NCBI GenBank assembly: GCA_027490255.1
Contig: JAIXYM010000104.1
Span: 1 to 64,000 of the forward strand
DNA: 64,000 bases
From: Oxalobacteraceae bacterium
Lineage (GTDB): Bacteria; Pseudomonadota; Gammaproteobacteria; Burkholderiales; Burkholderiaceae_D
Direction of reading: 5' to 3'
Positions 1 to 64,000 of the stretch are shown one piece after another. The translations under genes and the position numbers were made by a program. Each line of letters opens with the position of its first letter. Position 1 is the first letter of the stretch. The notes under the pieces are model-generated. The model was not told the DNA's origin and did no database searches. It saw only the letters and a program-made list of their open reading frames with translations.

Positions 1-606
1 CCGCATGCGGATGTGGTGACCTCAACCACCCATAAGAGTCTGCGCGGTCCACGTGGCGGCATCATCCTGATGAACAACGAAGACATGGCAAAGAAAATCA
101 ACAGCGCGATTTTCCCTGGCTTGCAGGGCGGTCCGCTGATGCATGTCATCGCTGGCAAGGCAGCCGCGTTTCATGAGGCGCTGCAACCGGCCTTCAAAAC
201 ATATCAACAGCAAGTGATTAAAAATGCTGCTGTACTCGCAGACACATTGGTGGAGCGCGGTCTGCGTATCGTCAGTGGTCGTACCGAGTCGCACGTGATG
301 CTGGTCGATTTGCGTGCAAAAGGCATTACGGGCAAAGCGGCCGAGGCAGCGCTGGGTCTCGCACACATCACCTGCAACAAGAACGGCATTCCCAACGATC
401 CGGAAAAAGCGATGATCACCAGTGGTATTCGCCTGGGGTCACCCGCAATGACCACGCGCGGTTTTCGTGAAGACGAAGTGCGTGCGACAGCGCATCTTAT
501 TGCTGATGTGCTCGAAGCGCCCAACGATGCGGCTCGCATTGCGCAGGTGCGTGAAAAAGTCACCGCGCTAGTGCGTCCACTCCCGGTCTACGGCGCGCGT
601 AGTTAA
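1..606 (+). CDS. glyA: Serine hydroxymethyltransferase, C-terminal part (5' end outside window)
   Basis: PLP enzyme that interconverts serine and glycine with tetrahydrofolate in the cytosol. The frame is open from base 1, and the first residues carry the family's PLP-lysine signature [12 protein letters not shown]. The visible 201 residues cover the rest of the large domain and the C-terminal domain, including the conserved stretch [16 protein letters not shown]. The protein ends ...VYGARS at a TAA. Only about half of the usual ~415 residues are in the window. It lies 74 nt upstream of a serine-glyoxylate aminotransferase on the same strand, suggesting a shared serine/glycine/glyoxylate role. 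Family assignment is secure. Confidence 0.97.
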
Positions 607-680
607 AAAATTTTAAGTAGGGGAAGGGCGACATAGATCGCCCCCGAAACTCCAAATTCAATTAATACAAGGAGCTAAAA

Positions 681-1907
681 ATGGCTGGTCGTAATTTTCT
701 GTTTGTACCCGGTCCTACCAACGTGCCTGATCGCGTTCTCCGCGCAATGATGGTTTCGATGGAAGATCATCGCTCGCCGACATTTCCGGTACTCACCCGC
801 ACCATCCTTCCGGGCCTGAAAAAAGTCTTTCGCACCGAGCACGGTACACCGTTCGTTTTTCCATCGTCCGGTACAGGTTGCTGGGAAGCTGCGATAGCGA
901 ACACACTCTCGCCTGGTGACAAAGTACTTGCTGCGCGCTTTGGTCAGTTCAGTCATTTGTGGATTGCGATGTGCCAGAAGTTCGGACTCGATGTGCAGAT
1001 CGTTGATGCCGATTGGGGCACCGGTGTGCCGCTGGAGCAGTATGCAGACATCCTGCGCAAGGATACTCAGCATCAGATCAAGGCTGTGCTTGCCTGCCAC
1101 AATGAAACCGCCACCGGCGTGACCTCGGATATCGGTGCAGTGCGCAAGGTACTCAATGATGCAAAGCATCCGGCGCTGTTGTTCGTGGATGCTGTGTCAT
1201 CACTGGGCTCGATTGATTTCCGCTTTGATGACTGGGGCGTTGACATGGCTGTGTCTGGTTCGCAGAAAGGCCTGATGTTGCCAGCCGGTCTGGGCATCAT
1301 GTGCGCGAGCCAAAAAGCGCTTGATATGCATGCGCAAGCCAAACTCCCGCGCGCCTATTTTGATTTACAAGACATGATGGCGTCGAATCAGACTGGCTAT
1401 TTCCCTTACACACCGGCGCTGTCGCTGATGTACGGTCTGGTTGAGTCGCTGAAGATGATCGAAGAAGAAGGCCTCGATAACATCATCGCGCGTCATCACT
1501 ATCTGGCCGAAGGTACGCGCGCTGCGATCACCCAGGGTTGGGGCATGAAGCTGTGCGCGGCTGACCCTAAGTGGTACTCCGACACCGTGTCTGCCGTCAT
1601 GGTCCCCGAAGGTATCAATGGTGCTGATGTGATTTCGCGCGCTTACAAGCGCTACAACGTTTCACTGGGTGCAGGTCTGTCAAAAGTCGCGGGCAAGCTC
1701 TTCCGTATCGGTCACCTTGGTGATATGAACGAAGTGCATCTCATGTCGGGTATCGCTGGTGCCGAAATGGCGATGCTGGATTGCGGTATCAAAGTACAGC
1801 CAGGCAGTGGTGTGGGTGCAGCTAGTGATTACTGGCGCAAGCATCGCGCGCCGGTAGGACTAGATCAGCATGCGCAGGATCAGGTGGTATTGCAAAAGGC
1901 TGCCTAA
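681..1907 (+). CDS. sgaA: Serine-glyoxylate aminotransferase (class V, PLP)
   Basis: Transfers the amino group of serine to glyoxylate, giving hydroxypyruvate and glycine; this is a core step of the methylotrophic serine cycle and of glyoxylate salvage. At 408 residues it has the usual length. It opens with FLFVPGPTNVPDRVLRAM, typical of the alanine/serine-glyoxylate aminotransferase family, and carries the PLP lysine in SGSQKGLMLPAGLG near residue 200. A good ribosome site (AAGGAG) precedes the ATG. It follows glyA closely, the arrangement expected if SHMT supplies serine from glycine plus C1 units. Other serine-cycle genes are not in the window, so methylotrophy is only inferred. Alanine-glyoxylate activity is a possible alternative. 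Confidence 0.93.
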   Translation: MAGRNFLFVPGPTNVPDRVLRAMMVSMEDHRSPTFPVLTRTILPGLKKVFRTEHGTPFVFPSSGTGCWEAAIANTLSPGDKVLAARFGQFSHLWIAMCQKFGLDVQIVDADWGTGVPLEQYADILRKDTQHQIKAVLACHNETATGVTSDIGAVRKVLNDAKHPALLFVDAVSSLGSIDFRFDDWGVDMAVSGSQKGLMLPAGLGIMCASQKALDMHAQAKLPRAYFDLQDMMASNQTGYFPYTPALSLMYGLVESLKMIEEEGLDNIIARHHYLAEGTRAAITQGWGMKLCAADPKWYSDTVSAVMVPEGINGADVISRAYKRYNVSLGAGLSKVAGKLFRIGHLGDMNEVHLMSGIAGAEMAMLDCGIKVQPGSGVGAASDYWRKHRAPVGLDQHAQDQVVLQKAA

Positions 1908-1933
1908 TCAGTCTGATCCGGTACTGTTTTTTG

Positions 1934-1970
1934 TTGAGGTTTCGGCTATCACTCGATACCGAAACCTCAA
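1934..1970 (+). terminator. Perfect 12-bp stem-loop after sgaA
   Basis: TTGAGGTTTCGG (1934-1945) pairs perfectly with CCGAAACCTCAA (1959-1970) around a 13-nt loop, starting 27 nt after the sgaA stop. There is no T-run after it, so it may be a mRNA 3'-end stabiliser or weak terminator rather than a classical intrinsic terminator. Confidence 0.6.
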
Positions 1971-2470
1971 TACGGCTTCCGGGTCAGTACCTACACGGTG
2001 GTATGTACGGGCAAGAGTCGCTCTTCTCAATTTACGCTGTTCGCTTTATAAGCGGTTAAGCATCGGCGACTGGCATCACATTGATCACGCAGCTCACTCG
2101 CGCTGCTCGAAAAATCCACACAATCGACGCTTCAAATAGCGCTTGATCTTGCGCGGCATCGGCTTTAAATAGCCTATTTGTTACTGAATTAGTTCTCTTG
2201 TTTTTAAGTTATCTATTTCTTAATTAAACATTTTCAGTACACACATCAATTTAGAGATTTTTCAATTCCCCCAAAGATAAAGTGACTTTGTCACTTGAAT
2301 TTGTCTTGGTTTCCTGTACATTTATAGAAGTTTCATTTGATGGCAAATGCAGGTAACACTGTTTTGACATTGTATGTTTCTCATATGCTGTAACTCAGCA
2401 TATGGATGTTTAACCTTGGGAAACGCCAGCGGCGAAGAAACGCGCAATGCAAGGTTGCCCCACAACTCAA
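1971..2470. other. Intergenic region without a convincing gene
   Basis: About 500 bases between the sgaA hairpin and the sugar dehydrogenase ribosome site. Short open frames here show no recognisable domain or good ribosome site. Composition becomes AT-rich from about 2160 onward, as expected for the promoter region of the downstream gene. I could not assign a specific promoter. Confidence 0.5.
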
Positions 2471-2482
2471 TCAGGAGACGAA

Positions 2483-3760
2483 ATGAAAAAAGCCGTCGTA
2501 TCTTATTTTCCAACTGCGTTGGCCGTCGCAGCTTTGATGGCTGCAGGTTCAGCATCTGCGGTGAAGGTCCAAGCGGAGAATTTCCAACAGGCAGAATCAC
2601 CCTGGGACATGGCCTTCCTCAAGGATGGCACGATGTTCTTCACTGAGAAGTGCAAAGGTCTGTCAGTCAGACTGCCATCGGGCGACGTGAAAAAGCTGCT
2701 CGGCGTGGGTGGATCGAGCGGATATTCCCAGACTAAAGACGATCTGTTCTGCGATGGACAAGCTGGCGTTCAGGGTGTCGCTGTTGATCCTGATTTCGCT
2801 TCGAACGGCTACGTCTATGTGTACTCCAGCTCGCGCGGCGCGAACCGCGCTTACGGTGGTTACAGCAACATCGTGATGCGTATGAAAGTGGGTTCTTCGA
2901 TGTCCGACGTCTCCGACATCACGGAAATCATCAATGACCTCGGCTACAAGCCAAAGAAGTCGAACCACCCATTTGGCGGCCCTGGCGCGCACAACGGCGG
3001 CCGTATCCGTTTCAGCCCAGCTGACGGCTACCTGTATGTCTCCATTGGTGATAACCACAACGGCGCCGGCCCACAAAGCCCAACCGAGTTGCGCGGCAAG
3101 ATCCTGCGTGTTGACCGCGATGGCAAAGCTGCTCCTGGCAACAAGGCACCAGCAGGTTTCGATGCACGTGTTTTCACCTACGGCCATCGTAACGTTCAAG
3201 GCATCTCCTTCCGTCCTGGCACCAATGAGCCATATGCTTCAGAAAACGGCCCATGGCACAGCGACGAAGTCACCAAGTTGGATAACGGCGGTAATGGCGG
3301 CTGGGATCCACGTGACAACGTAAACGGTCGTCCAGCATGTCCAGATGGCTACTGCGGCTACTCGCCTAACCAGATGGGTGCAATGCCTCCAAAAGAGCGT
3401 GCAGCGTTCATGCCTATGACTGACCTGAAGGCATATCCAAACGCAATGAAACCCGCATGGAACAACAATGGTTTGTCCCAGGGTATGTGCGGCAGCGTCT
3501 GGCTGACTGGCAAGCAGTGGAAGCAGTGGGAAGGCCGTCTGGCAGTGGGTTACGCTGGTATCGGTATCCACGGCACACCAACGGGTAACCGTATCGACAT
3601 CCTCGATATCTCCAAGGATGGCAAGTCGGCCAAGCGTGAAGAACTGCTCTGGCCAACCTTTGCAGGTCGTTTCCGTCACCTCTCGCTCGACCACCAGGGC
3701 AACCTGTATGTGGCCGACGAGGCGAGCGGCATGATCTACAAGGTCTCGCCTGCAAACTAA
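2483..3760 (+). CDS. Secreted PQQ-dependent sugar dehydrogenase (glucose/sorbosone dehydrogenase family)
   Basis: Predicted periplasmic quinoprotein that oxidises an aldose or related sugar and passes electrons to a cytochrome. The 425-residue product starts with a Sec signal (MKKAVV...GSASA, about 26 residues). The beta-propeller shows family landmarks: VAVDPDFASNGYVYVY, HNGGRI with the proposed catalytic/PQQ His, YVSIGDNHNG, and YGHRNVQG, whose Arg-Asn contact PQQ in soluble glucose dehydrogenase. I chose the ATG at 2483 because AGGAGA lies just upstream and it gives a clean signal peptide; an ATG at 2447 lacks both. The cytochrome c gene just downstream is a plausible electron acceptor. 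The substrate cannot be read from sequence. Confidence 0.88.
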   Translation: MKKAVVSYFPTALAVAALMAAGSASAVKVQAENFQQAESPWDMAFLKDGTMFFTEKCKGLSVRLPSGDVKKLLGVGGSSGYSQTKDDLFCDGQAGVQGVAVDPDFASNGYVYVYSSSRGANRAYGGYSNIVMRMKVGSSMSDVSDITEIINDLGYKPKKSNHPFGGPGAHNGGRIRFSPADGYLYVSIGDNHNGAGPQSPTELRGKILRVDRDGKAAPGNKAPAGFDARVFTYGHRNVQGISFRPGTNEPYASENGPWHSDEVTKLDNGGNGGWDPRDNVNGRPACPDGYCGYSPNQMGAMPPKERAAFMPMTDLKAYPNAMKPAWNNNGLSQGMCGSVWLTGKQWKQWEGRLAVGYAGIGIHGTPTGNRIDILDISKDGKSAKREELLWPTFAGRFRHLSLDHQGNLYVADEASGMIYKVSPAN

Positions 3761-3777
3761 GCAGTTGTAGTCAAGAA

Positions 3778-3806
3778 ACGCGCTGCCGAGAGGTAGCGCG
3801 TTTTTT
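3778..3806 (+). terminator. Intrinsic terminator after the sugar dehydrogenase
   Basis: ACGCGCTGCC / GGTAGCGCGT forms a 10-bp stem with one G-T wobble and a 4-nt loop, followed by TTTTTT. It separates the dehydrogenase from the cytochrome gene, so the latter may have its own promoter or depend on read-through. Confidence 0.9.
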
Positions 3807-3860
3807 ATGATCCGGGATAAACCTGAATTTTTAATGAGTACATAGGGTTGGGGGCATTTA

Positions 3861-4184
3861 ATGAAACGTCTTAGCGCAATGCTTTTATTTTTTGGTCTGG
3901 TCTGTTCCGCGAAGGTCGTGCACGCCGATACCGAAAAACTCAAAGTTTTACTTCAGCGAAATAACTGTACTGCCTGTCACATGATCGACAAGCGCAAATA
4001 CGGGCCGCAGCTCATTGAAGTGGCCGAGAAATATGCAGGGCAGGCAGGTGCTGTGAAAAAATTGGCTGCAAAGATCAAAGCGGGCGGCTCAGGCGTCTGG
4101 GGCGAAGACATGATGCCTCCGCAAGCGCAAGTGTCCGATGCCGATGCGATTACTATGGCAGAGTACATATTGGCGCTGAAATAA
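3861..4184 (+). CDS. Small class I cytochrome c
   Basis: Periplasmic single-haem electron carrier of 107 residues. The signal peptide (MKRLSAMLLFFGLVCSAKVVHA) is followed by the haem site CTACH near residue 35 and a Met-containing segment (MMPPQAQVSDADA) suited to the sixth haem ligand. The size and DKRKYGPQL context match the cytochrome c551/c552 group. It sits 100 nt downstream of the PQQ-type dehydrogenase, and I infer that it accepts electrons from it; this is not shown by the sequence itself. A terminator lies between the two genes. Confidence 0.9.
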   Translation: MKRLSAMLLFFGLVCSAKVVHADTEKLKVLLQRNNCTACHMIDKRKYGPQLIEVAEKYAGQAGAVKKLAAKIKAGGSGVWGEDMMPPQAQVSDADAITMAEYILALK

Positions 4185-4609
4185 ACACGCTCGTTTTATG
4201 GCAAACAAATGTCGCTATGCATCGCTGGGTAAAGAAATATCCCGAACTTAGCGACATTTCTTCAGCCAGTCCCCCTATCCGCTTTATCGGCTAAGTGGTG
4301 TTTCGTAGGAAAACAGAAAATCGCCTGAAGCACTGTCGCTTGGGATGATTCATCTGCAGTGAGTTGGATCCCCTCAGTATCTCTCCCCTCATAGCAGGCC
4401 AGAAATGCCTGCAGAGCTTATTGGGCATCGATGCCTGATTCTGTTCCCACCCACCTGAAAAGATTATTTGGCGCCGCTGGCAGCATCGATTGCTTCGCCG
4501 CCAACCAACCTGGTTACCGGCCGAATAAAAGCGATGGATGCTTTTGCATCAGAAGAATTTGCGCTTGGGTCGGGCATACCCGCCTAGAAAAATATCTCAG
4601 TGGGCCACC
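4185..4609. other. Intergenic region without a recognised gene
   Basis: Some 425 bases between the cytochrome gene and the terminator of the convergent response-regulator gene. A 66-codon frame at 4431-4631 runs into that terminator and has no ribosome site or recognisable motif, so I do not call it. Nothing else is supported. Confidence 0.5.
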
Positions 4610-4637
4610 AAAAAAAAGCTGCGTCATTTGACGCAGC
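4610..4637 (-). terminator. Intrinsic terminator of the response-regulator gene
   Basis: GCTGCGTCA / TGACGCAGC (4618-4637) is a perfect 9-bp stem with a 2-nt spacer. On the minus strand it is followed by eight T residues (A4610-A4617 on the plus strand), the geometry expected for the gene ending at 4786. Confidence 0.9.
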
Positions 4638-4785
4638 CTAAAAGAGAGTAGCTATTCATTGAGGCACTACGATTAAGACTACCTCTCGATACTTTGACAG
4701 CCTTGGGGGAGGTCAATATTGCAGGTTTAGTTTCGTTGATATTCTCGGTGGTGTAAATAGGAGTAATTCACAGCGTGAAACATGC

Positions 4786-5442
4786 TCAGTAAGAATTCAC
4801 GGTATCAGGTATTAATCCACGCTGAATTGCGTATCGATTGAATTCAATATGAGTATGCAGATTCATTTTCTTTCGGATCGTCGTCTGATAATTGAACACA
4901 GTTCTTGAGCTCATATTTAACTTTTTGCAAATAGCATCTACGGATTCACCCGCAGACAAAAGCAAAAATACTTCGAATTCTCTGGGTAAAAGACCGGTAT
5001 GCGGATCTCCAAGCGCATCTAGCTCCGTGATTCCCTTGGCAATACCTTCTTCAATGGGTGTGCCGCCTCTCCAGACCTCGTGAATCGCCACTATAATTTT
5101 TTCAGGATCCATGCTTTTGGTCAGATAGCCGCTTGCGCCGATTTGTAAGGCCTGCCTTGCTATTGAAGGATTCTCGTGCATGGAAAAAATCAATACTTTT
5201 TTCTTGGGATAACGGTTAATAATTCTTCGCAGCGTTTCAAATCCGCCCTGGCCTGGCATAGACAGATCAAGAATAATCACGTCCACATCTATGCGGGCCA
5301 ATTGTGTATAGGCCTCCTCACCGGTACTGGCCTCAGCAACGATACGAATTTTTTCGTCGGTTTCAATGAAACGCTTATAACCGGCGCGAACTACCGCATG
5401 GTCGTCCACCAGCATCACGCGAATAACTGCGTCACTTTCCAT
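4786..5442 (-). CDS. LuxR/NarL-type two-component response regulator (orphan)
   Basis: Cytosolic transcription regulator, 218 residues. The N-terminal receiver shows VMLVDDH (acidic pocket), VIILDLSMPG (phospho-accepting Asp), VLIFSMH and GYLTKSM (the invariant Lys). The C-terminus is a LuxR-type helix-turn-helix: LLPREFEVF, SVDAICKKLNMSSRTVFNYQ. I start it at MESDAV (5442), directly before the receiver; the longer frame to 5634 adds 64 atypical residues. No clear ribosome site decides this. No histidine kinase lies nearby. It is divergent from a TonB receptor, and twin palindromes in the shared gap are candidate binding sites. Confidence 0.9.
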   Translation of the reverse strand: MESDAVIRVMLVDDHAVVRAGYKRFIETDEKIRIVAEASTGEEAYTQLARIDVDVIILDLSMPGQGGFETLRRIINRYPKKKVLIFSMHENPSIARQALQIGASGYLTKSMDPEKIIVAIHEVWRGGTPIEEGIAKGITELDALGDPHTGLLPREFEVFLLLSAGESVDAICKKLNMSSRTVFNYQTTIRKKMNLHTHIEFNRYAIQRGLIPDTVNSY

Positions 5443-5541
5443 CGTATGGCCACATATGCAAGAGTAAAAGTTGGTTTTCCAACTATACCGGCAGGTGGCC
5501 AAGTCTGAGTATGGGAAAAACTCATAATTTCTCAGTTGAGC

Positions 5542-5587
5542 AGTAATTATTACTACCGAAGGACTCGTGCGGTTGGTAATTATTACT
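5542..5587. promoter_or_regulatory. Twin 11-bp palindromes, probable operator
   Basis: The perfect palindrome GTAATTATTAC occurs at 5543-5553 and again at 5576-5586, 33 bp apart, about three helical turns. The first copy extends to 13 bp with flanking A and T. A degenerate third copy (TTGGTAATGCTTCCTAG) follows at 5602. All lie in the divergent gap between the response regulator and the TonB receptor gene, so binding by that regulator is the simplest inference. Confidence 0.6.
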
Positions 5588-5708
5588 AGCGTGTCTAAAG
5601 CTTGGTAATGCTTCCTAGTGACAAAAGTTCCCATTGGAAATAAATTCGTGCGACGAAATTTTTCGGAATTTTATTGGCACCCTTACTAGATAAAAACAGA
5701 GGAACAAG

Positions 5709-7886
5709 ATGCACCGTCCATGTAAAACCCTTATTGCGACTGCCGTACTGTCACTTTTTTCAGGTTCGATCGCGGCTCAAGACGCAAAAAAAGAAGCATC
5801 CTTACCCGCAATCACGGTGACCGGCACCAGCATTTTGCCCAGTAGCGTAGAGAATCTTCCCGGTTCTTATTCGGTGATGACTCGGCAGCAGATTGAGGCT
5901 CGCAATCCTTTCTCCATCATTGAAACGATCCGCGAGATTCCGGGGCTGCACGCGGTTTCAGAGGATGTCGCTGGTACCCACCTGAATATTGGTCTTCGTG
6001 GCCTGAATCCTCGTCGTAGTTCGCGTACCCTGCTGTTGGAAGATGGCGCGCCCACCGTGTTTTTTGCGCCTTATGGCGATCCTTCAGCGCACTATTCCAC
6101 ACCGATCGAGCGTATCGAGCGTATTGAGGTGCTGAAAGGCTCCGGTCAGATTTTGTATGGCCCGCAAACCATGGGCGGCATGATTAACTTTGTAACCCGT
6201 CCTGTACCCACCAACGGCACCGCGGGAACGGTGAAAATCACAGGCGGTAACAATGGCTATTACGATGGCCACTTCAATGTCGGTTCAGGTACGGAAAATG
6301 GCGGCTTCATGGTCGACGTGCTTAAAAAGCGCGGCGATGGTATTCGTGCCGAGCATCAGTTTGACTTGCAGGATGTCGCGCTGAAAGGGCAATTTAAAAT
6401 CAGTCGCGATCAGCGGATTACCGGTAAGTATTCGAATTTTCAGGAAGATTCTCTGTTCAGTGAGACGGGTTTGACGGCTGAAGAATACTTGGTGAGTCCG
6501 TATCGTGGTGCGGTATTCGCCAACACAGCTAGATCTAATCAAGAGCGCTTTACGATGAAGCGTGACACAGTGCAGATTATTCATGAGTGGGATCTGAATA
6601 CTGATATGAAACTCAGTACGCAGTTTTATTACTCAAAAACAGACAGGGCGTCGCGTCGTTCAAGGGAAATTGAGATCGATAACGCAAATGTTGTGGGCGA
6701 ACTTGATAATGAAGCATATGCGATAAGACCAAGACAGTACGAGTTTTTTGGTATTGAGCCGAAGATTGAATTGAAACACAATACGTTTGGTTTGCAAAAT
6801 CAAGCAATCGCTGGGTTTCGTTATCACCACGAGGATATTGATCGTAAAAAATATGAGCTGTCTAGTTTGTACGGAACTGAAACGCCGGAAGAGAGGCTAA
6901 CCGCGAGAGTTAAGGCTCTCTCTTATTATGCGCAGAATACTTTTTTTTCGGGTGATTGGTCGTTTACACCTGGGCTGCGCCTAGAGGATGTAACTTCGAA
7001 AAAAAGGCTCTACACTGGATCAAATTTTGCGTTTGATAATGCGCTCGAGACCAGCAAACTTCAGGCACTCCCAGGTTTTGGATTTACTTGGAATGGTTTA
7101 AAAACTTCAACCGTTTTTGGTGGTATCCATCGCGGATTTGCACCGCCACGACCTGATCGGGATATCGGTGGTGGCGACAGGCTCCAGCGTGTGACACCAG
7201 AATTGTCCACTACAACTGAACTCGGTATTCGGTCATCGGTGCTTCAGTCTGGTTATGTTGAAAGTACCTTGTTCAACATGGACATTAGTGACATCGTGGT
7301 TCAATCGGGTAGTGGGGCTAACACTGTTTTTAGAAACGAGGGTAAAGCTCAACACACAGGTTTTGAGGTTGCCGGAAAGATCAACTTCGGTGAGCTAGTT
7401 GGCAAGGCAAATAACTACTACGCCAGTGTTTCGTACACTAACCTTTTCGCGGCCAAGTTCAAAGACACGGGTACAGTCGGGGGTGAGGGCGAGGATGGTT
7501 ACGGATTTTATCAGGCTGGCTACCGGCTTCCGTATGCACCCAAGCACACGCTGGCTCTGAACCTGTCCTATGAGGACCAGCAAGGCTTGATCGGCCGCGT
7601 CGGAGTAACGCATATAAGTCAGCAGTTTGCAAACACAGGTAACTATCGCGGAACTTCGCCCGCTGGCTATTGCGTAACAGACCTTGACGAATGCGGCCTC
7701 TTCGGCGAGATCCCCTCACTCACACTGGTTAACGCCTCCATGTCCTATTCACCCAAAGGTCAGAAGGTCACTTACTTCGTGAGCGGTGAAAATCTCTCGG
7801 ACAAGAAATACTTCAGTGCCCGTACCAATGGCTTGCAAGCCGGCCGTGGTCGTATGATTTTTGCGGGTATTCGTTACAGCTTCTGA
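5709..7886 (+). CDS. TonB-dependent outer-membrane receptor, FecA-like
   Basis: Outer-membrane beta-barrel (725 residues) that imports a ligand with energy from TonB. A signal peptide ends near GSIAAQ; the plug domain begins with the TonB-box-like PAITVTGTS and continues with LRGLNPRRSSRTLLLEDG and EVLKGSGQILYGPQTMGG. The barrel ends in the characteristic Phe-terminated strand IRYSF. Plug wording resembles FecA (ferric citrate) receptors, but the N-terminal signalling domain of true FecA is missing. AGAGGAAC precedes the ATG. No clear Fur box is visible. The ligand may be a ferric chelate or another metal complex. Control by the divergent response regulator is likely. Confidence 0.9.
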   Translation: MHRPCKTLIATAVLSLFSGSIAAQDAKKEASLPAITVTGTSILPSSVENLPGSYSVMTRQQIEARNPFSIIETIREIPGLHAVSEDVAGTHLNIGLRGLNPRRSSRTLLLEDGAPTVFFAPYGDPSAHYSTPIERIERIEVLKGSGQILYGPQTMGGMINFVTRPVPTNGTAGTVKITGGNNGYYDGHFNVGSGTENGGFMVDVLKKRGDGIRAEHQFDLQDVALKGQFKISRDQRITGKYSNFQEDSLFSETGLTAEEYLVSPYRGAVFANTARSNQERFTMKRDTVQIIHEWDLNTDMKLSTQFYYSKTDRASRRSREIEIDNANVVGELDNEAYAIRPRQYEFFGIEPKIELKHNTFGLQNQAIAGFRYHHEDIDRKKYELSSLYGTETPEERLTARVKALSYYAQNTFFSGDWSFTPGLRLEDVTSKKRLYTGSNFAFDNALETSKLQALPGFGFTWNGLKTSTVFGGIHRGFAPPRPDRDIGGGDRLQRVTPELSTTTELGIRSSVLQSGYVESTLFNMDISDIVVQSGSGANTVFRNEGKAQHTGFEVAGKINFGELVGKANNYYASVSYTNLFAAKFKDTGTVGGEGEDGYGFYQAGYRLPYAPKHTLALNLSYEDQQGLIGRVGVTHISQQFANTGNYRGTSPAGYCVTDLDECGLFGEIPSLTLVNASMSYSPKGQKVTYFVSGENLSDKKYFSARTNGLQAGRGRMIFAGIRYSF

Positions 7887-7900
7887 TCGGACTGACCCTC

Positions 7901-7929
7901 AAAGGCGGCGCAAGCCGCCTTTTTTTTTT
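7901..7929 (+). terminator. Intrinsic terminator after the TonB receptor
   Basis: AGGCGGC / GCCGCCT stem with a 4-nt loop followed by ten T residues, starting 15 nt after the stop codon. Confidence 0.95.
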
Positions 7930-8013
7930 ATCAGAGGTTAGTCACGATTTCAGTTCGCTAGCGCCCATCTGAGGCCAACGGTAAGACCCGCTCGGTTTCA
8001 GTGATCGATAAAT

Positions 8014-8189
8014 TGAATCGCCCCGGAATTCGTGGAGGCCGATTGGTTTAAGTTTAGGCCACCGGAGTGGCGTCGCTGGCAAGTTGCCGTCAGTTGTTCG
8101 CCCCAGATTCGGCTGGTGGTGTTTGTTCGTCTTGTTTATGGCTCCATTCGTCCAAAGATGGGAGCCTCCTCAAAACCCGGGGCAATTCA
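8014..8189. mobile_element. MITE-like element or IS remnant with 26-bp terminal inverted repeats
   Basis: The left end TGAATCGCCCCGGAATTCG... (8014-8039) and the reverse complement of the right end (8164-8189) match at 21 of 26 positions, sharing TGAAT-GCCCCGG and GGAGGC. The 176-bp element is too short to encode a transposase and contains none. The end sequence recalls IS3-like insertion sequences, but that family call is from memory. No target duplication is evident. It marks the edge of the AT-rich accessory segment. Confidence 0.6.
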
Positions 8190-9173
8190 CTCAGACTAGG
8201 TAAAATTCCAATAAAATTGGTATCAGTTTATTGATGTTGCTACAGATACAAAATCTGTGATTGGAAATAGTCATCATATTTTTTACAAAACCTGATTCAG
8301 TAGAAATCAGATTGATTCAACTCCGATTTCATTAAGGATTTGCAAAAATGAAAATAGAATCACCGATGTTAGATTGCGCAACGCAGCTTACTCTTTAGAG
8401 AATTCAAGCATGCGACAGTCAACCTGAGTTTGACCAGAGAAATTTCGATAACGTAGGTAGCCGGCAATCTTGATGTCAACTAGGTTTTTTGAGCTGATGG
8501 ATTGGGGGTTGTAAATAAAACGAGCAGGTGCAATTTCCAGAAGTGGTTTGCAAAATCTGATGACGCAGAATTTATACGGCAACGGTACAAAGTCGCGAAG
8601 CTAAAATTGAAGCGTTAAATTTTTAAAAAGCTGTAGCATTGTTTGTAAATGAGAAGATAAATTTCGACTTTGTAGCAAATCACCGAGAGCTCAGTTTCGT
8701 TCAATTGAAATGTGAGATACTCGCGAACTTGAAAAATTTCTTTTATATCTGCATTGGCTTCCTAAAGACTTCACGGGATCAACTTGTCGATCTGATCCGT
8801 GTGCATACGCACCAGAAATTTATCGCGAACGAAAAAATTTTGGGGTGAGGTACCTCTTGAAAGATGTTCTGAACCCGAGTCATCGCTGATGTTAGTATGC
8901 GAGCGAACGTGTTGTGAAGGTATGGTTCCTTCTTGCCTGATACGCCAAATATTTTGACTGCAGTAACTGCCTGTAGGCAGTATGGGTCACTATCTTTTAG
9001 GTCGGCGGTGCTTGACTGACACGCCAACAAAAAGAGAGTTGCTGATTCGATCTGTATCTGTGAGGAAGAGGACGAGCCTTGCGAAGCAGAGCATGTGCTT
9101 ATTGGAGAAGTTCGATCATCGTTGAATTTCAAAAACGTGAAACCCTTTTTTTAGCACTCTTATTTTTAAAAAA
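8190..9173. other. AT-rich region without a confident gene
   Basis: Nearly 1 kb of AT-rich sequence. Three short open frames occur (8388-8582 minus, 8639-8848 plus, 8779-9132 minus). The first ends ...QTQVDCRMLEFSKE, faintly like the end of a surface-adhesin E domain (compare the intact gene at 32815-33207), and could be a decayed fragment. The other two show nothing recognisable. It looks like degraded accessory DNA. Confidence 0.4.
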
Positions 9174-10184
9174 ATGAAATTTAATCAATTTTTTTCAGCT
9201 GTAAATTCATGCCCATATTGCGCAGATAAAAATGCCGTTGTGTTGTCTGTGGTCGATGGGAAAACCAGAGAAAAATTGATAACAGTTGCGTGCGATGGTT
9301 GTGGTTTGGGCAGGGTGGATCCAATGCCTTCTGAACAGGATTTAGATAAATGGTACAAAGAAAAATACAGACAGTCCTATAAAGGTATAGAAAAGCCGAA
9401 GTTGAAATATGTTCTCAGGGCCGCCAGAAATGCTAGGGAGCGTTTCAACTGGGTTGGCGAAAGCATAAAAATAGATTTAAAAAATTATTTAAAAAATAAT
9501 GTAACTAAGAGCTTGGATATTGGATCAAGTAGCGGAGAGTTTGTTTTTCTGATGAGAAATTTAGGCTTTGATGCAATTGGTATTGAGCCTCATCAGGGTT
9601 ATGCGGATTATGCGATCAAAGAGCATGATTTAAATATATTATCTGGTGCGTTGACTGAAAGAATAAATCTGATCGAAGAAAAATCAATTCACCTAGTAAC
9701 AATGTTTCATGTGCTCGAGCATTTGCCTGATCCAGTTAAATCATTGAGGGAAATCGCAAGGATTTTGAGCCCAGATGGGTACTTGTACATTGAGGTGCCA
9801 AATGCTACGCGCATTACATCGCCTCACTATATGTTTTTCAAAGCTCATGTACTTTACTTCACAAAAAAAACATTGATAAATTTATTAGAAAAATCAAGCT
9901 TCGAAGTTGTGCATAGTAGTGATGAAGATAGCGGTAATCTAAGAGTTATAGCGAAGTTGCATGACGGGTTGGCTGATAACTATGTTTTAGAAACGGCTCA
10001 TAAACATGATTTGATATCTGCCCAAGCGAAAAGAAAATGGTTGCCATACTTATTTAAGCAAATGATCGAGAATAAATTTTTTATTAGAATGCAAAAAAAA
10101 TTCGAAGAAAAAAATACAGCTGCTCGTTATAACAATGGCCCTGATCTTTTGGTTGATGTTTACAAAGATGTGAATTTCCCATAG
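9174..10184 (+). CDS. Class I SAM-dependent methyltransferase with zinc-ribbon-like N-terminus
   Basis: Cytosolic methyltransferase of 336 residues, substrate unknown. An N-terminal metal-binding region has paired cysteines (CPYC near residue 14, CDGCG near residue 40). The SAM-binding core follows: LDIGSSSGEFVFL (motif I) near residue 115, GIEPHQGYADYA, and MFHVLEHLPDPVKSL (motif III). This architecture is common among methyltransferases of polysaccharide or sugar-modification clusters, but no such genes are adjacent. The gene is strikingly AT-rich against the rest of the window, with many AAA/ATA codons, which suggests acquisition by transfer. The ATG follows a run of A with no strong ribosome site. 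Confidence 0.85.
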   Translation: MKFNQFFSAVNSCPYCADKNAVVLSVVDGKTREKLITVACDGCGLGRVDPMPSEQDLDKWYKEKYRQSYKGIEKPKLKYVLRAARNARERFNWVGESIKIDLKNYLKNNVTKSLDIGSSSGEFVFLMRNLGFDAIGIEPHQGYADYAIKEHDLNILSGALTERINLIEEKSIHLVTMFHVLEHLPDPVKSLREIARILSPDGYLYIEVPNATRITSPHYMFFKAHVLYFTKKTLINLLEKSSFEVVHSSDEDSGNLRVIAKLHDGLADNYVLETAHKHDLISAQAKRKWLPYLFKQMIENKFFIRMQKKFEEKNTAARYNNGPDLLVDVYKDVNFP

Positions 10185-10343
10185 GGCCGCCAGTATCTCC
10201 GAGCTTGCATCTCGTGATTCCTTTGGATTGGGGCAATCAAATTCGGTTTTTATTTGAGAGAAAATTCTCAATCTGCCGCTGGGTTTTTACACCGAGGAAA
10301 CCTTAACGGAGTTAAAACTTCTCCCGGTCAACAACGGTAGTTC

Positions 10344-10604
10344 TCAAGTTTGGCCACTACGCAACCATTCGGGACAGACATTGCAAATGTCAGCGACTGT
10401 TTTCATGTTTTGTGAGTCGGGTAATGACTCACCTCCAAGCCACCGATGGATCGCTGTAAGAGATATATTCGAGCTATTATTTTTGCCAACAAAGGCTATG
10501 CGTATTTGGCTCGGACTTTTTGGATCGAGTCCGGCATTTCTTAAACTCAAATGTAGCCGCTGCTTAAATCTCTCTCGTTCTTTGAATGTTAAATGGGCTG
10601 CCAT
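10344..10604 (-). CDS. Small Cro/CI-like helix-turn-helix protein
   Basis: DNA-binding protein of 86 residues resembling phage repressors. The helix-turn-helix reads ISLTAIHRWLGGESLPDS, followed by MKTVADICNVCPEWLRSGQ, the usual end of this small repressor type. The ATG at 10604 is chosen because GGAGG lies 5 nt upstream; an upstream ATG at 10622 lacks this. It is surrounded by other accessory genes but by no phage structural or integrase genes. Target promoters are unknown. Confidence 0.75.
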   Translation of the reverse strand: MAAHLTFKERERFKQRLHLSLRNAGLDPKSPSQIRIAFVGKNNSSNISLTAIHRWLGGESLPDSQNMKTVADICNVCPEWLRSGQT

Positions 10605-10660
10605 ACGAACCTCCGCATGCAAGATAATGTGCTACAAGAAATACGCTGTTGATTAGAAAA

Positions 10661-11491
10661 CTACTGTATGAAGCGAATTCGAATAGATCCAAGATCAATG
10701 CCCGAGGAAACACACGCATACGCTTCGCCCGCGTTGACCTTGACTGGGGGGCAAATTGAGTTAAGTGATATCAGGTCGTGCTGACGGAATGGTGAGCATC
10801 CGTCTATTTGGCACTGCCGTTGAAAAACTTCATATAGCTCACTGATAGATGAAATTGCGACATCAGAACCGGATGCGTAATTAATTAGTTGCGAACCGTC
10901 TTTTCTCACTCTATTTAAACTGAACATGGCGTGATTAACGACATCAGAAAAGTTGCGTTTACGTTTCTCGGAAAGTGTTCTTTCTTCGCCAATAGCAAGC
11001 TGATGTCCCATGCCATTCGAGCAGACTCTGTCTTCAAATGTCCACGCCGTACCTTTGAACGGCACCTGCAGAATCTCAATCGCGAGCGCAGCGCTCTCGA
11101 ACATTTGCGTAAACTGTTCTAGAGACGTAGACATGTCTGGGGCTTGAGAAATTTTTAGTACTACCTTAGGGTGCAGAAAAAGCCGAGAGGAATTGCGCGT
11201 TTTGAACACAAGTTCTTCGTCTTCTACGTACAAAGTTTGATCTGCGTAGTGATGGCCGAGACAGACTCGGGTTTGATCAATGGAGCCTCGCGTGCTTGAT
11301 TCGGAAATTACCTTACGCCCCACGGGATCAAGACCATTTGCAATGTTAAGTGTGTGCAAAGCATCGAGCGTTTGCATCGCGGTCTCGAGTGTCAGACCCA
11401 GCGTCGAGGCTTGTGGTGCTATGGCCTGGCGAGTTGAATCAACTGCCTTTATTGCATGCGCATAGGAATGTAATTTTGATGACAATAGCAT
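10661..11491 (-). CDS. Hydratase/decarboxylase-fold protein (MhpD-like) with lost metal ligands
   Basis: A 276-residue member of the fumarylacetoacetase-fold hydratases, whose known members hydrate 2-oxopent-4-enoate or decarboxylate 2-oxohex-3-enedioate in aromatic degradation. Family features: N-terminal helices with TLGLTLETAMQ, ALAIEILQVPF, VNHAMFSLNRVRKDG, and a C-terminus PPVKVNAGEAYACVSSGIDLGSIRIRF. At the metal site, where relatives read roughly HPRVEAEIAF, this protein reads HPKVVLKISQA, so two Glu ligands are replaced by Val and Lys; the third (AIE) is kept. It may therefore be inactive or have a new role. No aromatic-degradation genes are adjacent. The family call is by motif only. 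Confidence 0.65.
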   Translation of the reverse strand: MLLSSKLHSYAHAIKAVDSTRQAIAPQASTLGLTLETAMQTLDALHTLNIANGLDPVGRKVISESSTRGSIDQTRVCLGHHYADQTLYVEDEELVFKTRNSSRLFLHPKVVLKISQAPDMSTSLEQFTQMFESAALAIEILQVPFKGTAWTFEDRVCSNGMGHQLAIGEERTLSEKRKRNFSDVVNHAMFSLNRVRKDGSQLINYASGSDVAISSISELYEVFQRQCQIDGCSPFRQHDLISLNSICPPVKVNAGEAYACVSSGIDLGSIRIRFIQ

Positions 11492-11692
11492 GTGAGTAAT
11501 CCCAAAGCTGACCGCATTTCAAAAGAGAGGTCCGCCGCTGGTTCGCCAATAAACGAAAATTCACCCAGCGTTTCCTCAGACTGTTGGCTGAAAAGCTTTT
11601 GGTTAAAAGGGGAGGGCTGAAACTTCCGCTGTGAGATCGTCCTCTCGCGACAATAAACTTTCAGCCTCCGCTAAGCTTTCAATAAATTGATG

Positions 11693-11995
11693 TCAGGCTT
11701 TTTTTGCCCAAGCGCTGCACCACCCTTTACCAGCCACTTGCTTCGCCCCAAATAATGGGCAGCCGCCTGCGGCGTCAGACGGTTTTCCTTGATACAGCGC
11801 GCAGTTGGAACACACTTGACCGGCAGCGTATTTCGGAAACTTTTTGGTATCCGTCTTGGTGGCATCCGCCACGTACCCCAGTGCTGTGGCTTGGGGGTCT
11901 TTCTCATCAACCTTGGTCTGTCCCCGGGCCGCCGTGGCCAGCAGCGAACCGCCAGCAGCCAGCGTCATCAAAAAAATGCGACGTGTTGTGCTCAT
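11693..11995 (-). CDS. High-potential iron-sulfur protein (HiPIP), Tat-exported
   Basis: Small periplasmic electron carrier (100 residues) holding one [4Fe-4S] cluster at high potential. The N-terminus has a twin-arginine signal (MSTTRRIFLMTLAAGGSLL). The mature part has the four HiPIP cysteines in the usual pattern: CSNC, GGCPLFG and GKGWCSAW. The ATG at 11995 has GGAGT upstream and places the Tat motif at the N-terminus; the open frame extends further upstream without support. It could serve as electron acceptor or donor for periplasmic oxidases in this genome, but no neighbour defines its partner. Confidence 0.94.
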   Translation of the reverse strand: MSTTRRIFLMTLAAGGSLLATAARGQTKVDEKDPQATALGYVADATKTDTKKFPKYAAGQVCSNCALYQGKPSDAAGGCPLFGAKQVAGKGWCSAWAKKA

Positions 11996-12274
11996 AATGA
12001 CTCCATTTAAAAAACAAGCCTTAAAACAACCGAATTGGCCGCCAACGGCTTGTGTTCTTGGCGCCATAGTGAATGTGTCTACGCCGCCCCGAACCTACGT
12101 CCTCAGGCCTCATTCCGAGGCATGGCAAGGGTGAAAGGCGGCGATCGAACGACGTTGATTTGAGTTCAATTTAAGTACATTACCACAATAAAACAATTCA
12201 TATTGAACTCGATATTGTGAATTTTAGCCTGTTGGTGCATAATATGAACTCATTTCCGACTCAATCTACTGTTA

Positions 12275-13396
12275 ATGAAATCATCCAAGCCAGCAAAACA
12301 GTCTCAGACGGTTCCCCACTCTAGGGAACTAAGCTTTCGGAGCGCTGCCGTGGCACGTATGGCGGGTATGCCAGTGGCGACTCTGCGAATTTGGGAGCAG
12401 CGCTACCAGGCGGTACGCCCCACCACGGCTACTTCTGGCCACCGGCTGTACTCTGCGGCAGATGTCGAACGCGTAACACTGTTGCGCCGGCTGACCGAGT
12501 TGGGGCACGGGATCGGCCTGCTAGCCCCGCTAGACATTGAGCAAATACGCGAAATGATGCGCGCAGAGGCAGTCCTCGGATCGGCCAGCCCGGCTGATGC
12601 TTCGCCTGCCGAAGCGGTAGTGAGGGTGGTAACGGTCGGGCATGCGTTGGCGTATCGCCTGCAACGCTTGGACGAACGCCTGCCCAACGGGATGTTTTTA
12701 CAGCAGTTAGGTGTTTACGGTTCTTTGGTTGACGCTGTGAAGGCTGCTGAACTCTCTCAAGGATCGACTGTTGATCTTCTCCTCTGGCAAGCTGGTAGCG
12801 TTCAATCCGGCGTAGGACCTGAGCTGAGCGCCGCCCAGGCTGCGTGGCGTGCACCTGCAACTGGCGTGGTCTACCGGCACGGCAACGCGGCTGGGCGTGC
12901 GGAGTTGATCAATGCTGGCGCTACATTGCTGCAAGAGCCCGCGGATGATGAGTCATTGGGTCGATGGCTGGCGGCATTAAAGCGCACTCCGTCAGTGGGA
13001 AAAGCAGACAGCAACGGCGCCGCAATTGGGCATCCAAGCGAAACAGGTCTTCTGCAACGAGTGGTACTGGCTCCCCGATTCGCGGAGACCGCCCTGACTG
13101 AATTTGCCGGCCTGTCATCGGTTTTGGCCTGCGAGTGCCCCGGCCATCTGGCTGAGTTGCTTTTGCAGATTTCCAGTTTTGAAACCTACAGCAGCGAATG
13201 CGCCAATCGGAGCGCGGCAGACGCGCAATTGCATGCTTATTTGCAGCGTGTTGCTGGAACGGCGCGCATGCTGTTCGAGGCGGCCCTTGAACAAGTGGCG
13301 GTTGCCGAGGGCCTGCCGCTACCCGTCAGCCCTCGTGGGAGCTCACTATTCGCAAGTCCCGGTTCCAGCCGAACCCCAGTTGATTCTTCGCTTTGA
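12275..13396 (+). CDS. MerR-family transcriptional regulator with long C-terminal domain
   Basis: Regulator of 373 residues. The N-terminal winged helix-turn-helix is MerR type: FRSAAVARMAGMPVATLRIWEQRY, then SGHRLYSAADVERVTLLRRL. The C-terminal ~250 residues (VVTVGHALAYRLQRL..., and later CECPGHLAELLLQISSFE) lack the His of cobalamin-binding CarH-type relatives, so ligand sensing cannot be assigned. I recall this architecture from Burkholderiales, often near photolyase-type genes, but none is here. The stop overlaps the start of the downstream membrane protein gene. It is divergent from the HiPIP gene, and the AT-rich gap at 12170-12270 probably holds both promoters. Confidence 0.85.
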   Translation: MKSSKPAKQSQTVPHSRELSFRSAAVARMAGMPVATLRIWEQRYQAVRPTTATSGHRLYSAADVERVTLLRRLTELGHGIGLLAPLDIEQIREMMRAEAVLGSASPADASPAEAVVRVVTVGHALAYRLQRLDERLPNGMFLQQLGVYGSLVDAVKAAELSQGSTVDLLLWQAGSVQSGVGPELSAAQAAWRAPATGVVYRHGNAAGRAELINAGATLLQEPADDESLGRWLAALKRTPSVGKADSNGAAIGHPSETGLLQRVVLAPRFAETALTEFAGLSSVLACECPGHLAELLLQISSFETYSSECANRSAADAQLHAYLQRVAGTARMLFEAALEQVAVAEGLPLPVSPRGSSLFASPGSSRTPVDSSL

Positions 13397-13800
13397 GTGC
13401 CTTTGTGATTACCTACTCGCTGGCAGTCCTGAGTACAGCCCTGTTGTTTGGAGGCATGGCACTGTATTCCTTTGGTTTCGCAGCCTTTTTATTTGCAGCG
13501 CTACCTGCGTCCTCTGCGGGTGCAACATTGCGCCGCGCGTTTCCTTTGTTTTATTTATTTGTGTTGGTAACGGCAGCACTGGCAACCATCTTGTGGTGGT
13601 CGCATGATTTCACTGCAGCCGCTGTTATGGCCGCTATTGTCATCACTACAGTGCCGCTAAGGCAGGTGCTAATGCCAGCGATAAACCGTGCCACTGACTC
13701 TGGCCAGCGCAGGCGGTTTAAGTGGCTTCACAGCGTCTCTGTCTTGATGACTGTAGGCCATATCAGTGCCACTGGTTGGCTATTGGTTCGCCTATCCTAA
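13393..13800 (+). CDS. DUF4149-like small integral membrane protein
   Basis: Inner-membrane protein of 135 residues with about four hydrophobic helices (residues ~5-35, 48-68, 72-92, 115-133). It resembles the DUF4149/TMEM205-like group. The start is TTG, sharing bases with the upstream TGA (TTGA at 13393-13396), so translation is probably coupled to the MerR gene. Function unknown. No ATG lies at a better position because the first helix begins immediately. Confidence 0.7.
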   Translation: MSAFVITYSLAVLSTALLFGGMALYSFGFAAFLFAALPASSAGATLRRAFPLFYLFVLVTAALATILWWSHDFTAAAVMAAIVITTVPLRQVLMPAINRATDSGQRRRFKWLHSVSVLMTVGHISATGWLLVRLS

Positions 13801-13961
13801 ATCTTGTGCATTTTATGTCCATGTCTTTGGGAAATTCGGATTGAAGACTTGAGTGCTCAGGTGAAGAAATATTGGAATAAAATCAGAAATCTCCGAGTCA
13901 TAAAGATAGCGCCCAGCCTTTGAATTTTCGAGCGTTCGGCTCATGCGACAGCGCGTCTCTA

Positions 13962-15968
13962 TCAGAACCTGTCCCAAAGCTTTCGTACAACATAGGCAGA
14001 TCCTGTTTGACTTAGATGATCGTCGTCAATGTAAAACAAAGCGCCATTTTTTGAGCCATAACACCAATCTTTGTCACACAGCGCCTCGGATAAATCGACT
14101 ACCTTAACTCCCGGTCGCTGAGCCAAGATGTTATCAACCAGACGTTTGAAATCTTTGTTTCGCGATTCAAAATCGTTTCTGCTCACCGCGCATGAATCAG
14201 GACCCTTTGACCTCATCGACAATGGTCGAAAAGTTGAACAACTTCTAATATCAAATCCAAGCTCAGGCACGTCATGCAGGTATGTCACCTTCTTTCCTGC
14301 AGCCAGAAGGGCATCCAGAGTTTGGCTTAAGCCTATGGCAAAAACAGCTTCGTTATTTTTTTCACCTGGCTTTTCCCCTCTGGAATGAAGAACCCAAGTG
14401 CCAAACTGATCTGACTCAACATCGCCAAAACCTTTGGCTGTCGTATACATTGGCCCGCGGCTCGTTAAAATCACTTCATGAAGAGCGGGATCAGCAATAA
14501 TGCGTTCAATCGCCTCAGTTCCCTTTTTTAAGCAGTTTCTGGGATCGCCGCCCTGATCCTGAATGATTACGTTGAGCAGCGGGGGGCAGCCGTCGCTGCC
14601 ACCATAGAGTCCGATGTCTTGCCCCTTGGCGTTGAATCGCTCACGCAGTGCTGCGTAAATCATGAGCGCATGACTATCGCCTATAACTACCACCGATGGA
14701 TTGACGCCTGTTGAGTGGCAGCGAGGACTATCGTATTTCAGGTCGTCGCAATACCATCCCGCGCTTTCCGGAAGATCAAAATTTAGATCAGCTAGCTGCG
14801 CTTTGACTTCCTTGTCAGAGACTCTTCCGGGAAACCCATCCAGCACATAAGTCGTTAAACCCAAGCTCCCGGTAATCATCATCGTAGCGATAAGCCAGCG
14901 GGTTGTAGACTTTGCAGTCCGACCAAATCGAATCGGCCGTTCAATAAAATAATAAGTGAGGCCAGCCAGTACAAAAGCTACCATGACCAAAACTACACTC
15001 GTATATTCGTTGGGTTTAGTGCCTTCAATGATAAAAGCAAACGATAGCAGCGGCCAATGCCAAAGGTACAAAGGAAAGCTGATTAATCCAATACCAACAA
15101 GGAATCGATTTGACAGCAACGTTTGATTCAGCCAAGACTTTTCTCCCGAAAGAATAATCAAGATCGTTCCAATAACAGGGATCAGTACCCATGTCCCCGG
15201 AGAGTGCATGTCCTGGTTGAAAAAGAACATGCCATAAGCAAGCAGCATTAGTCCCAGCAGGGCGAGCCCGTTATCTACTGCCATGGGTGATGCGAGTTTT
15301 ATCTTGAGCGCTTCGAATTCGTTAGCTTTACTTTTTATTAAAAAAGCGAGCATACAGCCCGATAAAAGCTCCCACAGTCGTGAAAGTGGCGAGAAAAAAG
15401 TTGCTGTTTGTGTGGTCTCTGCCATTAATAGATTTAATAGCAGCGACGCCAGAAGCATTGCTCCCGTCGCCTTCTGCAAATTTAGTTTACACCTCAGCGA
15501 CAGCCAGATCATGGCTGGCCATAGCAGATAAAACTGTGCTTCGACGCCCAAACTCCAGAGATGCAGCAGAGGTTTTGCTGTCGTTGCATCATCAAAATAA
15601 CCGCTTTCACTCCAAAAAATGAAATTCGGAATAAAAATAGTGCTTGCTGCAATATGCTTTCCCAAAGCTTGGTACTCGTCAGACAGCAATCCGAACCAGC
15701 CAAAAACTTGGCAGGAACTCAATACAAGAATCAGCGACGGAAACAGCCGTCTACCACGTCTTACAAAGAACTCTCTGTAATTGAAAGTGCTCGCTTCCTG
15801 CTCTTTAATAACGAGTGTGGTGATCAGAAATCCGGAAATAACAAAAAAAATGTCCACTCCGATGAACCCACCAGGCATCAGGGACGGGAAATAATGAAAT
15901 GCAATCACGGCTAAAACGGCGATGGCTCTGAGTCCGTCGATATCCAACCGGTAGACAGATGTTTTCAT
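13962..15968 (-). CDS. OafA/YrhL-type membrane acyltransferase with SGNH domain
   Basis: Protein of 668 residues that probably O-acetylates a surface polysaccharide. The N-terminal acyltransferase-3 domain has YRLDIDGLRAIAVLAVIAFHYF, the FFVISGFLI motif, FFVRRGRRLFPSL, and about ten membrane helices. The C-terminal ~240 residues form a periplasmic SGNH domain with VVVIGDSHALM and the catalytic pair in YIDDDHLSQTGS. I chose ATG 15968 because the family usually starts a few residues before the YR-DIDGLRA motif; alternatives at 15983 and 15998 cannot be excluded. No polysaccharide operon is adjacent, so its acceptor is unknown. Confidence 0.9.
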   Translation of the reverse strand: MKTSVYRLDIDGLRAIAVLAVIAFHYFPSLMPGGFIGVDIFFVISGFLITTLVIKEQEASTFNYREFFVRRGRRLFPSLILVLSSCQVFGWFGLLSDEYQALGKHIAASTIFIPNFIFWSESGYFDDATTAKPLLHLWSLGVEAQFYLLWPAMIWLSLRCKLNLQKATGAMLLASLLLNLLMAETTQTATFFSPLSRLWELLSGCMLAFLIKSKANEFEALKIKLASPMAVDNGLALLGLMLLAYGMFFFNQDMHSPGTWVLIPVIGTILIILSGEKSWLNQTLLSNRFLVGIGLISFPLYLWHWPLLSFAFIIEGTKPNEYTSVVLVMVAFVLAGLTYYFIERPIRFGRTAKSTTRWLIATMMITGSLGLTTYVLDGFPGRVSDKEVKAQLADLNFDLPESAGWYCDDLKYDSPRCHSTGVNPSVVVIGDSHALMIYAALRERFNAKGQDIGLYGGSDGCPPLLNVIIQDQGGDPRNCLKKGTEAIERIIADPALHEVILTSRGPMYTTAKGFGDVESDQFGTWVLHSRGEKPGEKNNEAVFAIGLSQTLDALLAAGKKVTYLHDVPELGFDIRSCSTFRPLSMRSKGPDSCAVSRNDFESRNKDFKRLVDNILAQRPGVKVVDLSEALCDKDWCYGSKNGALFYIDDDHLSQTGSAYVVRKLWDRF

Positions 15969-16204
15969 ATTTTTAATTACCATTCCGTCTGAAGCCATAT
16001 GTGAGGAAATCATAGTGCTTAAGCCGAGTCCCTCTCCGAGTTCACCGGAAAAGCTCAATTGGTTTCAGTGGCCGCTAAGAATATAGTGGTTTTATCACGG
16101 TAGTTTTGCTTGCCGAGGCGGCGAAATGACTGGGTTTTCTTTGTGGATGATGCTGGCAGCCAAAGACCCGGCGTGCATCCTGGCCAAAGTTAGAACCCAA
16201 AAAA

Positions 16205-16229
16205 AACGCCATCCGAAGATGGCGTTTTT
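16205..16229 (-). terminator. Bidirectional intrinsic terminator
   Basis: AACGCCATC / GATGGCGTT, a perfect 9-bp stem with a CGAA loop, flanked by A-run on the left and T-run on the right. On the minus strand it ends the EF-hand gene (stop at 16249). Confidence 0.93.
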
Positions 16230-16248
16230 CATTCAGCCGCGTATCGCG

Positions 16249-16617
16249 TTATTGCTTTGCGAAAAAAGCGCTGATTTCTTTGGCGTCCAAGGTGCCGTCT
16301 TTGTCTGTATCTAACTTATCAAAGGCTTTGGCGATGGCCTTGTTCTTGACTTCTTTTTTGTCGAGTGTACCGTCGCTGTCTTTGTCACCTTTCATCGCGA
16401 GGAAGGTGTTGATCTCAATTTGATCAACCGTGCCATCCTTATCCACGTCAATAGCATCAAAGTTTTTGGCGACGACAGGAATAGCTTTCGCTTCTGTCTT
16501 GTCGAGCGTGCCGTCATTATCCTTGTCGGCGGTCTTTACATTTTTTGCCCAAACACCGTTGGCTGCGAGCAGCGTGGCGGTAGCGAGCAGGGTCATTATT
16601 AGATTTTTTTTCATCAT
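16249..16617 (-). CDS. Secreted EF-hand calcium-binding protein
   Basis: Periplasmic or secreted protein of 122 residues. After a signal peptide (MMKKNLIMTLLATATLLAANGVWA) there are four consecutive EF-hand loops: DKDNDGTLDKTE, DVDKDGTVDQIE, DKDSDGTLDKKE and DTDKDGTLDAKE. All keep the Asp at position 1 and Glu at position 12, so calcium binding is very likely. Its own terminator and the large gap upstream suggest a monocistronic unit. Role unknown: buffering, sensing or adhesion are all possible. Confidence 0.92.
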   Translation of the reverse strand: MMKKNLIMTLLATATLLAANGVWAKNVKTADKDNDGTLDKTEAKAIPVVAKNFDAIDVDKDGTVDQIEINTFLAMKGDKDSDGTLDKKEVKNKAIAKAFDKLDTDKDGTLDAKEISAFFAKQ

Positions 16618-16939
16618 AGCCTCAATAAGAATGGGTCAAAACAATGTACCGCCCCCCAGTTAACGACATTTTTCTTGTCTCGCCAGTGTGTGGCCAGGAT
16701 GCTTGCCTACCCGTGGAATGTCTGCGCTTACGCGGATAGGTGTTGTGTTGCGGTGCAGAAATTATAGCAGCGTGGAAAGAAAGTGTCAGGCAAGCTTTCA
16801 TTGGTGGCGCCCGCTTGATTGCACTGCAAAATTCAGCCACCCAAACGGGGTTAGGGCGCCTGGATGGGTCGAGTTTCCGCAGGCTCCGACGGCTCGCTTG
16901 GGAGAGGGTCTGACTTTCAATTCCACAATCCTTTTCTGC

Positions 16940-16977
16940 CTACATCAATTGAGAATAATTCTCATTTGATGTAGAAT
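16940..16977 (+). promoter_or_regulatory. Fur operator and sigma70 promoter of fbpABC
   Basis: TGAGAAT-A-ATTCTCA (16950-16964) is a perfect 7-1-7 Fur site. It is the core of a 35-bp palindrome (16940-16974) with one mismatched pair; the outer arms are CTACATCAA and TTGATGTAG. A promoter overlaps it: -35 TTGAGA (16949-16954), 17-nt spacer, -10 TAGAAT (16972-16977), start about 16984. Bound Fur would block the -35 directly. The remaining ~330 bases upstream (16618-16939) hold nothing I can identify. Confidence 0.9.
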
Positions 16978-17014
16978 CCAGGCTATCTTTTTTGCCACTA
17001 CTAGCCTGCTCATC

Positions 17015-18019
17015 ATGAAATCATCCCTCCGTCTTTTGAGCGTGTTGATGCTGTCTCTGGCAGCGTTTTCTGGTCACGCGCTGGCTGATACCGTCACGGT
17101 TTATTCCGCCCGCAACGAGCAATTGCTTAAGCCGCTGCTGGACCGCTACACCAAGGAAACCGGCACGGAAATCAAGTTGCTCACCGCCAACGAGGGTGCT
17201 TTGCTGGCGCGCCTCAATGCCGAAGGCCCGAGCACTCCCGCCGATGTGCTGATCACGGTCGATGCCGGCAATCTCTGGCTGGCAGCGCAGCAGGGGCAGT
17301 TGCAGCCGCTGAAGTCTTCGATACTCAGCGCAAATATCCCAGCGCATCTGCGTGACCCCGGCAACCAATGGTTTGGCTTGTCGGTGCGCGCACGCACGAT
17401 CGTCTACAACCCGCAGTCGGTTCGTCCCTCGGATTTATCAACTTATGAAGAACTTGGTAACCCTAAATGGAAGGGCAAGCTCTGTCTGCGCACCAGCAAG
17501 AAGGTTTACAACCAGTCGCTGATTGCAATGATGATGAATGAATTGGGCGAGGCTAAAACAGAAGCTATCGTCAAAAGCTGGGTCGCTAATCTGGCTACCG
17601 ATGTCTTCCCTGATGACACAGCTTTGCTGAAAGCGATTGCCGCAGGCCAGTGTCAGGTTGGTATCGTGAACACGTATTATCTCGGCCGCTTGCTGGTCAA
17701 AGATCCGCAATTTCCAGTGGCGCTTTTCTGGGCTAATCAGAACGGCAGTGGCGCGCATGTGAACGTCTCAGGTGCGGGCGTAACCCGTCATGCGAAGAAT
17801 GTCGCGGGTGCGCAAAAGCTGATCGAGTATTTATCCATGGACGCTGCGCAAAATTTTTATGTGGATGAAGATCTCGAATTCCCCGCCAACCCCAAAGTAA
17901 AAGTCAATTCCATCATCAAGCAATGGGGACCATTCAAGCAAAATCTGTTGAACGTGTCCAAGGCGGGTGAGCTGCAGTCCGCGGCAACGCGACTGATGGA
18001 CCGCGCCGGCTATAAATAA
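17015..18019 (+). CDS. fbpA: Ferric iron ABC transporter, periplasmic binding protein
   Basis: Periplasmic Fe3+-binding protein (334 residues) that feeds the FbpBC permease. The signal peptide ends at GHALA, followed by the family start DTVTVYSARNEQLLKPLLDRY. Further landmarks: ADVLITVDAGNLWLA, the ferric-ligand tyrosine region GIVNTYYLGRL, and SGAGVTRHAKN. It resembles the IdiA/FutA subgroup. It is the first gene of an fbpABC operon (6 nt to fbpB) and lies directly behind a strong Fur box, so it should be derepressed under iron limitation. Confidence 0.95.
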   Translation: MKSSLRLLSVLMLSLAAFSGHALADTVTVYSARNEQLLKPLLDRYTKETGTEIKLLTANEGALLARLNAEGPSTPADVLITVDAGNLWLAAQQGQLQPLKSSILSANIPAHLRDPGNQWFGLSVRARTIVYNPQSVRPSDLSTYEELGNPKWKGKLCLRTSKKVYNQSLIAMMMNELGEAKTEAIVKSWVANLATDVFPDDTALLKAIAAGQCQVGIVNTYYLGRLLVKDPQFPVALFWANQNGSGAHVNVSGAGVTRHAKNVAGAQKLIEYLSMDAAQNFYVDEDLEFPANPKVKVNSIIKQWGPFKQNLLNVSKAGELQSAATRLMDRAGYK

Positions 18020-18025
18020 AACTTT

Positions 18026-19639
18026 ATGATCCACGCCGCATCAAGGCCGGCCTGGTCGGTGCTGGCACTCTCGCTGCTCACGCTGGTGCCTCTGGCAGTG
18101 GTGATGGGCAGCTGGTTGCAGCCGCAGCCCGAGGTATGGGAACACCTGCGTGCCTTCGTTTTGCCAGCGGTACTAAAAAACACGCTGTGGATGGCGTTGG
18201 GTGTGGGCACGGTAGTCACATTGCTGGGCGTGTCGCTGGCCTGGCTGACGGCGATGTGCGAATTTCCTCTACGTCGATTCTTTGCCTGGGCGCTGGTACT
18301 GCCCTTGGCCTTACCCTCCTATGTGCTGGCTTCGGTCATGGTGGGGTTGCTGGACTATAGCGGCATCGTGCAAACGTTCTTGCGGCAGGTTTTTGGTGCG
18401 TCGCTGATGCTGCCGTCCATACGCTCGATCACAGGCGCGATATTGGTATTTGGTCTTGTGCTCTACCCCTATGTATATCTGCTTGCACGCCAGGCTTTCA
18501 TCACCCAGGGACGACGTGCGATGGAAGCGGCGCAAACGCTGGGGATGCGACGCAGTACCGCTTTTTTCAAAGTGGCTTTGCCGATGGCGCGTCCGTGGTG
18601 GGCCGCCGGCATTACGCTGGCGCTGATGGAAATGCTGGCTGATTTCGGTACGGTTGCGATATTCAATGTCGACACCTTCACCACCGCCATTTACAAAGCC
18701 TGGCTGAGTCTCTTCAATCTGCCCGCCGCATCACAGCTTGCTTCATTGCTGGCCGTGACCGTCCTATTGTTGGTGTGGCTGGAGCAGCGTGCCCGTGGGC
18801 AGCGGCTTTACACCGGTACTGGGGCGACTGCGCGCGCGTCGCAGCAAGAGCGCATTGTGCTGCGAGGCGCTGCGGCGGCGATGGCATTTAGTGGGTGTGC
18901 GCTGGTTTTAGTATTGGCATTCATCGTTCCCGTTTTGCAGCTTTTGCAGTGGGCGCTTGCAGTCGCTCCCAGCGATTGGGATACGCGCTATTGGGGATTT
19001 ATCGGTCATTCGCTACTGCTGGCGGCGCTGGCTGCCTTGTTGGTCGTAGCGGCCGGATTATGGATGGCGTACGCGCAGCGCCAGCATCCGGGTCGTTTGA
19101 CGCAAGGGTGGGTACGCTTGTCGACGCTGGGTTATGCATTGCCGGGCATGCTGTTGTCGGTGGGTTTGTTTGTGCCCGTTGCCTGGTTGGATTTACAGCT
19201 GATGCCACTCTGGCAGTCATGGGGTGTGACACCTGCACCGGTCATCAAGGGAACGCTGGCGGTGATGCTGCTCGCACTCGCAGCGCGATTCATGGCAGTG
19301 GGCTATGAACCCATGCAGGCAGCGATGCAGCGCATCACATCGCATCAGGAACAAGCGGCACGCAGTCTGGGATTGAATCGTTGGCAGACCCTGCGTCGTT
19401 TGCATTTGCCGATGCTACGTTCTGGCTGGCTGGGCGCGAGCCTGCTGGTGTTTGTGGAAGTGATGAAAGAAATGCCGATTACGCTGATGACGCGTCCCTT
19501 TGGTTGGGACACGCTAGCGGTTCGTGTGTTTGAAATGAGTTCGGAGGGTATGTGGGAGCGAGCAGCACTGCCCAGCCTGTGCATCGTTGCAGCAGGTATT
19601 TTGCCGGTGATTTTGTTGGTGCGTGAAAGTGAAAAATGA
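18026..19639 (+). CDS. fbpB: Ferric iron ABC transporter, fused permease
   Basis: Inner-membrane permease of 537 residues with about twelve helices in two halves, each with an ABC-coupling loop: EAAQTLGMRRSTAFFKVALPMARP near residue 170 and EQAARSLGLNRWQTLRRLHLPMLR near residue 445. This duplicated architecture is typical of FbpB/SfuB. It moves Fe3+ delivered by FbpA. It starts 6 nt after fbpA and its ATGA overlaps the start of fbpC, so the three are one translationally coupled operon. Confidence 0.95.
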   Translation: MIHAASRPAWSVLALSLLTLVPLAVVMGSWLQPQPEVWEHLRAFVLPAVLKNTLWMALGVGTVVTLLGVSLAWLTAMCEFPLRRFFAWALVLPLALPSYVLASVMVGLLDYSGIVQTFLRQVFGASLMLPSIRSITGAILVFGLVLYPYVYLLARQAFITQGRRAMEAAQTLGMRRSTAFFKVALPMARPWWAAGITLALMEMLADFGTVAIFNVDTFTTAIYKAWLSLFNLPAASQLASLLAVTVLLLVWLEQRARGQRLYTGTGATARASQQERIVLRGAAAAMAFSGCALVLVLAFIVPVLQLLQWALAVAPSDWDTRYWGFIGHSLLLAALAALLVVAAGLWMAYAQRQHPGRLTQGWVRLSTLGYALPGMLLSVGLFVPVAWLDLQLMPLWQSWGVTPAPVIKGTLAVMLLALAARFMAVGYEPMQAAMQRITSHQEQAARSLGLNRWQTLRRLHLPMLRSGWLGASLLVFVEVMKEMPITLMTRPFGWDTLAVRVFEMSSEGMWERAALPSLCIVAAGILPVILLVRESEK

Positions 19640-20727
19640 ATCGAGCTGATCAAGACGATACAAAATTCCCGGCGCTGGAACTAGAAGCGCTGACGCTGTC
19701 TTATCGATCGGGTTCCGCCACTCAGCGTGTGGTGCAGGATTTGTCAATTAAGGTTAACCGAGGTGAGATCATCAGCCTGCTCGGCCCATCGGGTTGCGGC
19801 AAGACCACGGTGCTGCGCGCCATCGCCGGATTTCAGCCGGTCCAATCAGGACGCATCGTGCTGATGCAGCGTGAGGTCAGCAGTCCAACTGTTCATGTCC
19901 CTCCTGAGCGTCGCAAAATCGGTATGGTGTTTCAGGACTATGCGCTGTTTCCCCACCTAGATGTTGCGGATAACGTTGGTTTTGGTCTGCATGCGATGAC
20001 TGCCGCAGAGCGTCAACATCGTGTCGCTGAGTTGCTGCACTTGGTTGGCATGGCCGAGCTTGCGCATCGTTCACCGCATGAGCTGTCAGGCGGGCAACAG
20101 CAGCGTGTGGCTTTGGCCCGTGCGCTTGCGCCACGGCCGGAGCTGTTGTTGATGGACGAGCCTTTTTCCAATCTGGATGTCGAGTTGCGTGAAAGGCTGG
20201 CTATCGAGGTGCGCGACCTACTCAAAGAGACCGGTACGACCGCCATTATCGTCACCCATGATCAGCATGAAGCTTTTGCGGTGGCTGATCGTATTGCAGT
20301 ACTTGCGGAGGGACATTTGCAGCAGTGGGGTACAGCGATGGATCTGTATCATCGCCCTGTAAATCGTTTTGTAGCGGATTTTATTGGGGAAGGTGTGATG
20401 ATTTCGGGTGTTGTTGATGCTCAGGGTTATCTGATCAACGTGCTTGGAAAATTTCCCTGCGAGTTATCAGACGTAGCTTTGAAGGCAGGTGATCGGGCCG
20501 AGATGTTGGTACGACCTGATGATATTCAACATGATGATGATAGTCCGCTCAAGGCGCGTGTTGTTAGCAAGGCGTTTCGCGGCGCACAGTTTCTTTATAC
20601 GCTGGCCTTACCTGCTGGTCAGCATCTGGTTTCTCTGGTGCCCAGCCATCACGATCATGCGATCGATGAGCTAATCGGTATACGCATGGAAATCGACCAT
20701 GTCATTTTTTTCCCAAGTGCGGAATAG
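19636..20727 (+). CDS. fbpC: Ferric iron ABC transporter, ATPase
   Basis: Cytosolic ATPase of 363 residues that energises iron uptake. Walker A GPSGCGKTT, Q-loop MVFQDYALFPH, signature [15 protein letters not shown], Walker B LLLMDEPFSNLD, H-loop THDQHEAF. A C-terminal TOBE-like regulatory region follows from about residue 245 (GDRAEMLVRPDDI). It overlaps fbpB by 4 nt. Length and order match the FbpC/SfuC family. Confidence 0.95.
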   Translation: MNRADQDDTKFPALELEALTLSYRSGSATQRVVQDLSIKVNRGEIISLLGPSGCGKTTVLRAIAGFQPVQSGRIVLMQREVSSPTVHVPPERRKIGMVFQDYALFPHLDVADNVGFGLHAMTAAERQHRVAELLHLVGMAELAHRSPHELSGGQQQRVALARALAPRPELLLMDEPFSNLDVELRERLAIEVRDLLKETGTTAIIVTHDQHEAFAVADRIAVLAEGHLQQWGTAMDLYHRPVNRFVADFIGEGVMISGVVDAQGYLINVLGKFPCELSDVALKAGDRAEMLVRPDDIQHDDDSPLKARVVSKAFRGAQFLYTLALPAGQHLVSLVPSHHDHAIDELIGIRMEIDHVIFFPSAE

Positions 20728-20915
20728 ACTCTTCTCCGATATTTCATTGTTTTGGTTCTTTTTTGTATTCAACAAAGAATATCTTCCCGTAAGCATGTAA
20801 AGACACTTTGCCTTTTGTATGGCGCGCTCTGCAGGAGGGTGTCTAGTGTCGTTCGATGTACAACTCCAGATCTTGAAAATAAAAAATGTAAAGTTTCAAA
20901 GAATCGATTCTGTAT

Positions 20916-23438
20916 TTATCTTAGGGAAAAATGCAGCTCAATTTTTTTGATGATGTTAAAGCACGGAAGTAACAGCAGGCCGATGAAGAAGCTACCCAGC
21001 CACGCTTGCCCACTCATTGGTGTGAAACGAAATGGCTCAGCCAGCACCGGAATGCAGGTGATGGCCGCCAGAGCCAGCAGCGTGATGCCCAGCACCCATA
21101 CCGAAGTGGGCGTCAGGTGGTACCAGAGTCGGTGCCATTCCGTTCGTGCTGAGCGGCTGGGCAGTATCAGCGCCGCATTGGCCGTCACCAGAACCACAAA
21201 TGCAGCCGTAGCTGCGGTGGTAGCAGCAATCTCTTGTGACAATAGCCAAGCATAGATACTAAAAATGAAAGCGGTGGTGAGGCTGCCATAGGCCACACTT
21301 CGCCAGATGTATTGCCCGGACAGCAGCGCCTCGTCGCTGCGGCGTGGCGGACGGCTCATTAGATCGGCATCGGCCTCTTCTGCTTCAAACACAATTGAGC
21401 AGGCCGGATCAATCACCAGTTCCAGAAAAGCGATGTGCAGTGGCGCCAATATCAGCGGTAGCCCGAAGAGTACCGGCAGCAGCGCCAGACCGGCGATGGG
21501 AATGTGTACCGCCAGCGTATAAATCATCGCCTGTCGCATGTTGGCGAAAGTACGTCTTCCCATGCGAATCGCCTGCACGATAGAATCAAAATCATCTTTG
21601 AGCAGTACCAGCGAGGCTGCTTCGCGTGCCACATCGGTGCCACGTTGTCCCATCGCGATACCAATATGTGCGGCCTTGAGTGCTGGCGCATCATTCACGC
21701 CATCCCCCGTCATCGCCACCACATGGCCTTGCGATTTCAGTGCTTCGACTAATGCCAGTTTTTGTGCAGGCCTAATACGCGCGAAGATATTGATCGTTGC
21801 TGCGCGATCGACGAGTTCATCCTGGCTCATGCCAAGGATCTCGCTACCAGTGATGATGCCGTCACTCTGAATACCGGCTTGCCGTGCAATCGCTTGCGCT
21901 GTACGCGGATGGTCGCCTGTAATCATTACCACGCGTATGCCGGCACGCAGACATTGCGCGACTGCCTTGGGTACTTCCTCGCGCAAGGGATCGGCCAGTG
22001 CGATCAATCCCAGCCACTGAAAATCAAATGCCTGCTGGTTTTCTGGCCACGGATGACCAGCAATGTGTACGGCTTTTGCGACACCTAGCACACGCAATCC
22101 CTGATCAGCCATCGCAGCAGCCTGCGTTGCGATCTCATCGTGCAAATTCTCGGAGAGTGCGCACAGCTCTGCCACTGCTTCAGGTGCGCCTTTGGCAGCA
22201 ACAACATCGTGCAGTCCAACTCCTGACTGCCACAAATGTGTCATAGCGAGCAACTGGGGGGAGAGTTCATATTCGCGTGCGAGACGCCAATCCGGATGCA
22301 GGCGATTCGTATCGGAGAGATGCGCGCCCGCCATGCGGTGAAATGCCTGCTCCATGGGATCATGCGGTGCGATCTCGCTGGCTAATATGGCGTACTCGAG
22401 AAGTTCGAGGTGAGTATCGGGCAGCGATGCAGACAGAGAGTCCGACAGAGAACCTGACAAGGGCTGACTGACATCGATGGCCCGGTTATCCGCACAAAGT
22501 ACCGCGACGCGCATGCGATTCTCAGTCAGCGTGCCGGTTTTATCGACACATAGCACCGAGGTCTCGCCCAGGGTCTCTATCGAATTCAGGCGACGCGTCA
22601 ATACCTTTTGCGCTGCCAGTCGACGTGCCGCCATCGCCATGAAAATAATCATGATGACCGCGAACTCCTGTGGTAACAAAGACATGGCTAAGGCAATGCC
22701 AGCCAGTAGCGCATCCAGCCAGCCACCACGCAGCAACCAGAACAGCAGTACCAGCCCGCAAGATAATCCGATACTGAAGGTCGCAAGTCGTCGGGTGAGT
22801 CGGCCCATCTCTTCACGCAGCGGTGAAGGCGTGATCGCAATGCTTTCCAGCGACTTGCCGATGCGGCCCATTTCGGTGTGATGTGCAGTCGCCGTGACTT
22901 GAACGACACCCTGACCAGCGACCACCAGTGTTCCTGCATACACTTTGTCGCCGGATTTTTTCATCACCGACTCGGATTCACCGGTGAGCATTGATTCATT
23001 AGTTGCGAGCTCATGCGCGTCAATTAGTAGGCCGTCGGCTGGAATGCGGTCGCCTTCGGCGAGTAACAACACATCCTCGCGAACCACATCCCTGCCGGCG
23101 ATGCGCAGCGCTTCGCCGCCGCGTATCACCACTGCGCGCGGGCTCGACATATCGCGTAGTGCGGCCAGCGCATTGTCGGTACGTCGCTCCTGAAATGCGG
23201 TCATCCCCATGATCATGAATACAAAGCTCAGCAGTATCAGCGCCTCATGACTATCGCCCATTGCAAAATAGATGGCGCCAGCTCCCAGCAATAGCAAGAA
23301 CATCGGCTCGCGTACAACTTCGAGCAGGATGTCGGCCAGCGTGCGGCGCTGCGAGAGGCCCAGCTCATTCGGACCTTCTTTATGCAGACGCTTGCGAGCG
23401 AAATTCGCATCAAGGCCGCGGGGCAGGGGAGGTGTCAT
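20916..23438 (-). CDS. P-type cation-transporting ATPase (P2-like)
   Basis: Inner-membrane ion pump of 840 residues. The actuator motif is TGES; the phosphorylation site is CVDKTGTLTENRM; the hinge is MTGDGVNDAPALKAAHIGIAMG. The N-terminal cation-ATPase domain starts LPRGLDANFARKRLHKEGPNEL. In membrane helix 4, calcium pumps read PEGLP, whereas this protein reads LLPQEF, so the ion may not be calcium. It is about 40-60 residues shorter than typical bacterial calcium pumps. I prefer ATG 23438; a TTG at 23462 adds eight residues. It is divergent from a beta-CASP nuclease. Confidence 0.9.
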   Translation of the reverse strand: MTPPLPRGLDANFARKRLHKEGPNELGLSQRRTLADILLEVVREPMFLLLLGAGAIYFAMGDSHEALILLSFVFMIMGMTAFQERRTDNALAALRDMSSPRAVVIRGGEALRIAGRDVVREDVLLLAEGDRIPADGLLIDAHELATNESMLTGESESVMKKSGDKVYAGTLVVAGQGVVQVTATAHHTEMGRIGKSLESIAITPSPLREEMGRLTRRLATFSIGLSCGLVLLFWLLRGGWLDALLAGIALAMSLLPQEFAVIMIIFMAMAARRLAAQKVLTRRLNSIETLGETSVLCVDKTGTLTENRMRVAVLCADNRAIDVSQPLSGSLSDSLSASLPDTHLELLEYAILASEIAPHDPMEQAFHRMAGAHLSDTNRLHPDWRLAREYELSPQLLAMTHLWQSGVGLHDVVAAKGAPEAVAELCALSENLHDEIATQAAAMADQGLRVLGVAKAVHIAGHPWPENQQAFDFQWLGLIALADPLREEVPKAVAQCLRAGIRVVMITGDHPRTAQAIARQAGIQSDGIITGSEILGMSQDELVDRAATINIFARIRPAQKLALVEALKSQGHVVAMTGDGVNDAPALKAAHIGIAMGQRGTDVAREAASLVLLKDDFDSIVQAIRMGRRTFANMRQAMIYTLAVHIPIAGLALLPVLFGLPLILAPLHIAFLELVIDPACSIVFEAEEADADLMSRPPRRSDEALLSGQYIWRSVAYGSLTTAFIFSIYAWLLSQEIAATTAATAAFVVLVTANAALILPSRSARTEWHRLWYHLTPTSVWVLGITLLALAAITCIPVLAEPFRFTPMSGQAWLGSFFIGLLLLPCFNIIKKIELHFSLR

Positions 23439-23642
23439 GTCAGGAATGATGCTTGCGGGCAAAGCGTTCTGTGCGTATAAAGGTATATCACTTGGTTTGT
23501 TTGACTAGCTTTTGGTTGCTTTATCTTCCAGCTTGTCGGTCAGCTTCACCCGCATTTTGGCCTAGACGGCCTGGACTCTCGGCTTCTTTTGGCGTTTTCT
23601 TGACGAATGACAATATCGGTTGTCAAGATCATGGAGGACATA

Positions 23643-23744
23643 ATGTCGGATGCAGGATTGCATTTACACGGGCCGCTTGACGTGACGTTCTTGCTAGTCA
23701 GTGGGTGTCTGGTGCTGGGCGGGTTGATTTACCTGCATCTATGA
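23643..23744 (+). CDS. 33-residue single-pass membrane peptide
   Basis: Small reading frame encoding a peptide with a short polar N-terminus (MSDAGLHLHGPLD) and one hydrophobic helix of about 18 residues (VTFLLVSGCLVLGGLIYLHL). A strong ribosome site, GGAGG, lies 5 nt before the spacer to the ATG. It ends 10 nt before the beta-CASP nuclease gene, which lacks a strong site of its own, so the two may be translationally coupled. No family recognised. Confidence 0.55.
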   Translation: MSDAGLHLHGPLDVTFLLVSGCLVLGGLIYLHL

Positions 23745-23754
23745 CGGGCTCTCC

Positions 23755-25116
23755 ATGAAACTATCCTTTCTGGGTGCTGCCAGCACTGTCACCGGGTCGA
23801 AGTACCTGATCGAGCATGATGGTCAGCGCATTCTGGTCGATTGTGGACTGTTTCAGGGATTTAAAAATCTTAGGCTACTGAACTGGCAGCCGTTTCATTT
23901 TGATCCTGCATCGCTGGATGCCGTGGTACTCACGCATGCGCATCTGGATCACTCAGGCGCAATTCCGCTCTTGATTCGCAGCGGGTTTCGCGGCCCGATC
24001 TACGCTACGCCATCCACTATTGATTTGTGCAAGTTGTTGCTGCCTGATAGTGGGCACATTCAGGAGGGGGATGCCAATTTTGCGAACCGGCGTCAATCAT
24101 CCCGGCATCATCCTGCTTTACCGCTGTACACCGAAGCAGATGCACGCAATGCGCTGACGTTTTTCAAGCCGCTACCTTTCGATAAGTCAATCAATCTGGG
24201 GAGCATGAAGCTCCGGCTGCGACTCGCGGGCCATATTCTTGGTGCGAGTTCGGCGGAATTTCGTACTGCGAAAGGTAGTCTGCTGTTCTCTGGCGATCTG
24301 GGGCGCCCTGATGATCTCCTGATGCGTGCACCCGTACCGATTGAATACGGCGATACGCTGGTGATTGAATCGACCTATGGTGATCGGGCACATTCTAATG
24401 AGAGTAGTTCGGATGCACTGGCAAAGGTCATCACCCGAACGGCCGCGCGCGGCGGCAGTATTTTGGTGCCCGCGTTTGCTGTTGGGCGCGCACAAAATCT
24501 ACTTTTCGAGATTTTTCAGCTCAAGCAGGCGGGCCGCATTCCCGATATGCCAGTTTTTCTCGATAGTCCGATGGCGATTCAAAGTACCAGCATCTATCAG
24601 CGTCATCGAGATCAACATCGGCTGAGCGTTGCGCAGTGCGAGGGTATGGCCAAGGTGGCGCGCATCAGTCGCACCGCCGATGATTCACGGGCCATAGGTC
24701 AACTGAATTATCCAGTAATTATCATTTCTGCCAGTGGCATGGCGACGGGTGGCCGAGTACTTCACCACCTTGTCCATATGGCACCAGACCACCGTAATAG
24801 TATTGTCTTCGCCGGCTATCAGGCGGGTGGAACACGTGGTGCAAAGCTGGTGGATGGGGCGCGGTTTGTGAGAATTTTTGGCGAAGATATTACCGTCAAT
24901 GCCGAAGTCGTGTCTCTGCCATCGATGTCAGCGCATGCCGATGCAACGCAGATCATGGACTGGCTCAAGACCCTCAAAAAGCCACCCCGGCAGGTGTTCA
25001 TCACGCACGGTGAACAGGTGGCGGCCGATGCACTGCGATGGCGTATCGAGCATGAATTGGGATGGTCTGCGACTGTGCCGCTGTTGGGGCAGCATGCACT
25101 GATTGATAATTTTTGA
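23755..25116 (+). CDS. Metallo-beta-lactamase/beta-CASP nuclease (Ysh1-like)
   Basis: Predicted RNA-processing hydrolase of 453 residues. Metal-binding motifs: THAHLDHSG near residue 60, a later His in LRLAGHILGAS, Asp in FSGDLGRPDD. The beta-CASP part carries VIESTYGDR, the SPMA segment in FLDSPMAIQST, SASGMATGGRVLHHL, and the final His in VFITHGEQVAADAL. It matches the bacterial CPSF/Ysh1-like group, which cleaves RNA. A 33-codon membrane peptide precedes it by 10 nt. The divergent neighbour is a P-type ATPase. Confidence 0.92.
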   Translation: MKLSFLGAASTVTGSKYLIEHDGQRILVDCGLFQGFKNLRLLNWQPFHFDPASLDAVVLTHAHLDHSGAIPLLIRSGFRGPIYATPSTIDLCKLLLPDSGHIQEGDANFANRRQSSRHHPALPLYTEADARNALTFFKPLPFDKSINLGSMKLRLRLAGHILGASSAEFRTAKGSLLFSGDLGRPDDLLMRAPVPIEYGDTLVIESTYGDRAHSNESSSDALAKVITRTAARGGSILVPAFAVGRAQNLLFEIFQLKQAGRIPDMPVFLDSPMAIQSTSIYQRHRDQHRLSVAQCEGMAKVARISRTADDSRAIGQLNYPVIIISASGMATGGRVLHHLVHMAPDHRNSIVFAGYQAGGTRGAKLVDGARFVRIFGEDITVNAEVVSLPSMSAHADATQIMDWLKTLKKPPRQVFITHGEQVAADALRWRIEHELGWSATVPLLGQHALIDNF

Positions 25117-25181
25117 CTTTTCTGCCGAATTATCTTTGCAATCTCGAGACTCTCAAACAATCTTAATAACCATCGTGGCGA

Positions 25182-26045
25182 TTACTCGTTGAAGAAGGCC
25201 ATCAGTCGCTGCGCGAGTTCCTCTGACTGCTCTTCCGGAACGAAATGGCCGCAGTTGGCTATCATGCCGCCGCGAACATTGAGCGCCACTCTCTGCATGG
25301 ATTCGAGTACCTCCATGCGTCTTCCCCAGCTTTCTGCGCCACCCAGTGCCAGCACTGGCATGGGAAGCTTGAAGCGCGCAATCATTGCTTCATTGTCGGC
25401 AATGTCTTGCGGTACTGCGCGGTAGTAAGCGAAACCCGCCGCCAGCGATTCAGGCTTACGATAGCAGCGTAAAAATTCTTCAATCACTTCATCAGTCATC
25501 ACTTCGGCGCGATGCGCAAAGGTGCGATAAAACCAACCCAGATAAACCGCCTCGTGCCCCGTAACAAGCGCCTCGGGGAGTGCAGGCGTGCGATTGAATG
25601 CATGATGCCAGCGCTTGCCACCCTGGCTGATATCAGGTCCGCCATCACCAGGAATGGTGACATCAATGATGGCGAGTTTTTTTACCGCATCCGGGTGATG
25701 CGCTGCCAGTGCATAGGCGGTTGGGCCACCCCAGTCATGTCCGACGAGATAAAAATTTTCAAGTTGTAGCTCATGATGCACCAGCTCCCACACATCGTTG
25801 GCAATGGTTTTTTTATCGTAACCACTGGCGGTGCAGGAAGTGTCGCCGAGACCGCGCAGATCGGGTGCGATCACGCGGTAGTGCGGAGCTAGTTGGTCGA
25901 TGATGTGGCGCCACTCGTACCAGGTTTGCGGCCAGCCATGTAACAGCACTACCGGATAGCCGTCGCCTGCGGTCACATAGTGCATGCGTACTTCGGATAA
26001 GTCGGCGTAATGATGCGTTACACCATTGATGTTTGAAGTACTCAT
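25182..26045 (-). CDS. Alpha/beta hydrolase (epoxide hydrolase / haloacetate dehalogenase type)
   Basis: Cytosolic hydrolase of 287 residues. Oxyanion motif HGWPQTWYEW; nucleophile elbow GHDWGG with Asp as nucleophile, typical of epoxide hydrolases and haloalkane/haloacetate dehalogenases; catalytic His in ANCGHFVPEE. The cap domain includes YRTFAHRAEV. Start at ATG 26045, overlapping by 4 nt the stop of the upstream secreted-protein gene, so the two are probably cotranscribed. Substrate unknown. Confidence 0.9.
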   Translation of the reverse strand: MSTSNINGVTHHYADLSEVRMHYVTAGDGYPVVLLHGWPQTWYEWRHIIDQLAPHYRVIAPDLRGLGDTSCTASGYDKKTIANDVWELVHHELQLENFYLVGHDWGGPTAYALAAHHPDAVKKLAIIDVTIPGDGGPDISQGGKRWHHAFNRTPALPEALVTGHEAVYLGWFYRTFAHRAEVMTDEVIEEFLRCYRKPESLAAGFAYYRAVPQDIADNEAMIARFKLPMPVLALGGAESWGRRMEVLESMQRVALNVRGGMIANCGHFVPEEQSEELAQRLMAFFNE

Positions 26046-26350
26046 TGCTTCACCGTCATCGGAAAATCTTTTAGTAATTTGTGGCAGAGCGCTTCCTTGC
26101 CCATTTTTTTGCTCAGTCCATCAAAGGTCGAATCGCCCATGAGGAATAATTTTTTTGAGGCTTCCTTGCCTTTTTTATCCATGCAAACCTGAGAATCTTG
26201 CTGGAAGCGAAAGGCATAGTAGGAGAAGGGACAAGATTTTTTGGCTTTGGTCAGCAGGCCATCCATCTTGATCAGATCATCACATTGATCGGCGTGGGCT
26301 GCTGGAAGTGCGACTAACAGTATCCAGAGGAGAGCGATTTTTTTCATCAT
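26042..26350 (-). CDS. Small secreted cysteine-containing protein, unknown
   Basis: Product of 102 residues with a clear Sec signal (MMKKIALLWILLVALPAAHA) and a mature part of about 82 residues with four cysteines (DQCDD, KSCPF, QVCMD, ALCHK), which could make two disulfides in the periplasm. It is rich in Lys. No family recognised. It overlaps the downstream alpha/beta hydrolase gene by 4 nt and lies 21 nt downstream of the exported methyltransferase-like gene, forming a three-gene minus-strand group. Confidence 0.75.
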   Translation of the reverse strand: MMKKIALLWILLVALPAAHADQCDDLIKMDGLLTKAKKSCPFSYYAFRFQQDSQVCMDKKGKEASKKLFLMGDSTFDGLSKKMGKEALCHKLLKDFPMTVKQ

Positions 26351-26371
26351 CGTTGATTGAAGTACTTATTT

Positions 26372-27106
26372 TCATTTTTTCAGCAGCACTAGGTGTTGCC
26401 AGGGAAGAGATGAAATCGTCGTGACCCAATGCAGACCCAGTAATGCGGCTTCTTTTTTTATCTGTGCTTCGCTCATTTTATGCTGTGGCTTGATCGGTAC
26501 GCTGGCATCTTCTGCGCGGAATTCCACCAATGCTATCTGACCACCGCTCTTGAGCGCGCGTTTGATACAGCCTATGGTTTCGATAGGATAGAGAAGCTCG
26601 TGATAGACATCGACAAAAAGCGCAAGATCAATACTCTCGGCTGGGAGCTTGCAATCGGTTTCGGTCGCGAGCAGTGTGTCGATATTGGGAATTTTTGATT
26701 CGGCGATCTGTTTTTTGAGTAGCGTGATCATCTCAGGTTGTACATCGACCGCGATCACTCGACCACCCGGCGCAAGACGCGGCGCTATTCTTCGACTGTA
26801 ATATCCACTGCCCGCGCCGACATCAGCGACGACCATGCCCGGTCGTATCGGTAGCAGAGGCAAAAGCAGATCCGGTCTTTCTTCCGTATTTCGCTCGGCG
26901 CGTTCCAGCCATGCGGCTCCGTGCCAGCTCATTACTTGTGCAATTTCTCGACCTGCAAAGGTTTTGCCCGTGCCTCCGGGGCTGGTAGCGACCTTGCCGT
27001 AGGCAAGTGGGCTATCCGCAGCCGTGCAGGCAGTGGATCCTAGGAGGGCAAGTGCGATGGCGAGGTGGCTTAAGCAGCTGAAGCAGCGTAGGTAGCGTTT
27101 AGACAT
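26372..27106 (-). CDS. SAM-methyltransferase-fold protein with export signal
   Basis: Class I methyltransferase fold of 244 residues. Motif I is VVADVGAGSGYYSRRIAPRL; then VIAVDVQPEMI, DLALFVDVYHELLYPIE and GGQIALVEFRAED. Unusually it begins with a hydrophobic export signal (LSHLAIALALLGSTACTA) containing a possible lipobox, so it may be a periplasmic or lipid-anchored protein, where SAM would not normally be available. Similar annotated 'secreted methyltransferases' exist in proteobacteria, with unknown function. I start at ATG 27106; an upstream ATG at 27154 would add 16 polar residues. It is the first gene of a small minus-strand group. Confidence 0.8.
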   Translation of the reverse strand: MSKRYLRCFSCLSHLAIALALLGSTACTAADSPLAYGKVATSPGGTGKTFAGREIAQVMSWHGAAWLERAERNTEERPDLLLPLLPIRPGMVVADVGAGSGYYSRRIAPRLAPGGRVIAVDVQPEMITLLKKQIAESKIPNIDTLLATETDCKLPAESIDLALFVDVYHELLYPIETIGCIKRALKSGGQIALVEFRAEDASVPIKPQHKMSEAQIKKEAALLGLHWVTTISSLPWQHLVLLKK

Positions 27107-27157
27107 ACTTGAATTTTTCTGTGCTTTCGCACGGGTAAGCGCACACTGACGCATGGT

Positions 27158-27349
27158 TTACTTTTTATTACGGAATTGTTCTTTGCATTCCTCAGCCAGC
27201 CTACGGAACTGACGATCATTTTTACCCTGTCGGGATGCCTGCAGCATGCAGTCCTCATAGTTCTTGGGTCCTCGTTCACAGGCTGTCAGGGTTGCTGCAG
27301 TGACGAAGATAAGGAATGCAGCGCGGAGTGTAGCGCAGATAAATTTAAC
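27158..27349 (-). pseudogene. Possible small lipoprotein frame without a start codon
   Basis: The minus-strand frame encodes a lipoprotein-like signal (KFICATLRAAFLIFVTAATLTAC, written here in pieces: KFICATLRAAFL then IFVTAATLTAC) and then CERGPKNYEDCM...LAEECKEQFRNKK and a TAA. The lipobox LTAC and charged tail look real. However, from the upstream stop at 27428-27430 to the mature part there is no ATG, GTG or TTG; the expected start position is GTT at 27347-27349. Either the start has mutated or a rare codon is used. It ends just upstream of the exported methyltransferase gene. Confidence 0.35.
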
Positions 27350-27477
27350 TTGGTCTTGGTGATTTTTGACGCGGAGGTTTAACGGGCGATTAAGCCGCGA
27401 GAATTTTAATAGGAAATTTAGCTGAAGTTAGCTGTCCCGCGGGGCAACAGCCATGGCTGGCTTTTCGGCCGCCCTAC

Positions 27478-27894
27478 CTAACTCGCGAAAGGATTGAGGC
27501 ATTGAACCCCGGTGCCACCGAAATCTGCCGTGTTCCGGGTAACGACCACCAGGCCGTTTACTAGCGCCGTAGCGGCGATCTGTTTGTCGATCGGATTTTC
27601 CGGATGAGGTGCACACAGTCGCCCCCAGACCTGGGCGGTATCCGTGTCAAATTCCAGTATTTTTTCTTTGTAATCCTGCAGGAGCATGTTCAACCAAGTC
27701 TCCAGCAATTGCGCCTGATGGGTATCACCTCTGTGACGGATCAGTTCTACACCTCGCCTGAGCTCTCCAATCGTCACCGATGACAAATACAGCTGACGAT
27801 CAGGGCTAGATTGTTGAAAAAAAGAAATGACTCCCTGATTCGCGCGGTCCTTCTTGCGGATTTCGCTGATGACATTCGTGTTAATCAAATACAT
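27478..27894 (-). CDS. vapC: VapC-like PIN-domain toxin, first catalytic Asp changed to Asn
   Basis: Toxin-type PIN ribonuclease of 138 residues paired with a FitA/VapB antitoxin. Start MYLINTNVISEI, where the family normally reads L-D-TNV: the first metal-binding Asp is Asn here. Other elements are kept: SSVTIGELRRGVELI (conserved Glu), PENPIDKQIAATALVNG (Asp), VVVTRNTADFGGTGV (Asp). ATG 27894 matches the family N-terminus; the frame extends further but without support. It overlaps the antitoxin gene by 14 nt, as usual. Activity may be weakened or lost. Confidence 0.88.
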   Translation of the reverse strand: MYLINTNVISEIRKKDRANQGVISFFQQSSPDRQLYLSSVTIGELRRGVELIRHRGDTHQAQLLETWLNMLLQDYKEKILEFDTDTAQVWGRLCAPHPENPIDKQIAATALVNGLVVVTRNTADFGGTGVQCLNPFAS

Positions 27895-28114
27895 GAGCAC
27901 GCTCGCTATCCTGAACCCGCTCAAAATCGGCATCGATGCCGACATCAGGAATACTCGCCAGTGCCTCGGCCAGAGTGCGTTTTTTAGGGCGTGATAGCGC
28001 ATCGAAAAGAATCTGCCGATGCTCTGCCTCTGCGCTCACGCCACGAGCTCCAGCCCGCTCTTTCAGCATTGCGACAAGGGCTTCATCCACATTTCTGACC
28101 AGTAAATTTGCCAT
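27881..28114 (-). CDS. vapB: FitA/VapB-type ribbon-helix-helix antitoxin
   Basis: Protein of 77 residues that would bind DNA through MANLLVRNVDEALVAMLKERA, the ribbon-helix-helix of FitA-like antitoxins, and neutralise the toxin through its C-terminal tail (LAEALASIPDVGIDADF). GGAGG lies just before the ATG at 28114. The gene precedes and overlaps the toxin gene. Autoregulation by the toxin-antitoxin complex is typical for the family. Confidence 0.88.
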   Translation of the reverse strand: MANLLVRNVDEALVAMLKERAGARGVSAEAEHRQILFDALSRPKKRTLAEALASIPDVGIDADFERVQDSERAHVFD

Positions 28115-28394
28115 GATTTGCCTCCGGCCAAATAGACGATAGCAATGATAGCGTTTTGGGGAAATGAGGGCAACTTCGGAGTCGGACAAAAATTCCCGCT
28201 ACCACTTCTCGGCCCTAGAAAACTGTCCACAAGTTGAGTGGATAAGTCTGTGGACGACTTGTATCAAGAGTTGGCAAGTGATTGATTTTTATTGAATTTC
28301 TTGAGATGAGGGAAATCAAGGCAAGCAGTGGATTTCTTTTGCGTTAATAAATGCTTGCAGGACGTATCAGAGGTCTGGTATCGTTGAACCTAAA

Positions 28395-28409
28395 TGCGAA
28401 TCATTCTCG
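28395..28409 (+). promoter_or_regulatory. Fur box upstream of the second TonB receptor
   Basis: TGCGAAT-C-ATTCTCG matches the 7-1-7 Fur consensus (TGATAAT-N-ATTATCA) at 10 of 14 positions. It lies 37 nt before the receptor start, consistent with iron repression. Confidence 0.7.
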
Positions 28410-28445
28410 TTAATATTTATTTCGTAATCCCGGGAGTTCTGTTTC

Positions 28446-30599
28446 ATGTTTCAGCCGTATTTTGCCGGTGCAACGCCAACCCATTCAAGAGCGGATAAGC
28501 GCATTTGTCTGGCCATGGCGCCCATCGCGGCAGCAGTTTGCGTTTTGTTATCCCTATCTACCGATGCGATTGCAGAGGTAACAACCGATCGGGAATTGCC
28601 GCGGGTTGATGTCATTGGCAATTCGCTCAATGTGTTGAAGCTGCCCGGTTCGGCCACTGTGGTTGACGCGGCCACCCTGGAGGAGAGCCGTGTTTTTAAT
28701 GTGAACGAGGCATTGCGCAAGGTGCCCGGCATCCATGTGCGTGAGGAAGAAGGTGTCGGTTTGAGGCCGAATATCGGCATGCGGGGCATGAACCCCACGC
28801 GCTCTACCAAGACGCTCCTGCTGGAGGACGGGTTACCGCTCTCATTCGCACCCTATGGCGACAATGCGAGCTACTACCATCCGCCCATCGATCGTTACGA
28901 ATCCATCGAAGTCAGCAAAGGTAGTCAGGTGATACGTTTTGGTCCGCAGACGGCGGGTGGTCTTATCAACTACATCACGCCCGAGCCGCAACAGCAGATC
29001 GGGGGCACCGTTGGTATTTCGGGTGGAACACGTGGCTACCTGAATGGCCATGTGATGGTGACGGGTAACGGTGCGATTGCGGACTTTTATCACAAGGAAT
29101 CCGATGGCGCACGTGAGAACATGCGCAGCCGTTTGGATGATGTGAATTTCAAGTGGGCGCGGCAACTCAATGATGACCACAAGCTGGTATTGCGGGCTAC
29201 GCATTTCAGGGAATATTCGCAGCTGACTTATTCTGGACTGACGCAGGCTGAGTTCGAAGCCAACGCGCGCCAAAATCCATTCAAAAATGATTTTTTCGAT
29301 GCCAACCGCACTGGTATGTCGGCCACACATGAGTGGCGGATAAGTGCAGATCAGAGATTGGTCACTAGCGTTTACGGTGCGTATTTCGACCGTGACTGGT
29401 GGCGGCAAGCTTCTTCGACAACGGATTGTCGAGTCAATGCGGCTGGAAACGATTTTACCTTGAGTACCCTAGCAAATTGTCAGGTAGATGGTCGTCTTCG
29501 TGCCTACACCACGCTAGGTATTGATAGTCGTTTGTTTCATAAGCACTCCGCTTTTGGTTTGCAGAATGACTTGGAGATCGGAGCGAAGTTCCAGTCCGAA
29601 ACGCAAAAGCGTCGGCAGGAGCGGTACTCTTCTTACACAAATTTTGTGTCCAAGAGTGGTATGAGTCTCATCGAAAATCAAGATCGTCGAGCTGATGCTG
29701 TATCGGCATTTGCCTCTAATCGCATGCAGTTAAATGATCGTCTCGCTGTGACACCTATCATCCGAGTTGAACACATTAAATACCAGCGTGACGTATTCAC
29801 GAATGGCACCTCCGGAAGCAGCAACTTTACAGAATTCGTTCCAGGTATTGGAGCCACCTATCAACTGGATGCTACCTCTCAGTTGTACGGTGGACTTCAC
29901 AAAGGTTTCAGTCCGCCGCGGGTTGAGGATGCTATTAGTGGGACCGGCGGCTCGGTAAATCTCAACGCCGAGAGTAGTGTGAATGCGGAGCTTGGTCTGC
30001 GTTCATCCCCTGTCAAAGATATTAGTTTTGATGTCGCCGTATTTCGCAATAATTTTAGTAATTTGGTTCAAGTGGGTAGTATTGCCGGTGGCTCTGCTCC
30101 TTACTCCGAAGGCAAAGCATTGTTTCAGGGGTTTGAAATGGCTGGGCAGGCAGATCGCCTGACCAGTGCTGTCGATGGAAACCTATTCGCTCGCGTTGCT
30201 TATACCTGGCTGCCTATGGCAGAGCAGAAATCTGCATTTTCCAGCACCGCTGGTACGGGCGCTGTTGGCAAGCGCTTGCCATATACGCCAGAGCAGTTGC
30301 TAACACTCACGCTGGGCTACCGTGCTCCCCAGTTTTGGAATGCACGATTCGAATATGTGTATGTTGGCCGTCAGTTTTCAGATTTTGATAACACGCTCAC
30401 GCCGTCAGCTAATGGGCAGGAGGGTTTGATTTCTAGTGCCACCGTGCTGAACGCAGTTGCAAACTACACCGTTGGAAAAACAACCTTCTTCATCGCCGGG
30501 AAAAATCTCGCCGATAAAACCTATATCGTCGATCGCACGCGCGGTATTCAGGTCGGCATGCCACGCACCGTTCAAGTGGGGATGAAATACGCGTTTTAA
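28446..30599 (+). CDS. FecA-like TonB-dependent siderophore receptor
   Basis: Outer-membrane receptor of 717 residues, probably for a ferric chelate such as ferric citrate. A long N-terminal signal ends near STDAIA. The TonB-box region PRVDVIGNS and the plug follow: MRGMNPTRSTKTLLLEDGLP and EVSKGSQVIRFGPQTAGG. The barrel ends VQVGMKYAF with terminal Phe. No N-terminal signalling domain. It is related to the receptor at 5709-7886, sharing the GLNP/GMNP-R-S-TLLLEDG and FAPYGD wording. GGGAG precedes the ATG. The Fur box upstream supports an iron role; there is no transporter next to it. Confidence 0.92.
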   Translation: MFQPYFAGATPTHSRADKRICLAMAPIAAAVCVLLSLSTDAIAEVTTDRELPRVDVIGNSLNVLKLPGSATVVDAATLEESRVFNVNEALRKVPGIHVREEEGVGLRPNIGMRGMNPTRSTKTLLLEDGLPLSFAPYGDNASYYHPPIDRYESIEVSKGSQVIRFGPQTAGGLINYITPEPQQQIGGTVGISGGTRGYLNGHVMVTGNGAIADFYHKESDGARENMRSRLDDVNFKWARQLNDDHKLVLRATHFREYSQLTYSGLTQAEFEANARQNPFKNDFFDANRTGMSATHEWRISADQRLVTSVYGAYFDRDWWRQASSTTDCRVNAAGNDFTLSTLANCQVDGRLRAYTTLGIDSRLFHKHSAFGLQNDLEIGAKFQSETQKRRQERYSSYTNFVSKSGMSLIENQDRRADAVSAFASNRMQLNDRLAVTPIIRVEHIKYQRDVFTNGTSGSSNFTEFVPGIGATYQLDATSQLYGGLHKGFSPPRVEDAISGTGGSVNLNAESSVNAELGLRSSPVKDISFDVAVFRNNFSNLVQVGSIAGGSAPYSEGKALFQGFEMAGQADRLTSAVDGNLFARVAYTWLPMAEQKSAFSSTAGTGAVGKRLPYTPEQLLTLTLGYRAPQFWNARFEYVYVGRQFSDFDNTLTPSANGQEGLISSATVLNAVANYTVGKTTFFIAGKNLADKTYIVDRTRGIQVGMPRTVQVGMKYAF

Positions 30600-30626
30600 T
30601 CGTTTAACGAGCTGTTACTGAGCCAC

Positions 30627-30685
30627 ACCCGCTGCTGCGTCCGTTTTGATCTCCTCTTTTCGGATATAGCAGCGGGTATTTTTTT
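30627..30685 (+). terminator. Long-loop intrinsic terminator after the receptor
   Basis: ACCCGCTGCT (30627-30636) pairs perfectly with AGCAGCGGGT (30668-30677), followed by ATTTTTTT. The 31-nt loop contains an inner TCCG/CGGA pair. Confidence 0.85.
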
Positions 30686-30690
30686 GGCGT

Positions 30691-31005
30691 TCAGCGTTCG
30701 TTTTCAGGGAAGCAGTACGTTGGCATCTCGCAATCCGCGCAGGCACACTGATGGCGTACAAACGCCATGCACTTGCCCGGTCCGCGTGTTTCTATCATGC
30801 CCTGTGTGATGGGATTGGATGGCTGGCTGCATTCGGCTTTCAGACGCAATTCGAGTGCAGCTTTTTGATCTGCGCTTAGCTTGCCTGTACGGGCGGCGTG
30901 AATGAATTCCATTCTCCCGCCGTTCTCTATCGCCATTTGCGGATTTCCCGCAACTGCACTTAGGCAAAGAAATACGGTGAGAGTCAGCGCCAGTATTTTT
31001 TTCAT
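30691..31005 (-). CDS. Small secreted cysteine-rich protein, unknown
   Basis: Product of 104 residues with a Sec signal (MKKILALTLTVFLCLSAVA). The mature part carries seven cysteines, most of them clustered at the end (KCMAFVRHQCACADCEMPTYCFPE), which suggests disulfides or metal binding. No family recognised. It ends a minus-strand group cytochrome c, flavocytochrome c flavoprotein, this gene, with 3 nt to the flavoprotein, so a role in periplasmic sulfide oxidation is possible but inferred from position only. Confidence 0.75.
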   Translation of the reverse strand: MKKILALTLTVFLCLSAVAGNPQMAIENGGRMEFIHAARTGKLSADQKAALELRLKAECSQPSNPITQGMIETRGPGKCMAFVRHQCACADCEMPTYCFPENER

Positions 31006-31008
31006 CGA

Positions 31009-32280
31009 CTACTCCAGCATGTCGGACCAGATGGTGCGCGCCCAATTATTTGCATAGCTGCCCTCGCGTTCAGTTGGACCTGCGCTCACGCCGCCGGAAC
31101 CAGCGACGACTTTAAAGGTGCGCTCCGTAGTCACATATTCATGCACGCTAGCCACATGAACGACATGCTTGTCGTCGACGAAGCTGTAGCAAGTATTGGT
31201 GAGCATCGGCTGCGGGTTGTGATTCATGCCCCCCAGCTGCGCGACAATCGCAGCCGCAGCCACCTTGGCATGGTTGTTTGCCATATGACCGCTCTTGGGC
31301 ATCAGTGGAGCCACCTGAATCGAATCACCGATGACGAACACATCCTTTGCAACTGCCGATTCGAAGGTCTGGTAGTTCACCCCGCACCAGCGGTTGTTGG
31401 CCATATTTGCCAACCCAGTTCGCTGTGCTATCACCCCGGCGCGCATGGCGGGTAGTGCATTGATGACGTCGGCTTTGACATCGCCCTGCACATCAAACTT
31501 GATCAGACCGTCATTGGGCGACACTGCAATCGCCTTGTGTTGATTGCGGTATTCGATGATGTCCTTGTATTGCTCTGCCCAGACTTTTTTGAACAGACCC
31601 GGTTTCGAGACCACGTCCTGATTCGCATCCAGCACCAGCACTTTGCTTTTCGGTTTGAATTTGCTGAAGTACCACGCCACCTGACAGGCGCGCTCATACG
31701 GTCCCGGCGGGCAGCGGAAGGGCGCCTCGGGAATCGTAATCGCGTACACGCCACCATCCGGCATTGCTTCCAATTGCTTGCGCAGTGCCAGTGTCTCAGG
31801 ACCGGCTTTCCAAGCCTGCACGATCTGTCCCGAGGCATAGGCATCGGAAAGACCATCAATGCTGTTCATATTGAGATCGATACCTGGGGAGACCACCAGC
31901 TTGTCGTACGACAGCGTGTTGCCACTTGCCAGTGCCACTGTGCGTGCAGTGGTATCGATGGTTATTGCATAGTCTTGCGCAACCGTGATGCCGTGATTTT
32001 TAGTGAGCGTCGCATAGGGGCGACTGATTTCGGCGATTTTGCGACTGCCGCCAATCACGAGATTGGACAAAGGGCAGGAAATGAAGTCTTTATTGGGTTC
32101 GACCAGCGTGACATCAATCTGCCGATCCGAGAGCATGCGTATGTATTTCGCAGCGGTGGCGCCACCATAACCGCCGCCAATGACGACAACCTTGGCACCG
32201 CGCATCGCGCGCGCCGGGACGCTGCTTCCAATCAGTGCCAGCGCAGCGCCAGCCTGCAAAAATGATCTGCGGTCCATCAT
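31009..32280 (-). CDS. fccB: Flavocytochrome c sulfide dehydrogenase, flavoprotein subunit
   Basis: Periplasmic FAD protein (423 residues) that oxidises sulfide to sulfur or polysulfide and reduces a partner cytochrome c. Tat signal MDRRSFLQAGAALALIG; FAD-binding VVVIGGGYGGATAAKYIR; active-site cysteine regions FRCPPGPYERACQVAW and TNTCYSFVDDKH; late FAD motif VFVIGDSI. I start at the first of two adjacent ATGs (32280), 6 nt after GAGG. The partner cytochrome gene is 7 nt upstream. soxCDYZ lie just beyond on the opposite strand. SoxF is an alternative name. Confidence 0.93.
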   Translation of the reverse strand: MMDRRSFLQAGAALALIGSSVPARAMRGAKVVVIGGGYGGATAAKYIRMLSDRQIDVTLVEPNKDFISCPLSNLVIGGSRKIAEISRPYATLTKNHGITVAQDYAITIDTTARTVALASGNTLSYDKLVVSPGIDLNMNSIDGLSDAYASGQIVQAWKAGPETLALRKQLEAMPDGGVYAITIPEAPFRCPPGPYERACQVAWYFSKFKPKSKVLVLDANQDVVSKPGLFKKVWAEQYKDIIEYRNQHKAIAVSPNDGLIKFDVQGDVKADVINALPAMRAGVIAQRTGLANMANNRWCGVNYQTFESAVAKDVFVIGDSIQVAPLMPKSGHMANNHAKVAAAAIVAQLGGMNHNPQPMLTNTCYSFVDDKHVVHVASVHEYVTTERTFKVVAGSGGVSAGPTEREGSYANNWARTIWSDMLE

Positions 32281-32287
32281 GCGCGCC

Positions 32288-32614
32288 TCAAGGTTTCTGA
32301 TTGGCGAAATAATCCGCCATCTGTTTGACTTGTTCGTCGGTATAGCCTTTGGCGATCTGATGCATGATCGTCGCCTCACGAGTGCCGGCTTTGAAAGCCT
32401 GCATTTGTTCGATGAGATAGGCGCTGGGCCGACCCGCCAGCCCGGGTACGCTCGTGTCCTTCAGGCTTTTGCCCTGCGTGCCGTGACAGTTGGCGCAGGT
32501 GGCCGCGAGGCTTTGCGTATAGAGGATCTGGGCGTCTGCGGCATAAGCTGCGCCACTTGTCATGATGAGGTAGAGGCCGGACACCAGGCTGGTCCGGAAA
32601 ATCTTGATAGGCAT
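32288..32614 (-). CDS. fccA: Class I cytochrome c, partner of the flavocytochrome c flavoprotein
   Basis: Periplasmic single-haem cytochrome of 108 residues. Signal peptide MPIKIFRTSLVSGLYLIMTSGAAYA; haem site CANCHGTQGKS; Met ligand likely in ATIMHQIAKGYTDEQ; C-terminal helix QMADYFANQKP. AGGAG lies before ATG 32614; the open frame upstream has no support. It is cotranscribed with the flavoprotein (7-nt gap) and probably accepts its electrons. Unlike the dihaem FccA of purple sulfur bacteria it has one haem, as in SoxE-type partners. Confidence 0.88.
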   Translation of the reverse strand: MPIKIFRTSLVSGLYLIMTSGAAYAADAQILYTQSLAATCANCHGTQGKSLKDTSVPGLAGRPSAYLIEQMQAFKAGTREATIMHQIAKGYTDEQVKQMADYFANQKP

Positions 32615-32814
32615 CTGCTGTCTCCTGCAGTCCGCGTGCTGCGCGCTTGGTTTAAATTTTGTTGAGGCGATGATGCGCTCGCTAGTCCCGATTGATTGTA
32701 CCCGCAAAAATTTGCGCTGCTATACTCGGGCGCTGAAATCTTGGAGAGGTCATGCGCTAATTTGGTGGATGACTTTCCCCAAGCACCTGTGCAGGCTATC
32801 CGGAGACATCTCAG

Positions 32815-33207
32815 ATGAAAAAAATGCTGTTGGTCCTGCTGTTGGCTACCCTCACTGCGAGCGTGCATGCCGAATGGACTCGGATCGATTATCCCTCCAA
32901 AGCCTTTGTGCTCTATGTGGAAAACGACACTCTCGAGAAGCCGAGCCCCACCTCCGTTAAGCTCTGGCACCTCATGGACTATGCCGAGCCACAGAGCCTT
33001 GAAGGCCGTCCATTCCAATCGATCAAGGCGCGTGATGAGTACGACTGCAGCCGCGGCGTGCGTCGCGATCTGATGCACCTCTGGCATTTCGGGAATATGG
33101 CCGACGGCACCTTGCTCAAGGCTGCGTACAAACCCGGCTCATGGTCTGCCCCAGCGGCGGGCAGCATTGAAGAGGCGCTCATGCGCCTAGCTTGTCCGAA
33201 GAACTAA
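32815..33207 (+). CDS. Surface-adhesin E-like secreted protein
   Basis: Product of 130 residues with a signal peptide (MKKMLLVLLLATLTASVHA) and a compact domain resembling the surface-adhesin protein E group: WTRIDYPSKAFVLYVENDTL, SVKLWHLMDYAEPQ, then KARDEYDCSRGVRRDL with the characteristic D-C pair, and a final Cys (LACPKN). Function in this context is unknown. It is the first gene on the plus strand before soxCDYZ, ending 14 nt before the soxC ATG, so it may be cotranscribed with them. Confidence 0.75.
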   Translation: MKKMLLVLLLATLTASVHAEWTRIDYPSKAFVLYVENDTLEKPSPTSVKLWHLMDYAEPQSLEGRPFQSIKARDEYDCSRGVRRDLMHLWHFGNMADGTLLKAAYKPGSWSAPAAGSIEEALMRLACPKN

Positions 33208-33221
33208 CGCTCGTTATATCG

Positions 33222-34580
33222 ATGGGACCCAAAGGTAAACCGGGTCGGCTGCAGCCCGCACCGGAAAATTTCCTCAGCGCTGATTTGATTGATCAAATCA
33301 GCAAGCAGGGGCTCGACAATTCCCGCCGTCAGTTTCTACGTCAGAGCTTCGCGACGGCGAGTGCAGCGCTGGTCTCCGGGGGCGCACTGGCGGCGGCCGA
33401 TCATCCGGGTGCGGCTGGTGAAGAGGCCATCATTCAGCTGCCACAGCACAGCAAAACGCTCGGCAATCCCGTTGCGCATCTGCCTTACGGTCTGCCATCG
33501 AAACATGAAGCCTATCTGCAGCGCCGTGAATCACCCGGCCTGACGCGTCGTCGCGAGAGCAGTATTGCTTTTACGCCGCTGCAGGGGCTGTTCGGCATCA
33601 TCACGCCGAGTGGTCTGCATTTTGAGCGACATCATGCAGGCTGGCACGATATCGATCCTGCGTCGCATCGTTTGATGATCAACGGGCTGGTTGCTACGCC
33701 CAAGGTGTATACCCTAGGCGAACTGATGCGTCTGCCTTCTGTGTCGCGCATGCACTTTATCGAGTGTGGTGCGAATACGGCGATGGACTGGGCCAATCCC
33801 GCGGTGCCCTCGGTGCAGTACACGCATGGCATGCTGTCCTGCTGCGAATTCACCGGCGTGCCGCTGTCGCTCTTGCTGGAAGATTGCGGTATTGATAAAT
33901 CGGCTGCGAAATTTGTTCTGGCTGAGGGCGCTGACGGCGCGAGCCTCACCCGCTCTATACCCATCGAATTCGCGCTCGACGATGTGATCGTTGCCTGGGG
34001 CATGAACGGCGAAATGCTCCGTCCTGAAAATGGCTATCCGCTTCGGTTGATAGTGCCCGGGGCGCAGGGTGTGTCATGGGTCAAGTGGCTGCGCCGTATC
34101 GAAGTAGGTGATGCGCCTTTTGCGACACGCGAAGAATCAACGCAATACATCGACTTGATGCCAGATGGTTTGTCGCGTCAGTACACGCTGATACAGGAAT
34201 GCAAATCTGTCATTACCTCACCATCGGGTGGGCAGCGTCTGCTGGATCGTGGTTTTTATAACATCACGGGTTTGGCCTGGTCAGGTCGTGGTCGCATTGC
34301 GCGGGTGGATGTATCGGTCGATGGCGGGCGTAACTGGACCACGGCGAGACTGGAGTCGCCTGTGTTGCCAAAATGTCTAACGCGTTTCAATCTTGATTGG
34401 GAGTGGCAGGGCAAGCCCGCGCTCTTGCAATCACGTGCAGTTGACGAGACTGGTTACGTGCAGCCTAAAATCAGCGAGTTGCGCTCAGTGCGTGGCACGC
34501 GTTCGGTGTATCACAACAATGCCATTCAATCCTGGCGGGTTGAGGCAGCGGGCGAGGTCATCAATGTTCAGATCTCTTAG
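33222..34580 (+). CDS. soxC: Sulfite dehydrogenase-type molybdoprotein SoxC
   Basis: Periplasmic molybdenum subunit of the Sox sulfur dehydrogenase SoxCD, which oxidises the sulfane sulfur bound to SoxY. At 452 residues it matches SoxC length. Tat signal SRRQFLRQSFATASAAL about 35 residues in; Mo-ligand Cys in MHFIECGANT; PGAQGVSWVKWLRRIEV; C-terminal dimerisation domain with VDVSVDGGRNWTTA. Start ATG 33222 gives a normal N-terminus; an upstream TTG at 33192 would overlap the previous gene. The 3' end overlaps soxD by 17 nt. Confidence 0.92.
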   Translation: MGPKGKPGRLQPAPENFLSADLIDQISKQGLDNSRRQFLRQSFATASAALVSGGALAAADHPGAAGEEAIIQLPQHSKTLGNPVAHLPYGLPSKHEAYLQRRESPGLTRRRESSIAFTPLQGLFGIITPSGLHFERHHAGWHDIDPASHRLMINGLVATPKVYTLGELMRLPSVSRMHFIECGANTAMDWANPAVPSVQYTHGMLSCCEFTGVPLSLLLEDCGIDKSAAKFVLAEGADGASLTRSIPIEFALDDVIVAWGMNGEMLRPENGYPLRLIVPGAQGVSWVKWLRRIEVGDAPFATREESTQYIDLMPDGLSRQYTLIQECKSVITSPSGGQRLLDRGFYNITGLAWSGRGRIARVDVSVDGGRNWTTARLESPVLPKCLTRFNLDWEWQGKPALLQSRAVDETGYVQPKISELRSVRGTRSVYHNNAIQSWRVEAAGEVINVQIS

Positions 34581-35304
34581 TGCTTCGTTGCTGATAGGAC
34601 TTCTGTGTGTCACCGACATGGCGAGCGCAGAACTATTTCCGAACGTTGGACGGCGTGCGAGTGTGGCCGAAGTGTCTGCCTGGGATATTGATGTGCGCCC
34701 GGATTTCAAGGGTTTGCCGTCGGGTTCAGGCAGTGTCAGGCAGGGTGAGAAACTCTGGGAGTCCAAATGCGCTAGTTGTCATGGTGCGTTCGGCGAATCT
34801 CCCTCGGTTTTCCCACCGCTGATCGGTGGCACGACGGCGAAAGATATGGAGCGTGGTCGCGTCGCAGCGCTGAGTGTTTCCAGTGAAAATGCGAAGACCA
34901 CGATCATGAAACTGGCGACGGTATCCACCTTATGGGATTACATACGACGTGCCATGCCCTTTGATGCACCCAAGAGCCTTTCAGTCGATGAAGTCTATGC
35001 TGCCACCGCTTTCCTGCTGCATCTCGCTGATGTGGTGCCCGCTGATTTCACGCTTTCCGAACGGAATATCGCTCAGGTGCAGGCCAGAATGCCCAATCGC
35101 GATGGCATGAGCACAAAGCATGGCATGCTCGAAGTCAAAGGAAAGCCCGATGTGATTAGCGAGGCCTGCATGCGAGATTGCAAGGTCAACGAAAAGTCGT
35201 TGGTGGTGCTGCCAGTCTCGGTCAATGGTTTAAATGGGAATCTCGCTGAACAGAATCGGCCGTATGGCTCGATACGCGGCATTGATACCAGTCGCTTTAA
35301 ATAG
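34564..35304 (+). CDS. soxD: SoxD cytochrome c subunit of sulfur dehydrogenase
   Basis: Periplasmic cytochrome of 246 residues that takes electrons from SoxC. Signal peptide MFRSLSASLLIGLLCVTDMASA; haem site CASCHGAFGESP near residue 75; SVDEVYAATAFLLHLADVVP. Only one CxxCH is present, whereas the Paracoccus SoxD has two haems, so this is the short monohaem form. A second Cys pair (EACMRDC) lacks His. GAGG precedes ATG 34564. It overlaps soxC by 17 nt. Confidence 0.9.
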   Translation: MFRSLSASLLIGLLCVTDMASAELFPNVGRRASVAEVSAWDIDVRPDFKGLPSGSGSVRQGEKLWESKCASCHGAFGESPSVFPPLIGGTTAKDMERGRVAALSVSSENAKTTIMKLATVSTLWDYIRRAMPFDAPKSLSVDEVYAATAFLLHLADVVPADFTLSERNIAQVQARMPNRDGMSTKHGMLEVKGKPDVISEACMRDCKVNEKSLVVLPVSVNGLNGNLAEQNRPYGSIRGIDTSRFK

Positions 35305-35389
35305 GGCGAATAGGACCCTACTGATTCAGTGGCACAATGCGCGTCTTGAGCCGACGGTTTTGCGTCGGCATTATTTTCGGGAGACAGGT

Positions 35390-35926
35390 GTGAAGCAGAG
35401 CCGGCGCGATGTCATGCGCATTTCCTCGGGTTTGGCGCTGGCTTTTTCCGCGGGCATCCTCAAGCCTTCGGACGTGTTTGGCCAGCAGGTACCTTGGGGA
35501 TCCGACTGGAATGGTGCTGTTTATTCCGCAAAAAGTCTCGAGGCTTTTGTCTATGCCATGAATGGCGACACGACGACGGCCAATACGCCACGTAATGTCA
35601 CGCAGCGTGGCCAGGTCCCGGGGCTGAGTCTGGCCAAAGAAAATGATCTGATCATCGAAGCGCCAGAACTGGCTGAAAACGGCACCAACGTTCCGATAAC
35701 CTTGACGAGCAAAATACCCAACACGGATTTTATTGCGCTCATTGCCGACCATAACCCCAACCCCGTCTGCGTGGGATTCAATGTGATGCCGGGTACCGAG
35801 CCCTACTATTCGGTCAGAATCAAAGTGGCAGAAACATCAGCGATCATCGCCGTAGCTCGCTCCGAGGGAAAGTGGTACTACACGCTCAAAGATATTACGG
35901 TCATGCTGGGCGGGTGTCTCGGATGA
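35390..35926 (+). CDS. soxY: SoxY sulfur carrier, C-terminal GGCLG variant
   Basis: Periplasmic carrier (178 residues) that holds sulfur intermediates on a C-terminal Cys swinging arm, as a heterodimer with SoxZ. Tat signal KQSRRDVMRISSGLALAFSAG; mature part with PELAENGTNVPITLTSKIP typical of SoxY; end VMLGGCLG. The reference ending is GGCGG; here Leu replaces the fourth residue. The start is GTG 35390, preceded by GGGAGA; the longer frame upstream has no signal peptide at its N-terminus. soxZ follows 15 nt downstream. Confidence 0.9.
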   Translation: MKQSRRDVMRISSGLALAFSAGILKPSDVFGQQVPWGSDWNGAVYSAKSLEAFVYAMNGDTTTANTPRNVTQRGQVPGLSLAKENDLIIEAPELAENGTNVPITLTSKIPNTDFIALIADHNPNPVCVGFNVMPGTEPYYSVRIKVAETSAIIAVARSEGKWYYTLKDITVMLGGCLG

Positions 35927-35941
35927 CAGGGGAGAGCAGAC

Positions 35942-36256
35942 GTGGCGGCTGAGCCAATGCGCGTGCGCGCGGTACAAGATGGTGAGCTCATCGAAGTCAA
36001 AATTTTGATGAAGCACCGAATGTTGAGTCGGCTGAGCTGGAACAGTCGCGGTCAGTTCATCCTCCCGCATTTCATCCAAACGGTTCGTGGTTACTGTAAT
36101 GATAAGCAAGTGCTCTACGTACATTTCGGCGGCTCGGTTGCGCGTGATCCGTATTTTTCATTCAGATTTCGGGGTGGGAAAAAAGGCGATCGTATTGTGA
36201 TCAGCTGGATTGATACCGAGGGTGTCACGCGCACGGACGAAACTATCGTCACCTGA
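35942..36256 (+). CDS. soxZ: SoxZ, partner of the SoxY sulfur carrier
   Basis: Small immunoglobulin-like protein of 104 residues, no signal peptide; it is exported in complex with SoxY. Landmarks: MRVRAVQDGELIEVKILMKHRM, FIQTVRGYCNDKQVLYVHFGGSVARDPYFSF, GGKKGDRIVISWIDTEG. Start codon GTG with GGGGAGAG upstream. It is the last gene of the sox group; soxA, soxX and soxB are not in the window. Confidence 0.92.
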   Translation: MAAEPMRVRAVQDGELIEVKILMKHRMLSRLSWNSRGQFILPHFIQTVRGYCNDKQVLYVHFGGSVARDPYFSFRFRGGKKGDRIVISWIDTEGVTRTDETIVT

Positions 36257-36808
36257 TGGATTCTTGAACTTGGTAACGCATGGCGTATCCAAACAAACAA
36301 CGGTCAGGTGCATTGATGAACCACCGCTTGAGCTGCTTGAAAATGGCGCGCTGCACAAAGCCCCACAGAAGGCTGGACTGACTGGTATTGCGCCAATCTT
36401 GCTAGCGGCGATAGCTAGGCTGGATTTGAAAAATGACCGAATGGCTTTAAAGTTTGTCAAGACTTAAATTGAGAAAAAATCTCAAACAATGCTCAAAAAT
36501 TCAGAAAATTTTTCGCCGGTTAACCGCGCAAGTCCGAATGCGGCAGAGCAGCGAGTCAGTTTCTTGATTTTGCGAAATAACGGTGTTATATAGATACAGG
36601 CGCAGAGTTCCTAACCGGAAATCTCAAGGATTTCTGGCCAGAGAAGACCAATGCGGGAGTAAAGAAAAGTCTGCTGAAAAGGCCGGATACACGGTTAGTA
36701 AGCAGGCAAAAAATAAAACGAGGCATTTTCACAGTGCCGGTTTGTAAAAAACTAATGAGAAATCATTGGCTCAACGTGCAGTGAAACCAAGAAAGAGGAG
36801 AGTTAAAC
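36257..36808 (+). promoter_or_regulatory. Promoter region and ~210-nt leader of the iorAB genes
   Basis: No gene is supported in these 550 bases. A candidate sigma70 promoter reads -35 TTGATT (36564-36569), 17-nt spacer, -10 TATATA (36587-36592), which would leave a leader of about 210 nt before iorA. The leader can fold: CCGGAAATC / GATTTCTGG (36615-36637) and a GAAA-capped AATGA/TCATT hairpin (36753-36766). I do not recognise a known riboswitch. Confidence 0.45.
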
Positions 36809-37270
36809 ATGGCAATCAGTTTTAATCTGAACGGCTCGACGGTATCCGTCCAGGCCGAGCCGGACACCCCGCTCCTGTGGGTGATCCGCGATGAAGTCGG
36901 TCTGACCGGCACCAAGTTCGGATGTGGCGCAGCGCTTTGCGGCGCATGCACTGTGCATCTGGATGGCGTTGCAATCCGTTCATGCCAGACCCCAGTGTCC
37001 AGCGTATCGGGCAAAAAAGTGTCGACCGTTGAGTCACTCTCCGCTGACAATTCCCACCCGCTGCAGAAAGCCTGGATCAAGCACCAGGTGCCACAGTGCG
37101 GTTATTGCCAGTCTGGACAATTGATGAGTGCGTCTGCGCTGCTCGCCAAGAACAAGAACCCGAGCGACGCTGACATCGACAATGCGATGAGCGGTAACCT
37201 GTGCCGTTGCGGCACTTACAACCGCATCCGCGCTGCGATCAAAGATGCTGCCGCAGAGATGCGCGCTTAA
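36809..37270 (+). CDS. iorA: [2Fe-2S] subunit of a xanthine-dehydrogenase-family hydroxylase (IorA-like)
   Basis: Iron-sulfur subunit (153 residues) that carries electrons from the molybdenum centre. First cluster site [17 protein letters not shown]; second site [12 protein letters not shown] and [16 protein letters not shown]. Length and two-cluster layout match IorA of isoquinoline 1-oxidoreductase and related aldehyde oxidoreductases. GAGGAG precedes the ATG. The molybdopterin subunit follows 19 nt downstream. The true substrate (aldehyde or N-heterocycle) cannot be told from sequence. Confidence 0.92.
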
Positions 37271-37289
37271 GGTACAGGAGATAATACAA

Positions 37290-39437
37290 ATGACAACTAC
37301 ACGCCGTGAATTTCTTAAGTCGGGTGCGCTCGCTTCGGGCGTCGCCGTACTCAGCATGTATGTGCCGGGTTTCGGTGGCCAGGAAGCACAGGCTGCAGGC
37401 TCGATGCATACGCCTAACGTCTGGGTCCACATTGCCGACGACAATACCGTCACACTGATCTCCCACATGTCCGAAATGGGCCAGGGCGTTCACACTTCGC
37501 TGCCAGCACTGATCGCTGAAGAGCTCAATGTTGACATCACCAAGGTTAAGGTTACGACCGCACCTGCAAACCCAGCCTACGTTAACGGCCTCTTGGGCGC
37601 ACAGATCACCGGTGGCTCCACCTCGATCCGTGATGCATGGGAAAAGCTGCGTATCGGTGGCGCGCAAGTGCGCACCATGCTGGTCCAGGCTGCTGCCAAC
37701 AAGTGGGGCGTTGATGCGTCTTCACTGACAGCAGAGAACGGTGTTGTTTCCGGTGGCGGCAAGTCGGCAACCTACGGCGAACTGGCTGGTGCTGCTGCAT
37801 CGATCCCTGTGCCAAAAGAAGTCAAGCTCAAGGACGCATCCGAGTTCCGTCTGGTCGGCAAAGCCGTTCCACGTCTGGACTTGCCAGCGAAGCTCAACGG
37901 TACTGCCGAATTTGGTATCGATGCCAAGGTTCCTGGCATGGTTTACGCCACCGTCGAGATGGCACCTGCGATTGGCGGCAAAGTGAAGAGCTTCGACGCT
38001 TCCAAAGCCAAGAGCATGCCTGGCGTAATCGACGTGGTGAAAATCGCTGACGGTTACGGCGAAGGCACAGAAGGCCTGGCCGTGGTTGCTGACTCGCACT
38101 GGCACGCATTGAAGGCGCGTAAAGCACTCAAAGTTGAGTGGGATGCTGGCAAGAATGCCAACCTGTCGACCGCAGAAATGTGGAAGACCACGATGGCGGC
38201 TGAGAAGTCCGTGGCTCCGATCAAGATTCGTCCAGATGTGGGTGACGCCAATGGCGCCATCGCTGGCGCGAAGAAGGTCGTCAAAGCCATGTACCAGACA
38301 CCGATCGTCGCCCACCAGCCGCTCGAGCCAATGAACATGATCGCTGATGTCAAAGGCGACAAGTGCGAACTGACCGGTCCTACACAGTTCCAGCAGGGCG
38401 CGCAGGGTATGGTTGCCGGTATGCTGGGTGTGCCACCCGAGAACGTCACTGTTCGCACCACCTACCTCGGTGGTGGTTTCGGTCGTCGCGTCTGCGTTGA
38501 CTACGCAGTTCAGGCTGCTGCAATTTCCAAGGCTGTTGGCCGTCCGGTCCGCATGCTGTGGACTCGTGAAGACGACATGAAGCACGATTTCTATCGTCCT
38601 CTCGGTATCCAGCGTATGGAAGCTGGCCTCGGTGCTGATGGTAAGCCTGTCGGCTTGAAGTTCCAGCTGTCATCGCAGTCAATCACTCAGGTTCTGTTCG
38701 GTCTGCCAAAGAACACGCTCGATCCATTCATGGTCGAGGCTGCAGTGGCGCCGTACGCGATTCCAAGTACATCGCATGACCTGATCATCCACGACACCGG
38801 CGTCCGCGTCGGTTACCTGCGCGCTGTGTCGCACACCATGAACTGCTTCGCCAACGAATGCTTCATGGATGAGCTGGCACATGCTGCAGGCAAGGATCCG
38901 GTCGAGTATCGCCTGTCGTTGCTCGAAAACGAGCCACGCTTTGCGAATGTTCTGAAGATCGCTGCTGAAAAAGCAGGCTGGGGCAAGAAGCTGGCCAAAG
39001 GCCGCTCACACGGCGTCGCTCTGATGGAAGGCTATGGCACCTATATGGCGCAAGTAGTTGAAATCTCCATCAGCGGCGGTGATGTCAAGGTCCATAAAGT
39101 CACGGTCGCTTGCGACTGCGGCCACATGGTTAACCCTGGTATCGTCGAGCAGCAGCTCGAGTCCGGCATTATCTACGGTCTGTCGCACGCGCTGTACAGC
39201 GAAAACACCGTCGAAAAAGGCCGTATCGTCCAAAGCAACTTCAACGATTTCCGCATACTCCGTCAAAACGAGTCCCCGGTCATCGAGATCACTTTGGTCA
39301 AGAGCAGCGAGAAGCCAGGTGGCACGGGTGAACCGTCCACATCGCTGATCGGCGCAGCCGTCGGTAACGCGATCTTCGCCGCCTCCGGCAAGCGTGTTCG
39401 CAGCATGCCTCTGGTCAAAGGTCTGAAGTCGGCCTGA
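37290..39437 (+). CDS. iorB: Molybdopterin subunit of a xanthine-dehydrogenase-family hydroxylase (IorB-like)
   Basis: Catalytic molybdenum subunit of 715 residues. Twin-arginine signal TTTRREFLKSGALASG indicates export to the periplasm with IorA. Two-repeat aldehyde-oxidase/xanthine-dehydrogenase fold: HMSEMGQGVHTSLPALIAEEL, TYLGGGFGRRVCVDYAVQA, GYLRAVSHTMNCFANECFMDEL, and the C-terminal Glu region TGEPSTSLIGAAVGNAIF. ATG 37290 follows AGGAGA and begins the Tat signal directly. xdhC, a molybdenum cofactor maturation factor, follows. The dehydrogenase probably donates to cytochrome c; no cytochrome is adjacent. Confidence 0.92.
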   Translation: MTTTRREFLKSGALASGVAVLSMYVPGFGGQEAQAAGSMHTPNVWVHIADDNTVTLISHMSEMGQGVHTSLPALIAEELNVDITKVKVTTAPANPAYVNGLLGAQITGGSTSIRDAWEKLRIGGAQVRTMLVQAAANKWGVDASSLTAENGVVSGGGKSATYGELAGAAASIPVPKEVKLKDASEFRLVGKAVPRLDLPAKLNGTAEFGIDAKVPGMVYATVEMAPAIGGKVKSFDASKAKSMPGVIDVVKIADGYGEGTEGLAVVADSHWHALKARKALKVEWDAGKNANLSTAEMWKTTMAAEKSVAPIKIRPDVGDANGAIAGAKKVVKAMYQTPIVAHQPLEPMNMIADVKGDKCELTGPTQFQQGAQGMVAGMLGVPPENVTVRTTYLGGGFGRRVCVDYAVQAAAISKAVGRPVRMLWTREDDMKHDFYRPLGIQRMEAGLGADGKPVGLKFQLSSQSITQVLFGLPKNTLDPFMVEAAVAPYAIPSTSHDLIIHDTGVRVGYLRAVSHTMNCFANECFMDELAHAAGKDPVEYRLSLLENEPRFANVLKIAAEKAGWGKKLAKGRSHGVALMEGYGTYMAQVVEISISGGDVKVHKVTVACDCGHMVNPGIVEQQLESGIIYGLSHALYSENTVEKGRIVQSNFNDFRILRQNESPVIEITLVKSSEKPGGTGEPSTSLIGAAVGNAIFAASGKRVRSMPLVKGLKSA

Positions 39438-39456
39438 TGCACTAGTGTTGTAGCGA

Positions 39457-39491
39457 ATGCTCCTCGCCTGAAAGGGCGAGGAGCATTTTTC
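39457..39491 (+). terminator. Intrinsic terminator after iorB
   Basis: ATGCTCCTCGCC / GGCGAGGAGCAT, a perfect 12-bp stem with 6-nt loop, followed by TTTTT, 20 nt after the iorB stop. Confidence 0.95.
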
Positions 39492-39495
39492 ATTT

Positions 39496-39560
39496 AGACC
39501 CTCTATCAAAATGCCGCCCGCAAGACTTAATAGCGGGCCCGGCGTTTTGATAGAGGGTCT
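39496..39560. repeat. 65-nt long hairpin element
   Basis: Outer arms AGACCCTCTATCAAAATGCC (39496-39515) and its complement (39541-39560) match at 19 of 20 positions with one G-T pair; inner arms GCCCGC / GCGGGC enclose an 11-nt loop. It lies directly after the iorB terminator and before xdhC. It is larger than a terminator and has no T-run, so it may be a dispersed palindromic repeat or an RNA processing site. Confidence 0.8.
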
Positions 39561-39594
39561 TGAAGTCTGAATTGATTTACTGTGAGCTTTTGCC

Positions 39595-40635
39595 ATGGAT
39601 AGCATTGATCTTGAAGTCTTGAAAACCTGTGCGGAGTGGATTTCGGCAGGCAAGCGATGTGAACTCGTCACTGTCATCAAGACCTGGGGCTCGAGCCCGC
39701 GTCCTGAAGGTGCGACACTGGCGATTTGTGACGATGGTCACGTTGTCGGGTCGGTGTCTGGGGGGTGCATTGAAGACGATCTGATCGATCGCGTCCGCAA
39801 AAACGGCATTACGCGCACGCAGCCTGAGATCGTCACGTATGGCATCACCGCAGATGAGGCGCATCGTTTTGGTTTGCCGTGTGGTGGCACGATTCAGCTG
39901 GCGATAGAGCCACTGAACGCTGACAGTCAGATCAAGGACATGGTTGATCGACTCGCGCAGGGCGAGCTCATCGCGCGCCGCGTCGATTTGCAGAGTGGTG
40001 CGGTGGCTCTGGGTCCGGCCAAAGCCGGCATGAGTCTACAAGTATCTGAAACTGCACTAACGACGATTCATGGGCCGCGCTGGCGCTTGCTGATCATCGG
40101 CGCAGGCCAATTGTCACGCTTTCTTGCACAGATTGCGGTCGGTATGGATTACGCCGTCACGGTCTGCGATCCGCGCGAAGAGTATCGCGATGGTTGGTCG
40201 GTGGACGGTGTGCAGGTGGTCCATGCCATGCCTGATGACCTGGTGATGGAAATGCGTCTGGACAGCCGCTGCGCTGTGGTCGCGCTCACGCATGATCCCA
40301 AGCTGGATGATCTTGCCCTGATGGAAGCCCTGAAATCTGGGGCATTTTATGTCGGTGCGATCGGATCGCGCTCGAATGACACCAAGCGTCGCGAGCGACT
40401 GCTGGATTTTGATCTCACCCCTGCCCAGCTGGAGAAGCTGCACGGCCCTATCGGTATTTATATCGGTAGCAAGACCCCATCGGAGATTGCTATCTCCATC
40501 CTCGCCGAAATGACGGCAGTAAAAAATGGTGTGGCTTTGCCCGAGCTGATGAAGGTAGGTAAGGCAAAAGAAGCTGCGCAGCTCGATGCCAGCCCGGATG
40601 CCTGTCTGCTCGATCCCGCGCAGCGCATCGTTTGA
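39595..40635 (+). CDS. xdhC: XdhC/CoxI-family molybdenum cofactor maturation protein
   Basis: Cytosolic protein of 346 residues that helps insert the sulfurated molybdenum cofactor into xanthine-dehydrogenase-family enzymes. The N-terminal XdhC domain has ELVTVIKTWGSSPRPEGA, VGSVSGGCIEDDLI and GLPCGGTIQLAIEPL; the C-terminal Rossmann-like domain has LLIIGAGQLSRFLAQIA and AFYVGAIGSRSN. It lies downstream of iorAB, its likely client, though a terminator and long hairpin intervene. No strong ribosome site is visible. Confidence 0.92.
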   Translation: MDSIDLEVLKTCAEWISAGKRCELVTVIKTWGSSPRPEGATLAICDDGHVVGSVSGGCIEDDLIDRVRKNGITRTQPEIVTYGITADEAHRFGLPCGGTIQLAIEPLNADSQIKDMVDRLAQGELIARRVDLQSGAVALGPAKAGMSLQVSETALTTIHGPRWRLLIIGAGQLSRFLAQIAVGMDYAVTVCDPREEYRDGWSVDGVQVVHAMPDDLVMEMRLDSRCAVVALTHDPKLDDLALMEALKSGAFYVGAIGSRSNDTKRRERLLDFDLTPAQLEKLHGPIGIYIGSKTPSEIAISILAEMTAVKNGVALPELMKVGKAKEAAQLDASPDACLLDPAQRIV

Positions 40636-40674
40636 GGCCCGATCAATGAATGTGGTACCGAGTGCCTCAAGGCA

Positions 40675-40866
40675 ATGATGCAACCTGTCTCAGAGCGTCC
40701 TGATACACCTTGTGTGGCGGTCTGTTCGACCACATTCGATGATATTTGCCGGGGTTGCGGTCGCACGGTGGCTGAGGTCGCCGAGTGGGTCTTTATGAAT
40801 CCCGATGAGAAAGAAGTGGTCTGGGAGCGTATTACGGCCGAGGGTTACCCGCGCCGAAACACTTGA
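40675..40866 (+). CDS. DUF1289 small cysteine protein
   Basis: Protein of 63 residues with the DUF1289 pattern: TPCVAVCSTTFDDICRGCGRTVAEVAEW, four Cys suitable for metal binding, and a C-terminal EKEVVWERI. Function unknown. It lies 39 nt after xdhC on the same strand and probably shares its transcript. Two adjacent ATGs (40675, 40678) are possible starts. Confidence 0.85.
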   Translation: MMQPVSERPDTPCVAVCSTTFDDICRGCGRTVAEVAEWVFMNPDEKEVVWERITAEGYPRRNT

Positions 40867-40954
40867 TAATTTCGGGCATTCACTAGGCGTTCTGCCGGGC
40901 AGGCTCCAAAACGTTTCAATTATTAAAATAAATCGGCTGATCAGAAGCGCGGTC

Positions 40955-40988
40955 TTGTAACATACCTGTCATATTGCCCCGTTAGAGT
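40955..40988 (+). promoter_or_regulatory. Pho box and -10 of the pstC operon
   Basis: TTGTAAC-ATAC-CTGTCAT (40955-40972) is a 7-4-7 PhoB direct repeat; exactly 10 nt later comes the -10 candidate TAGAGT (40983-40988). The start would be near 40995. This puts the transcription start on the GTG at 40995 and favours the ATG at 41040 as the pstC start. Confidence 0.88.
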
Positions 40989-41039
40989 CCGGGGGTGAAT
41001 CCAAATCGTCCAATCACGTACACCGAGGCCCTGACGCCC

Positions 41040-42044
41040 ATGAGTGCTCAACAGCCCCAGTCTGGCCCGCTCGCTACGCCAGACGCCAGTGCCAAAGGCC
41101 TGCCAACCGCGACATCGTCTGCCAAATGGCAGGACTTTATTTTCCATAAAGTCACATTCAGCTTTGCTTTGCTGGTGCTCCTGGCTCTAGTCGGGATTAT
41201 GGTGTCACTGGTCATTAACGCCATACCTGCGTTTGAAAAATTTGGTCCAGGGTTTGTTACCCGCATCGAGTGGGATCCGGTTAATAACGAATACGGTGCA
41301 ATGATCGCGATTGCCGGTACCTTGGTCACGTCTTTACTCGCACTGATGATCGCATTTCCAGTCAGTTTTGGTATTGCTTTGTTTTTGACAGAGATTTGCC
41401 CTGTCTGGTTGAAGCGCCCCTTGGGCACCGCTATCGAGTTGCTGGCCGGCGTCCCCAGTATTATTTACGGCATGTGGGGACTGTTTATTTTTGCCCCTTT
41501 CTTCGCGGATCATGTGCAGCCTTTGCTGCAGGCAACGCTGGGTAAAATCCCTGTGATTGGTGAATTGTTTCAAGGGGCGATGATGGGCATCGGCATGCTG
41601 ACGGCCGGCATCATCTTGGCGGTCATGATCATTCCTTTCATTGCGTCGGTCATGCGTGACGTGTTTGAGACCTGCCCGGCAGTATTGAAGGAGTCTGCTT
41701 ACGCGCTGGGTTGTACGCGCTGGGAAGTCGTCCGCAGAATCGTACTGCCGTACACACGGGTTGGTGTGGTCGGCGGTGTCATGCTGGGGCTGGGTCGTGC
41801 TCTAGGTGAAACCATGGCCATTACCTTTGTGATCGGTAATGCGCACAAACTTTCGTGGTCACTGTTCGCAGCGGGTAACAGTATTGCATCGACACTGGCC
41901 AATGAGTTTGCTGAAGCTGAGGCGGGATTACACATTTCATCCCTGTTTGCCCTGGGTCTGATTTTGTTTGTCATTACTTTCATCGTGCTCGCAGCTGCGA
42001 AGTTCATGCTGCTGCAGATGGGCAAAGGGGAGGGTAGCAAATGA
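41040..42044 (+). CDS. pstC: High-affinity phosphate ABC transporter permease
   Basis: Inner-membrane permease (334 residues from ATG 41040) that moves phosphate handed over by PstS. About six helices; PstC features [44 protein letters not shown] and the coupling loop [25 protein letters not shown] at 40995 would give 349 residues but coincides with the predicted transcription start. The ATGA at the 3' end overlaps pstA. First gene of the pstCAB-phoU-phoB-phoR unit under a Pho box. Confidence 0.94.
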
Positions 42045-42916
42045 ACCCGGTCGCAGTACTCAAGTCTGACAATCCTATTTATCGTGCGCGCTTGCTACGA
42101 CACAGGATAGGTATCACTTTATCTGTGGCAGCGATGTCGACGGGGCTGATGTTTCTGTTATGGATATTGACTGTGCTCGTCATCAACGGGCTTGGTGCCA
42201 TTGATGCGGATTTCTTTACGAAAACAACGCCAGCCCCCGGTAGCGAGGGTGGTGGTCTGCTCAACCCTATTGTTGGCAGTCTGCTGATGGTCGGTACCGC
42301 AACGCTGATTAGCACCCCTATCGGTATTTTTGCGGGTATCTACCTTGCAGAATACGGCGAGGAAAGCCGATTCGCACAAATCACCCGATTCGTGACCGAT
42401 GTCATGCTGTCTGCGCCTTCGATCGTGATCGGTTTGTTCATTTATGCGATTTATGTGGCCAACGTGCGCCACTTCTCCGGTTGGGCGGGTAGCTTTGCGA
42501 TTGCCCTCATTGCAATACCGGTGGTGGTGCGCACCACAGACAACATGCTCATATTGGTCCCCAGCAGCCTGCGTGAGGCGGCTTTTGCATTAGGAGCGCC
42601 ACGCTGGAAGGTCGCCACCATGGTTCGCTTACGCGCTGTCAAGGCCGGTGTCTTGACCGGTGTATTGCTCGCGGTAGCCCGCATTTCCGGCGAGACAGCG
42701 CCTCTCTTGTTTACTGCGCTGAACAACCAGTTTTATAGTACCGACATGAATACGCCGCTGGCGAACTTGCCCGTGGTGATCTTCCAGTTTGCGATGAGTC
42801 CCTATGACAACTGGCGCGAGCTGGCCTGGGGCGGTGCGTTACTAATTACCTTCAGCGTATTGGGTCTGAATATTTTGTCGCGCCTTATCGCGGCGGCTGG
42901 CCAGAAAAAGGAATAG
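42041..42916 (+). CDS. pstA: High-affinity phosphate ABC transporter permease
   Basis: Second phosphate permease subunit, 291 residues, six helices. PstA landmarks: [43 protein letters not shown], and coupling loop [19 protein letters not shown], ending with [12 protein letters not shown]. Overlaps pstC by 4 nt and precedes pstB by 9 nt. Confidence 0.95.
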
Positions 42917-42925
42917 GAGTAGGAA

Positions 42926-43726
42926 ATGGAATTCGCGATACCAACGCATGAGAAGATGGATACGGCTTCGTTCACCACAACCTTGCAGGTTCAAGATCTG
43001 AACTTTTTTTACGGACAGTTTCAAGGGCTTAAAGATATCAATCTGGATATCTACGAAAGAAAAGTCACTGCATTCATTGGTCCTTCCGGCTGCGGCAAGT
43101 CGACACTGCTGCGCACGCTTAATCGCATGTATGACCTGTATCCAGGCCAGCGCGCCGAGGGCGTCATCATGTACAGCGGACGCAATATTCTGGATGCCGA
43201 TGTAGATGTGAACGTATTGCGCGCAAAGATAGGCATGGTGTTCCAGAAGCCAACGCCGTTTCCGATGTCGATCTATGAAAACATCGCCTTTGGCGTGCGT
43301 CTGTATGAAAACCTGACCCGGGGTGAGATGGATGAGCGAGTGGAATGGGCGCTGAACAAGGCAGCGCTTTGGGCAGAGGTTAAAGACAAGCTTCATAAGA
43401 GTGGCTTGTCTCTGTCGGGTGGTCAGCAGCAGCGTTTGTGTATCGCTCGTGCCGTGGCCGTGAAGCCAGATGTGCTCTTACTGGACGAGCCCACATCGGC
43501 ACTGGATCCGATCTCAACGGTGAAAATCGAAGAGCTGATCAGCGAACTCAAGGAAGACTACACGATCACCATCGTGACGCACAATATGCAGCAGGCAGCA
43601 CGCTGCTCGGATTTCACCGCGTACATGTATTTGGGAGAACTGGTAGAGTTCGGTGAAACTGATAAGATTTTTCTGAATCCCAGCAAAAAAGAAACGCAGG
43701 ATTACATCACCGGTCGTTTCGGTTGA
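42926..43726 (+). CDS. pstB: Phosphate ABC transporter ATPase
   Basis: ATPase of 266 residues energising Pst. [18 protein letters not shown] near the N-terminus, Walker [14 protein letters not shown]-loop [16 protein letters not shown], signature [14 protein letters not shown], Walker [15 protein letters not shown]-loop [17 protein letters not shown] precedes the ATG. With PhoU it also signals phosphate status to PhoR. Confidence 0.96.
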
Positions 43727-43742
43727 TGCCACGGAGACCGCC

Positions 43743-44444
43743 ATGCCAAACGAACACTCTTCCAGACAATACGAGCTCGATCTTGAGGCGATTCGCTCGC
43801 GGGTCCTGCAGATGGGTGGACTCGTAGAAAAGCAATTTCACGATGCGATGCTTTGTTTCCGGACGCTTGATGTCAAGGAAGCCGCGCGTATTAAGGCTAC
43901 CGACGAGGAAGTGAACACCCTCGAGGTTCAGCTGGATGACGCTTGTAGTCATCTGATCGTCAAGCGGCAACCGGCTGCGAATGATTTGCGGACTGTGATG
44001 GCCACGATCAAGATCATTACGGATCTCGAGCGTATAGGTGACGAGGCGACCAAAATTGCCCGTGCCGCGCGCGCCTTGAATGAGCGTGGTGCGGTACCGA
44101 TCGCCCATGAAGAGACAGTGCGCGTCATGGCTTCTTCCGCGGGTCGTCAATTGCATGGTGCACTGGACGCGTTTGCTCGTCTGGATGAAAAGCAGGCGAC
44201 ACGCTTGATTCTGGGTGATGAGGAAATTGATATCGAATATCGCGCCGTGATGCGTAACGCCGTCACCTTCATGATGGAAGATCCACGCACTATTTCTGCT
44301 TCACTTGACACGCTGTGGGTCGCCAAGGCTATCGAACGTATTGGTGATCATGCCAAAAACATTGCCGAGTACGTGATCTACATCGTGGAAGGCAAGGATA
44401 TTCGCCACACCGACTATGCGTCTTCTCAGCAAGAGTCCCTCTAA
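43743..44444 (+). CDS. phoU: Phosphate signalling protein PhoU
   Basis: Negative regulator (233 residues) linking Pst transport to the PhoR kinase. Two three-helix repeats; the metal-binding motifs ITDLERIGDEATKIA (residues ~97) and KAIERIGDHAKNIAEYVIY (residues ~200) are intact. It follows pstB by 16 nt and precedes phoB by 53 nt in the usual order. Confidence 0.96.
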   Translation: MPNEHSSRQYELDLEAIRSRVLQMGGLVEKQFHDAMLCFRTLDVKEAARIKATDEEVNTLEVQLDDACSHLIVKRQPAANDLRTVMATIKIITDLERIGDEATKIARAARALNERGAVPIAHEETVRVMASSAGRQLHGALDAFARLDEKQATRLILGDEEIDIEYRAVMRNAVTFMMEDPRTISASLDTLWVAKAIERIGDHAKNIAEYVIYIVEGKDIRHTDYASSQQESL

Positions 44445-44497
44445 TCGGTCCTCTAAACGGCCCAATAATCGGCCGTGCATAGTAAGTCACTGAGCTT

Positions 44498-45187
44498 ATG
44501 GCCATCACCGAACCCACGATCCTGATCGTTGAAGACGAGATTCCCATTGTCGAGTTGGTCTCCTTTTCGCTGAAGGGGGCTGGCTGGGTAGTGGATGCCG
44601 TACACAACACGGCAGATGCCTGGACTTATCTCCAGAACAAACGTCCTCAGCTGATTCTGCTGGATTGGATGTTGCCTGATCAGTCAGGACTCAAGTTATT
44701 GTCCCGTATCCGCAGCGATCGTAATTTCAACACGCTGCCCGTGATCATGCTGACCGCAAAAAGCATGGAAGAGGACAAGGTCGCGGGGCTCGATCAGGGC
44801 GCCGATGATTACATCACCAAACCTTTCTCTCCGCGCGAGCTGACCGCCCGTATCAAGGCCCTCATACGCCGCAAAATGCCCGAGCATGCCGAGCTCGCGA
44901 TGAAGGCTGGACCGCTGACCGTCGATCCGGTGAGCTGTCGGGTCAGTATCGATGATGAGCCAGTAGAAATCGGCCACGCCGAATTCAAGCTACTCAGATT
45001 CCTGATCGCGCATCCCGAAAGAGTCTTCACCCGTGGCCAGCTGCTCGACAAAGTCTGGGGCGATCATGCCGTTCTGGAAGAGAGAACGGTGGATGTCCAT
45101 ATCTTGCGGTTGCGCAAGGCCCTCGGTCGGGCCGATTTCCTCATCAAGACCGTGCGTAGTGTAGGCTACATGCTTTCTGAGAAATAA
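44498..45187 (+). CDS. phoB: Phosphate regulon response regulator PhoB
   Basis: OmpR-type regulator of 229 residues that binds Pho boxes. Receiver: ILIVEDEIPIVE, LILLDWMLPDQSG (phospho-Asp), VIMLTAKS, DYITKPFSPREL. C-terminal winged helix: GHAEFKLLRFLIAHPERVFTRGQLLDKVWG and RTVDVHILRLRKAL. It is likely the activator of the Pho boxes listed here. phoR follows by 12 nt. Confidence 0.95.
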   Translation: MAITEPTILIVEDEIPIVELVSFSLKGAGWVVDAVHNTADAWTYLQNKRPQLILLDWMLPDQSGLKLLSRIRSDRNFNTLPVIMLTAKSMEEDKVAGLDQGADDYITKPFSPRELTARIKALIRRKMPEHAELAMKAGPLTVDPVSCRVSIDDEPVEIGHAEFKLLRFLIAHPERVFTRGQLLDKVWGDHAVLEERTVDVHILRLRKALGRADFLIKTVRSVGYMLSEK

Positions 45188-45199
45188 TTCCTTTTTTGC

Positions 45200-46498
45200 A
45201 TGACGCCTCGCTCGTTGTTTTGGATTCCGGTATTTGTCCGGTTCATATTGATTTGGGCGGCCGGACTGGCTGGCTGGTCTTTGTGGAACTTGACCGTCGG
45301 CCTTGCCATCTCATTGATTGTGCTCACACTGCTGGTGATCATGCAGCTGCGGCATATGTACCAGCTGTCTCTTTGGCTTGACCAGCCTGAAGAAGTTCGC
45401 TTGGGCGATGGCTGGGGAGCCTGGACAGAGATCTTCGCCAAACTGTACCGCTTGCGCCGTGATGACGAGCGTAGTCGCAATGAGTTGGCTGAGTGGCTTT
45501 CTCGTTTTCGTCTGGCGATGAGCCAGCTACCTGATGGTGTCGTCATCATGGATGACGTTCTCTTCCTTGAATGGTGCAATCCGGTTGCCGAGCAACATCT
45601 CGGGCTCAGCATGGCCAAGGACAAGGGTATGCGTGTCACTAACTTGGTACGCAGCCCTGAATTCATTGATTACATTATTCTGGGACGTTACGAAGAGCCG
45701 CTCACGCTGAAGCTGGATGAGCGCAAGTTGATTGCTCGCCTCATCCCCTTCGAAAACCGTCGTCAGATTCTGGTCACGCATGATGTGACGGATATGGACA
45801 GGATAGAGCAGATGCGTCGTGATTTCATCGCGAATGCGTCGCATGAATTACGAACGCCTCTGACCGTCATCAACGGCTTTCTCGAGATCGCCCACATGCA
45901 GCCCGATCTTGATCCGCAGACGCGCGCTCGACATCTAGAGCTCATGGTTGATCAAGGGCAGCGCATGCAAAACCTGGTGGATGACATGCTGGTACTCACT
46001 CGGCTGGAGTCACTGGATTATCCCGTTCGTGAAGAAGTACTCGACATGCACAGACTGCTGGAGCAGGTGCGTGCCGAAGGTGAGGCCTTGTCTGCGGGTA
46101 GACACAAAGTCAGTCTGGAGTTCAACGGACCGCGACTCAAGGGGAGTCATGACGAGCTTCGTAGTGCGATCGGGAATCTGGTGTCCAATGCCGTGCGTTA
46201 CACTGCAGAGGGTGGCGACATCACGATACGCTGGTTTGAAAGTGTACAAGGCCCTTGCTGCTCAGTCAGTGATACGGGTATCGGGATCAAGCCAGAGCAT
46301 ATCGCTCGGCTGACTGAGCGCTTTTATCGTGTTGATAAAGGTCGGTCTCGCGAAACGCAGGGCACCGGTTTGGGACTTGCGATCGTCAAGCATGTGCTGG
46401 CACGCCATGACGCGCAGCTACGCGTCGAATCAGAAGCCGGCAAGGGCAGCACCTTTACCATTCAGTTTCCGGCGCTCGCACGCGTTAAACTGGCCTAA
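45200..46498 (+). CDS. phoR: Phosphate regulon sensor histidine kinase PhoR
   Basis: Membrane kinase of 432 residues. Two short N-terminal helices (FRFILIWAAGLAGWSLW region and AISLIVLTLLVIMQL), then a charged linker and PAS domain (PDGVVIMDDVLFLEWCNPVAEQHLG). Kinase core: H-box NASHELRTPLTVINGF, N-box SAIGNLVSNAVRYT, G1 DTGIGI, G2 GTGLGLAIVKH. It phosphorylates PhoB at low phosphate. It has no large periplasmic loop, as in other PhoR proteins that sense through PstB-PhoU. Confidence 0.95.
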   Translation: MTPRSLFWIPVFVRFILIWAAGLAGWSLWNLTVGLAISLIVLTLLVIMQLRHMYQLSLWLDQPEEVRLGDGWGAWTEIFAKLYRLRRDDERSRNELAEWLSRFRLAMSQLPDGVVIMDDVLFLEWCNPVAEQHLGLSMAKDKGMRVTNLVRSPEFIDYIILGRYEEPLTLKLDERKLIARLIPFENRRQILVTHDVTDMDRIEQMRRDFIANASHELRTPLTVINGFLEIAHMQPDLDPQTRARHLELMVDQGQRMQNLVDDMLVLTRLESLDYPVREEVLDMHRLLEQVRAEGEALSAGRHKVSLEFNGPRLKGSHDELRSAIGNLVSNAVRYTAEGGDITIRWFESVQGPCCSVSDTGIGIKPEHIARLTERFYRVDKGRSRETQGTGLGLAIVKHVLARHDAQLRVESEAGKGSTFTIQFPALARVKLA

Positions 46499-46551
46499 GC
46501 GACTGTCTTCACGATAGTCTGAATGATAGTCTGAACGATTGTTCGCGCCAC

Positions 46552-47607
46552 TTATGGTTTGGTTGCTTCGGATGTTGCCACTGAATGCGCACCCTGTTCA
46601 TACCAGTTGCGGCTGCGGTTTACGATGTGTACCACCAGTAGCATGACGGGCACTTCAATTAGCACACCCACGACGGTCGCCAGCGCCGCACCGGATTCAA
46701 AACCGAACAGACTGATCGCAGCCGCCACGGCCAACTCGAAAAAATTAGATGCGCCAATCAATGCGGAAGGGCAGGCCACGCTATGTGATTCGCCCAGCTT
46801 GCGATTGAGCCAGTAGGCCAGTGCTGAATTAAAAAATACCTGAATCAGGATCGGTACTGCCAAGAGCGCAATCACCAAGGGCTGTCGAATGATGGCCTGA
46901 CCCTGAAAGGCAAACAGCAAAACCAGAGTCAAGAGCAGAGCGGCAATAGACCACGGCCCGATTTTTTCAACCGCTGTCTCGAAAGCCTCCTGGCCGCGTC
47001 GCAGCAAGTAACGTCGCCATAGCTGGGCGAGGATAACGGGTATCACGATATACAGCACGACCGACGTAACCAGCGTGTCCCACGGTACGATGATGGCAGA
47101 CAGTCCCAGCAGCAGGCCGACCAATGGTGCAAAGGCGAACACCATGATGGTGTCGTTCAGCGCGACTTGCGACAACGTGAACATCGGATCGCCATTCGAC
47201 AGGCGGCTCCATACAAATACCATCGCGGTGCACGGTGCAGCGGCCAGAAGAATGAGACCGGCAATGTAGCTGTCAATCTGATCGGCAGGCAGTAGCGGCG
47301 CGAACCAATGACGAATGAATAGCCAGCCCAGCAGCGCCATCGAGAAAGGCTTCACCAGCCAGTTGATGAACAAGGTCACGCCGATACCGCGTATATGCTG
47401 ACGCACTTGATGCAATGCGCTGAAATCCACTTTCAGCAGCATCGGAATGATCATAATCCAGATCAGCAAGCCCACCGGAAGGTTGACCTGTGCTACTTCC
47501 AGAAGGCCGATGAATTGAAAAACGCCGGGCATGAACTGACCGAGCGCAACGCCTGTGACGATGCATAGGAAGACCCACAGGCTCAAATAGCGTTCAAACA
47601 CATTCAT
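46552..47607 (-). CDS. acr3: Arsenite efflux transporter Acr3
   Basis: Inner-membrane arsenite exporter of 351 residues with about ten helices. Acr3 landmarks: LGQFMPGVFQFI, GLLIWIMIIPMLLKVDFSAL, the conserved Cys in LLAAAPCTAMVFVWSRLSNGDP, QVALNDTIMVFAFAPLV, and ALIGASNFFELAVAAAISLFG. Last gene of a minus-strand arsC-arsR-acr3 operon, 12 nt after arsR. It exports As(III) made by ArsC. Confidence 0.95.
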   Translation of the reverse strand: MNVFERYLSLWVFLCIVTGVALGQFMPGVFQFIGLLEVAQVNLPVGLLIWIMIIPMLLKVDFSALHQVRQHIRGIGVTLFINWLVKPFSMALLGWLFIRHWFAPLLPADQIDSYIAGLILLAAAPCTAMVFVWSRLSNGDPMFTLSQVALNDTIMVFAFAPLVGLLLGLSAIIVPWDTLVTSVVLYIVIPVILAQLWRRYLLRRGQEAFETAVEKIGPWSIAALLLTLVLLFAFQGQAIIRQPLVIALLAVPILIQVFFNSALAYWLNRKLGESHSVACPSALIGASNFFELAVAAAISLFGFESGAALATVVGVLIEVPVMLLVVHIVNRSRNWYEQGAHSVATSEATKP

Positions 47608-47619
47608 CGGTCGATACCG

Positions 47620-47961
47620 TCAGGCCTGTTGAGGTGGGCAAACGGTCTGGCTGATCGGCGTACAAGGGTTGCCACCGCAGCAGTTCTCGGTCAGATACGA
47701 CAGCAAGCTGTTCATGCCATCAATCTGCGCGGAATAAATAACGAAACGTCCCTCATGACGCGAAGTGATCAGTCCAGCGTGTACCAGTTCTTTGGTATGA
47801 AAGCTAAGCGAGGATGGCGCAATACCTAGCTGATCGGCAAGCTGTCCCGCAGGTAAACCTGCCGGGCCGGTTTGCACGAGTGTCCGAAAAATCGCCAGTC
47901 GGCTTTCCTGTGCGAGTGCCGCGAGTGCCTTAACAGCAGCTGATGCATCCATGCTATTCAT
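47620..47961 (-). CDS. arsR: Arsenic-responsive repressor ArsR
   Basis: SmtB/ArsR repressor of 113 residues. Winged helix ALAQESRLAIFRTLVQTGPAG, GQLADQLGIAPSSLSFHTKELVHAGL. The As(III) site is the C-terminal type: TENCCGGNPCTP, with adjacent cysteines plus a third, unlike the alpha-3 ELCVCDL site of plasmid ArsR. It overlaps arsC by 4 nt. It probably represses both this operon and the divergent gap-arsJ unit. Confidence 0.94.
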   Translation of the reverse strand: MNSMDASAAVKALAALAQESRLAIFRTLVQTGPAGLPAGQLADQLGIAPSSLSFHTKELVHAGLITSRHEGRFVIYSAQIDGMNSLLSYLTENCCGGNPCTPISQTVCPPQQA

Positions 47962-48488
47962 TCTTCCAAAAATGGAGGCTTCTCAGCCGATGGCTGGGTC
48001 AATCCGATATCTCTCACTTGCTTTTGTAATGCGAGACGATCGAGCTTGTCCATAGGTAGGCTGAGGAAAATTCCAATGCGATTTGAAATTTGATACATAG
48101 CCTTTTGAAATTCACGTCGGATGGTTTCCTCGCTGCCTGTCGCTTTGACCGGATCTTCAAAGCCCCAGTGTGCTGTCATCGGCTGGCCGGGCCATACCGG
48201 GCAAACTTCGCCGGCGGCCTGATCGCAAACCGTAATCACAAAATGCATATGGGGCGCTTCGGCTTGGGCGAATTCATCCCAGCTTTTGCTGCGCAGATTA
48301 TCTGTAGGGAAGTGGGATTTTTCCAGGCAGCTCAAGGTCATCGGGTGAATTGCTCCGCGTGGCTGACTGCCGGCGCTGTAGGCATTAAAACGGTCGCCAC
48401 CCACTTTAGTCAATATAGACTCGGCGAACACGCTTCTCGCTGAATTGCCGGTGCATAAAAACAGGACATTGAATTGTTTGGTTTCCAT
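47958..48488 (-). CDS. arsC: Arsenate reductase (low-molecular-weight phosphatase type)
   Basis: Enzyme of 176 residues that reduces arsenate to arsenite. The N-terminal P-loop is FLCTGNSARSVFAES with the catalytic Cys; further conserved regions: SAGSQPRGAIHPMTL, HFVITVCDQAAGEVCPVWPGQP, HWGFEDPVKATGSEE. Start ATG 48488 follows GGGGAAAA and sits just before the P-loop; the frame upstream is unsupported. First gene of arsC-arsR-acr3. The reductant (thioredoxin or glutaredoxin) cannot be decided here. Confidence 0.93.
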   Translation of the reverse strand: METKQFNVLFLCTGNSARSVFAESILTKVGGDRFNAYSAGSQPRGAIHPMTLSCLEKSHFPTDNLRSKSWDEFAQAEAPHMHFVITVCDQAAGEVCPVWPGQPMTAHWGFEDPVKATGSEETIRREFQKAMYQISNRIGIFLSLPMDKLDRLALQKQVRDIGLTQPSAEKPPFLEE

Positions 48489-48710
48489 CAGTTTTCCCCA
48501 GACATTGCGTGGCAGGTAACGGCTCCCTCGAAACAAAAAAATCACATTGGTTGAACCGTCAGACGCGTGTATTATTTCATCATTTCCATAATTGTCAAAG
48601 TGTTGTAATCATCCTGGCTCAGGCAGCGCTGATGGGCTTGGCGATATCAGATCGAGCACACCTCACGGGGTCCGTCTTTGTATATTGCAAATTAATTAAT
48701 GGAGGTTGTC

Positions 48711-49754
48711 TTGAAAGTAGGTATTAACGGTATGGGCCGCATCGGCCGTCTTGCATTGCGCGCAGCGATGGGAGCCGCTGACAGGCAGTCAGATGATCCC
48801 TATGCCGCCAATCGTCTTGAGGTAGCGCATGTCAACGAAATCAAGGGCGGTATTCAGGCCACCGCGCATCTGTTGGAGTTCGATTCCGTGCAGGGACGTT
48901 GGCGCGCCGGGATCGCCGTTGAAGGCGATGAAGCCATTCGGATTAACGGTCAACGCGTCGGTTTCTCTGCCCATCCCAAGCCAGCGGATATTCCCTGGGA
49001 TGCGTTAGGTATCGAAGTCGTTTTGGATTGCACAGGCAAATTCCTCACACCCGAATCGCTGCAAGGACACTTTGACCGCGGTGCCAAACGCGTGATCGTG
49101 GCAGCACCGGTTAAATTTGATTCAGTGCTAAATGTCGTTTTTGGAATCAATCACGATCTGTACGACCCGGCCAAACATCCAATTGTGACTGCCGCCTCAT
49201 GTACGACGAATTGTCTCGCACCTGTGGTCAAAGTCGTGCACGAAGCCATCGGTATACGTCATGGTCAGATCACGACCATTCATGACCCGACCAACACCAA
49301 TGTGGTCACTGATGCTTCTCACAAAGACCTACGTCGTGCGCGCAGCGCAATGCTGAGTCTGCAACCAACGACGACGGGTAGTGCAACTGCAATCGCGCTG
49401 ATTTATCCTGAGCTCAAAGGCAAGCTCAATGGCCACGCCGTACGTGCGCCCGTGCTTAATGCTTCGCTGACGGATTGCGTGTTTGAGCTGCAGCGGCCCA
49501 CCACCGCAGAAGAAATAAATGATTTATTTGCTCAAGCCGCCCGAGGCTCTCTGGCCGGCATACTCGGTTATGAAACTCGGCCACTGGTCAGTGCCGACTA
49601 TGCGCGCGATACCCGCAGCGCCATAGTGGATGCACTGTCCACCATGGTGACGGACGGTACGATGCTCAAGGTCTATGCATGGTACGACAATGAGATGGGA
49701 TATTCATGCCGTATGGTGGATCTCGCCTGCCATATGCAAAAGATCGGAATCTGA
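48711..49754 (+). CDS. gap: Glyceraldehyde-3-phosphate dehydrogenase of the ArsJ arsenate pathway
   Basis: Dehydrogenase of 347 residues. NAD-binding [17 protein letters not shown]; catalytic [14 protein letters not shown]; late [14 protein letters not shown]. In ars clusters this enzyme makes 1-arseno-3-phosphoglycerate from arsenate, which ArsJ exports. I choose the TTG at 48711, 5 nt after GGAGG, because it gives the family's N-terminus; the ATG at 48699 directly abuts that GGAGG and would add four residues. It is divergent from arsC and followed 3 nt later by arsJ. A housekeeping glycolytic role is unlikely here. Confidence 0.92.
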
Positions 49755-49757
49755 GTC

Positions 49758-50996
49758 ATGAGCTCCTCCAACACAGGTTTACGAAATTATCTGATTGTCA
49801 CTTCAGCCTACTGGAGCTTTACGCTGACCGATGGGGCACTGCGTATGCTGGTGCTGATGCATTTTTTCCGTCTTGGCTATTCCCCGTTCACACTCGCATT
49901 TTTGTTTTTGTTGTATGAGGCCGCTGGGGTGGCGGCTAATCTGGTTGGGGGCTGGCTGGCCACACGGTTTGGTATTGCGCGCATGCTCGCTGTTGGCCTG
50001 TCGACGCAAATCCTTGGATTTTTACTTTTGTCCGCGATCTCACCGGACTGGACAGCAGCACTGTCGGTCGCATGGGTGGTGATGGCGCAGGGCGTTTGCG
50101 GGATTGCCAAAGATCTGACCAAGACTGCGAGCAAATCGGCGATCAAGGCCACGGCTGGCGACGCCTCGGGTCAGTTGTTTCGTTGGGTGGCGTGGTTCAC
50201 GGGCAGTAAAAATGCGATGAAAGGCGTGGGATTTTTTCTAGGGGGTTTGTTACTGGATGGCCTAGGATTCTCCGCATCGTTATGGCTGATGGCGGGCGTG
50301 CTGACAATTGTTTTGATCGCTGTTTTACTGTCACTGCCACGGATGATGGGCAAGGCAAAAGCATCTAAAACATTTCGCGAACTGTTCGGTAAAAGTCGTG
50401 CGATTAACTTGCTGGCCGGCGCGCGTGTATTTTTGTTTGGCGCACGTGATGTCTGGTTTGTGGTGGGTGTACCCGTGTTTCTCTATTCACAGGGATGGAA
50501 TTTCACCATGGTAGGTACATTCATGGCCGCTTGGACGATTGGCTATGGATTGGTTCAGGCCTTCGCCCCAAAACTTGTAAGACGCAGTGACAATGGTCTG
50601 ACGACCGAAGTGCCCGCTGCGCGCGCCTGGTCTTTTGTATTGGCTTTGATTCCCGTGGCGCTGGCAATGACCGTATGGTTTGCCTTGGAGCCATTGCAAT
50701 GGCTCATCGTTGGTGGACTAGCCTTGTTTGGCTTTGCCTTTGCCGTCAATTCCTCGGTACATTCCTACCTAATACTGGCTTATGCAGGCTCGGAAAAAGC
50801 GGCCGAGGATGTCGGGTTTTACTATGCGGCAAATGCTCTCGGTCGTTTTTTTGGCACGTTATTGTCCGGTGTTCTATATCAATGGGGCGGTTTGCTTTAC
50901 GCGCTTGCAGGATCAGCCGCAATGCTGTTTGCATGTTGGTTGATTACCTTGAATCTTCCGACCCGTCACGAACTTTCGGGAGTGGCTGCCGGATGA
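49758..50996 (+). CDS. arsJ: ArsJ, organoarsenical efflux permease (MFS)
   Basis: Major facilitator protein of 412 residues with about twelve helices, exporting 1-arseno-3-phosphoglycerate. N-terminal YWSFTLTDGALRMLVLMHFF, then QGVCGIAKDLTKTASKSAIKAT and KNAMKGVGFFLGG, all typical of ArsJ. The gene starts 3 nt after gap, so the pair is one operon. Together with acr3-arsC-arsR this gives two parallel arsenate resistance routes. Confidence 0.94.
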   Translation: MSSSNTGLRNYLIVTSAYWSFTLTDGALRMLVLMHFFRLGYSPFTLAFLFLLYEAAGVAANLVGGWLATRFGIARMLAVGLSTQILGFLLLSAISPDWTAALSVAWVVMAQGVCGIAKDLTKTASKSAIKATAGDASGQLFRWVAWFTGSKNAMKGVGFFLGGLLLDGLGFSASLWLMAGVLTIVLIAVLLSLPRMMGKAKASKTFRELFGKSRAINLLAGARVFLFGARDVWFVVGVPVFLYSQGWNFTMVGTFMAAWTIGYGLVQAFAPKLVRRSDNGLTTEVPAARAWSFVLALIPVALAMTVWFALEPLQWLIVGGLALFGFAFAVNSSVHSYLILAYAGSEKAAEDVGFYYAANALGRFFGTLLSGVLYQWGGLLYALAGSAAMLFACWLITLNLPTRHELSGVAAG

Positions 50997-51241
50997 AAAT
51001 TATGGTTTCTGCGGCAGTGAAACGCTGGTTATGGTTAGCTGCTTATCAGAACTCAGGTGCTGCTGTGTCGGCGCAAGGCCCAAGCATTTTTAGCACTATC
51101 TCCGAGACCCACTACCTATCTTGCTTGATCGTGGGCAAGGTGACGTGATTGCCGGCAAATCGGTGCGAGTTTTCTACTCTCGCGAATGAGCTTGCTATCG
51201 TGAGGCAGCTCCTGCATAGCCAATATCTCACTTAGCGTTAC

Positions 51242-51266
51242 AAAAAAAAAGCCCGCCGAAGCGGGC
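51242..51266 (-). terminator. Intrinsic terminator of pstS
   Basis: GCCCGC-CGAA-GCGGGC stem-loop at 51251-51266; on the minus strand nine T residues follow (A-run 51242-51250). It ends the pstS transcript 30 nt after its stop. Confidence 0.95.
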
Positions 51267-51296
51267 TAAAAACACTTGGAGATGTTTAAATCGGTA

Positions 51297-52340
51297 TTAC
51301 CAGATCGCCTTGCCGCTAGGATCCTTGAGTTGTGCTTTCCACAAGTCGGTAACCAGCTTCTGGGTGCTTGGGGGCATTGGAACGTAATCCAGTTCGGTAG
51401 CCATGCCAGCGCCGTTCTTGTACGCCCAGTCAAAGAATTTCAGTACTGCGCGACCAGTCAGAGCGTCGGGCTGTGCTTTGTGCATGATGATGAACGATGC
51501 ACCTGTCGCTGGCCAGCTGTTCTTGCCTGGCTGGTTGGTCAGGACCACTGCCATGCCGGGCGTATTGGCCCAGTCACCATTGGCTGCAGCGGCCTTGAAG
51601 GTCTCGTCATCGGGCTGAACAAATTCACCATCGCGGTTCTTCAATTGCGCATAGGTGATCTTGTTCTTTTTCGCGAAAGCATACTCAACATAACCAAAGG
51701 AGCCTTTGATACGCTGAACATTGGCTGCAACGCCTTCATTGCCTTTGCCGCCTACACCGGTTGGCCACTTGACCGCAGTGTTAGCGCCAACAACGGATTT
51801 GAACTCTGCATTCGACTTGGACAAGTAGTCCGTCCAGAGGAAAGTCGTGCCCGAGCTGTCAGCGCGGTGAACAACTGTGATCGCCAAAGCAGGCATCTTC
51901 AGGTCAGGGTTCAGCGCCACGATCGCTGGATCGTTCCACTTGCTGATCTTGCCCAGGTGAATGCCCGAAATGATGTCGGCGGTGAGTTTCATCTGACCAG
52001 GTTCGACGCCATCAATGTTCATAACAGGCACCACACCGCCGATGATGGCTGGGAACTGGATCAAACCTTCTTTTTCAAGTTCTTCGAGTGGCAGAGGCCT
52101 GTCGGAAGCACCAAAGTCAACAGTCTTGGCTTTGATTTGCTTGACGCCACCACCGGAACCGATGGACTGATAGTTCAGACCAATGCCTGTCGCGGCTTTG
52201 TAGGCTTCAGCCCACTTGGAGTAGATTGGGAACGGAAAAGTAGCGCCAGCTCCGGTAATATCAGCAGCATGTACAGACATGGCCATCACAAGACCTGCCG
52301 CTGCTCCGACGACGCCTTTAATAAATTGCAACTTACGCAT
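51297..52340 (-). CDS. pstS: Periplasmic phosphate-binding protein PstS
   Basis: Phosphate receptor of the Pst transporter, 347 residues. Signal peptide MRKLQFIKGVVGAAAGLVMAMSVHA; phosphate-binding loops GAGATFPFPIYSKW, YQSIGSGGGVKQI, VDFGASDRPL and HRADSSGTTFLWTDYLS. GAGGAG lies before ATG 52340; the longer frame is unsupported. It is separated from pstCAB by the arsenic cluster but has its own Pho box. It will also bind arsenate to some extent. Confidence 0.96.
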   Translation of the reverse strand: MRKLQFIKGVVGAAAGLVMAMSVHAADITGAGATFPFPIYSKWAEAYKAATGIGLNYQSIGSGGGVKQIKAKTVDFGASDRPLPLEELEKEGLIQFPAIIGGVVPVMNIDGVEPGQMKLTADIISGIHLGKISKWNDPAIVALNPDLKMPALAITVVHRADSSGTTFLWTDYLSKSNAEFKSVVGANTAVKWPTGVGGKGNEGVAANVQRIKGSFGYVEYAFAKKNKITYAQLKNRDGEFVQPDDETFKAAAANGDWANTPGMAVVLTNQPGKNSWPATGASFIIMHKAQPDALTGRAVLKFFDWAYKNGAGMATELDYVPMPPSTQKLVTDLWKAQLKDPSGKAIW

Positions 52341-52386
52341 GAAGACTCCTCGCTTTTTTTGGGGTGGGGACAAAACAACTTGACGG

Positions 52387-52420
52387 ACTATAAAGGTCCT
52401 TTGTGTCAGCTGCATGACAG
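52387..52420 (-). promoter_or_regulatory. Pho box and -10 of pstS
   Basis: On the minus strand: CTGTCAT-GCAG-CTGACAC (52420 to 52403), then exactly 10 nt, then TATAGT (52392 to 52387). Box, spacing and -10 are the same as in the classical E. coli phoA promoter layout. Predicted start near 52380, 40 nt before the ATG. Confidence 0.93.
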
Positions 52421-52444
52421 GAAGCTTCCAATAAGTTAACAATT

Positions 52445-52478
52445 CCGTCATCAAACAGTCATACGGCCTGCCTACACT
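52445..52478 (+). promoter_or_regulatory. Pho box and -10 of ppk
   Basis: CCGTCAT-CAAA-CAGTCAT (52445-52462), 10-nt gap, then TACACT (52473-52478). The start is predicted at 52485-52486, the A of the ppk ATG. The divergent pstS box lies only 24 bp away. Confidence 0.85.
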
Positions 52479-52485
52479 AAAGCTC

Positions 52486-54597
52486 ATGAATTCCACCAGA
52501 AAAGTCAGACCAGCCAGCGTCGCCAGTGAGAGCGACGAGGCCGCGGCCAATGCGACGGCGGGCTCGCTCCTGAATCGGGAGCTTTCCATGCTCGCATTCA
52601 ACCGCCGCGTTCTGGCTCAGGCCGAGGATCCTAGTATTCCATTGCTGGAGCGGCTGAAGTATCTGTGTATCGTCAGTAGCAATCTGGACGAATTCTTTGA
52701 AGTGCGCATTGCCAGTCTGATTGCACGGGTACGCGATGATCATGAGATAACGCAACCGGTGTCGCTACCTGGCTTGGCCGAGGTCACGGCCTCTTGCCAG
52801 GCGCTGGTGGTACAACAGTATGCGGTGCTGAATGAACAGATTCTCCCCGCCTTGGCCACCGAGGGTATCCATTTGCTTCGGCACGTCGATCGTGATGAAG
52901 CGCAAAGACATTGGGTGCGGGATTTTTTCGAGAAGGAAGTGCGCCCGATACTGACGCCCATTGTGCTGGATCCGGCGCACCCGTTTCCTCAGATCGTTAA
53001 CAAAAGTTTGAATTTCATCGTCGAGCTGGCCGGTAAGGATGCTTTCGGACGGGGCACGTCGATTGCCGTCATCAAGGCGCCGCGTGTTTTATCGCGGGTC
53101 ATCAAACTACCGTCCAGCGGTGCTAGTGATTCGGATGCCTACTGCTTGCTGTCGTCGGTGATACATGCACATATTGCAGACATGTTCCCGGGGCGCGAAG
53201 TGATGGGGTTTTCTCAATTCCGCGTCACGCGCGACAGTGATCTGTGGGTGGATGAGGAAGAAGTCAAAAATTTGCGTCAGGCGCTCAAGGGGGAGTTGCA
53301 GACGCGGCATTTTGGCTTCGCTGTTCGTCTCGAGGTCGCGCAGAACTGTCCAGATCATCTCGCTGATTTTTTGTTGGAACAGTTTGTAATTTCGCCCGAG
53401 TTTCTCTACCGCGTCGATGGGCCAGTCAATATGGTCCGGCTCAACGAATTGATTGATTACGCATCCAGTCCAGCGCTCCGGTTTACCCCGTTTTCACCAT
53501 CACTTTCCGTCCCTCTCGCTGAGAGTAATGATCTGTTTGCCATGATCGCGGAAAACGATATTTTGCTGCATCATCCATTTGAATCTTTTCAGCCTGTCAT
53601 CGAGTTTATTCGTTCTGCGGCAGAAGATCCGAATGTGGTCGCCATCAAGCAAACGATTTATCGTACCGGCATGAACTCCGCGTTGATGGAGGCGTTAATC
53701 GCAGCAGCCCGTAACGGAAAAGAAGTCACAGTCATTGTTGAACTCATGGCACGCTTTGATGAAGAGGCCAATATCAACTGGGCTGATAAATTAGAAAAAG
53801 TCGGTGCGCAAGTCGTCTACGGCATTGTCGGCCTCAAAACCCATGCAAAGATGGCGCTGGTGATACGTCGTGAAGAAGGAAAGCTACGCCTCTATGCACA
53901 TCTGGGTACCGGAAACTATCATCCAACAACGACTAAGTTTTACACTGACTTTGGTTTGCTGACAGCCAATTCAGCAATGGCGCGTGATGTCAATGAAGTG
54001 TTCATCAATCTCACCAGCCTGACACGCCCGAAACGCCTGACACATTTATGGGTTGCTCCTTTTGATTTGAATAAAGAGTTAATCAAGGCGATTCAGAGAG
54101 AAGCGCAGATCGCTAGCGAGGGTCGTAGCGCTCACATTATTGCGAAGATGAATGCGTTGCAAGATGCCTCGATTATTCAGGCGCTCTACGAGGCATCTCG
54201 TGCTGGCGTAAAAATTGATCTGATCGTGCGTGGTGCTTGCGTGTTGCGTCCGGGTGTTGAAGGCTTGTCCGACAATATTCGGGTGCAATCGATTGTGGGA
54301 AGGTTCCTCGAGCACAGCCGTATTTTCTGCTTCCATAATGAAGGCGAAGATGATTTGTATCTAGCTAGTGCGGATTGGATGAACCGTAACCTGTTCCGCC
54401 GGATCGAAGTGGCGTTTCCTGTGCTCGACAAAACCCTTAAAGAGCGTGTGATGCAGGAGGGTTTGATGCCTTACTTGAAAGACAATCGGAACTCTTGGGA
54501 ACTTGACGCCGATGGTAACTATCATCGCCGACGTCCACAATCGGATCAGGCGGGTTTCAGTGCGCAGGAATTTCTAATGCAGACATTAGGCCGTTGA
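52486..54597 (+). CDS. ppk: Polyphosphate kinase
   Basis: Enzyme of 703 residues that polymerises the gamma-phosphate of ATP into polyphosphate. Domain landmarks: LLNRELSMLAFNRRVLAQAED at residues ~28-48, HPFPQIVNKSLNF, VELMARFDEEANINWA, autophosphorylated His region YAHLGTGNYHPTTT, and HSRIFCFHNEGEDDLYLASADWMNRNL. No ribosome site precedes the ATG and the Pho promoter predicts a leaderless transcript. sixA follows, sharing the A of TGATG. It pairs functionally with ppx at the end of the window. Confidence 0.96.
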   Translation: MNSTRKVRPASVASESDEAAANATAGSLLNRELSMLAFNRRVLAQAEDPSIPLLERLKYLCIVSSNLDEFFEVRIASLIARVRDDHEITQPVSLPGLAEVTASCQALVVQQYAVLNEQILPALATEGIHLLRHVDRDEAQRHWVRDFFEKEVRPILTPIVLDPAHPFPQIVNKSLNFIVELAGKDAFGRGTSIAVIKAPRVLSRVIKLPSSGASDSDAYCLLSSVIHAHIADMFPGREVMGFSQFRVTRDSDLWVDEEEVKNLRQALKGELQTRHFGFAVRLEVAQNCPDHLADFLLEQFVISPEFLYRVDGPVNMVRLNELIDYASSPALRFTPFSPSLSVPLAESNDLFAMIAENDILLHHPFESFQPVIEFIRSAAEDPNVVAIKQTIYRTGMNSALMEALIAAARNGKEVTVIVELMARFDEEANINWADKLEKVGAQVVYGIVGLKTHAKMALVIRREEGKLRLYAHLGTGNYHPTTTKFYTDFGLLTANSAMARDVNEVFINLTSLTRPKRLTHLWVAPFDLNKELIKAIQREAQIASEGRSAHIIAKMNALQDASIIQALYEASRAGVKIDLIVRGACVLRPGVEGLSDNIRVQSIVGRFLEHSRIFCFHNEGEDDLYLASADWMNRNLFRRIEVAFPVLDKTLKERVMQEGLMPYLKDNRNSWELDADGNYHRRRPQSDQAGFSAQEFLMQTLGR

Positions 54598-55055
54598 TGG
54601 ACATTATTCTCTGGCGACATGCACAAGCCGAAGTGGGCGAGCCTGACGAGGGACGTGAACTAACGCCCCACGGCCGCAAGCAAGCCGCGCGCATGGGTGC
54701 GTGGCTGGATCGCAGTTTGCCAGATGGTTGTCGCATTTTGTGCAGCCCTACGATGCGGACGCAGCAAACTGCTGATGCGCTCGGTCGCAAGTACAAAATC
54801 GTTGATGCGATCGGACCTCAAGCCAGCGCGACCGAGGTACTTGATGCAACAGGTTGGCCAGCAAGTCGTCGCCCGGTCATGGTGATCGGGCATCAGCCTT
54901 GGTTGGGCGAATTGGCTTCCTTGTTGCTGACGGGCGAGGAGCAGAGCTGGACGATCAGAAAATCCAATGCCTGGTGGATCGCCAGTCGTGAGCGTGTTGA
55001 TGGGAATGAGATATTTCTTAAGGCGGTGCTTGCGCCGGAATTTTTCATTGATTGA
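54597..55055 (+). CDS. sixA: Phosphohistidine phosphatase SixA
   Basis: Histidine phosphatase of 152 residues with the RHG motif in ILWRHAQAEVGEPDEGRELT, LCSPTMRTQQTADALG, and the second His in VMVIGHQPWLGELA. Start ATG 54597 overlaps the ppk TGA (TGATG); a TTG at 54594 is an unlikely alternative. The ppk-sixA pair is common, but its physiological link is not clear. Confidence 0.92.
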   Translation: MDIILWRHAQAEVGEPDEGRELTPHGRKQAARMGAWLDRSLPDGCRILCSPTMRTQQTADALGRKYKIVDAIGPQASATEVLDATGWPASRRPVMVIGHQPWLGELASLLLTGEEQSWTIRKSNAWWIASRERVDGNEIFLKAVLAPEFFID

Positions 55056-55096
55056 ATAATCCTTAGCTGCCGGCGGGAACACTTCCGTGCGCACAA

Positions 55097-55233
55097 AAAG
55101 ACGCTGGATCCCGGCTTTCGCTGGGATGACAGTGGGAGTTTTACTGTCGCCTTAAACACTTCGGTCGACTAAAGCACTTCTGTTACCTTAACCACTACCG
55201 TCATCCCGGCGAAAGCCGGGATCCAGTGTCTTT
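55097..55233. repeat. Pair of inverted dispersed-repeat units (REPIN-like)
   Basis: Two 34-bp arms (55097-55130 and 55200-55233) are inverted copies with two mismatches, 69 bp apart. Each contains its own small palindrome around CCGGC-GAAA-GCCGG. The core wording (GTCATCCCGGCGAAAGCCGG) is a widespread extragenic repeat type in proteobacteria. It lies in the 283-bp convergent gap between sixA and the lipid operon and could act as terminator for both. Confidence 0.85.
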
Positions 55234-55338
55234 CGCCGTGTACCTAAAAAATTCTTGCTTGTGAAATGAATGATTTACAAAATAAATAAAAAAATTCTCA
55301 CTTCATTCACATTACTCAGGAATAATCTCTAATCCCGC

Positions 55339-55812
55339 TCATTGATACGATTGCCAAAGCAAGAAAAACCCCAACGGCGTAAAAATCCAGTATTCAATCG
55401 GTGCGCCAGCAACCCAGTTCTTATGCCACCCCGCATGGGTTTTGGCAAAGCGTCGTAAGCCAAAATCCGGATTCAGAACGAACCATAAAAAATCTTCAGT
55501 CACCCAGAACAACATGATAGCGCCGAGTACGCGCTGCTCCAGTGCCCAGCTGTACTCGCCACCGAATATCAGTGGAAAATGAAAGAAAAGCGCCACCAGC
55601 GAAAATGCCCAGGCGTGATATCCCGTCATCGCGCGACCACCCCAAAATATATCCAACAACCAGTGGTGTTCGATACGCCAGGTCGGCAGATTGGCTGCCC
55701 AACCGGAACTACCTTCAATCGCAATTTCTAGTTTCGCGAAAAAAAATCCGAGGATCAGTACAAACAGAACTGTGCTGATGAAAGGTATCAGTACCTCAAT
55801 GGGCGCATTCAT
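55339..55812 (-). CDS. Four-helix membrane protein of the lipid-remodelling operon, unknown
   Basis: Inner-membrane protein of 157 residues with about four hydrophobic helices (residues ~8-27, 68-84, 94-112, 138-154). Conserved-looking polar and aromatic motifs lie between them: WRIEHHWLLDIFWGGRAMTGYHAW, TEDFLWFVLNPDFGLRRF and HAGWHKNW. The His and Trp residues near membrane faces suggest a catalytic or lipid-handling site. No family name known to me. It overlaps the glycosyltransferase gene by 4 nt (ATGA), so it should belong to the same process: flippase, desaturase-like or accessory subunit are guesses. Confidence 0.8.
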   Translation of the reverse strand: MNAPIEVLIPFISTVLFVLILGFFFAKLEIAIEGSSGWAANLPTWRIEHHWLLDIFWGGRAMTGYHAWAFSLVALFFHFPLIFGGEYSWALEQRVLGAIMLFWVTEDFLWFVLNPDFGLRRFAKTHAGWHKNWVAGAPIEYWIFTPLGFFLLWQSYQ

Positions 55813-57008
55813 GCGACGTGTCCAAGCACCTGCTGGGCCGCTTGTGGTTTACCCAATGCCATCGCACGCTGTCGCATAGAGGCCAAACGTTCCGGATCCG
55901 AGAGTAGCTTTTGCAGACGGAATTGCAGAGTCAGCGGATCATCTGCGCGTTGGGCCACGCCTTCTTGCATCAGGAAAGCGGCATTGCGTTCTTCTTGTCC
56001 CGGTATCGGATTGACCAGCAACATTGGCAAGCCACAAACGAGGCACTCTGAGGTACTCAGGCCGCCGGGCTTCGTGATGGCGAGATCGGCAGCCATCATT
56101 AGGCTCGCAACGTCTTCGGTGAAGCCGATGACGCGCAGGCGGTCCGGATATTCACGCTCCACGCTCGCTAGCACTTGGCGTAGCGCAGCGTTCTTGCCGG
56201 TCATGACGATCACTTGTAGCTGCGGCTGTGTCTTGAGTAGTTCAGTGATCCAGACCGGATCCATACCGATGCCTGCGCCACCACCCATCAGCAGTACAGT
56301 GGGGCGGGCCGGATTCAATGCCAGTCTTGCGGCAGCTTCGGGTCGATCGGGACGGGTGTTGAACACGGGCATGACAGGGATGCCGCTCACCACAATATCT
56401 TTGTGAGGTACACCCTGACGATGCAAACGGAATGCCAATTCTTCGTTCGCGACGAAATAGCCCGTGATGCCGGGGTGTAGCCACATCTGGTGCAGGTCAA
56501 AGTCGGTCACTTGTACCCAGACCTCACAATCAAGACGTTTCTCATTGATCGCGGTTGCCAGTACCTCAGCAGGCAGAAAGTGCGTACAAATGATCGCGTC
56601 AGGCTTGAAGCGATCAATCTCGCTGAAAAGACGCTGTGCGCATAGACGCTGTACCCCTCGGCGCAATCGTCCGCTGAGGCTGTTACCTGGCTCACAATCG
56701 GTTTTGCGGTAGAGCCAGCCCCAGGCTTCCGGCAGACCGCTCGCGATCTTCATGTACAAATCGCTGTACAACCTGCGAAACAGGGTGGGTACGATCTGCA
56801 TCATGTCGATGTGCTGGAGACGTAAGTCCGGAAAATCAGGCCATGCATGAGCAGCGATCGCTTGTGCCGCTCGTACATGGCCATTCCCCGCCGATACCGA
56901 TACCAGCAATACCCGACGCTGGTTGTTGGTGGCGTGATGCAGAGGATGCACCGGGCAGGGAAAGTGTGATTCGCCGACAACTGGCAGCGGTTGGATTGCT
57001 GCTGTCAT
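55809..57008 (-). CDS. MGDG-synthase-like glycosyltransferase (GT28), predicted diacylglycerol glycosyltransferase
   Basis: Enzyme of 399 residues predicted to put a sugar from a UDP-sugar onto diacylglycerol at the inner membrane. N-terminal MGDG-synthase domain: VLLVSVSAGNGHVRAAQAIAAHA with the SxGxGH motif, then QHIDMMQIVPTLFRRLYSDLYMKI. C-terminal GT28 nucleotide-sugar domain: VLLMGGGAGIGMDP and ITKPGGLSTSECLVCGLPMLLVNPIPGQEE. It starts in the ATGA overlap with the PlcP-like gene. In Pho-regulated lipid remodelling of other bacteria, the PlcP-Agt pair does this job. Sugar donor unknown. Confidence 0.88.
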   Translation of the reverse strand: MTAAIQPLPVVGESHFPCPVHPLHHATNNQRRVLLVSVSAGNGHVRAAQAIAAHAWPDFPDLRLQHIDMMQIVPTLFRRLYSDLYMKIASGLPEAWGWLYRKTDCEPGNSLSGRLRRGVQRLCAQRLFSEIDRFKPDAIICTHFLPAEVLATAINEKRLDCEVWVQVTDFDLHQMWLHPGITGYFVANEELAFRLHRQGVPHKDIVVSGIPVMPVFNTRPDRPEAAARLALNPARPTVLLMGGGAGIGMDPVWITELLKTQPQLQVIVMTGKNAALRQVLASVEREYPDRLRVIGFTEDVASLMMAADLAITKPGGLSTSECLVCGLPMLLVNPIPGQEERNAAFLMQEGVAQRADDPLTLQFRLQKLLSDPERLASMRQRAMALGKPQAAQQVLGHVA

Positions 57009-57868
57009 GCGGGCACCGCGTAGGCATCTTCGGTGGTGCGCAGAAATTGCGATTGCTCCCAGCGCAGCATCACCTCATGCCAGTCGATCAGGCGTAGCTC
57101 ACCATCCGCTTCCTCCACCAGCGCAGATAGACTCTCGACCCAGTCACCATCATTGCAGTAAAGGATGCCGTCGATCTCGCGAATTTCAGCCTTGTGTATG
57201 TGGCCGCAGATAACGCCGTCAACACCTTGCTTCTTTGCTTCTTCAGCGAGCGCTGTTTCGAAGGAGGTGATGTAGCTCACGGCATTTTTGACTTTGAGCT
57301 TGAGATATTGCGAAAGAGACCAGTAGGGCAGGCCAGAGCGTGCGCGCCAAGCGTTGTAGTACTGGTTGAATTTCAGGATCATGGTGTAGAGCGAGTCGCC
57401 GACATAGGCGAGCCACTTAGCGCAGGCGATGACACCGTCGAATCGGTCGCCATGCAGTACCAGCATGCGCTTGCCATTGGCGCAGGTATGGATTAACTCA
57501 TCGCGGATCTTGATGCCACCAAAATCCAGTCCGATGAATTGACGTATCGCTTCATCGTGATTACCTGGAACGAAAATTACCTTCGTTCCTTTTTTGGCTT
57601 TTTTCAGCACCAGCTGCACTACGTCATTATGTGTTTGATGCCAGTACCAGCGTCGTTTCAGCTGCCAGCCATCGACGATATCACCTACAAGATACAAAAC
57701 TTCTGATTCGGTCGCTTTAAGAAATTCCAGCAGGCGACCTGCCTGACATCCACTGGTACCCAAATGAACGTCGGAAATCCAGATCGTTTTGAAGCGTAAA
57801 GGCTTGGGTTTTTTAAGGGGGTTCTTGGGCTTTTTTCCTGCGCTCATGAAGTACTCTCTCGCGTTCAC
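57005..57868 (-). CDS. plcP: PlcP-like phospholipase C (metallophosphoesterase)
   Basis: Calcineurin-like phosphoesterase of 287 residues. Metal motifs: WISDVHLGTSGCQ, LVGDIVDGWQLKRRWYW, VPGNHDEAIRQF, VLHGDRFD and VICGHIHKAE. The wording matches PlcP enzymes, which remove headgroups from phospholipids to give diacylglycerol, more than LpxH, which is shorter and acts on UDP-diacylglucosamine. Context agrees: Pho box upstream, glycosyltransferase downstream. It starts at GTG 57868 overlapping the acyltransferase stop, or at ATG 57847 after GAGAGAG. LpxH-type activity is the alternative. Confidence 0.85.
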   Translation of the reverse strand: MNAREYFMSAGKKPKNPLKKPKPLRFKTIWISDVHLGTSGCQAGRLLEFLKATESEVLYLVGDIVDGWQLKRRWYWHQTHNDVVQLVLKKAKKGTKVIFVPGNHDEAIRQFIGLDFGGIKIRDELIHTCANGKRMLVLHGDRFDGVIACAKWLAYVGDSLYTMILKFNQYYNAWRARSGLPYWSLSQYLKLKVKNAVSYITSFETALAEEAKKQGVDGVICGHIHKAEIREIDGILYCNDGDWVESLSALVEEADGELRLIDWHEVMLRWEQSQFLRTTEDAYAVPA

Positions 57869-58632
57869 GCGCTCTCCATTTCTTTTAAGTAGTGTCTGGC
57901 ATAGCGGCTGTCGAGTCGTTCCAGGGGCAGCATCATGAACAGGTCTGCGCTATGAAAATCCGGGTCCCATGCCGGTTCGCCCCCAATCCATGCGCCGCTG
58001 CGGAGATAACCTTTAATCAGCGGCGGCAGTGTGGCTTTGTTTGTGAGTGGCTCTTCGTGCAAAGGGAAGGGCAGTCGAGGAGTAACCCGGTATTCGGGTG
58101 GTGCAAGATGGTCGCTGGCGAGTTGTCTGTAGATACTGTTGATCGTGTTGCCGCCATCGGCCAGACTGACACTCGCGCAACCGATCAGATAATCAGCTTT
58201 TTCCCTGCGCATGCAGGCGGCCAGGCCAGCCCAGAGCATCATGATCACACCACCGCTGCGGTAATCTGGATGAATGCAGGCACGGCCTGCCTCGAGAATA
58301 CGTGGGCGCAGATGTTCGAGTCGCCCCAGATCAAATTCGCTTTCGGAGTAGAAGCTTCGTGTGTGCTGCAGACCGCGCTGTCCCAGTACGCGGTAAGTGC
58401 CGACGACCTTCAGGGTGTGGGTATCGCGGACGATCAGATGATCGCAGTACTCGTCGAACTCATCTTTTTCGAGTCCTTCGTGATTTTCCAGCGCTTCGAG
58501 ACCCATGGCCTCGACAAAGACTTTGTAGCGCAGACGTTGAACTTCACGAACTTCCTCAGAGGTGCTGGCCAGACTCAAGGAGAGCTTGGGAAAGTTCGGG
58601 GTTGAATCCGTACCGACGGTCATCAGTCGCAT
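57865..58632 (-). CDS. olsB: OlsB-like N-acyltransferase (GNAT), predicted ornithine-lipid synthesis
   Basis: Protein of 255 residues of the OlsB/hemolysin-like GNAT group, which transfers a 3-hydroxyacyl chain from ACP to ornithine to make lyso-ornithine lipid. Landmarks: EVREVQRLRYKVFVEAMG, EYCDHLIVRDTHTLKVVGTYR, ILEAGRACIHPDYRSGGVIMMLW, LIGCASVSLADG, LPPLIKGYLRSGAWIGGEPAWDPDF. GAGGAAG precedes ATG 58632. First gene of the Pho-box operon. No olsA is in the window. A related N-acyl amino acid synthase is possible. Confidence 0.85.
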   Translation of the reverse strand: MRLMTVGTDSTPNFPKLSLSLASTSEEVREVQRLRYKVFVEAMGLEALENHEGLEKDEFDEYCDHLIVRDTHTLKVVGTYRVLGQRGLQHTRSFYSESEFDLGRLEHLRPRILEAGRACIHPDYRSGGVIMMLWAGLAACMRREKADYLIGCASVSLADGGNTINSIYRQLASDHLAPPEYRVTPRLPFPLHEEPLTNKATLPPLIKGYLRSGAWIGGEPAWDPDFHSADLFMMLPLERLDSRYARHYLKEMESA

Positions 58633-58671
58633 CGTTCTTCCTCATTGTTGTAATGAAGAGATCGTAGCGAC

Positions 58672-58716
58672 TTATTAATGCAAGACAATGACGGTTAGAT
58701 TGCAGTTCGATGACAA
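58672..58716 (-). promoter_or_regulatory. Triple Pho box and -10 of the lipid-remodelling operon
   Basis: On the minus strand: TTGTCAT-CGAA-CTGCAAT-CTAA-CCGTCAT (58716 to 58688), three PhoB half-sites in an exact 11-bp register, then 10 nt, then TAATAA (58677 to 58672). Predicted start near 58665, 33 nt before the ATG. It lies between the phoX stop and the operon, so the operon has its own PhoB-driven promoter. Confidence 0.88.
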
Positions 58717-58725
58717 GTGCAATCG

Positions 58726-60924
58726 TTAAATGAGATCAGCGCCGATAAGTCCGCCATCTTTGCGTGTGATGACGATGGTGGCAGATCGCGGTCGCGCCGC
58801 GCCACCGTCGGGCCAATGACTCAGATAGCTCGCCGGATTAGCGATACTGAAGTCTTTGCCGTTAGTGGTTTCGCCCGGATGCTGGATGTTAATGAACAGC
58901 GCACGTCCGTCAGGCGATTCAGCCAGGCCTGTAATTTCGCAATCGACAGGCCCCACCAGAAAACGGCGCAATGAGGATGCCTCTGCTGGTTTACCGATAT
59001 GCGTTGTCATCGAACGTTCTTTGTCTTCTTCGCGATTGACGATGCTGCGCGTACCACCGTCACCGACCTTACCGGGGATGGCCGCCAGCAGCATGCAGTT
59101 GCTGGCATCGCGATACGCATGATCATCCGTCTCTATCCAAAGCAAACCACTACGCGCAAACCATAACCCGTCCGGGCTAGAGAAGTCATTGTCGGCGGTT
59201 AGTCCGGACAGATTGATATTCTGGGGATCTGCGCTCGAGCGTGCCGCAAACAGAAACACATCCCACTGAAATTTTGTTGCAGCGACCCGGCCCTCGTTCT
59301 CGGCCCAGCGGATAATGTGGCCATTGACGTTGCCCTTGCCATTCCCTTTGCCTCTGCTTTTACCCGAGTCGCCCGCATGCGTGTCGTTGTATACGCGCGG
59401 ATTGGCTGCATCGATCTGATCAAGTGCGCGCGAGGGATTGTAGGTTAGGGTCATGTAGACCTCGCCGTTGCGTGGATTGACAGCGCCCCATTCAGGCCGG
59501 TCCATGCGCGTAGCGCCCGCAGCATCGGCGGCCAGACGGGCATGAATCAACACATCGGCCTGATCGCTGAATGCATAGTTGGCGTAATTGGCATCGATGT
59601 TATTCAGGCCGAATTTCAGCTCCAGCCAGTCGCCCGTGCCGTCAGCATTGAAACGTGCAGCGTAGAGCTTGCCTTCATTAAGATACTTGTCGCCAGCAGC
59701 GAGGCCACGCTTGGCATCACTGGGATCCCATACGGCGTTGGAGACGTATTTGTAAATGTATTCATTGCGCGCATCGCAGCCCATGTACCAGACCAGAGGC
59801 TGCCCTGGGATTACTGGGCCGGGCCACGCACCCTCATGCGCGAAACGACCTAATGCCGTTCGCTTTTTTGGGCTGACGCTCGGCGAAAAAGGGTCAATTT
59901 CAACGACCCAGCCAAAGGTATTGGCGGCGTTACGGAAATCATCACTGCCGTTGTTTGATGTGCCGGTAACAGCGTTATGCCAGCGACCGAATCGCTGATC
60001 TGCTGTATCGGGTTGCACGCTGGCCCACAAATGCTTTCCCTTACCCTCAATGCCATACCGACGCAAGGCAGTCAGTTCTTTGGCGCTGCGTTTTGCATTG
60101 TCGGATTCACCACGCTTGAAAAATCCCGCCCAGTTTTCCTCGCAGGTGAGGTAGGTACCCCAGGGCGTATGGCCATTCGCGCAATTGGCGATCGTGCCGC
60201 GGGTGCGGGTACCTGTGATTGAATACTTCGTGATCAGTTGCGGACTGCGCGCTGCCGGGCCCGTGAGCTCCATGTCAGTGAAAGGCGTAATGCGGCGGTT
60301 CAGTGTCGAATCCTGCTGTGTGACGTAGCTGCCCTGATGTCGGCGCACTTCGACGATCGATACGCCATGTGCCAACATCTCTTTCATGACCTCTTCTTCC
60401 GAAATGCGCTTGCCGTCGGCAACGGTCTCACCCTGCGGATGTAGAAATGTGGCGGTGATCGCCTCATTATTAATGCAAAGCAGACCACGTTCTGAGCGCT
60501 GCGCATCCCAGCGGGCAGTGTTGTTCATGCCAAAGAAGTGCATGCCATCATGATGATCACCCACACGTCGGGTAAAGCTGCTGGCTTCATCGCTGCCATC
60601 GTTGGCATAAGCCGGAAGATCGGCTGACAGCGGATCACCCGTAGCTAACAGCACCTGCCATTGATAGCCATTGGCGATCGTGATTTTGTCATCAAGACTT
60701 TTGGGTATTGCCTGGAAATTGAGTTTCAGTGCGCGCGTCGCTGCCTGAACATCGCCGCTGGCTGACAGGCTCAGACTGCCACCCAGATAAGTCGTGGCTG
60801 CCGTTGCAAGACTACCCTTGAGCAGGTTGCGACGGGACAGGCGCGCCGTGAGCACGCTGTCGAAGTCGGGCGATGCCGCAGTATCTTCCGCGACAGGTGC
60901 AGCGGTGGACGAAAGATCACGCAC
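58726..60924 (-). CDS. phoX: PhoX-family alkaline phosphatase, Tat-exported
   Basis: Periplasmic or outer-surface phosphatase (732 residues) releasing phosphate from organic esters. Twin-arginine signal LSRRNLLKGSLATAATTYLGG about 30 residues in; PhoX (DUF839) landmarks HDGMHFFGMNN, CINNEAITATFLHP, CANGHTPWGTYLTCEENW, GRFAHEGAWP, MGCDARNEYIYKYVS and SPDGLWFARSGLLWIETD. The start is GTG 60924, 6 nt after AGGAGG. It is followed by the lipid operon and preceded by a Pho box. Calcium and iron are the usual cofactors in this family. Confidence 0.94.
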   Translation of the reverse strand: MRDLSSTAAPVAEDTAASPDFDSVLTARLSRRNLLKGSLATAATTYLGGSLSLSASGDVQAATRALKLNFQAIPKSLDDKITIANGYQWQVLLATGDPLSADLPAYANDGSDEASSFTRRVGDHHDGMHFFGMNNTARWDAQRSERGLLCINNEAITATFLHPQGETVADGKRISEEEVMKEMLAHGVSIVEVRRHQGSYVTQQDSTLNRRITPFTDMELTGPAARSPQLITKYSITGTRTRGTIANCANGHTPWGTYLTCEENWAGFFKRGESDNAKRSAKELTALRRYGIEGKGKHLWASVQPDTADQRFGRWHNAVTGTSNNGSDDFRNAANTFGWVVEIDPFSPSVSPKKRTALGRFAHEGAWPGPVIPGQPLVWYMGCDARNEYIYKYVSNAVWDPSDAKRGLAAGDKYLNEGKLYAARFNADGTGDWLELKFGLNNIDANYANYAFSDQADVLIHARLAADAAGATRMDRPEWGAVNPRNGEVYMTLTYNPSRALDQIDAANPRVYNDTHAGDSGKSRGKGNGKGNVNGHIIRWAENEGRVAATKFQWDVFLFAARSSADPQNINLSGLTADNDFSSPDGLWFARSGLLWIETDDHAYRDASNCMLLAAIPGKVGDGGTRSIVNREEDKERSMTTHIGKPAEASSLRRFLVGPVDCEITGLAESPDGRALFINIQHPGETTNGKDFSIANPASYLSHWPDGGAARPRSATIVITRKDGGLIGADLI

Positions 60925-60968
60925 TTGATACCTCCTGATAAAAATACATTTTTTACAATTTGATCACA

Positions 60969-61002
60969 AATCTGTGAATCCCTCATGACAAGCGAATGTC
61001 AC
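60969..61002 (-). promoter_or_regulatory. Pho box upstream of phoX
   Basis: On the minus strand: GTGACAT-TCGC-TTGTCAT (61002 to 60985), 10 nt, then a weak -10 CAGATT (60974 to 60969). Predicted start near 60962, 38 nt before the GTG. The -10 is poor, as in strongly activator-dependent promoters. Confidence 0.75.
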
Positions 61003-61004
61003 TC

Positions 61005-61080
61005 CCTTATCAATCGCTCATCAAGTGCTCAACAAGGGCTCATCAAGCGTTTGATGAATGCTTGATGAATGCTTGTCACC
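61005..61080. repeat. Array of 11-bp units that inverts at its centre
   Basis: Units in one unbroken 11-bp register: CCTTATCAATC, GCTCATCAAGT, GCTCAACAAGG, GCTCATCAAGC, then GTTTGATGAAT, GCTTGATGAAT, GCTTGTCACC (last one cut). The second half is the reverse complement type of the first, so the array is a palindrome of phased repeats. It begins 3 bp from the phoX Pho box and lies in the divergent gap to the gene at 61193. Confidence 0.85.
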
Positions 61081-61192
61081 GTCATTAAATATTTGGCCGA
61101 TAAGCTGAATCGAAGAGACTTGGGTGTTTCCGGGTCAGAGCAGTGCTCCACCGCGGGTCGTCGCACTGTCTTCGAGAGCGAGTATTTTGCCT

Positions 61193-61606
61193 ATGAATGC
61201 CACAGACATGTTGACAGATTGGCCGCAGCGCCAGCCTTCGGGTTACGCCGACTGGCTATCGCCGTATCTTGTCGAGTGCGGTTCTTTATGGCAGCGAGAA
61301 GCTTTGCCACAAAACACGGTGCTGTTATTGGTGGCCGGAGCCGATTACGCCGGTAATTTGGTGCTTTCGCAGCTCAGATCGAAACAGGCATTATCGACGG
61401 TATTGACTGATTCAAAGGTCACAATGGCCTATGCAGACCGCAGTGTCGTGCAAGAGAGTATTCATTTCGTTTACGACTCTCTGAGTCTGGAGTTCACGCC
61501 CCCTGAGATTGATCAGCTCACTACAACAATGCACCCACTGTTGGTCTTTGCTGACACTGAGGTGTTTTTACTTGATGGCGCGCAGAACTGTCCTGTGTTT
61601 TTGTAA
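61193..61606 (+). CDS. Protein of unknown function, 137 residues
   Basis: Not recognised. The product begins MNATDMLTDWPQRQPSGYADW and has a hydrophobic strand VLLLVAGADYAGNLVLSQL, followed by LSTVLTDSKVTMAYADRSVVQESIHFVYDSL and PLLVFADTEVFLLDGAQNCPVFL. No signal peptide or membrane helix is certain. Start could also be the ATG at 61208. The stop TAA is followed directly by the GTG of the DUF3047 gene, so the two are one unit divergent from phoX. Coding is supported by that coupling and by normal codon use. Confidence 0.6.
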   Translation: MNATDMLTDWPQRQPSGYADWLSPYLVECGSLWQREALPQNTVLLLVAGADYAGNLVLSQLRSKQALSTVLTDSKVTMAYADRSVVQESIHFVYDSLSLEFTPPEIDQLTTTMHPLLVFADTEVFLLDGAQNCPVFL

Positions 61607-62386
61607 GTGAACAGTAAAGGCCGCGTCATATGCTGGATTTTTTGTGCCAAGTTACGCGCTAGCGTATCTGCGCTGTTACTGTACTTTCCGGTGCTAGTGT
61701 TGGCGGGCGTGGCTGAGGTCAGCGTAGGACGTTTCGATACTGAGCTGACCACCTTGCCCACGGCGTGGCAAGTGATTCAGCTAGAAAAAAATGTATCCCC
61801 AACGCAGTACCGTCCTTTGTACTGGGATGGTGTGCATGCGATTGAATCACAAGCCAATCGAAGTATGGCCTTGCTGGGTCGAAAAGTGGATGTGGATCTG
61901 ACTGCGACGCCTGTGCTGTGCTGGCGCTGGCGCGCCGAGGACGTCTTGAAAAAAGCCGACATGAAACGCCGTCAGGGCGATGACTATGCTGCGCGCGTCT
62001 ATATTGCGTTCGCATTACCTGCGGATGCACTAAGTTTTACGGACAAGGCGGCGTTGTCCGTTGCACGCGCGCTTTTTGGCGATCGTGTACCCGACGCGGC
62101 GATTAATTATGTGTGGGATAACCGGCATCCCGTCGATACCCGCATGTCCAACGCCTATACCGATCGAGCGCAGATGATTGTTCGTCGAGCCGGTCATGCC
62201 GATGTTGGTCGCTGGGTGACCGAGCGTGTCGATGTCAGAGATGATGTGATTCGCGCTTTTGGCAGTGACAAAGCAAGGCCCATCCTGCTAGCCATTGCCT
62301 CTGATACGGACAACACGGGCGAGAAAGTACGTGCCGGCTTTGCCGATCTGCATTTCGTTGGAAAGAACGACGCCTGTAATTTCTGA
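61607..62386 (+). CDS. DUF3047 secreted protein
   Basis: Product of 259 residues. An N-terminal hydrophobic signal (FCAKLRASVSALLLYFPVLVLAG) precedes a beta-rich domain of the DUF3047 family: VGRFDTELTTLPTAWQVIQL, LCWRWRAEDVLKKADMKRRQGDDYAARVYI, AINYVWDNRHP, and the end IASDTDNTGEKVRAGFADLHFV. Function unknown. Start codon GTG immediately after the previous stop (TAAGTG), so translational coupling is likely. Convergent with ppx. Confidence 0.85.
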   Translation: MNSKGRVICWIFCAKLRASVSALLLYFPVLVLAGVAEVSVGRFDTELTTLPTAWQVIQLEKNVSPTQYRPLYWDGVHAIESQANRSMALLGRKVDVDLTATPVLCWRWRAEDVLKKADMKRRQGDDYAARVYIAFALPADALSFTDKAALSVARALFGDRVPDAAINYVWDNRHPVDTRMSNAYTDRAQMIVRRAGHADVGRWVTERVDVRDDVIRAFGSDKARPILLAIASDTDNTGEKVRAGFADLHFVGKNDACNF

Positions 62387-62420
62387 CCTACGGAAGCGAG
62401 TTTCAGTTGAGGCGACAATC

Positions 62421-62459
62421 ATGCATTTCTAATGCATTCCTGATGCATCTCTGATGCAA
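62421..62459. repeat. Tandem 11-bp repeats between DUF3047 gene and ppx
   Basis: ATGCATTTCTA, ATGCATTCCTG, ATGCATCTCTG, ATGCAAC: three full units and a partial one in an exact 11-bp register, in the 91-bp convergent gap. Confidence 0.85.
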
Positions 62460-62477
62460 CAAACCACCGCGCTGAGT

Positions 62478-63944
62478 TCACACCAAGGGGCGCACCAGAA
62501 AATCGATACCTACTTCTTCCCAGTTGGCTTGCTCTTTGCCCAGCCAGTACGCCAGCGTCGGGTGCGTGGACAACGTGCCCTTGGGTAGTTCGAGATCAAT
62601 GCGCTGACGCATCCGCAGCTTGATGTCTTGTTCTGCAGGGTTGATGCGCGCGTGCATGAAGATAATGCCTAGTCTCAGCGCCAGAATAGCCTTGGCAAGA
62701 TCGGGATCGGCAAGCGTCTCGCTGACTTTGCGCAGGTTGCCTTTGTGGGCCAGTACCAGTGTGCTAAGCACCTCTTGTTCATGTTGGGTAAATCCGGGCA
62801 GGTCAGCATGCAGCGCAAGATAGGCGCCGTGTTTGTGGAAACCAGTGTGGGACACCACCATACCCACCTCGTGAATCTGCGCCGCCCAACTCACCATGCG
62901 GGTGAGTTCTTCATCTGCGGGATTAAGCTGCGCATACAGCGTTCGCGCATTGGACTTTGCGGCTGCTGAGCGCTGTTCGTCTGCTCCGTGGCGGCGGAAG
63001 AAGCGCTTGATGGACTCACGGCGCCGATCTTTGCTGCGGGACCGCAGATGCAGGTCCCACAAAACACCCATGCGCAAACCAGCCTCGATAGGCCACAATT
63101 GTTTGAGACCGAGTTCTTCAGACAAGCCAATCAGCACTGGCAGTCCACCCAGAATCACGCTGATGCGCTCGGGCTTGATACCCACCAGATCAATGCTGTC
63201 CTGACGCCCGCAGGCGATCAGCCAGTCTTTGAGCACGCGCATATTTTTTAGGGACAGCGTGTAATCCCCGATCGCGTTCTTCTCGATTACATCGGCAATC
63301 GTGCGCATCGTGCCGGAGGAGCCGTAGGCGACGTTCCAGAGGCGGGGATGGAAAGGCTTCATCCCATCCTCAAAATAGCTTCGCGCTTTGAGGATTGCTG
63401 AGTCGAAGGCGTGCTCGGTAATTTTTTGCCCACCAAAAAAGCGTGAAGCGGTGGAGACCGTGCCAATTCCGAAGGATTCAACCTCTTCGATTTCGCTTCC
63501 CTGACCCAGGACCAGCTCGGTGGAACCGCCACCGATGTCGATCACCAGTCGCCGCTCTGATACGTCATCCAACGCGAAGGCCACGCCCATATAGATTAGG
63601 CGGCCTTCTTCTTCGCCGGAGATGACTTCGATTGGGTAGCCGATGGCTTTCTCGGCGATTTGCAGGAAGGTGCGGGCATTACGGGCGATGCGCACGGTAT
63701 TGGTGGCGACAACCCGCACTCGGGTTAGGGGCGTGGCCTGGAGGATTTCGGAAAAGCGGGAGAGGCAGGCTACGGCCGATTGCATCGACGATAACGTCAG
63801 ATTGCCCCGTTCATCCAGCCCAGCGCCCAGCCGGACCGGCTCGCGCGCGCTATTGACGATGCGAATTTGTTCACCGTCAAAGGCTCCGATGTGGAGTCTG
63901 AAGCTGTTCGACCCTAGGTCGATCGCAGCCAGCATATCTTCCAA
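62478..63944 (-). CDS. ppx: Exopolyphosphatase / GppA phosphatase
   Basis: Enzyme of 488 residues that releases phosphate from polyphosphate (or hydrolyses pppGpp). Actin-like ATPase fold: LAAIDLGSNSFRLHIGAFDG (phosphate 1), VISGEEEGRLIYMGVAF, VIDIGGGSTELVLGQG (phosphate 2), YGSSGTMRTIADVI. The C-terminal HD-like region has SWAAQIHEVGMVVSHTGFHKHGAYLAL. It is the counterpart of ppk. The last 56 bases of the window, upstream of its ATG, hold no recognised operator. Confidence 0.94.
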   Translation of the reverse strand: MEDMLAAIDLGSNSFRLHIGAFDGEQIRIVNSAREPVRLGAGLDERGNLTLSSMQSAVACLSRFSEILQATPLTRVRVVATNTVRIARNARTFLQIAEKAIGYPIEVISGEEEGRLIYMGVAFALDDVSERRLVIDIGGGSTELVLGQGSEIEEVESFGIGTVSTASRFFGGQKITEHAFDSAILKARSYFEDGMKPFHPRLWNVAYGSSGTMRTIADVIEKNAIGDYTLSLKNMRVLKDWLIACGRQDSIDLVGIKPERISVILGGLPVLIGLSEELGLKQLWPIEAGLRMGVLWDLHLRSRSKDRRRESIKRFFRRHGADEQRSAAAKSNARTLYAQLNPADEELTRMVSWAAQIHEVGMVVSHTGFHKHGAYLALHADLPGFTQHEQEVLSTLVLAHKGNLRKVSETLADPDLAKAILALRLGIIFMHARINPAEQDIKLRMRQRIDLELPKGTLSTHPTLAYWLGKEQANWEEVGIDFLVRPLV

Positions 63945-64000
63945 TCCCCTCAGTTAACTTTGCAAAACCAAAAACAATAAGCGCTGGATGTGACCCTTTG

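Follow-up and report, generated by a model that had tools for sequence, protein, structure and literature searches.

The window analysed here, a stretch of 64,000 nucleotides from a genome represented by one 3.09-Mb assembly in 166 contigs, carries a phosphate-starvation cluster. A permease gene in the pstC position, an ABC transporter ATPase gene, phoU, a phoB-like regulator gene, and phoR lie at 40995-46498, with the last three spanning 43743-46498. The phoB-like regulator scored 284.9 bits, slightly below the TIGR02154 cut-off of 296.2. The window also encodes a pstS-like gene and ppk, which are divergently arranged, as well as ppx. On the 3′ side of phoX are genes for an acyltransferase, a metallophosphatase in the plcP position, and an MGDG-synthase-like glycosyltransferase; the names plcP and pstC are assigned from family and position only, and the enzymes most similar to the acyltransferase are ornithine-lipid enzymes, at scores below the family cut-offs. 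The plcP-agt pair is described in PMC4796936 as a lipid-remodelling arrangement that carries Pho boxes. Divergent from phoX is a two-gene unit that begins at 61193, and the intergenic region between them contains the array that is the subject of this study (Table 1). Among the 21 genus genomes, three near relatives have close homologues of the 61193 protein (70 to 71% identical), and three others have weak matches of 23 to 26%.

Table 1. Genes, regulatory sites, and tandem arrays discussed in the text (window coordinates unless another locus is named)
Feature	Position	Strand	Description
phoX (PF05787)	58726-60924	-	First gene of the phosphate-starvation group
137-aa protein (61193 gene)	61193-61606	+	No Pfam match
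DUF3047 protein (PF11249)	61607-62386	+	
Conserved element GATCACAAATCTGTGAAT (+ strand letters)	60962-60979	-	Identical in four genomes; more half-site-like words at 11-bp spacing toward phoX (TTGTGAT at 60963)
Pho box of phoX	60974-61002	-	Overlapping 18-mers TTGTCATGAGGGATTCAC (10.9 bits) and GTGACATTCGCTTGTCAT (6.5 bits) in the Pho matrix scan
Array, left half	61005-61048	-	Four 11-bp TTGATGA-type units toward phoX; + strand starts 61005, 61016, 61027, 61038, reverse complements GATTGATAAGG, ACTTGATGAGC, CCTTGTTGAGC, GCTTGATGAGC; Tandem Repeats Finder 61016-61047
Array, right half	61049-61070	+	Two 11-bp units toward the 61193 gene, GTTTGATGAAT at 61049 and GCTTGATGAAT at 61060
Centre of inversion CAAGCGTTTG	61044-61053		9 of 10 letters shared with the head-to-head junction of relative G018 (locus L080), 8 of 10 with that of L087 and of L089
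Segment of 66 bp missing in relatives G005, G018, and G012	61001-61066		MAFFT alignment; exact position uncertain within a few bases
Best Pho-like 18-mer of the array, CATTCATCAAGCATTCAT	61054-61071	-	5.2 bits, rank 47 of 127,966 window positions
Pho half-site TTGTCAC and following sequence	61073-61090	+	Faces the 61193-DUF3047 genes; CCGTCAT at 61079 also high-scoring
11-bp tandem array ATGCATTTCTG, 3.5 copies	62421-62458		Between convergent DUF3047 and ppx; two units more than in 3 of 3 relatives (by reading)
12-bp tandem array	44437-44474		Across and after the phoU stop, before phoB; unrepeated in G005, G018, and G012, altered units in G017 (by reading)
11-bp tandem array TTTCGCCTCTG	L147:15058-15088		In the tail of a terminator-like hairpin; exceeds 4 of 4 relatives (G017, G012, G018, G005) by one unit

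Pho sites were scored with a matrix made from 31 sites in the ppk/pstS intergenic regions of 16 relatives; the window's own region (L100) was left out, and so was one of the 32 strand-specific best sites (L099, minus strand), which fell below the threshold. Within the window, the matrix gave 23.6 bits at pstS, 17.1 at ppk, 15.2 at pstC, 10.9 at phoX, and 10.6 at the acyltransferase gene. Scores of 12 to 18 bits were also reached at five other places (22227, 11468, 59966 within phoX, 54008 within ppk, and 27722), so scores of about 10 bits are no proof of a Pho site. Two of these places, 22227-22244 (17.9 bits) and 11468-11485 (14.8 bits), lie outside the recognised phosphate genes and may be Pho targets or chance matches. 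Two overlapping Pho-like 18-mers (10.6 and 9.6 bits) are also found at 58688-58716, between phoX and the acyltransferase gene, and the lipid-remodelling genes may possess a second Pho promoter there.

The sequence at 61005-61080 is an 11-bp-phased array in which four units run one way and two are inverted, followed by a genuine Pho half-site. The identity at lag 11 over 61001-61080 is 0.67, compared with 0.50 at lag 22 and no more than 0.30 at the remaining lags from 5 to 22. With 41 matches in 56 positions, the array has the best count of any lag from 6 to 30 across the 64-kb window, while the maximum in 20 dinucleotide-shuffled windows was 33 in the same frame. The whole array is not a product of chance, and its description in the earlier note as an 11-bp array that inverts at its centre is borne out. 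Tandem Repeats Finder reports the two halves separately (61016-61047 and 61051-61075, each with a score of 50); 4 of 10 shuffled windows also yielded one tandem row scoring at least 45, which makes either half, taken by itself, only mildly unusual. The same note had counted six to seven units at a distance of 3 bp from the phoX Pho box. The seventh 11-mer, GCTTGTCACCG at 61071, contains TTGTCAC, a real Pho half-site (at the 99.95th percentile within the window), so the array proper consists of six units; it does lie against the phoX Pho box between the divergent promoters, at 2 bp from the half-site that ends at 61002.

A Pho box is defined in PMC4415409 as two 11-bp direct repeats, each with seven conserved and four less conserved letters, and the array shares this 7 + 4 architecture of direct repeats at 11-bp spacing. 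The word TTG recurs at 60991, 61013, 61024, 61035, and 61046 on the minus strand and at 61051, 61062, and 61073 on the plus strand. The units thus hold the 11-bp register of both flanking Pho half-sites, which makes a link to PhoB operators sensible. The neighbouring genes also fit, since phoX is a phosphate-starvation gene and the genome encodes a phoB-like regulator. The flanking sites agree with the lineage consensus of the (C/T)TGTCA(T/C) type in the Pho matrix scan, and the inner units do not: the inner half-sites score at most 1.2 bits, compared with 8.4 to 9.7 bits for the strong flanking half-sites. With its limits set at 61001-61066, the insert scores at best 0.5 bits in the matrix, a value reached by 16% of 1,938 window tiles of 66 bp, and the inserted DNA was therefore set aside as a source of strong PhoB sites; the 5.2-bit site extends five bases to the right of this insert. 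The seven core letters of the unit vary little, with 2 departures in 42 cells compared with 9 in 24 for the other four letters. This lower variation could mean selection, at P = 0.026 when departures are counted and 0.12 when extra letters are counted, both with free choice of the block.

Matches to phoX are present in 18 of the 21 genus genomes, the window's genome included. In three of them (G005, G018, and G012), the PhoX protein is 93, 90, and 89% identical, respectively, and the divergent arrangement with the 61193 and DUF3047 genes is retained. The array is missing from all three, and their two Pho boxes stand head to head. The MAFFT alignment shows a single clean gap of 66 bp, exactly 6 × 11, with otherwise colinear flanks; the distance between the anchors ATGACA(A/G) and TTGTCACC is 81 bp in the window and 15 bp in each of the three relatives. 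The flanking promoter elements are conserved in the relatives. The earlier note had proposed a cooperative operator or architectural site and had named absence from close relatives with conserved promoters as the sign of neutral slippage; this absence is what all three comparators display, and the array is judged from these alignments not to be a conserved operator. We do not file it as a Pho box either, because its inner units depart from the consensus and none of the three relatives with the same promoter pair has conserved it. The array is known from one genome and one assembly, with the three relatives as comparators.

Among more distant members of the genus, ten regions upstream of phoX (L056-L063, L065, and L066) also have no array, although most of them lack the same gene arrangement. 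The best lag-11 count out of 36 positions is 13 to 17 in these ten, 17 to 20 in the three near relatives, and 28 in the window. No array was seen upstream of two distant phoX paralogues (L070 and L072) or a split phoX (L071), which are outside the ten counted, and 4 of the 21 loci (L064, L067, L068, and L069) have no usable upstream DNA. The sister genome G017, whose acyltransferase is 95% identical, would have made the best dating point for the array, but was rejected because a search of its assembly found neither this promoter nor the 61193 gene.

The un-expanded site of the relatives points to how such an array could have arisen. There, the quasi-palindrome TGTCAAGCGCTTGTCA (L080) arises where the two outermost Pho half-sites face each other head to head; L087 and L089 each differ from it by one letter. 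Compared with the phoX-side unit of L080, GCTTGACATAC, the six units match at 37 of 66 letters in the alignment register and at no more than 22 in the other ten registers; against the opposite arm, the counts are 28 in register and at most 23 in the others. Since the units resemble one another, the 37 of 66 is nearer to one test than to six. Features expected of a template-switch product are present, namely a quasi-palindrome at the un-expanded site of the relatives, inverted copies in the array, and a matching centre. Quasi-palindromes are hotspots of template switching in Escherichia coli, as described in PMC7202029.

On balance, we favor the reading that the array is a 66-bp expansion at the junction of head-to-head Pho boxes, produced by 11-bp duplication together with template switching, and that it acts mainly as a spacer. 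The ancestral state, as judged from the three relatives, would be the quasi-palindrome of the two outermost Pho half-sites. Copying errors may then have duplicated the 11-bp Pho unit on the phoX side, a strand switch at the palindrome may have laid inverted copies on the other side, and the units would have drifted after duplication. In all likelihood, PhoB continues to act through the flanking half-sites, which are intact, with the inserted units serving chiefly as spacer DNA (66 bp, about 6.3 turns) that offers at most weak extra PhoB contacts. We infer both this route and the lack of a dedicated function. As two Pho boxes already stand head to head in the relatives, the central inversion would be inherited and requires no design. 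Several observations count against this reading: the consensus unit agrees with its presumed parent, the phoX-side unit of L080, in just 7 of 11 positions (by hand); the right-hand units require a separate inversion step; the core varies less than the remaining letters; and similar arrays elsewhere in the order include clear Pho operators.

Short tandem arrays are frequent in this genome. A sample of 427 kb (the window plus 20 stretches, with the array itself included) has 16 short tandem loci of period 7 to 25 in its noncoding DNA, compared with a mean of 2.1 and a maximum of 6 in 20 shuffles, and 8 of period 10 to 13 compared with 1.2. A 223-kb sample of G005 displays a tandem excess too (7 loci versus 1.4), which suggests that the habit of forming tandem arrays is a trait of the group and not of this genome alone. 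Three unrelated arrays of 11 or 12 bp are longer here than in relatives and lie at a gene end, a hairpin, and the phoU stop (Table 1). Because these are not promoter sites, the period of 11 bp needs no helical explanation and, taken alone, is uninformative about helical phasing. Another 12-bp tandem array, ACGATAGTCTGA, is located at 46511-46539, immediately downstream of phoR. The array at L150:19482-19530 was rejected as a private expansion, as G017 is identical to it over 649 bp and the three other relatives differ in sequence there. This identity, 649 of 649 bases at L150:19182-19830 while the acyltransferase protein differs by 5%, could reflect recent exchange or strong local conservation.

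The most serious competitor, which we regard as possible but doubtful, is that the array is an extended Pho operator, in which PhoB would nucleate at the strong flanks and line the weak 11-bp half-sites from both sides, linking the induction of phoX with that of the 61193 gene. The shared register of the units and flanking sites, the less variable cores, and the rank of CATTCATCAAGCATTCAT in the window are all consistent with such an operator. However, the inner half-sites score far below the strong flanks, the conserved part of the unit is TTGATGA and not TGTCA, a reading based on TCAT shifts the units by 3 bp from the register of the Pho sites on either side, and the three relatives have kept their promoters with no array.

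Similar series in other genomes of the order bear on the same question. We searched 399 genomes for a triple TTGATGA series with up to 2 mismatches and found it in 11, including this one, compared with 1 for the backward control. Such a pattern contains TCAT at 11-bp spacing by construction, and the evidence from this search consists only of the matrix scores and the neighbouring genes. At 5 of the 10 other genomes, the Pho-matrix site at the series outscores all 25 other segments of its locus, with scores of 20.3, 15.9, 12.3, 8.7, and 4.6 bits; the other five matches have no such excess, and the window's own locus is not special, as 2 of its 25 other segments score equal or better. The strongest series, CTGTCATAAAACGGTCAC (20.3 bits), adjoins a glycosyltransferase gene, and CTGTCATAAATTCTTCAT (15.9 bits) and CTTTCATCAACCTTTCAT (12.3 bits) are both in four-unit arrays. 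In three genomes of one genus, the triple series adjoins a gene for a zinc-dependent phospholipase C, as tested on two of these three proteins. In other species, such arrays can be multi-unit Pho operators, judging from these scores and neighbours, and extended Pho operators may be common in the order; all those seen run in one direction, which sets them apart from the array studied here. The array may offer weak supplementary binding to PhoB. Three- or four-unit Pho-like tandem arrays were recorded at the locus centres of L204, L205, L206, L208, L209, and L211, from other genomes of the order. Their neighbours include a glycosyltransferase (L204) and zinc-dependent phospholipase C (L206 and L209 by Pfam, and the L208 homologue by sequence).

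A bolder idea, and in our estimate an improbable one, is that a Pho operator is being built at this site. The array would then be a duplicated two-way ladder of weak half-sites, with PhoB spreading along it from each of the strong ends, so that the lipid-remodelling operon of phoX becomes coupled to the 61193/DUF3047 pair, with selection already holding the seven core letters.

We see little chance that an ancestral array was lost by deletion in the lineage leading to G005, G018, and G012. The DNA identity of the 61193 gene is 82 to 87% among the three relatives compared with 76 to 77% to the window, and that of the DUF3047 gene is 86 to 90% compared with 81 to 84%. The three are thus mutually closer at both genes, and a single loss in a shared ancestor could account for all three absences; the phoX tree does not resolve how the four genomes branch. 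A deletion between repeats would likewise remove a multiple of 11 bp, but it should leave one unit behind, and the 300 bp upstream of phoX in the relatives contain no TTGATGA or TCATCAA. The ten more distant upstream regions, with lag-11 counts of 13 to 17 compared with 28, also speak against an ancestral array, though most lack the same gene arrangement. A gain therefore seems likelier than a loss.

It is very unlikely that the array is the operator of another regulator, an OmpR-family or architectural protein that would recognise TTGATGA at 11-bp spacing. The TTGATGA core is indeed distinct from the Pho consensus, the PhoB model has 21 matches in the genome, which gives many possible OmpR-family regulators, and TTGATGA pairs with up to 2 mismatches occur 52 times in the genome versus 4 for the backward pattern. 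The excess of pairs, however, follows from word frequency, as the 427-kb sample contains 181 single TTGATGA words compared with 21 of AGTAGTT. Spacing 11 is not favored either, with 6 TTGATGA pairs versus a mean of 13.1 at other spacings in the same sample with the array masked. Several targets would be usual for a dedicated regulator, and the search for further arrays of this unit type that the earlier note had suggested turned up no other series in the genome. On these counts, the idea of a regulon of the unit across the genome was rejected, and the array is absent from the relatives as well. A hairpin, cruciform, or transcript element in place of a protein site is slightly less probable still: although the single-strand DNA fold of 60985-61090, with its 12-bp central stem, beats 200 of 200 shuffles (z = -3.3), any inverted array would fold equally well, the array lies between two promoters where neither transcript is expected, and no Rfam match up to E = 1 was found in 60700-61400, so both a hairpin function and an RNA element were set aside.

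Short intergenic tandem arrays that arise by duplication are minisatellite-like. The array resembles them in that its unit number differs from that of relatives, as in the unrelated arrays of the same genome, and differs from them in lying inside a divergent promoter and in reversing direction at its centre. It resembles a Pho box in its 11-bp unit, its register with the flanking half-sites, and its position between two Pho promoters; unlike a Pho box, its units keep TTGATGA/TCATCAA instead of CTGTCAT, score low, invert, and are not conserved in relatives. Complex Pho operators with a variable number of direct repeat units (Streptomyces PhoP) or multiple PHO boxes (E. coli ugp) are described in PMC4415409, and the array is similar to them in that a single phosphate promoter carries three or more 11-bp units. 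These are operators described in the literature, whereas the present array is known from sequence alone, has degenerate units, and changes direction. Relative to the E. coli template-switch events described in PMC7202029, the likeness lies in the quasi-palindrome that the relatives carry at the insertion point and in inverted copies as a natural product, and the difference is that those events perfect a quasi-palindrome, while a six-unit array of 66 bp needs repeated duplication too.

Our search of the open-licence literature found no report of 11-bp tandem direct repeats of PhoB/Pho box type or of the tandem duplication of a divergent Pho box. With the un-expanded state preserved in three relatives, the locus shows how a bidirectional regulatory region can differ by an inverted array of operator-length units whose total is an exact multiple of 11 bp. 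A further caution is that periodicity of 11 bp next to an operator can arise through duplication and need not be evidence of helical phasing. If the units do bind PhoB, the array would directly exemplify how an operator grows step by step.

Repeats of another kind also occur in this genome. Inverted elements of the CCCGGCGAAAGCCGGGATCCAG type are present at 55100-55220, around an 18-bp tandem array, and at L161:10073-10407, where they are in tandem with a period of 127; they look like members of a dispersed palindromic repeat family.
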